Below are positions 1 to 32,954 of a DNA stretch of 32,954 nucleotides, in pieces (positions within the stretch are counted from its first letter, which is position 1; each line of letters starts with the position of its first letter). The position numbers and the translations under genes were made by a program. The notes below the pieces were generated by a model, which saw only the letters and a list, made by a program, of their open reading frames with translations, had not been told where the DNA came from and searched no databases. Where the stretch lies: positions 571,143 through 604,096 of the forward strand of contig NW_003120921.1 of NCBI RefSeq assembly GCF_000003605.2, written 5' to 3'. Origin of the DNA: Saccoglossus kowalevskii (taxonomy: Eukaryota; Hemichordata; Enteropneusta; Harrimaniidae).

Positions 1-588
1 GTTCATCACTGAACTCTTGAACATTGGATTGTGCGGACGGATTAGTTCTTTGGCTTTCTGGCGAAGCATATTTGTTGACACTGGAACTTGATTGTCCCGG
101 AGTTCTAGAATCCATTTTACCAGCTTGTCATCAATTTCTTTGGGGTAAGACAGTTTGCCACCACTTCCGGGAATGTTGTCATACCGTGAGACGCGTTGAA
201 TATTCAACTTCCCGGTCGCTTCGTCTCTCATCCACCTGGTGACATTACTGTGGTGTACTGAGTATCGTCTTGCGGCTGCTCGCTGACCGTGCTGCTGAGC
301 GTACATAACGATTCGACGTTTCACCGACAATGTGTAGCGATGCCTGAAGTCGGATTTAGTAGCACTCTCACTCTCAACTCGAATCACTTGTACTTCCGTT
401 GTACAATTGTTTACCAAGTTTGGTATGGCAAACTCCAACTTTTTTCTTGAAAACTGGGAATAACTTGCGTGGCTGTGGCTGGCGTGGTGGTTGATTTGGT
501 GACGATATGAAATAGTTTCGGACCAGCAGCGACAGGAGAAGACATATTTGCAAAGCAAGCATGGAACGAATGAAAAAATGATGCCCCA
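1..588 (-). mobile_element. pogo-like (Tc1/mariner superfamily) transposase, N-terminal DNA-binding region, cut by window edge
   Basis: The minus-strand frame is open from a stop at 589-591 to base 1 (196 codons). Reading from about 390 downwards, a helix-turn-helix of the Psq/pogo type appears with key stretches YTLSVKRRIVMYAQQHGQ, RAAARRYSV and VTRWMRDE. It is followed by a GSGGKLSYP linker and a CENP-B-type second helix-turn-helix (EIDDKLVKWILELRDNQVP, then LRQKAKELI). In pogo/Tigger elements this pair binds the terminal repeats, and the DDE nuclease follows it; here that domain would lie beyond the left edge. The only in-frame Met before the HTH core is at 304-306, inside helix 1, so the true N-terminus is either upstream without ATG or spliced. 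The piece lies upstream of, and antisense to, OXCT1, probably inside one of its introns. A domesticated pogo-derived gene cannot be excluded. Confidence 0.75.
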
Positions 589-1936
589 TCACTTGTATTT
601 ATGGCAAAAACAATAAAGAAAAACACGTTTTTCTATAGATTTTTACAGCTTGGGTGCTTGGGCATTGTTTTAATTGCGCTAGACGTCTGACAGTACAGCT
701 TTGGTTTATATATTTCCTGTTTTATAATCAAGCCAGCTTATAATAATATGCTAATGATATTCATGTACTTCACAGTCCACGCAAACAGGGTCCATGGCCC
801 TACCCCCTATACATTCAAATACGAAACGATACGAGAAAGTAACAATTACGTGTATAAAACATTATTTCCTGTGACCAATCGGAGAGACGAAATCATTTAC
901 GAAAGCCCAGGCCTGTTACAAGGCATTTTCTGATTGGTACAAGTCCAGATTATTTTCAATTCTCACAAATAGCTAATTTAAATATTTGGGTCAGGTGGGT
1001 CACGTCAACTTTGCTTTGCTGTCTCTCTTTACCTCCATGCTGTAAGACGAGTTGATCACGCAAGTTTGTGGAACTAATCCATTCGACTTCAATTTTGATT
1101 ATTAGTGCCAGTTATTTTGTCACTTCCCTGAACATTTTGTCTCGAATCACCTTAAAACGAATGTCTCAATTGAAATGCAAAAAATAACCCCAAACCACGA
1201 TCAGCGAGAGTGGGCTGCGTAATCATTACATTTATTTTTCGACACCTCCGATTTTCCAACAAAGGCGTTCTAAAATCGTGACGTGCTTTATTTGGTTATA
1301 AAGACAACATTGGCAATGAATATCTCAACGTGTCCTTCGGTGTTTCGTCAAAAAACAGTTACTACTAAATAGTTTGTGAATTGTTCGATCGTGTATCAGA
1401 AATTTAAAAGACAAGTTGACAGTCACATTCATGCTCTCAGTGCATTTCTTTCGTCTATCATTCTTCCATTCTCAATTACACAGGACATTAGGCAAGCTAC
1501 GGGGATAAACTTTATTTGTCTCACACCTTCTGTGGGACAATAAACAATGAAGGGTGGAAGTGAGGCACGACAAGCTTGTGTCTGCCTGATTGTAAACAAC
1601 TGGACGGCTGGCGCTTATTTCAGGATTCTTATTGACAAAACCACTCAACTCTTGGTGGCTCTTAATGGAGGGTCAAATGTAACGAATTTTCACTGAGTGG
1701 CTCTTAATTGAGAGTGGTGCTTATTTGCGGGTTTTTACGGTAGTTATGTCAGTGAAAGCTGATTAAATAATATGATTGTCGTCTGTCTGTCTGTGTCTGC
1801 CTGCATATTCTGTGAAAAATAAATGCCCAAGACAAATATATATAAAGTAATTATTACAGTAAAGTAAAGTATACAGTAAAAATAAATTCATACTTTTGTG
1901 TTATTCGTTTGACTGCTGCTATATCTTCTTTCACAG
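589..1936. other. non-coding DNA between the pogo fragment and OXCT1 exon A, probably an OXCT1 intron
   Basis: I see no exon of OXCT1 or any other gene here. The residues expected just before exon A in SCOT proteins are absent in all frames, so the intron is longer than 1.9 kb or the region is rearranged. At 1605-1745 the phrase gtggctcttaat occurs twice about 45 bases apart, and the stretch ends in gcttatttgcgggtttttac. This looks like the end of a small non-autonomous DNA transposon, at low confidence. Confidence 0.4.
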
Positions 1937-2012
1937 TGGCCATGTTGATCTGACCATATTAGGTGCCATGCAAGTATCTCAGTTTGGAGACCTCGCGAAT
2001 TGGATGATACCA
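1937..2012 (+). CDS. OXCT1: OXCT1 exon A (internal)
   Basis: The acceptor is ttctttcacag and the donor is gtgagt. The first base completes a codon begun in the missing upstream exon, giving the Gly-Gly-His of the family. There follow 25 codons ending NWMIP. Confidence 0.93.
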
Positions 2013-3948
2013 GTGAGTAACAAATTATTGCCATGTATGTGTTATTGTATGAGGTGTAGTGTGCCCTCTATATTGCCAAGCTTGCTGGATTACAGAGTGC
2101 TCTTTGTTACCAAGCTTGCTGGATTAGTATGCCTTCCGTGTTGCCAAGCTCGCTGAGGTATGGTGTGCCCTCTATGTTGCCAAGTTTGCTTGGGTATAGT
2201 GTGCCCTCTATGTTGCCAATCTCACTGTGGTATAGTGCGCCCTCTAAGATTGATATATGGTGTAGTACAATTTTCTTCACATAACTGATATAATATTATT
2301 TTTGACCAAGGGTAAGCTAGTAAAAGGAATGGGTGGAGCCATGGATTTAGTGGCTAGTGCCAGTGGAGGAACCAGAGTTGTAGTTACAATGGAACATGTA
2401 GCTAAAGGAGGAAAACACAAGATCTTACCGGAATGCTCATTACCACTAACTGGGGTTAAATGTGTGAATAGAATTATCACGGAAAAGGTAAGTAACTTCC
2501 TTGCCTTCTATAATATATCTTGGCCATGTTGTAGAATAGCAAGTATTTCCTGTCTGTTCATTCAGTGGTCTGTGTACAGTGTGTGGCACAAATCTGCATC
2601 TTAGTTTTATAAAAACATTAATGAATATTAGTAAGCACTGGCCTTCAGCTTTTATCCAAATTAAAATATAGATAATCACTATTACATATTGTGTGTGCAT
2701 GTCTTCAATAATATGTGGAAGTGTGGTGGTGTCTATGAACATCCACTTATTCAAATTAAAGTGTTTGCTGATTGAATGAAGTTGAACTAACTCATCAGCT
2801 TTATTTTTATACTCACTGTGATGTCTCAACACCATTGCCAGACTGATCCAACAGTCATTTTGATTTTCTATATTTATAAATGATTTATGACAGCGACGGG
2901 TTGCTGCTCACATTGTATCATTCCCGTTTTTTAGCTCTGCTGTCGTCAAAGTCGAGCGGAGCTTATAGTATTACTGATTGTCCATCGGCGTCCGGTGTCA
3001 GTCGTCGTCGCCACTTTACATTTACATTTTCGACTTCTTCTTAAAAACCACAAACTGTATAGCTGTGAAACTTTCTAGGAAGGTACCTTGGGTGCTTCTC
3101 TCTCAGATTTGTTCATTTCGTGTGGATATGTTCAATTGTCTTATTTATAGCGAATATTTTTGGTCAAAAATGCTATTTTCGACTTCTTCTTGAAAACCGC
3201 TAGCCCGAATGCTTTGATACTTGGTATGTAAGTACCTTGGGTGGACTTCTCTCAGATTTGTTCATTTTGTGATATCTTTAATTTTCTAATTTTGATGAAT
3301 ATTTTTGTAATTTTTGGTAAAAAGTGATATTTTCGACTTCTTGTTAAAAACCGAAAGTTCAATTGCTTTGATACTACATTTCTAGGTACTACATGTGGTC
3401 CTCTCTCAGATTTGTTCATTTCGTGATGATATCTTTAATTCTCTAATTTTCATGAATATTTTTGTCATTTTTGGTAAAAAGGGATATTTTCGACTTCTTG
3501 TTAAAAAATGCAAGTCTAATTGCTTTGATATTATATATAACTACATAGGCATACAGGTAGACCTCTCTCAGATTTGTTCATTTCGTGATGATTTTGTTCT
3601 TCAATTATCTAATTTTAATGAATATTTTTGATAAAAAGTTATAAAAAGTCTGAGTGCTTTAATACTATACATATTGTTCATTTTTGAATGATATCTTCTG
3701 TTCTTTAATTGCAATGTGCCTTGATAACAGCGACGCTATCTCAGCCGACAGGCTGCTAGTCATGATGTATGACCCATGTGTGTCGGTTATTTCCTCTACA
3801 GTGCGTCTTTGACATTGATAGTGAGAGTGGTCTTCACTTGGTGGAGATAGCTGATGGCGTTACTGTCGAAGACATCATTGACTCTACCGGATGCACATTC
3901 ACTGTAGCAGAAAACCTGAAACCAATGGCTCAAGTCGAAGATTCGTAA
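1937..3948 (+). CDS. OXCT1: succinyl-CoA:3-ketoacid coenzyme A transferase (SCOT), last three coding exons
   Basis: Joined exons 1937-2012, 2311-2487 and 3802-3948 encode the C-terminal 132 residues of SCOT. This mitochondrial matrix enzyme moves CoA from succinyl-CoA to acetoacetate and so starts ketone-body use. Diagnostic stretches are [73 protein letters not shown] and a final DSTGCTF block ending in DS-stop. The family is about 520 residues long, so this is roughly the last quarter, in the beta-subunit-like half. The catalytic Glu (SENG motif) lies upstream, outside the window. All junctions use GT..AG and the two internal introns are phase 0. The introns carry tandem repeats. The gene converges on the hydrolase gene that ends at 5869. 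Partial: the 5' exons are missing. Confidence 0.95.
2056..2250 (+). repeat. tandem repeat, about 38-40 bp unit, about five to six copies, in the first visible OXCT1 intron
   Basis: Degenerate units of the form gtgtgccctctatgttgcca followed by agcttgctgg and a short AT tail recur between exon A and exon B. Copies differ by several substitutions, so the array is old. Confidence 0.8.
2311..2487 (+). CDS. OXCT1: OXCT1 exon B (internal)
   Basis: The exon has exactly 59 codons, from GKLVKG to IITEK. The acceptor is ttttgaccaag and the donor is gtaagt. It is phase 0 at both ends and contains the conserved GMGGAMDL and VVTMEH segments. Confidence 0.94.
3025..3690 (+). repeat. tandem repeat, 151-162 bp unit, four copies, in the second OXCT1 intron
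   Basis: The core ctctctcagatttgttcatt recurs at about 3097, 3248, 3402 and 3564. Each core is followed by a gaatatttttg segment and ttttcgacttcttnttaaaaa. The leading part (2890-3020) with repeated gtcgtc and agcggagcttatagta looks like the head of the same interspersed element. I see no coding capacity. Confidence 0.85.
3802..3948 (+). CDS. OXCT1: OXCT1 exon C (terminal)
   Basis: The acceptor is tttcctctacag. It has 48 codons, from [10 protein letters not shown] to MAQVEDS, then TAA at 3946-3948. It matches the end of SCOT (VFDVD..GL.L.E...G.TVEDI...TGC.F.V...L.PM.Q). Confidence 0.93.
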   Translation, partial: CVFDIDSESGLHLVEIADGVTVEDIIDSTGCTFTVAENLKPMAQVEDS

Positions 3949-4862
3949 CTGATTCCATTTCAACAAAGAAGACGATATACAATTTTGATGGTGTGCTTCC
4001 ATGAATTTTATTAAATATATTCTAAATATATATTTGAAATGACTAGGGAGGGTGAAGGAACTAAACGAGACATTGCATTTTCAATAATTTGTTGACTAAA
4101 TTTCTCTTTTTTTTCCATGCCTTGACTTTCAATGTCTAAAAAAAAATAGTAATGACTGTACATTGTTGTTTGGATTTACTGACCGACTTATTTCAATGAT
4201 TATTACAGCAACCATGTTATGAAAATACATCTCGACTAGAAGTTATGATATCACACAAGGAAAAAATATTGCGCTTCTAACTTCAATGACCTCCTTGGGT
4301 GCAAATCAGAGTTGCAAACTCTTACTGAATTTCAAGAGATTTAAATCAAGATTATTGCAATATTGTATTAATGTACATGTATGTAAGGTGTGGCGAGTGG
4401 TCGTTACACAAAAACTGTATTTTACACATGTTATATACATCACTGTGGGACCCATATCAAACCTGATGCGAGGCGATAACCACTGCCCTTTAAAGTCCCA
4501 AGGTTAGGTACGTTGCACAGTGCAGAATGTGATCCATATATAATCCAACGTGATTTGTGTTATCAGACACTAGTTTGTGAAACTGTGGCAAACATCACCA
4601 GTATGCAGTGTTTCATGGATTTATTACATATATTCTGATTATTCCAAGTCATAATCATAGTTTTAATGGTAATAATGATGATAAACTGACAATTTACAAA
4701 ATTGTTACACATTTTTATGCCAAATTTGGATATCAGTTTGTGAAAGATGAAATCAGGCTTTAAATTGCAGATATGGTCAGGATATCTTACTTTGATGCAG
4801 AGATGATGCTTAGGTGAGAGTTATCTTTGTGTTGTCATGGAATTTTAAGATTATATCAAAGT

Positions 4863-4868
4863 AATAAA
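4863..4868 (+). terminator. OXCT1: candidate OXCT1 polyadenylation signal (AATAAA)
   Basis: The AATAAA lies 915 bases after the OXCT1 stop. It is followed within 20-50 bases by a strongly GT/T-rich stretch (gtgttgtcttgtttgg), as expected for a cleavage site. It would give a 3' UTR of about 0.9 kb. Other AT-rich hexamers are nearby, so the assignment is moderate. Confidence 0.5.
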
Positions 4869-5043
4869 TTTGTGTGAAATTGACTCGTGTTGTCTTGTTT
4901 GGTTTATGTTTGTTGTTTTCATAACTGCTGAGCTGCAGTGCTATGCTCATTAATGACCTCCACAAACATTATTTAATGGTAGACATTGTCAATGCACATA
5001 TGCAGAGCCTTTATTTCTATTGACAATGTACACTGGTACAAGC

Positions 5044-5070
5044 TGCACTGTACTGCACTGTACTGCACTG
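5044..5070 (+). repeat. short tandem repeat, 10 bp unit (tgcactgtac), nearly three copies
   Basis: Three near-perfect copies stand in a row in the intergenic region. No function is visible. Confidence 0.85.
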
Positions 5071-5868
5071 CGCCAAGATTATTGGTAAGGAGAACGATCC
5101 ATTATACAGGAGGGGTAGATAAGAAACTATATTTTGTAATATTTTTGGATAATATATTTTTCCTACTCCCTGTTCTAATTGCAGGGTTCTTAAAATATGG
5201 TACTTACAAGGCAAAAAGTAATTTGATGGTAACCATGATCCAACTTTATTTATTACAATTTTCAGGGTAAATATAAATAAATAAATAAAACCTTTTATAA
5301 TAATTTAAAATTAATAATAGTACTTTGAATGATAAACATTGCTTAGTTCTAAGTATTTGTGATAACATGCATGCTAAATATCTATATAACATAACCTAAG
5401 TATGCAAATTTCAATCTGCTCTAATTTAAGCAATACACTAAGTGATAAAGCAATACAATGTACCGATATTACCTGATTAGGATTCAAATTCAACCATTTT
5501 GAATTCTCAAATGTTCATTATAAAGACACTCGTATGATCTAAATTTGAGAAATTCAAATTTGGTTTCCAAATTAAAAATGTTATTCCCAGAGATAACATC
5601 CACAAAGGATGTGCTAAAGAAGTTATCGAGCAGAGCTTGTTCCTGCTGCAATTGTATTGTGTAAACAATGCACGTCCTATGGGACCCATACCGACCATGA
5701 CAATATGGGATGATTTATCCTTTATACAAACATGTAGTCAATACTTGGTGCATAAGGGTCATTGAAATTCTTTTGACCAATCAGAATGATTGTTGTTATT
5801 TCTTTGGCACATGCTGATGGTTAACAGGATTCTGTGTGCAATATCGTGATTTATCTAATTTGCATAAT

Positions 5869-6258
5869 TTATAACTCTGTGGTTTTGTTTTGTTGAAGAA
5901 CTGTATCAATAAACCTAATACAAATTTTGTGAAGGGTTTGACCGTTTTGTCCAAAAAGCATTGCAAGACTAAAGTGGGAGCTGCCTTTTATTACGTGATA
6001 TTCACATTGATAACCATGATTCTGTAATTTCATCACAAATTCTCTTGCATCTTTATCAAGCCCAAAATCCCACTCGGCATTTGTGATGAGAAATCGTGGC
6101 ATATCATTTAGGGAGTATTTAATGTATGTAACTGGTGAAGCAATTGTCCAACAGCTTGGTTTGGATTCAAAGGTGGGGGTGAGATACAATTCTTGTAAAC
6201 ATCGACTTCCTTCTGCAAGGCTATGCAGATTGTATATTCCAGATATTGATATCACCCC
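5869..6258 (-). CDS. hydrolase exon 2 (catalytic Asp and His, stop)
   Basis: The acceptor is ttttaacag. The exon runs GVISISGIYN to QQNKTTEL-stop, 129 residues. GVISISGIYNL matches the strand after the nucleophile elbow in the family and continues exon 1 in phase 0. Confidence 0.88.
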   Translation of the reverse strand, partial: GVISISGIYNLHSLAEGSRCLQELYLTPTFESKPSCWTIASPVTYIKYSLNDMPRFLITNAEWDFGLDKDAREFVMKLQNHGYQCEYHVIKGSSHFSLAMLFGQNGQTLHKICIRFIDTVLQQNKTTEL

Positions 6259-8749
6259 CTGTTAAAATATAAAAAAAAAAATGTTAAGTTTAAAGCAAAG
6301 CTTACACAAACTAATTCTTGTGGCTTTTTTTTTTCTTTTTTTTAAATTGTTTTATTATGTTTAAATTAATGTAATAAACTTTGATGCAAACATTAGAGAT
6401 GTATAATAAAAGTTGTACTTTGTACGACTTCAAAACAATTATTTTATCGGTAGTTGTAAATACTATCAAATTTTATGCGTGTAAAATAAAATACTGTAAG
6501 ATACATTATTTTTGCTTGGAATTATTTTTTTTCTTCTATATTTTACATGAACTCGTCAAAAATTTTAAAATAAATTCCACACAAAACGCCCACAAAGTCT
6601 TTTCAGCAAAAATTAATTCCAGCTAAAATAAAGTATTTTACATTAACAATTTTACAGATGGGCAAACAAGATTCATACAGGGAGTTAGCACACTCACTAG
6701 AAAGTTCCTATGAATATTGCAATATAATAGGCGTTATCTAATTTTATGAGAACGATTTACTACATTTTGTGACAATAACTCTTTTCCCTGGTTGAACTAT
6801 GTCTAGGTTGTCTGTTTTCAAAAACTATAAAAAGGCAGTTGTAAAATATCTGTAGGAATCATAGTTACCGGTAAAAGGACTGAATATTTCTATATTTTTA
6901 ACTTGTTTGGGCGTTCCTTTTGCTGTGCTAATCCCAGTTTCCTCTCAGCATGAACACAATGAGATTAGCTTAAATATTAACTAACCAATACTTGGCTTAG
7001 CCTGAATATGCTATTATTACACGTAGTATATGACCTCTGTTACTTTATTCTTACTGTAGTAACAGAGGCCATTTACTATGTGTGATAAACGATTCAAATT
7101 TGCATAAAGTCAAGAGTTGTAAATCTATAATCAGAACGACAACTACTTGTAAACTGTTGATAACAGCCTTAGAGTTGGGGGCGGAAGAAAAGATAATAAT
7201 CCCTGTGGGTGGACCAATCAAAACTGTGCAAAATATTTTTTCTTCACCCAGTTTTGTGCTATTATTTTTTGCCATGATGAGTCGCATTAATTTTTGTTAT
7301 TACAACTGTGTGTAAGATTTTAAACCTAAAAAATAGGCATACAGAATTTTGTTTTCCATGCAGGATTTTTTTTCCAGAATTTTTTCTTGTGCATTTTTTT
7401 TTATAATTCTGCCACCACGAGTTTCTAATGGTCAACCCCCTTAGCAATATATGTTGGTCACTGATAATGATAAAACAGAACTTATTGACTTTTCTCAGCC
7501 CTCACTCCCACTTCTTCTTATTGCTCTTGTCTTAGAAGTTTGCCATTAGTTATTTGGGTAACTGTGGTGGTGATTTTTGAGAAAAAAATTGAAAAAACAA
7601 TCCTACATAGGAAATACAAAATTCTTGCTCAAAAGAAAGTGGACAAAAGTAATAATGATTAGCACTATTTTTGTAACATTTCCTGTCCCAGAATCTACCC
7701 ATTATCAATCGCTTGCTTACCTTGATATCGCAGAGATCGAGGCCGACTTCTTGTAGGTAAACATCAGAATTTAGCGTTAGAAACGATACCATATGACCAC
7801 CTGCCGAGTAGCCACAGAGGAATAATTTACGAATGTTAAAGAGTTTGGTTATTATTCCATATTTACGAACCCACCGTATGCTCTGCGCGATGGATCTTAT
7901 CTGTGATGGGTGTTTCAGTGTGGGGACATCGGCAAAATAGACCGTAAGCAGAATCACCTGGGACAAGAATACCAACAACACTGACGACAGAGATATAGAA
8001 TGTTCGATGCTCAATAAGTCGTATTTCGTGCACAGGTACCCACAGAGACCGGCGAATACGGTGATTAAGGCAACTGAGTGTGGTCGCAAGGAAGGGTAGT
8101 TCTTTCTGTGAAGGCACAGTGCGATTATCCATACCACGATCTGAGACAACCCCACATAAATACACAATGTTGACAATACAGGGGTTGACATTGCGCCATG
8201 AAACACTGCAAATTGTACAAAATATTGAACGCCAAAATTACCGGTTGTAATAAAAAGCAACAATTGAGCAAGACAAACTGCCAGCGTTAACAAAATCCCA
8301 ACTGACGCGATGGACATAACAAAAGACAAAAACATCTCTACAAGGACAAATGAAAGTTGAAGTCGGCTTAATGGGTACGATATCACGGCGCAAGCGATAC
8401 CGCGTTTTGCGAAAGTCTCGCCGACATTGGAATATGTCCCGTAATATCGCTGTAAAAAGTACATGAGTAAATTAGTATCGTAGGAGGACATAAAATGATT
8501 CCAAGATTGTCTGTCTCCACGTCGCCAGCCCCCGCCATGTACAAAAACTACGACTGGAGGAGAAGCCACTCCTGTATATGTTTGACCTCCATTCAGGGAC
8601 ACGTATGGAAGTGGACGTGTCGGCAGATACAAGTCAAGACAATGTTTATCCATTCCATTTTTACGTCGAATTGATTTCTTGTGCCGTCTTTCAATATTTT
8701 TATCTGGTTGTACGAGATAGTTTACATCGTAGATAACCCTGAAATCCAT
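5869..8749 (-). CDS. membrane-embedded alpha/beta hydrolase, kynurenine formamidase / isoprenylcysteine methylesterase-like, two exons
   Basis: Exons 8749-7721 and 6258-5869 join at phase 0 to give about 472 residues. The oxyanion-hole motif HGGGW is at residues 71-75. The nucleophile elbow GYSAGGH is at 313-319 (Ser315). Exon 2 gives the acid (ITNAEWDFG, Asp407) and the His (GSSHFS, His438), a complete Ser-Asp-His triad. This pattern fits the carboxylesterase/BD-FAE branch that includes kynurenine formamidase and plant ICME. Residues about 132-273, between the strand ending ISYPLSR and the nucleophile elbow, form four or five very hydrophobic segments. The active site would thus be interrupted by a membrane domain. 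There is no signal peptide; the start MDFRVIYDVN opens the long frame. The substrate cannot be told from sequence. The gene converges with OXCT1. Confidence 0.87.
6259..7720. other. single intron of the hydrolase gene
   Basis: This is AT-rich intron sequence with poly-T/poly-A runs. I see no exon, element or ordered repeat in it. Confidence 0.7.
7721..8749 (-). CDS. hydrolase exon 1 (start codon, HGGGW, membrane block, GYSAGGH)
   Basis: It holds 343 codons from ATG at 8749 to DLCDIK, then donor gtaagc. The frame stays open past the donor to 7550, but homology stops at the splice site, so the extra residues there are intron read-through. Confidence 0.88.
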
Positions 8750-8808
8750 AAGATATTATCAATTTAGTGTTACGTAGGAATGTATCAAGTGATTTGTCAG
8801 GTGATCAC

Positions 8809-8817
8809 TCACGTGAC
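8809..8817. promoter_or_regulatory. E-box, CLEAR-like palindrome (TCACGTGAC) upstream of the hydrolase gene
   Basis: It lies about 60 bases before the ATG on the minus strand. The core CACGTG binds bHLH-Zip factors; the extended GTCACGTGA resembles the TFEB/MITF site in vertebrates. A single site, inferred only from position and motif. Confidence 0.35.
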
Positions 8818-8888
8818 CCTCCGTAGACTTCTGTTTCACCAGGGGTCAACCCACAGTCAGCTGGCGCACATCTGATATAATAAAACAA

Positions 8889-9031
8889 CGTTGTGTCGTC
8901 ACCGGAAGCGCTGTCCCAGCACAAACCTGTGTTGGCTGGTTCCCGCCTCAAGTGTCATGGCGTACCAAGCCACAAGAGGCCGGTAACTCGTCGTGTCGTC
9001 ACCGGAAGCGCTGTCCCAGCACAAACCTGTG
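8889..9031 (+). repeat. repeat module A, one long and one short copy in tandem
   Basis: The 85-90 bp module begins cgttgtgtcgtcaccggaag and includes cgctgtcccagcacaaacct. It occurs at 8889-8976 and again, shortened, at 8989-9031. Further copies lie at 22954-23037, and a decayed one at about 21176-21225. It starts only 140 bases upstream of the hydrolase ATG. Confidence 0.85.
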
Positions 9032-9592
9032 TCATATGACGCCTTACTAGCCGATTTTGGCTAAAATTCCGCTCCGCCGCCTCTTTACAACAGTATTTAT
9101 ACGCGGAACTTGATATTGCTTTTTACAATTTGGGTTGCCTTTGAATCACATATTTTTAGTGAAATATTGTTTATAGAGTGAAATATTATTGTCACACATA
9201 ATTCAATCTTTGAAACAACAGAAACTAACACATAATAACGATAATCAAATTTGTGTTTGAAGTTCGAAAGTAGTTGCGTTATTTCCGGTTTCAACTAGTT
9301 CGAAAATAGAACGTCCTTGAGCGCAATAAAATCACGCTTAGAACTCCGTCCGAACCAGACTCTAGCAGCGTAAACTTATTGCAATTTGGGCCCAGTTTGT
9401 TCTTACAAGTTTTCTAAGTTTCATTTATCATTATTTAGTAAACAGGTCTCTAGAACGATTAAATATATCCGTAAAATACGTGCCAATCGACGATTGACTT
9501 CGAAACGTTCGAAATTTCGAACAAACTCCCGGCACACCTTGCGCGATATGCGTCAGATCGGTGTAGAAGACGCCGAACTGCAGCGTCAATGA
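9032..9592 (+). repeat. repeat module B plus coding-like tail C
   Basis: This stretch is shared with 23086-23766. Module B begins with tatgacgccttactagccga and includes ttccgctccgccgcctcttt. It ends in a basic, coding-like tail (9479-9592; peptide blocks RANRRLTSKRSKFR and HTLRDMRQIGVEDAELQRQ, then TGA). A short copy of the last words (gaccttcagcgtcaatgg) stands alone at 9700-9717. No known transposase or RT is visible, so this is probably a non-autonomous mobile or duplicated cassette. Confidence 0.8.
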
Positions 9593-10089
9593 ATAAAATA
9601 AATACGATATTTACTATATGGGGGCCGCCATCTTGAATGACGCATAAAACTAAATAAGAGACAAGTTGTGAAACGCGTTTTTCAGATTCTTACAAATCAG
9701 GACCTTCAGCGTCAATGGCCTCTCCGTGTAAAGAATGATCTAGTGAATCTCTAGCAACTACAGGGTGGGGATGAGAAAAATGGGGAAATCGTTTCATTTG
9801 CATAAATAAACACATGAGCATTCACCCTTTTCGTGTAAGGTAAGAATGACCTGGCGAATCTCTACGCAACAACTGGGAGGGGATGAAAAAGGGGGAAAAT
9901 CATCTTATATTTGTTTTTCAAAATGTATCAAAAATATTTCTGATAACCAACATGGCAGTTCTAAATTGACTGATTCTGTCATTACGAGCTAAAAAAAAAA
10001 TCGAAAAAATGAAGTAAATATATCTTCGACTCCCGTGTGCGAAGCGGTTGTTCAGAGTTCAACCAGTATCTCATATATGTATATATGAT
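9593..10089. other. non-coding spacer
   Basis: I see no gene. A GCCGCCATCTTGA word at 9624-9636 matches the YY1 core. Two related segments (about 9715-9800 and 9835-9900, both with gaatctct.gcaac and a gaaaaa.ggggaaat tail) form an imperfect direct repeat. Confidence 0.5.
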
Positions 10090-10495
10090 CAGAGGTACAT
10101 TACTTAGGGTTTGCAACTCGCATAGTACTGTATGGTGACATCATGTCAAGATCCCATTCAAGTCTCTTCTTGTAAATAGCGAGACTGAGGCTACGACCTT
10201 CTGACATGACGCATATCAATGTTCAAGGTTTGTATTAAATGAAAAAAATAAACTTTTCTTGACACTATCATAGTGAAAAATGTAATACATCGAAAATGTA
10301 CAGAAAATATAGTTCTCGTAATCCGTCATATCGTGGGCAGCTATTTTGATCCACCTGGACATCCCAGTATCCTAGTTACCTCGGGCATGCGCATTCGCAT
10401 TTTTTCTGAGTTGGAACGTTTATGCGAGAGCGAGATTGTGACAGGATCTTGGTATCATGTCACCGTAGTTACAAACCCCAAGTAATGTACCTCTG
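10090..10495. mobile_element. MITE with long terminal inverted repeats (about 60 bp), hAT-like ends
   Basis: The left end CAGAGGTACATTACTTAGGG and the right end CCCCAAGTAATGTACCTCTG are inverted copies. The similarity runs inward for about 60 bases (ggtgacat.atg..aagatc on one side, its complement on the other). The flanks share ATATGAT on both sides, a possible 7-8 bp target duplication, though the AT-palindromic context makes the border uncertain. The CAGRG start is hAT-like. The interior (about 280 bases) has no transposase. Confidence 0.75.
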
Positions 10496-10779
10496 ATATG
10501 ATATATAGCCAGGATTACTTCATAGCTGAGTTTGTGCTGTTTCCTCGACTTTAGCCTTTTTCAGAGACCATAGCCCATACATAATACAGTGGTACGCACC
10601 TCAGCAACATAAAACATTCTGTGACGTAGCTCCGCCCGAGGATATCTAATGCTTAATCCTACACATCCTCTTACAGTTTTGAAAGAAGTTCTAAGACTAG
10701 TGTCGTCTCTGTATTAGTGAGTATCTTACTATTATTCATGAATCCACGTTTGTTAGTACCCGTTCGGACGCAGTCCGAA

Positions 10780-11779
10780 AACGGGGACTTGTATGTTTTG
10801 ACCTCCGTGTGTCCGGGCGTGCGTCCGTGCGTGCGTCCGGACCTGTATCTTAGAAATGCCTGGACCAATCACAATCAAACTTCACACATACATCATACAT
10901 GATATTATACATATGCACGTCAATTTGTTTCACGATCTGATTCAAGATGGTCGAATAGCGGCCATTTTGTTCTAACAAATCCTAAAAATCAAGCATTTCT
11001 TGGATTTTGTTCAAACTTGGTATACATTAGACATTAAGGGACCTTGATGCAAATAATTTTGTTTTTCAGATAAGATTCAAAATGGCCGACTGGCGGCCAT
11101 TTAGTTTTAATGAATGTGGTTCTCGTGCCATATCTCTTACTTGCTTTCACTGATTTTGTTCAAATTTTAAATATTCATTATAAATCATGTCATAGATAGA
11201 CAGATATTGGTTTGACAATCATATTCAAAATGGCCAAATGGTGGCCATTTTTGTGCTAAAAAATCATCAAATATCAAGCATTTCTGGCATTTATGGATGG
11301 ATTTCGTTCAAACTTGGTACACACATTAGACATTACGGGTTCCTGATGCACGTCATTTTATTTTTCAGATTGGATTCAAAATGGCTGTCTAGCGGCCATT
11401 TTGTTTTAATGATTGGGCTTCTAGACCCATATCTCCGACTTGTTTTGACTGATTATGTTAAAATTTTAAATATTCATTATACATCATGCCATAGATAAAC
11501 AGATATATTGGTTTGACGATCCTATTCAGAATGGCGGAATGGTGGTCATTTTTGTGCTAAAAAATCATCAAATATCAAGCATTTCTGGCATTTATGGATG
11601 GATTTTGTTCAAACTTGGTACACACATTAGACATTACATTACGTCATTTTATTTTTCTGATTGGATTCAAAATGGCTGACTGGCGGCCATTTTGTTTTAA
11701 TGATTGGGCTTTTAGAGCCATATCTCTTAAATGCTTTGACTGATTATATTCAAATTGTATATAATTATTATACATCATG

Positions 11780-11849
<70 letters not shown>

Positions 11850-11960
11850 TCAAAATGATTTTGAATGCTATTCCAGAGCAATATCTCTCAATATGGACAA
11901 GTACTTGTTTTCCCTGAATTCAACATCAGTAAAGTTGAACAAACTGTAAATATTAGAGTT
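10780..11960 (+). repeat. higher-order tandem array with about 150 bp subunits in alternating pairs, about 300 bp dimers
   Basis: The phrase tcaaaatggc.gactggcggccatt recurs at about 10945, 11080, 11224, 11377, 11525 and 11668. Alternate copies are most alike: 11224 with 11525 share gtgctaaaaaatcatcaaat, and 11377 with 11668 share gttttaatgattgggctt. The head (10780-10860) is rich in cgtgcgtccg words. A TA microsatellite splits the last unit, whose remains continue to about 11960. Confidence 0.85.
11780..11842. repeat. (TA)n microsatellite, about 31 units
   Basis: Uninterrupted TA dinucleotides expanded inside a unit of the surrounding array. Confidence 0.97.
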
Positions 11961-12187
11961 AGCTAACACTTAATATAACATCATAGTTTCTCAGAATTGA
12001 ACTAACTACTAAACTATTTATCTGTCCATTTCTGTGAATGACTATGAATCTAAACGTTCTGGTATTCTAATGATTTTTTCAGATTGAGTCGTTCTTTGTT
12101 GAATCAAGTGTACATTTATCTGCATATAACTGTGGTTTAACTAACTGAGATCCTTTACTTTATAAATCAGTGCTTTCCTGTATCGTC

Positions 12188-12562
12188 TTACAGTGCCTTT
12201 TTAAGTTGCTTTTTTAAACTTGGAAGTACTGGCAATTGTGGCGGGGGGTGTAGTATGTGAGGTGACATTCCTGTAAATCCCGTAGTGTTAAGAAGTGGCA
12301 TTAGAAGTGTATGATCTGTTTCTGGTGTGAAGTACATTCCGAGTACATAATCAGTGAATTTTTCACATGCCAAAATTGCTGCAGGTACTTCTTTTTCTAC
12401 GACCGCATATCGTTTATCTGTATCGCCGAGAGATCGCGAAGCGTAGCAAATAGGGCATCGTTTTCCATTATCTTGTATTTTCATTAATACTGCACCGTTG
12501 CCTGTAGTGGATGCATCAGCTGCGATGATAGTTGGACGATTTGGATCAACTGTATTGTATGC
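12188..12562 (-). mobile_element. Ty3/gypsy retrotransposon remnant: end of RT linker and RNase H domain
   Basis: The minus frame is open from 12562 (a TAA precedes it at 12563-12565) down to 12188. It begins AYNTVDPNRPTIIAADAS and runs through GNGAVLM, PICYASRSLGDTDKRYAV, EKE, ACEKFTDYVLGM and PETDHTLLMPLLN. These are the RNase H landmarks of Ty3/gypsy polyproteins (Asp in ADAS, Glu in EKE, Asp in TDH). After LLN the sequence departs from the family. No RT core, integrase or LTR is nearby, so it is a dead fragment. Confidence 0.85.
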
Positions 12563-15252
12563 TTAGAGAAGTGTCAGTCCAGCTGCACATGTGTGTGCAT
12601 GCGCAGTTGATGAGTCAAACTGATTTGACCCCCCCCCCCCATGAAACAACCCAACTGAATGGTCGTGGGGTGGACATGGTCAGGGGCAGAGCCCTGCACT
12701 AGGTGACAATGACTGAGTTTGTCGGTGGTGTAGATTCATTGATATGCATGGCAATGTGTGCCCAACTTTTTGTGGCCTCATACGTTATTACTTTTTACGA
12801 AAACTGGATAAGACAACTACATAGTCGAGCACAGCTACAAGATCCAATTTGCCAGTCAACCCCTATTGACAACAACACTGGTGTCAATAAACCTAAACGC
12901 TTAAACAGTACGTTTCATTTCACAAGAACCATGGTAAATATGCAATAGACGCGATAGCAAGGTGAGTGAATCGAGACGTGCATGGATTCCACCATTCCCA
13001 ATGATTCAAGTTGTACTCGCAACAACAAATGTCACAATTGAGAGCGGATATTGCGAATATGCCAGCGAAAATGTGGTTTCCACAACTACTACATGATACT
13101 GTTAGCAACAAAGTCTGTCAGATAATAATCACTTTTGAGGCAGGACCATTGGGAGCTCCCAGTGAATCCTGCACTGTTCCAATCTTGCACTCGCCACCAT
13201 CTGGATCTACGAGTGCAGATGGAGATGAACAATGTTCGATAGGCCACAGAGAACGATCGTGCATATTCCTATATGACTCATATTCACCAGGTCAGGGGAT
13301 TGGTTAACACTGGTATTACTTTCAATCAGATGCGTCGATTAATCATTTTCTAGTTACAAGGTGTTAATTATCTATTATTTATCAGACTAAGCTCATGAAG
13401 CAAAGGCTTTAAACAAAATGTTTCCACTGGTCAATAGCCAGCAAATCTGCAGGTGGTATGCATATGAAACATTGCGCGAATAAGTAAAAATATACCTCTG
13501 GCGGTACTTTCCAGTTCTTTTGATTTTTGTTGAGTTGAGAGTTTCTGTTCATAGTTCCATCAAGTCCTATATGGGTTTTAGAATATATATCTTTAGATTT
13601 ATCAGTTTTCACTACTTTCCCTTATTCCTTCTTAATCAACAGATGACCAGACCAGTATTACAAGTGAGTAGATTTCATTTTGTCTTTTTGTTAACTGTTA
13701 AAGTTATATTATTTGTGGTTACACTACCTATTTCCTACTTTCGGAATTAGTAACTCTTGCAGATCACCCATTTCTTGCTTTTACACTCTGGTCATTGAGT
13801 TCATTCGATAATCTAATATGAAATCTTGGTAAGATAAGTTTGACTGAGCTTGGTAAAATACACACATAGTTAATTTGAAATTTTACACAGTGAAGTCGTA
13901 CTTACTATACTCCACTCACTTTTCATCACTACAATCTCCCGTAGACTCTACCATAGCAAATTTAGAACTGCTGCCTTGGAGTGTTGTTGATTTTATACAA
14001 TTCGATACTCTAAATCAAATCTTGGTAAGGTAAGTATGACTTCGCTATGGAAAATTTTAAATTGTTCTTTGTTCAATTTGATCAAGACTAATACGAAATT
14101 ATGTCCATTTAGACTAAAATAATCACAGAATATCACAATCACAATATTAGGTATGATTTACTATTTATTTACTACCAATACACTAACACATGTAGATTGG
14201 ACACTATTTTCTCTATCTGCCCGTTATCCAACCACTTCCTGAAAAGAAAGAAAACGATTATCAGACCATGGGAAATTCAACTCAACAAAACAAAATTGCA
14301 TTACATATTTTGAACATTTGCATATTGTGGACATTTTCAATACGTCCAATGAACTGCAATATGCTGCATGGCAAAACGGAGAACAATTAAAAATTAACGG
14401 TGCGAGAAAAAATACACAATGGTAATAAAACATTTAACCATCAATGCTATCTATCTACGGATTTTAAAACATTTAAACAGAACTGACGCAAATGTGCTAT
14501 TAATTTAGAAATAGCATTTTCATTCTTCGCAAAATTTCGACAGTGCATATTTAGATTGGTGAACAAATAAATAAAATGAGAACAGATACAGCATTTGCAA
14601 ATAATACAAGGATAATGTGATCAGTGTGAATAATTGGTGAACAGATGCCGGAGATGAAATGTACGATTGCTGAAAATACACAAGATGCAAATAATGTACA
14701 TGTTGAAGGTGCAGATTGCATGTAAGCAGAAAAGTTGTAATCCTGTATGAAACGTGTGTATTCTCCACACGTTTTGTACGTCTGTTATCAGTCAGCTCAA
14801 GAGCAATATAAACAGCCTATATCAATAGAGTAGCCAAAGTGTATTCTACACAGGTATGTCTATAACGCATGATTTTTGGTTCATTCAGTGTGCTTACAGC
14901 CCTCAAAACCTAATATCACATGTAATAACGTAAATAAGCCATCAAGTTTTCAGTTTTCTTGTAAATGCGAAAAATATTTGCTGTTGTACTTAACAAAGGA
15001 GCTCAACACAAAACACAAACGAAACTTTATAGGCTTGAAGTATAAATTATATCATGTTATAATCCAGCCCATCTTGAAGGAGTTGTAAGCATGATTTTCC
15101 ATATGTGAAATCAATGTGCAATTGTTGAAAATAATGTGCATGTAAAAAATAATTTACAAGGTGAGAATAAACATGCACATTAAGAATAATGTTTGAGTTG
15201 ACAAACATCCAAATCTGTACAGTAACATACTCATTACTAGATGACCTACCGT
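12563..15252. other. non-coding region downstream of the astacin gene
   Basis: I could not support any exon. A C-run of about 12 lies near 12630. The segments at about 13826 and 14007 (both with aatcttggtaag.taagt.tgact) form an imperfect 180-bp-spaced repeat. A good-looking minus-strand acceptor near 14244 (tttctttcttttcag) leads into no recognisable domain. The astacin 3' UTR must end somewhere here; a minus-strand AATAAA near 14164 is a weak candidate. Confidence 0.45.
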
Positions 15253-15325
15253 TTAGCCAGCACATAAACACTTTTGAGGATAATTACATGAAGTATCGTC
15301 TAATTTCCACTCACCGTTGTACCAC
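15253..15325 (-). CDS. astacin-lectin exon 10: end of lectin-like domain 2 and stop
   Basis: The acceptor is atttaaag, phase 2 in. It reads WYNGEWKLDDTSCNYPQKCL then CAG and TAA at 15255-15253. W...W..DD.SC......C is the standard C-terminal pattern of the lectin fold. The protein ends directly after the last cysteine. Confidence 0.84.
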
Positions 15326-18300
15326 CTTTAAATAAAAATATACTTTAGCAATTTAGTAGCGCAACAGTCAAGTTCATGATTTGAATAAAAGAGAATTATT
15401 TTGCAAAAGAGCCTAATTGAGGTTTCTGATCTCCCTGAAAACAACAACAACAACAACAACAACAACAATAAGAAGTATATATTGCACTCACCACAATATG
15501 AGACAAGAACCATCACCGTCGGGTTCATTTGGTTGAAACAGTGCCGGATCAACTGAGATTTTGGAACCGTCACTGTAGGTAATTATATTGTCTGAAATCC
15601 TGCCATCAACCCAGAAATTTATATTTACTCCATTTGTTGCAATTACAACCTGAGCACGTTCCAAACTGGCTTGATCAGTAATTTGGTGAAGAGATCCAGA
15701 TTCACACTGAGCATTTCCTGGAAGTGATGGGACTGCACTAATCACAGGCATTGCTGTGTGATATAACATTAACATAAATAATACTTTTATTGACTTATCA
15801 TTAAACCATCTCTAAACTCGGCTTCAGCTCCAAGCTTGTATACTAATATCTGAGCCAATTGATTTTTATACCAATAACCAGTAATATAAATAACAAAATA
15901 AATATATTTATATATATTAATACACAAAAACACAATATATGCTAATAAACCATATAACATCAACTTATTATCAATTGCATAGTAACGATTTGGAATAAAC
16001 TAATAACAATAATAACAAACATTGACACTGTCACCGTTTGGTATTGCCAGTAGTTAAGTACTACGTTCAGAACAAGTCACGAAGGGCTCAATACTCAATG
16101 GCAGTACATGCAACAAGTAGTGAAACACAGACAGAGACACCAGCATGGATACTAAACAAAAAAATATGGTCCCTGGTCGTTCTTTTGTGTCGGAATTTCG
16201 AAAAAAAATCATGATGTGCATGAATTTGCAACCAAGTTTGTTGGTTATACTTTGAATGAAATCACCCTGTTTACTCTCCGAAATGAGAAACATTTTTTTG
16301 AAAAAATCTATGCCATTTCACTACCCTTTGGTTTCAATCTGAGTATAGTAAACGTGTGCATACATGTAAGTTGATCACGTGAAACATCAGCAAGGAATCT
16401 GCATGGAGATGATTAGATTAAAACCACAATATGTATGATCATGATACATAGTTCGAATGAAATCGACCGACTCATACACTGTAACGGTCACGTTCAAGTA
16501 TCACAATTCATCAAATTTAGAGACCTAAATGGTCGCCAGTCAGCCATATTTTATCAAATACTGTTTGATTGAAATGTGAAAGAAAAATGAAAATGGAAAT
16601 GGATCCGACGGGACGAATGCACAGACGGAACCCAAATAAAATCAATATTATGTACCTAATTATTTCCAAAGATATTAAAATATAATTCAAATTACACTTT
16701 ACCCGAACATATGTACTTTTGCTGCTTGTTGCATGATGTATCCAGTTACTCAACCACCTTTAAACATAAGAACATACAGTATATTAAAAAAAACACAAAA
16801 ACTAATACTATACACATATTATTAGTATAATATTACAAATATTCACAGTATTTTGATCTTACCGCAAATGAAGACAAGAGCCACTTCCGTCGGGTTCATT
16901 ATCGTGAAATAATGATGGGTCAGCCGTCATTCTTAAGCCATCACTGAATGTAATTAAGCTACCTTCAATAGTACCATCAATCCAGTAATTGTTAGTATCT
17001 CCATTTGCGAGTAATGCAGACCTTGCCCAATTCAAACTAGCCTCGCTATTAACTTTGTACGGGAATTCACACTGAGTATTGGTCGGAAGTGTTGATTCGG
17101 TACTGACTTTAACTCCTGCTTTACAGTGCAATGTGAAAAACACAATAAAAACACAGTGTAAATTAATTGAATCTTGATCCTGTTATTCGAAAAAAACGAA
17201 CAATATACGAAATTCGAAATCGAATAAATGGTCAATAATCCGTCAAACGCATAGCTACTTTTCTGGACCTCTTTTCTGGCATACTTTTATTATGAAGAAT
17301 CTCGTTAACTCATTAACTACTAGTTCAGGTATTTTCTTTCATTAGCAACCATGACTTTTAGAGATACACCTGCCTGTGCAATTATACATTATATTAGCCA
17401 ACAGAATATCAGCGGTACTGAGTTTCTCACGTGAGCCCATTTTATCTTGGTCAGCTGGGTTATTTGCTGTCATTGTATAAGAGCCATTCAAGCTAAAATA
17501 CTGAATTCATTTATTGGTTAGTCAACATTACAACAATAAATGCATACTAATGTCAATTTAATAATTTAATATATTCCCCTTGTGACAATCAATGTGTCCG
17601 TTTTTAATTGTGTTAAACGTCAAAGTTTCAATTCAAACGAGGATTGACAAATATATTCTTACTTTGGCCCCAAAATGCATCACTGATCCAATGTCGTATG
17701 GCACGTTGTATGTGTTGAGTAATTGCTTATCAGTTACATCGAAGTTGTGCTTTTCACCGGGTATAACATTTTCATAGTGAACTGTAATATAATTGATTCT
17801 ATCCCATCGAGTTTGTTCATGCCAAAATCCTATTGCATGACCAATTTCATGAGCTATAGTTCTTTTCTATTAATAACAAAATAAAGAACTAGTCACGATC
17901 TGAGAACATATATTTCCTACTAAAATGTTGGTGTTGATGTATAATTTTACACAACTGTATTTCTTTGTTAATTTTAGAACTAGTGGGCATAATTACATTG
18001 ATACAGGTCAAAAAAGAAGACAAAACCTAAAGTGGGCACCACATTAATGCTACGTTTAGCAAATATATTCAAATATAACGGGTAAAATTTAGACATCTAG
18101 AATTTTTTGTCACAACTTGTCAAGAACATGATTGAATAGATTTCATGGGTTAAATTTAATTTAACGCAGTATTGGTTAGTATGTTTAAAACATAACGTGT
18201 ATTTGGTCCGAGTCGATTTATATATTTCTGCAGATAATATTGTCAGGTGGCTCCACATTAAACTCGTATAAAATTCTGGAAATCATAAATTCTATATAAA

Positions 18301-21300
18301 TATAACTTACAGTTGCACAGCTAAATCCTATTGAAACCTGTTGCCGGAGTAGACCAGTGTAACCAACGTGAGACCAACACCTACAAATGTTCAGTGTAAT
18401 GTAGCAGTGCAATAATTTTCTATATATACTATATACTATATATAATAAAATCCCAGCAATCTGATTAATGATTGACATCATGACTATCGCGAGTATCGCC
18501 AATATTTCAAAGTTTAATTATAGTAATTCAACGTTATTTCAGATGTCGACTGAAAACGCATATTGGCGGGGGGGGGGGGTCTTTGAGTAAAAGGCAAACT
18601 CCATCCGAAGTTAGAGAAAAACTATGAATATATGTATGTCTATGAACGTTGCCCGTTCAGTATATATCCATTCATAGTTATTAATACAACGACCAGCTGT
18701 TTGCTGAATGCGTGGGCGGGTGATTCAGAGACTTGTCTGTTTATATGCATCACGTTTTGTGATCTTAGCTCTCTCATCTTGGTTCTAAAAAACACTTGCT
18801 GCTATCGGACATATGTTGTAATACTTTGCTTGTTCTTGTATATATCAACACGGCAGGTTATTTATGGAGTTCAAAGGCCTTAAATTTACATTTGTTATTC
18901 GAAATTACCATGTCAATCAAGATGCAGCATTTGTTAATGTAATCCTTGGTTGCCTGGATAGGACATTAAGGGTTCCTAGATTTGTTGAATATGGCCAGTG
19001 TATACACTGTGTATACACTTATGTATTCCTTACTGTTCAATTTCAGCAGTTTCAGCAGCTCCGGTTGGCCTGTGTTGGGCAATGTTACGACGAAGAAGCT
19101 GCCTAAGTTCCATATTCTTTCAGGATAATCTTTATAATTAAATGCGCCCTGTCAGAAGTGGTATTGCCGTTTTCATCTTTAACATGAAGTCTCCTGACTC
19201 ATTCACAACATACTGCAAGACATTTTCTACCCCAGTATTTGAAGACTTCGGTTTGGGGGGTAATCTTGAATGTTTGAGCATATTGTCTGTATTTTAGCAC
19301 AAAAACCATGGTTATTATTGTTTCTCTTGGTATGTCCATATTGATTACGGGGGGGGGGGCTTTAACTGCTGATGTAGGCCTTCCAGTGGTCACCTTTCAA
19401 AATGACTGGCCAACTGGCACAGTACACTTAAAGCGATGGAAATTGGACTTCTCAAAACCAAAAACAAGCTAGTCAGGATTAACCCTATAACAGTAACCAA
19501 GCTTACAATAAGGCTGAGGGAAGGGTCGTAGTAGACCCCAATAACATGTTTAATGTTCATCTCTCTCAGTCTGTACATACTCATTTAGATGGTAGAACTC
19601 AGTCCTAGGACCAACTTAAGGGAAGACCCAAGCAAATTCGACTCGTTTGAGGAAGCGGATCGCTCATGCTGTTTGTTGTGCGACAACAGGGTGTTATGTG
19701 TATGTCAAGGATAACATCTCAGCAACATACACCAAAGTCTTTCTTTTTCTTCATGTGTACTATCAGGTTTGCTGGACATTTGAGATGCAGACACTGTTAC
19801 AGGGTCAGGCTTTGGAAGCTTTTGATAACAATGACGAATGATCATATGAATAAATTTGTGATGAATGTGATTTTGATGTGTATTTCTGTGTGAAATTTTA
19901 CACTAATCATGAGTTAGGGAAAGCATACATTTACTACACCCAGGGTATAGGCCAGTAATGGGGAGTGGCGTTCAATGCTGTAATTCACAAAGAAAACATT
20001 GAACACCACACTGAATGTGTCGTTCCTTAGACAGGATGGTAATCCTACTTGGAACACATTTTCCTCTGGCCACTTCACACAGTCAGGAGTGGAACATCTA
20101 AATGACAGCATTTGGGCTTATGGCTGGGCCATATTAGGAGCCATAGACGAGAACGTGGCACTGACACCACCTTTGAAGCATGAAAGCAGTTCTGTGTCAA
20201 TGTGAAAATTCACCAGATGGCATGCTACATCAATGAAATCATCATTTCTACTGCTGAAGAACAAACCTTGATACACCTTATGAAAACGTCTGTGTTTTGC
20301 AAGTTAAAATCCCTCTCATGGGCGATTGTGGAAATTTACACTTTATTGAGTGCACTTCACAACACCGACCCATATCCAATAAAAAGCATGTACGATACAC
20401 ATCGGCAAATTCTATTCAAAATTAACTTCTCCATAATTACGAAGAAATAAATACGAACAGAACATGTGCTCTTTGTCAGTTTTGAAATGCTCCGGACTCA
20501 TACTGGACTGAACATGGAAGTTCTGCTTCGGTACCTGATAACTTCTCTATTTGTTGAGGCTACCTCCAGGTGGGTGGCTCGCTTATCTTTAAGGCTACCT
20601 GCACCTCCTTCAGCCAGTGCCATCAAATTTAGTCTGTTCTGCTTAATATGTCATCTAATTTACTCTGGTAGATTGTTGGTGAGTTTGCCAAGGATGGCTT
20701 TGTCTGAGGCTGATGCCAGAATAGGCTTTAAACAGAGTTGGCCGCTACATATAAGTACTGGCAGAACCACTACCAAGATGCGTTTTTGTTTTTGTATTTT
20801 TAATGTGCCAGGCGACAGTTCTAGAACATTGAAGAATGTGTCACCCACACATGTTAAATCACGCAAATTCAGTCTTATACAGGTTTTTGACACTAGCCTA
20901 GAATTTAGCCAGGAAGTTGATTAGAAAAGTAGTATGCACTGTTGTTGAGCTTTTGCGAGTGATCGATTGTTTGAATTGCATTTTTTGGTTGACAAGCTCA
21001 TGTATCCGACGTGAGTTATTTTGACATGTATTGTTGTAAAATTGGATTTCTGTGTGGCTGCAAATTTTTATTGAAATATTGAATATTAACATCATCATGA
21101 TTGTCCATTTTTTATAAATATTCTCCAAGCAAACGAATGTAGTTCCGGGAATTTCTTTGATCATAGAACCTCGAGTTCGTTGTTTTGTCACAGGAAGCGC
21201 TAATCCAGTACAGACCTATGTCATCAATCTCCTTCCCAGAGGCCTTTGCGCTTTACGCAATAGTGTCTCTGCCACAGGCAGCCTTCAATTTTGTGGTCAA

Positions 21301-24300
21301 TCACCTCACTACGCACGGCCATTTTTCCGCGGTTGTTTCATTTGAAACCGAACTACAAAAAGTGGAAAAAAACGTATGTGACATCCGAACTATTCATTAA
21401 TGTCAAACTTCAGTAAAAACGTAAATACGAACCATTTTATCGCGGAATATGTTTTGCAAGGTAATGTTATAGTAGTGAAATGGCGCACGTGATACACTAA
21501 AACTTGGAGGAAAAAACGTTCTGTTATCGAATATACTGTAAAATGACTAATTTTCACTGGGTTTAAATTTCACTGATTTACCATTTCAGGCATATTCAGT
21601 GGGTTTTAAATTTACGGTTTCGTCATTTAGATAATGTGTTCTATGCTTAATTTTCCATATTCACTGTGTTTTAATTTAGCGCACTTTTCCAGACAGCGAA
21701 ATAAGCTAAATTAAAACCCAGTGAATAATTACCCCCTTTACAGTAGTTGGGAAAGAAACATTAAGGACTATTTTCACTGAAAGGGGTTTCCTAACATTTC
21801 CGTTCATCTTGTATTCTGGTGAATATTTCCGTTGAGTGGAAACCCCGGAAAACACTAAACCTGTTCGAAAAACACTAAACCTGNNNNNNNNNNNNNNNNN
21901 NNNNNNNNNNNNNNNNNNNNNNNNNNNNNNNNNNNNNNNNNNNNNNNNNNNNNNNNNNNNNNNNNNNNNNNNNNNNNNNNNNNNNNNNNNNNNNNNNNNN
22001 NNNNNNNNNNNNNNNNNNNNNNNNNNNNNNNNNNNNNNNNNNNNNNNNNNNNNNNNNNNNNNNNNNNNNNNNNNNNNNNNNNNNNNNNNNNNNNNNNNNN
22101 NNNNNNNNNNNNNNNNNNNNNNNNNNNNNNNNNNNNNNNNNNNNNNNNNNNNNNNNNNNNNNNNNNNNNNNNNNNNNNNNNNNNNNNNNNNNNNNNNNNN
22201 NNNNNNNNNNNNNNNNNNNNNNNNNNNNNNNNNNNNNNNNNNNNNNNNNNNNNNNNNNNNNNNNNNNNNNNNNNNNNNNNNNNNNNNNNNNNNNNNNNNN
22301 NNNNNNNNNNNNNNNNNNNTTTTTCAACAGGTTTAGTCTTTTTCAACTGGTTTAGTGTTTTCCGGGGTTTCCACTCAACGGAATATTTCAATACTATTTC
22401 TGGCTTGAACGGGTTCGATTTTCCGCGTCTAACTGCCATAGAACACAAAGGTTCTTGTAAATTTATAAAGTTAGTCATTTATTGTACAATCTAATGCTTT
22501 CTCATCTGGGAAAGGATTGCACTTTTCTAACGCAATTCATGTATATTTTAATCCAATTAAAGGAACATTTATTCGGAGCCATGGCGTGAAACGTCCTATT
22601 AATGTGATTGAAGTAACGAGTGACTCACGCATAACTTTGTTAACCGACAGGGACTTGCAGTTTGAACATATTCGATTATGCAAATGAGTTCTATGCAAAG
22701 CTGCTTTGTGCAGTGTTGATGATAAGTAACGCGCATCGAACTGTGCGGAGTTCGATATGACGCCTTACTAGCCGATTTTGGCTAAAAAAGCGCTCCGTCG
22801 CCTCTTAACACTAGTGTTTATACACGGAACTTGATAATATTTTTTCCAATTTAAGTTGCTTTTTAATCACGTATTTTAGTGAAATATTGTTCAATGAGCG
22901 AAATATTAATGTCATTAATAATCCAATCTTCGAAACAACATAAACTAACACATCGTTGTGTCGTCACCGGAAGCGCTGTCCCAGCACAAACTTGGCTGGT
23001 TCCCGCCTCAAGTGTCATGGCGTACCAAGCCACAAGACTACCATTCGCAAAGGACGCCGGGAACCAGCGAAAGCACAAACCTGTGTCATATGACGCCTTA
23101 CTAGCCGATTTTGGCTAAAATTCCGCTCCGCCGCCTCTTTACAACAGTGTTTACACGCGGAACTTGATATTGCTTTTTACAATTTGGGTTGCCTTTGAAT
23201 CACATATTTTAGTGAAACATTGTTTATAGAGTGAAATATTATTGTCATACATAATTTAATCTTTGAAACAACAGAACACACCTTGCGCGATATGCGTCAG
23301 ATCGGTGTAGAAGACGCCGACCTTCAGCGTCAATGCTAACACATAATAACGATGTACTTGCGTAATTTCCGGTTTCAACTAATTCGAAAATAGAACATCC
23401 TTTAACGCGATACAATCACGCATGGAACGCCTTCCGAACCAGACACTAGTATCGTAAACTTATTGCAAATTTGCGCAATTTTGGCCCAGTTTGTTCTTAC
23501 AAGTTTTCTGAGTTTCATTTATCATTATTTAGTAAACAGGCCCATGGCACGATTTAATAATTTTGTAAAATACGTGCCAACCGACGACTGACTTCGAAAC
23601 GTTCGAAATTCCGAACAAACTCCCGGCACACCTTGCGTCACATCGGTGTAGATATATAGAAGATAATATTTGGTAATCGTAGTCCTAAATAACTATTAAA
23701 AATAGCTAAAGAAGAATATACATATTATTATTCGGTGTAGAAGACGCCGACCTGCAGCGTCAATAACCTCGAGTTGCTATTGCCGACGGTCCGTTCATGG
23801 CTCACTGGACCACAAAAATCCCCGGATGTTCCTATTCTAAAGTGTGTTTGATTGGCGGGGGGATGAAGGCATGTAATAAAGAAGAACAACACTTGCACCT
23901 ACAGCGTATCCAATACTGTTATCGGCACAACAAAATTATTTTGAAAAAAAAGTTGAATATTAGCTAAAGTAACGACTCTATTTCAGTGTCCTTACCCTGT
24001 TAGTTTTAGAAATTCTATTCTATGTTCAATATGGTTGTTCACATTATGTAGCGGGAATCTAATACAGGTGTTGCTTTCCCAATATATACGTGTTTGTCGT
24101 ATTACAGTAGCGTCATTTGCACCTGTAATGATAACATTTGTTGTACATATCGGTAAACATTGAATGCAAATAAACACAGACAATTGCTGTATAGAAGAAA
24201 TGTACATCATACTTACTTACTTGAAGGCATTATCATATATGGCACTTTTGCATTTGACCAACGCTTTGTAAGAGAAGCGTGAGCTTTTCTATCTTCCACG

Positions 24301-24580
24301 CCACTTGTCTTCGAAACTACAATTTCTTTCCTAGCTTCCTCTTGTTTATCTGTTAACTTTATATCAGACTTCAAAGTACCGGGACTGGGTTGCTCTTCGG
24401 GAGGTTCTGGGCGTGTCTAAATAAAATAATATATATATATAATTAAATATGTTAGTTTTGATTTTGAAGCTGTGATATGTTTTTACGCTCAGATGTTTGA
24501 CAGTTACAACTTACCGCATATGTGTCAAACACAAACATTGTCATTACTAATAATATGTATATTGCTTGAATCCTTGCCAT
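15253..24580 (-). CDS. secreted astacin (M12A) zinc metalloprotease with two C-type-lectin-like domains, ten exons
   Basis: Exons from 5' to 3' are 24580-24515, 24416-24221, 24122-23996, 18380-18311, 17866-17663, 17500-17374, 17118-16863, 16757-16703, 15753-15492 and 15325-15253. In order they give a signal peptide, an acidic propeptide ending in LTKRW, the astacin domain, lectin domain 1 and lectin domain 2, about 475 residues. The zinc site is HEIGHAIGFWHEQTRWDR (His159, Glu160, His163, His169). The Met-turn is SVMHF, with Phe218 where astacins have a zinc-ligand Tyr. All four astacin cysteines are present (NTCIRF, GCWSHVG, SCAT, MYNC). The usual FxGD propeptide switch is not visible. All junctions keep phase except exon 7/8/9 (exon 8 is one base off). 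Family role: extracellular protein cleavage, with lectin domains probably targeting. The substrate is unknown. Confidence 0.85.
15440..15468 (+). repeat. (AAC)n microsatellite in the last intron of the astacin-lectin gene
   Basis: About ten perfect aac units. Confidence 0.95.
15492..15753 (-). CDS. astacin-lectin exon 9: first part of lectin-like domain 2
   Basis: The acceptor is tatcacacag and the donor is gtgagt. It is phase 1 in and phase 2 out, with 86 codons. NAQCE, INFWVDGRISDN, ITYSDGSK and PNEPDGDGSCLIL align position by position with exon 7, so the two domains are tandem duplicates with the same intron layout. Confidence 0.83.
16703..16757 (-). pseudogene. astacin-lectin exon 8: end of lectin-like domain 1, one-base frame break
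   Basis: This 55-base exon has a clean acceptor (tttaaag) and donor (gtaaag). The phases of its neighbours require 53 or 56 bases. Read from the left, it loses both cysteines. Read from the right, it gives the standard lectin end DTSCNKQQKYICS, preceded by a TAA. So one base is missing or added near 16745-16757. It could be a real null allele, a pseudogene or an assembly error. Confidence 0.7.
16863..17118 (-). CDS. astacin-lectin exon 7: first part of lectin-like domain 1
   Basis: It has 84 full codons, phase 1 in and phase 2 out, donor gtaaga. Landmarks are TQCEF, SEASLNWARSALLANGD, YWIDGT, ITFSDG and NEPDGSGSCLHL. These match the W-x-D-G and E-P-D...C blocks of C-type lectin folds. The parallel start (both exons begin CA then seven codons before CQ/CE) with exon 9 fixes the acceptor. 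Confidence 0.82.
17374..17500 (-). CDS. astacin-lectin exon 6: end of the protease domain, GC donor
   Basis: The acceptor gaattcag gives YFSLNGSYTMTANNPADQDK in phase 0; the nearer acceptor attttag would break the frame. It ends LLANIMYNCT. To reach exon 7 in phase 1 the donor must be CAG|gcaggt, a GC-AG intron. Without splicing the frame would end 9 residues later (CTGRCISKSHGC-stop), a possible short form without lectins. Confidence 0.8.
17663..17866 (-). CDS. astacin-lectin exon 5: zinc-binding helix and Met-turn
   Basis: It has 68 codons, phase 0 at both ends, donor gtaaga. It starts KRTIAHEIGHAIGFWHEQTR and ends GSVMHFGAK. The three His ligands and catalytic Glu are intact; the residue after MH is Phe instead of the usual Tyr. 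Confidence 0.92.
18311..18380 (-). CDS. astacin-lectin exon 4: GCWSHVG segment
   Basis: The acceptor is catttgtag and the donor is gtaagt. It is phase 2 in and phase 0 out. CWSHVGYTGLLRQQVSIGFS then CAT carries the second and third conserved cysteines just before the zinc helix. The frame works exactly with exon 3 across a 5.6 kb intron. Confidence 0.85.
18381..21800. other. left part of the 5.6 kb astacin intron
   Basis: No host exon is visible. Poly-G runs lie near 18570 and 19350. The palindromic word gtgtatacac is repeated near 18998. A decayed copy of repeat module A lies at about 21176-21225. Several open frames on the plus strand (for example 20466-20924, 152 codons) carry no motif I recognise and may be transposon debris. 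Confidence 0.45.
21658..21727. repeat. inverted repeat / hairpin, 23 bp arms with one mismatch
   Basis: Arm 21658-21680 (tattcactgtgttttaattt plus agc) pairs with 21705-21727 around a 24-base loop. Two similar cattcactggg/ttttaaattt words precede it at about 21553 and 21596, so the region is a small cluster of MITE-end-like sequences. Confidence 0.8.
21819..22388. mobile_element. palindromic element holding the assembly gap, terminal inverted repeats of at least 60 bp
   Basis: The left border (21825-21883; ttccgttgagtggaaaccc then cggaaaacactaaacctg) is the near-exact reverse complement of the right border (22322-22384). Both sides carry inner 18-20 bp subrepeats of the type gaaaaacactaaacctg. 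The element would be about 570 bases if the gap size is real. The gap interior is unknown. Confidence 0.8.
21884..22319. other. assembly gap, 436 N
   Basis: A run of N. Open frames reported across it have no meaning. Confidence 1.
22755..23766 (+). repeat. second locus of the modular repeat: B (partial), A, B with inserted tail C, tail copies
   Basis: The order is: partial B at 22755-22953, A at 22954-23037, B from 23086, a 60-bp copy of tail C inserted at 23277-23336 between gaaacaacag and ctaacacataataacgat, the rest of B to about 23650, and a last tail word at 23733-23766. The partial and full B copies differ by more than 10 percent, while the B copies at this locus and at 9032 are much closer. 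It lies in the astacin intron between exons 3 and 4, antisense to the gene. Confidence 0.82.
23996..24122 (-). CDS. astacin-lectin exon 3: helix A and first cysteine
   Basis: The acceptor is atcattacag and the donor is gtaagg. It is phase 1 in and phase 2 out, with 41 full codons. YWESNTCIRFPL matches the astacin segment with the first disulfide Cys. Confidence 0.83.
24221..24416 (-). CDS. astacin-lectin exon 2: propeptide and mature N-terminus
   Basis: The acceptor is ttttatttag and the donor is gtaagt, phase 1 out. The 65 codons start with the proline/glutamate-rich TRPEPPEEQPSP and end with LTKRWSNAKVPYMIMPS. KRW followed by a strand ending in PY is the usual join of propeptide and catalytic domain in astacins; cleavage after KR would be furin-like. 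Confidence 0.83.
24515..24580 (-). CDS. astacin-lectin exon 1: start and signal peptide
   Basis: ATG at 24580 opens 22 residues, MARIQAIYILLVMTMFVFDT then YA: one Arg, then a hydrophobic core, as in a signal peptide. The donor is gtaagt, phase 0. A possible 5' UTR acceptor (gtttgtctacag) ends at 24611 on the minus strand, so an upstream untranslated exon may exist. Confidence 0.82.
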
Positions 24581-24644
24581 CTTGACCAGATGTCCTATCA
24601 GTAAATGTTTCTGTAGACAAACATCAATAGAATGTGTCAGAGTA

Positions 24645-24818
24645 TGTTGTCAATGTTACGCAGGATTTTATTTCATATAATTTGATGTTACACTCTCTTG
24701 GGCGAACTTTGGATATGGATTCTGGTTATACGTTAAAATCGTGTTGACATCTCTCATTATTTACTGCCATCAAATCCCACACCCTCCCCGAAATATGCCT
24801 AATCCAGGAACTCCAACA
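24645..24818 (+). repeat. copia 5' LTR (shortened)
   Basis: It shares with the 3' LTR the words ttatttcat, gatgtta, gtgttgacatctct, atttactg, and ccaatcca/taatcca...ctccaaca. It is about 80 bases shorter, through a deletion near its start. Confidence 0.75.
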
Positions 24819-24832
24819 GGTTATGGGTCCAG
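24819..24832 (+). other. copia primer-binding site for a half initiator-Met tRNA
   Basis: GGTTATGGGTCCAG follows the LTR end directly. It differs by one base from the complement of the anticodon-stem region of eukaryotic initiator tRNA-Met. Copia-class elements prime from this internal tRNA fragment rather than from the 3' CCA end. Confidence 0.75.
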
Positions 24833-24854
24833 TAGAGAGTTACCTGGAAAATAC

Positions 24855-25190
24855 ATTAGACTGGTATTTGATGGGGATGAAACTAAATAGAACAATGGAA
24901 GTTAACATTCCTCGGATACATGACTGCAGTGATTGAAAGAAACCCTGCTGTTGAATGATGAACCGGATGATAAAAAGAATGAAGACGCCTTTGCTGATCG
25001 TATCCAGTTCCTAGATGATAAAAGTCTTTTTTGATAATGAGAGATGCGATAGATGATAGCAGGAAAGCATTGAAATACTGCGAGCTCACTGTGCTGGTAG
25101 AAGTAAACCCAGAGTAATTTCTTTGTATACACACTGACTTCGCAGGTGAAGTCATCAAATAAAACAGTAACTGATTACATTATTAGGTTA
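24855..25190 (+). pseudogene. copia Gag N-terminal fragment, frameshifted
   Basis: Across three frames the copia Gag signature can be followed: LVFDGDE, EQWKLTFLGYM, NEDAFADRIQFLDDKS, IMRDAIDDSRKAL, GRSKPRVISLYT and VTDYIIR. Several stops and frame changes interrupt it. It stops right after VTDYIIR, where RT sequence starts. Confidence 0.75.
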
Positions 25191-25350
25191 ATCCTTGTAT
25201 GTATGTGAAACGTGTTGATGACATGTTGATAGTAATATTTGTCTGGGTAAATGATATGATTTTAGAAGCAAGTAATGATGAGTTAATGTATGATATTAAA
25301 GAGGGGTATAACTGTAAATTTCACATGAAATATCCAGATATATTATCATC
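25187..25350 (+). pseudogene. copia reverse transcriptase fragment
   Basis: NPCMYVKRVDDMLIVIFV then WVNDMILEASNDELM matches the YVDD block of copia RT, with the catalytic YVDD decayed to WVND. The frame continues straight into an RNase H word (LSSCEAEEI) after a deletion. Confidence 0.78.
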
Positions 25351-25583
25351 TTGCGAGGCTGAAGAAATCGACGTGATGTGAGTAAAATCCTGCGACAATG
25401 GCTGAGGACAATCAAGAAACTATTGCATTATCCAGAAATCCTGTCCACCGACATAGATTAAAGCATCTTGATATTCGTTGCCAATTCTTTCGTACTGAAT
25501 TGAACAATGATAAAATAGTCATTATATATTGTCCCACTAAACCAGCTACAAAATTCGAGCTGAAAAGTTCAAAGTTATTTTGA
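25350..25583 (+). pseudogene. copia RNase H C-terminal fragment
   Basis: LSSCEAEE, then after a frame change EDNQETIALSRNPVHRHR, KHLDIRCQFF and YCPTKPATKFEL match the end of copia Pol (NDNQ.AI.L..NP...R.KHID.R.HF...YCPT). It runs to just before the 3' LTR. Confidence 0.82.
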
Positions 25584-25591
25584 TATTACTG

Positions 25592-25843
25592 TGTTGAATT
25601 GTATTTACATTATATCACGAGTTCAATAAGGTTGTTACAGTGTGATCTCAATAATACACAAGATCTTATTTCATGGAATTCGATGTTATAGCGCCCTGTC
25701 GAGGGAACGTTTGATAGAAGTGCCCGGACCTCTCATGCCTTGTGGTTATGTACGTTAATATCATGTTGACATCTCTGTTTATTTACTGTCGTCAAATCTC
25801 ACATAATTGCGTTCCAAATATGTCCAATCCAGCGCCTCCAACA
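25592..25843 (+). repeat. copia 3' LTR
   Basis: It begins TGTTGAATTG and ends CCTCCAACA, aligning with the 5' LTR over its last 170 bases with clear divergence. The insertion is therefore not recent. Confidence 0.75.
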
Positions 25844-26863
25844 GTATATCTCATTTAAAACGAGTTCAATTGAAACACACCTTAAAACCTTATTTTTGCC
25901 GCGGACACTTTAGACAAGTTCAAATCTCTGATTATTTTCGTTATGCCTTGTTTTCTTTAATTATGAGAAGACATTAATCGTCGTTGATTCTCGTTTGAGA
26001 ATTTAAAAAATTAGTGTGCAGAGGTGTGAGGTAATATTCCTGCTTCTCGTATAAAATAATACATACAATGCTAACAAACAGAAATGAAATATATATATAG
26101 ATGATTTTCATTTCACTGTCGCACTATTTTTTTCTTGAGTTCAGAGGATTTTTAGGGTTTCTGGGAGGTCCCAGCAATACAGCAAGGCAAATGACCTGTG
26201 AGATAACTCGAATCTTCATGGTAGAAATCATTTGGCTTGAAATCATCGCCAGCTCAATAGCGTTGTGTGGTATCGATAGAATACTAATCATGCAGTTAAA
26301 TTCAAATTGACAATTATATGTGTGGTGTTGTTATGAAAATGCTCACAAAACAAGAGTAACATTATGACATTGACAAAGCCAGTCATCACCGTCAGTGCTC
26401 TGGGCAATCTGATTAAAATCTGATGTAGGTATAATTATTAATTTAAATTTAAAAATAGAAGAATGGAGCCCACACCGTACATCGGATTTTAATCAGACTG
26501 TGTCCTGGGAAACCTAGGTATCGGCGTATCACACTTTTCATTTTTTATTTTTATTTGGTGTTTTGTCAATAAAATGAAATATTATGTAAGTGCATGAATG
26601 ACGACAGCTGGGTTATCGAGAAAGCCAGGTTTTGTTTCATAGTAACCCGGTTTTCGCCATTTACTATTTCGCCATGATTTCACCATAACGCTAACGCAAG
26701 CCATACATCACGTCATTTCATCACCCGAGATGCGAGTGCCAATGGTAATATTTGATTTACTTAAACTCTGGATGTGTCTGTCGCACAAAGTTTGAGAAAC
26801 ATTGACATTGATCCGCAAGCTGAGCACAGTGTCACAGTTTATGGTAGAACTGTTTACTACCTA
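25844..26863. other. non-coding spacer with one inverted repeat
   Basis: No exon is supported. At 26408-26427 and 26478-26497 a 20-base inverted pair (tctgattaaaatctgatgta, one mismatch) flanks a 50-base AT-rich spacer. The similarity extends weakly outward, as in a small MITE or hairpin. Confidence 0.6.
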
Positions 26864-27152
26864 TATTTAGAGTACTAACAAATTTTCACTCATGGTCCGG
26901 TTAGACTTAAAATACACCACGAATATTAACTTTTGAGATATAATTGTTGGTATGTGTTGGTTCTTGGATATTTTATCTTCGTCGTCCTGTACTCCGTTTA
27001 GTAATTCGAACTTCCCAGTTTCCGTAAAAAAAGTTAGTTTCGCGATTTCGACATCGAAAATGCATTTGCTTCACTATTTACCAAGGGACGGCCGCTTAGG
27101 TATATGCTCTGTAACTTGTAACAAATGAACCTAAAAACGTTAGGTAATCAAA
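26864..27152 (+). repeat. 285-bp direct repeat, copy 1
   Basis: It starts tatttagagtactaacaaat and ends cgttaggtaatcaaa. It includes taaaatacaccacgaatatt, gtaattcgaacttccca and ggncggccncttaggta. The match with 29400-29679 covers the full length, with scattered substitutions and small indels. The ends are not TG..CA, so these are not typical LTRs. Confidence 0.85.
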
Positions 27153-29118
27153 CAAAAATGACGTTGTACTAAAGTCCAAAAAGTACGTTCAAGGTCTGAT
27201 TTTTTTCGTAGCATAAAAACGATTTACTCCCTTGCTTATTGTGACACCCTCAAACCAACTGATTTCCATTCCCCTCAAAAGTCAAAATGGTATGTGCCTC
27301 CATTTTACGCCACGACTCTTGCTTGACGTGTTCATTTGCCTTCAATTACGTTTAAGTGGCTGTCACATTTGTATTCTTGCTGATAACATTTTAGTTCAAA
27401 TTCACGTAGATATCGCCGAGAAAATTCAAGAAATCTTTCATTTCTTTTTCAAGTAACATGCTGGGAATCAAATTAGCATAACAATGCGTTTGAAGGGTGT
27501 CGCCATTTTATTCGACAGCTTTCCACACCAGTGTCACACCACAGACAACTAAAACATTAAAACCTTTGTTGGGAAATGTGCATTAAATTGCGTTTTAGAG
27601 TCCCTCAAGTTTTTTTCCAAAGACTGTAATCGCACCAGAGATAACCAGAACATTGATTTGTTTCAAAATCGTTCGTCGTTAAATTCACCTTTAAAAACGT
27701 TTTTGACCTTTGTCACCTATTCCCCCACCAGCGTGAATTACAGCACTAATATTTGTTCCCCGGGAATCTATAATCAACTAATACAAATGCAATATATTTG
27801 GTGTAACTTTACATTTATAAAACATTTAAGTATGTCCCATAAGAAAGTTTCCCAATTTTCTGCCTAAACATGTTTTCAACGAAAGAATTCAATTAGTAGG
27901 TAGGTAAAAATTACAACATATTTCACTACTATAAGTTTATAAAATCTCCTGGGCTCGACAACTAACAAAGACGGGAAATAAAATGTTTATTTATTTTTTA
28001 CTATTCTCTCACCAAAGAGAATTACAACACGAAAGTTTGTTCCCCGATTGTCTGTAATAAAACTGAATTCACGTCCTAAATTCATAAAGGTGAGTGTCAT
28101 TTGAGGCCTCACTGATCACTGCGTGTCCCGGGATCTATTAGGTCGCTATCGACGAGGTAAAAAGTCCTTCCCTCGCTTGGTTATTATCACCATTTTCGTC
28201 GCCAGAGGGATTCACTTCCCAAATTTTGGTTCCCGGTCACCTCTAATAAACATCCCATCTAACACCTTGGTTGAATTGATGATAAGCAAACAATCATGGT
28301 AGATTGGCCCGACCTTCACTCGATCGGAGATGCAAGGGAGATAAGACTCGATTTTCATAGACGCAGGTCGTTTAGATCGGACGGTTACTTTTGTTTCAGG
28401 TTCGTTGTTGTTTTGGGTGAATTTAGAATAGAGGGTCGGCAAGGGATATTTTCGTAAGCTGTAATCAATTGTTTTTATTTTCGTAATAATGTAATTTAAA
28501 TAAATAAAAAACGTAAATCCGTAGACATGGGCAAGGTGTAAAATGTAATCAGCTATTTTAATCGTCCGTAAATTGTACAAAGATCTTATTTTTTGTAAGC
28601 GTAAAAAGCATTTTCAACTTTAAATGTCGTAATTCGTACGCAATTTCCAATTTTGATTCTTGAACGCAAATTATCAAGTATGTTAAAAAAATGTAAAATG
28701 TAATTAGGAATTTGCTTTATCCATAAAGTGTAAAAAAACTATTTTTTACTGTAATTGGAACTTTCCTTTTTATTTCCTGTAAAAACGTAATGCTGTGGGC
28801 GGCGAAGGCTGACAGATTGTTTTTGGTTATGTGGCCGGCTCTCATGGCACGGACAACTGACATTTGCTGATTTTTTTTACTACTCTGACGTGGACTGGGC
28901 TGTATATAACAGGTAGACACTGACAAGTAAGTAAGTAAGTACTAGTAAACAGTCCGGGACATAGTCAATATAGAAGTCTGAATCAGTTAGGCCCTGCATC
29001 ATTGCGCAGTAGTCCATTAATGAACGAAGTTCACATAACAATCTTATGCTAACAAATCATCCCATAATTATTGACAAGTTGTTACTAACTTATACTAAAA
29101 CAATCCGGTAGGCTGGTC
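27153..29118. other. interior between the two 285-bp repeats, with degenerate internal repeats
   Basis: The related segments at about 27728, 28011 and 28200 share the plan caccag.g.gaattacag.ac, tttgttccccg and tctntaataaa. I find no RT, transposase or host exon. A 122-codon minus frame (28212-28580) overlaps one of these repeats and is not recognisable. Confidence 0.5.
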
Positions 29119-29392
29119 GGCGATCCGCTCCGCTCAAAAAACAAGCAACATGTTTTCGGCTTTTGCCATGGTAGGACATGAACGTAAAGGTAACTTCGGT
29201 TTATAACTAAAACCGGGCACCGTATACGAAGTTCGCAAAAAAAAAAACAAAAAAAAAAAACACTTCCTTGTCAAGTATGAACAAAATCGGCCAAGCCAAA
29301 AAAATCACAGAAGAATTAATACGTGAAAACTAAGCAAATCACACACACACAAAACTGTAATTTTAAGGGCAATCCTAGCGGAGCGGATCACC
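29119..29392. mobile_element. small MITE with 16-bp terminal inverted repeats
   Basis: GGCGATCCGCTCCGCT at 29119-29134 is inverted as AGCGGAGCGGATCACC at 29377-29392, one mismatch. The interior holds two A-runs and a short CA run but no gene. Its right end lies directly against the second 285-bp repeat. Confidence 0.7.
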
Positions 29393-29399
29393 AATATGT

Positions 29400-29679
29400 T
29401 ATTTAGAGTACTAACAAATTCCTACTTCCGGTCCGATTAGAATTAAAATACACCACGAATATTCACTTTTGAGATTCTTGGTATGTGTTCGTTCTTGGAT
29501 ATTTCAGCTTCGCTTGTACTTCATTTAGTAATTCGAACTTCCCAACTTGTGTAAAAACAGAGAGTTTCCTGATATCAATATCGAAAACACCTTGGCTTAA
29601 TTATTTGCTGGGGGCGGCCACTTAGGTACGTGTTCTGCAACTTGCAGCACATGAACCTAAACACGTTAGGTAATCAAAT
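29400..29679 (+). repeat. 285-bp direct repeat, copy 2
   Basis: Same order of words as copy 1 at 26864-27152, same strand, 2.5 kb downstream. Confidence 0.85.
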
Positions 29680-31988
29680 TCACGGGAAGTTGACAATCCC
29701 TAATATTGCTAAATCGCCAGTTGTGAACAGGATTCCCGTATGAAGTTACACATCATTCTAGCAAGGAAAAATATTGATTACTGTTGTGCAGGTTATATAA
29801 TAAAATATGAAATGATTAATATTTCACTTTTGTTAGTATATCTTTATTTATTAAAATATGTACACATTATATCCAATTGGGGTGGGTATTGCCAAGCAAG
29901 TTTATAAAATTATAAACAAATATTTTGTAAATAACACTGACCGCGAAGTACGTCTTTGAGAAGTATTACTGATGGAATACTTTATATTACAATTTTTTTC
30001 AATTTGAATTAGTTGTATTGCAATGCATTAGTAATATATTTATACGTATGTATATATTTATATACATTCCTTTATTTCGTTGTTGAGACTGAGTTATACA
30101 GATTGTTACGTACTACAATGTATCTATATTGGAAAACGGTTATGGGGATTTTTAAATCAATAAACAATATTCAACTATCCTTTGCAACACCAATAAGATC
30201 ATAATGGTAATGTTTATTGGTCTTTGAAACTAGAGGAATTATGGGTCTTATTTTGGAACTCCTGCCAGGATGGTATTTCCAGAATAGTGCCAGTTGTTAA
30301 AGAAACATAAAACTTTAAATCTCAACAAGGATGAAAAGACCAGTTACTGAGACAAAGCCCTACTCCCCGCGAAACCCTACAGATACGAAACCCAATTACC
30401 GCGAAAGCCACTCACCGCGAAGCTACTAGTTACAAGTAATAAAAAATAAATCAATAATCAACTACATGGTAGTCACATACAATACTCACGTTTTGCTGCT
30501 ACACCCGTGAAGAGTACGTACATCCCAGGAGAATGAATTGAAATTAAAAAAACGCGGTCATATATAATAACATCTGTACAGTTCACTTTGCAGAGGCGGT
30601 TAAAAGGTTATATCGATCCCTTAAGGGCATTTCGAAAATGTCTGCATTATAGGACTGCTGTGTACGTTCTGCTGTTAAATGTTATACTTATTAATAGATA
30701 AAGATGGCTGAAATGGTCAGGAAAGATTTAGTGTTTTGTTTTTGTATATCACAGAACATGTCATAAACAGAGCTCTGTCCAAATAATTTAGCTTAAAATT
30801 TCTAATGAACAGACGTGGCCTGTGAAGCAACATAAAATCTGCACGGACCCTGGCGTGATTGTTGTTAGGGTTGTCAGGTTTCCGTGGACAATGAAGTCCA
30901 GGTGTTTTATATCAGCTGAAATATCTAGCAGTTGTATGCTTCTGCTAATACTTTGGTAGCTGTTATGTTTCTTTATAACACTAATTTTCTATGAAAGTAA
31001 TTTTCTTTTGCCACTGATTAGCTGAAGAGTGACTATGTTTTTGAAGTAAATTAACAACTTTATTTATCATCATGTCAATTTAAGGAAGTACTCTCCACAT
31101 GCAAATTATCTGCCACATGAATAATTATTGAGAATTTAATTGCGTTCAAGATATTATGCCAACACAAATAGTCATAGTGATGGACTGTGCTGACATTAGA
31201 TGTTCATATTGTACATACCAACAGAAAAAAATATATTATTTCAGGTCATCAATGTATGTCTTTTAAAATAAACTAAATCATTTTATTTTTATTTTCATAT
31301 ATTTGTGCGGGTTTTATTGTACGGTATTTGAATGGTAATCCTGTGTACCATTCTGTAGCACACATCTATTTTAAAATGTTCTGGATCTGTAAGCCGATTA
31401 TTGTAGAGTGAAATCTGCACAAATAAATACAAATTAAAACAAATTTATTAAATTTTTTGTGCCACAGGGTTCCGTGAGTGCCATTCCACCAAGCATCAGT
31501 TGAATGACACAAGAGATGAGCACAGTGGTGTGTGTTCTTTCGTTTCACGATTGGTTGTTTAAAATAATGTTTAGACGCAAAACAAAAATGAAACTAAGCC
31601 CACATACAACAGGTTGGAATGTATACAACTGAGATATGATGATAGACGTACGACATTATTCACACAGAAACAGATATAAGTTGGTATTGCATATAATTTA
31701 CACTCATAATATAACAATAAATTACATGGAGTTTCTAATACATATGAATGATAGTAATTGTGTATACATGAACGTAATAATGTATGGTAAATAGATGAAA
31801 ACACAAACTTATATGGAAGATGCACAATAATAATTATAGTTGTACAAATTAACAACACGGAAATACATCAGGAAGAAGGAATTCTCACAACTTCAAATAT
31901 CTATAAGTTAAAAAACAAACGAATATTGATGGCAATAGTGTAAACTCTCTGTCTACTAAATGTGTGTGTACCAGTAAATTAGTGCGAC
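29680..31988. other. non-coding AT-rich region
   Basis: No exon or element is supported. At 30355-30425 the word ccgcgaa recurs three to four times within 70 bases (ctccccgcgaaaccc, attaccgcgaaagcc, ctcaccgcgaagct). The rest is AT-rich and could include UTR of an unseen gene, but nothing in the sequence proves it. Confidence 0.4.
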
Positions 31989-32045
31989 TTGGTACTTGTC
32001 TTCAGTTTGGAGTTCATAGGTCGCGATTCGCGTATCACAAGTTTC

Positions 32046-32189
32046 CACGTAGAGCTGCGCAACGATTTGGAGAGACTGCATGAAGTGCCCGTTAATCATT
32101 TCGGCCGGCAATGTCCATCAAACAAACAGATTTGTTTTCAAGAGTCTGGTTTCCATTTCCACGTGCAATATTCCACGTATTACCACGTG
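32046..32189. promoter_or_regulatory. cluster of four CACGTG/CACGTA motifs
   Basis: CACGTA at 32046, CACGTG at 32160, CACGTA at 32174 and CACGTG at 32184; the last three lie within 30 bases. bHLH-Zip and bHLH-PAS factors bind these cores. The function is inferred only from clustering near a CpG-richer stretch. Confidence 0.35.
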
Positions 32190-32575
32190 TCATTACAGGT
32201 CAGTGCTTACCACACTGCTATTACGTACCTGGATGTAATGCAACAACCTGACATAATTAGTGTTGGATTTTATATAGCCCAGATTGGCGAGACACTTGGT
32301 CTTGGAATTCGCTGGAGTTATTAAAATTAAAGGGCAGTGGTCGTCGCGACGCGCTTGTGTGATATATGTGTTGATAAACATTGATTTTCCCACAATCCAT
32401 TGCGCTCTTCTAATGGAAGTCACATGTATAAGTTTTGTCCTTGGCACGCACTAACTACCGCCAGTGGCTCATTTGATACCTTCAAAGCACATAAACAAAA
32501 AATGACCTACTGTTTAACACTTAAAACTTGATAACGCCTCACTTTGTACTCGTTGATCTGCGCAACAGTCAAAGT

Positions 32576-32616
32576 CGCCATCTTTGTTTTATGAAAATCA
32601 TATTTCGCGCATGCGC
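32576..32616. promoter_or_regulatory. candidate CpG promoter: YY1-like core and perfect NRF1 palindrome
   Basis: CGCCATCTTTG at 32576-32586 resembles the YY1 core. GCGCATGCGC at 32607-32616 is the full NRF1 half-site pair. Both mark TATA-less housekeeping promoters in animals, and local CpG density is higher than in the rest of the window. No first exon could be identified; one may lie to the right of the window. Confidence 0.4.
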
Positions 32617-32954
32617 GGCACGGCGACAACCGCGCATTAATACACATTAGTCTTTATCTAGATGCTGATTAATTTAGCATGCAAATCTCAAAGCACATAG
32701 CCCTTTAGGAGCCCTGCACTTTCTAATCAATGAAGATATGTCCCAAACTAAACTGATCTATTTAGGTATAGACGCAGTAGTGGGCTTAAAACACTCATCT
32801 ACAGAATGCTGTAATGTTGTAGCAGTTTTCAGATTTAAAGCCAGTCTGGATACTTTACTATGGTGGCTGATGGGATTAGAGGACTGGAGGCCCCCCTGTT
32901 CTTTAAAAAGCTACTACCCAAGGCAACTCTCGTAGTAAGTCTAATTAAGAAAAT

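Follow-up and report, generated by a model that had tools for sequence, protein, structure and literature searches.

Hydrolases of the alpha/beta fold commonly reach lipids through a mobile lid or through membrane helices held in a separate domain. A gene of the hemichordate Saccoglossus kowalevskii raises the question of whether a membrane domain could also lie inside the fold itself, between the oxyanion loop and the catalytic serine. We analysed a stretch of 32,954 nucleotides (contig NW_003120921.1, positions 571,143 to 604,096; hereafter the window), in which a two-exon gene on the minus strand encodes an alpha/beta hydrolase of 472 residues followed by a stop codon (Table 1). Our preferred reading, to which we assign a probability of about 0.7, is that the product belongs to the serine hydrolases of BD-FAE / alpha/beta hydrolase-3 type and is embedded in a membrane, with a predicted helix bundle inserted after strand beta-4.

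The reading frame begins with its first ATG, a putative start codon at 8749, and its open run of 343 codons would arise by chance with a probability of about 1.7e-9, given the stop frequency of the minus strand. Scored with a simple consensus matrix, the intron donor (AAG/GTAAGC) ranked first among 278 GT sites of the minus strand (exon ends 7700-12499), and the acceptor was preceded by a long T tract. The original prediction had placed the gene and its motifs correctly: HGGGW begins at residue 71, GYSAGGH at 313, AEWDF at 404 and SSHF at 436 of the 472-residue frame.

Table 1. Features of the hydrolase gene, in positions of the window
Feature	Position	Strand	Residues	Remarks
Exon 1 (frame P0001)	7721..8749	-	1-343	Open frame, alignment of relatives, AlphaFold2 model; holds the N-terminal strands up to beta-5, oxyanion loop, putative membrane block and nucleophile elbow
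HGGGW oxyanion motif	8525..8539	-	71-75	
Second, smaller insertion	8444..8497	-	85-102	HFMSSYDTNLLMYFLQRY; directly past the oxyanion loop
Inserted hydrophobic block	7925..8365	-	129-275	Gap in more than 90% of 70 relatives among the matches listed
Predicted helix 1	8243..8365	-	129-169	41 residues; pLDDT 69-78 (131-170); hydrophobic segments 130-148 and 150-168
Predicted helix 2	8105..8182	-	190-215	pLDDT about 53-62; hydrophobic segment 195-213
Predicted helix 3	8024..8083	-	223-242	pLDDT about 59-67
Predicted helix 4	7934..7990	-	254-272	pLDDT about 67-76; hydrophobic segment 252-270
Catalytic Ser in GYSAGGH	7805..7807	-	315	Assigned from sequence
Predicted intron, GT-AG, phase 0	6259..7720	-		Donor AAGGTAAGC, acceptor ending TTTATATTTTAACAG
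Exon 2	5869..6258	-	344-472 and stop	Catalytic Asp and His; aligned to 70 relatives
Probable catalytic Asp	6067..6069	-	407	Assigned from sequence
Catalytic His	5974..5976	-	438	Assigned from sequence

Upstream of the gene, a candidate coding exon lies in the stretch 9689-9462. It has a donor that scores well (9538, 7.8 bits) and whose phase is compatible with an acceptor at 8739, but its frame lacks an ATG. A 44-base repeat occurs in two copies 100 bases apart (8889-9032), some 150-250 bases before the ATG at 8749. Each copy holds a ACCGGAAG site (8901 and 9001), two of the four matches in the window; we take this to be an ETS-like motif, and the two sites are compatible with a promoter immediately ahead of the ATG. 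A GCCGCCAT site, presumably YY1-like, lies at 9624-9631 near the minus-strand donor at 9538, and this region could belong to a promoter or a first exon, of the hydrolase or of another gene. Elsewhere on the minus strand of the window, we found a Tc5-type transposase DNA-binding domain in a frame at 1-588 (PF03221, 1.7e-7) and a retroelement RNase H-like domain (12188-12562; PF17917, 2.5e-21). Two similar minus-strand frames at 15488-15811 and 16859-17182 share the text W.DG.I....IT.SDG.....DP.LF..NEPDG.GSCL; by eye they look like exons of a C-type-lectin-like family, and neither had a Pfam match at 0.1.

Profile searches and comparison with relatives place the predicted product among the serine hydrolases of BD-FAE / alpha/beta hydrolase-3 type and show a complete core. 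The whole protein matched BD-FAE (PF20434) in two stretches at 62.4 bits (cut-off 26.8; E 5.5e-17) and Abhydrolase_3 (PF07859) at 48.4 bits (cut-off 25; E 1.3e-12), and we kept it in the BD-FAE type because the curated cut-off is still reached despite the interrupted core. Cutting out residues 132-273 raised the BD-FAE score to 72.0 bits, and removing residues 84-101 (18 amino acids) as well raised it to 79.0 bits in a single continuous match. None of the NCBIfam models listed reached its own cut-off, the top score being 43.4 bits against 320. With residues 132-273 removed, the best matches to solved structures were a feruloyl esterase (4zrs, 7.9e-8) and esterase B (4n5h, 5.8e-6), and Drosophila kynurenine formamidase came third of the seven sequences listed (2.6e-5). 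The steryl acetyl hydrolase profile (PF10340), which was not listed for the whole protein and scored 15.9 bits with one insertion removed, exceeded its cut-off of 21 (25.2 bits) only with both removed; we rejected it as an assignment, and the match points at most faintly to a sterol ester.

For comparison, we searched species genomes with a three-row alignment, which yielded at least 475 relatives among 591 candidate stretches. We kept the best 80 of these at least 475, all bacterial by their titles, and added 3 loci from a viral collection in which 80 stretches matched a pattern, giving 83 loci. Both motifs stood in one frame at 71 of the 83, the other 12 being left out of the count, and each locus was represented by its longest frame with both motifs (for L018, the neighbouring frame 2301-3302 in place of the matched 1501-2253). 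The alignment holds 70 of these 71 loci, among them L009 and L010 from the viral collection; L057 was too short to be included. Among these 70 relatives from the matches listed, His71, Gly72, Gly73 and Trp75 were each identical in all 70, as was Ser315, a uniformity that arises partly because the patterns HGGx[WFY] and GxSAG served to choose the loci. The column of His438 was likewise His in 70 of 70 of the relatives among the matches listed, and that of Asp407 held Asp in 33, Glu in 11 (Asp or Glu in 44 of 70) and another residue or a gap in 26. By this comparison the predicted triad of Ser315, Asp407 and His438 is intact, as had been claimed.

The same loci set the motif spacing apart. From the start of HGGGW to the start of GYSAG we counted 242 residues, against 70-81 (median 71) at the 71 of 83 loci among the matches listed, which bears out the roughly 240 against 70-90 given by the original prediction. 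A 19-residue stretch with a mean Kyte-Doolittle hydropathy above 1.6 occurred between the motifs at none of these 71 loci. The relatives have an uninterrupted core from beta-4 to alpha-B; here this part of the core holds 147 extra residues. The predicted insertion is present, with limits of 129-275 in place of 132-273 once aligned to the 70 relatives. That alignment also revealed three smaller insertions that had gone unmentioned, at 17-30, 45-59 and 85-102, the last missing from more than 90% of the 70 relatives among the matches listed. The DNA of insertion 85-102 ends in what resembles a branch point and an acceptor (GATACTAATTTACTCATGTACTTTTTACAG); inspection of the codons by eye found no in-phase GT upstream that would keep HGGGW, and we rejected a small intron here and left the segment as coding. 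The nearest relatives among the matches listed (L012-L017, bacterial) share 33-35% identity over 254-269 aligned residues. Exon 1 alone, searched against the viral and prokaryote collections, found no relative.

An alternative is that the block is absent from the mature protein, either as an in-frame intron still to be spliced or because the gene is a decaying or misassembled copy. The block's length (441 bases) is divisible by three, and 15 in-frame GT/AG pairs (donor range 118-141, acceptor range 258-289) could remove most of it. However, when these pairs were examined by hand, 11 of the 15 left part of the block and the other 4 cut into strand beta-4, and none of the candidate donors was among the 25 top-scoring GT sites. 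The block runs for 147 codons without a stop, its third-position GC is above that of the intron, and its codon choice departs from intron composition (z 3.65); because the true frame did not stand out by the same codon score, and exon 2 reached a z of only 1.19, both of which count against our preferred reading, we treat the codon evidence as no more than supportive. The sequences flanking the block keep the 33-35% identity to the nearest bacteria among the matches listed. In the host genome (572 Mb, 4830 contigs), exon 1 matched only itself at E ≤ 0.01 (one candidate scored), and no second copy was detected. We consider the loss of the block from the mature protein very unlikely.

We also looked at the genome's own matches to the BD-FAE family, examining 8 of 17 places. 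Four loci that are AADAC-like by eye (L001, L002, L004 and L006) and one type-B carboxylesterase by eye (L007) lack such a block between beta-4 and the elbow, in a search that misses family members, since the gene in the window was itself not listed. Two loci that yielded only an HGGG exon (L003 and L005) and one that yielded nothing (L008) were left out of this block comparison.

The composition of the block resembles that of a membrane segment. Residues 132-273 contain 4 Lys or Arg and 3 Asp or Glu in 142 residues, and their mean hydropathy is 1.37, against -0.22 for the remainder of the protein. Four 19-residue segments exceed a Kyte-Doolittle mean of 1.5 (130-148, 150-168, 195-213 and 252-270, with means of 1.94-2.51), which gives the four or more strongly hydrophobic, membrane-length stretches expected of a multi-pass protein. 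On the Wimley-White scale, six segments of the block were favourable, from -3.7 (223-241) and -5.0 (174-192) to -12.2 (254-272). Favourable values also came from four stretches elsewhere in the protein (-0.5 to -4.2, with 81-99 and 309-327 at -4.2 each), so segment 223-241 is not distinctive on this scale. A match of the block to DUF6524 (18.3 bits, cut-off 27) was put down to membrane composition and rejected.

We modelled exon 1 with AlphaFold2 together with 40 bacterial relatives. The model rebuilt the esterase core, and the block left it after strand beta-4 as four long helices of lower confidence, in agreement with the membrane bundle that had been proposed. Helix 1 reaches 41 residues because two adjacent hydrophobic stretches merge in the model, and helix 3 is the weakest segment, with the Wimley-White value of -3.7 and no place among the Kyte-Doolittle segments above 1.5. 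A short extra helix (175-185) accompanies the four, and the "four to five hydrophobic segments" of the original prediction therefore appear in the model as four long helices and a short one. Outside the insertion, a pLDDT of 80 or more was reached by 12 of the 20 ten-residue blocks; the value was only 65 in the oxyanion stretch 71-80 and 40-78 in the inserted block, for which the alignment contains a single sequence and where confidence falls below 50 at 173-193. A model made without relatives was poor (pLDDT 38.6). Foldseek found fold matches to 4zrs and 4n5h/4n5i on either side of the block; at E ≤ 0.001 it returned no match in either library, viral models included. The low confidence of the block and of the oxyanion stretch, the poor model made without relatives and the lack of a Foldseek match at this level count against our preferred reading. 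Sequence and model together indicate a hydrophobic, helical and probably multi-pass block, situated ahead of the nucleophile elbow and behind the strand that follows the oxyanion loop.

Such a block might instead be a large hydrophobic helical cap, folded on the enzyme in solution or lying on one leaflet without crossing it. Lids inserted after beta-4 are known from several hydrolase families, as described in part of PMC11878206; the weakness of helix 3 and the position of Glu137 inside the first hydrophobic stretch would also suit a cap. A soluble cap with 7 charged residues in 142 and four 19-residue stretches above 1.9 in hydropathy would, however, be very unusual, and we regard this alternative as unlikely.

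The number of crossings in a membrane-spanning block must be even because its two ends belong to one folded domain. Counted with the helix ends of the model, Lys and Arg number 3 before helix 1 and 0, 2, 0 and 6 after helices 1, 2, 3 and 4; with boundaries assumed beforehand, the counts are 3, 0, 3, 0 and 6. Under the positive-inside rule, these loop charges suggest that the catalytic domain is on the cytosolic side. Several observations count against this arrangement: Lys242 lies where helix 3 is supposed to end on the outer side, helix 3 is itself weakly hydrophobic and is surpassed on the Wimley-White scale by stretches 81-99 and 309-327, segment 174-192 corresponds to no membrane helix in the model despite its favourable Wimley-White value, and the four Kyte-Doolittle segments would allow an alternative four-crossing layout.

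In the membrane-embedded hydrolase that we favour, the helices would cross the membrane four times as two hairpins, with both ends back on the cytosolic side, and the catalytic domain would lie at the cytosolic surface of a membrane, perhaps that of the endoplasmic reticulum. In the alpha/beta hydrolase fold, the active-site face is formed by the strands' C-terminal ends. Since the block departs from that end of beta-4, it is sound to infer that the active site is held near the membrane; of the membrane-anchored active site in the original prediction, comparison and model place the block after beta-4, and the anchoring follows by this reasoning. Because the strand ends face the active site, the bundle would take the place of a lid and put the catalytic serine at the bilayer. 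A hydrophobic ester (or amide) could then enter laterally, form an acyl-enzyme with Ser315 as it is cleaved, and depart, and with a predicted membrane bundle adjoining the active site, the enzyme may act on fatty or other membrane-borne molecules. A hydrophobic ester is the probable substrate.

A more specific proposal is that the gene encodes an animal counterpart of plant isoprenylcysteine methylesterase (ICME) that acts in the endoplasmic reticulum to demethylate prenylated proteins, and the idea of a prenylated substrate rests only on this distant link. In ICME, residues 102-124 precede the catalytic core. These are the residues of the putative membrane helix deleted in the work described in part of PMC3017835, an arrangement that differs from a block inside the core. 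In favour of the proposal, the consulted sections of PMC5171882 and PMC3017835 group ICME with kynurenine formamidases and related bacterial esterases in one wider clade and report plant ICMEs as ER/Golgi membrane proteins, respectively. On balance, we consider an ICME-like role quite unlikely.

If the preferred reading is true, a bundle that arose within the fold, at the lid position, would be another route from a soluble esterase to a membrane enzyme, and the gene would be a concrete candidate enzyme for hydrophobic esters in the membrane. It would also serve as a warning that automatic annotation can split such proteins into two weaker domain matches. We further suggest, tentatively and at somewhat less than even odds, that a four-helix bundle at the beta-4 lid position is an undescribed architecture in which the lid has become a membrane domain and lipids reach the serine solely from the bilayer. 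A literature search, a weak one that in part left the slash spelling of 'alpha/beta' unmatched, found no membrane bundle inserted at that place; the protein of PMC13092109, as far as the excerpt of that source goes, has a single helix and was set aside as unrelated.

Several known systems share parts of this arrangement. Bacterial BD-FAE-type hydrolases such as L012-L017 have the same core, with HGGxW, the GxSAG elbow and the catalytic His, but are without a membrane block, as their short motif spacing at the 71 of 83 loci among the matches listed reflects. The feruloyl esterase 4zrs and esterase B (4n5h/4n5i), the top sequence matches, have a short link after beta-4 in the alignments, and Drosophila kynurenine formamidase (4e11/4e14/4e15) carries HGGYW and aligns without an inserted block. 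Plant ICME, likened here by description in parts of PMC5171882 and PMC3017835, is a membrane-bound esterase. Abhydrolase_9 and DUF687 resemble the predicted protein in joining an alpha/beta hydrolase to a membrane helix bundle, but in the portion of PMC11878206 that treats them, the bundle is an added domain (Abhydrolase_9_N; C-terminal in DUF687) and is not described inside the fold. The sideways entry proposed above would at most resemble that of the GPI-inositol deacylase PGAP1, in which, according to part of PMC10761859, the lipase domain and membrane helices share a lateral lipid cavity. PGAP1 differs in having ten membrane helices in a separate domain, a jelly-roll domain and lumenal products (same part of PMC10761859); its shared cavity nevertheless gives the proposed way of working a precedent in a different architecture.
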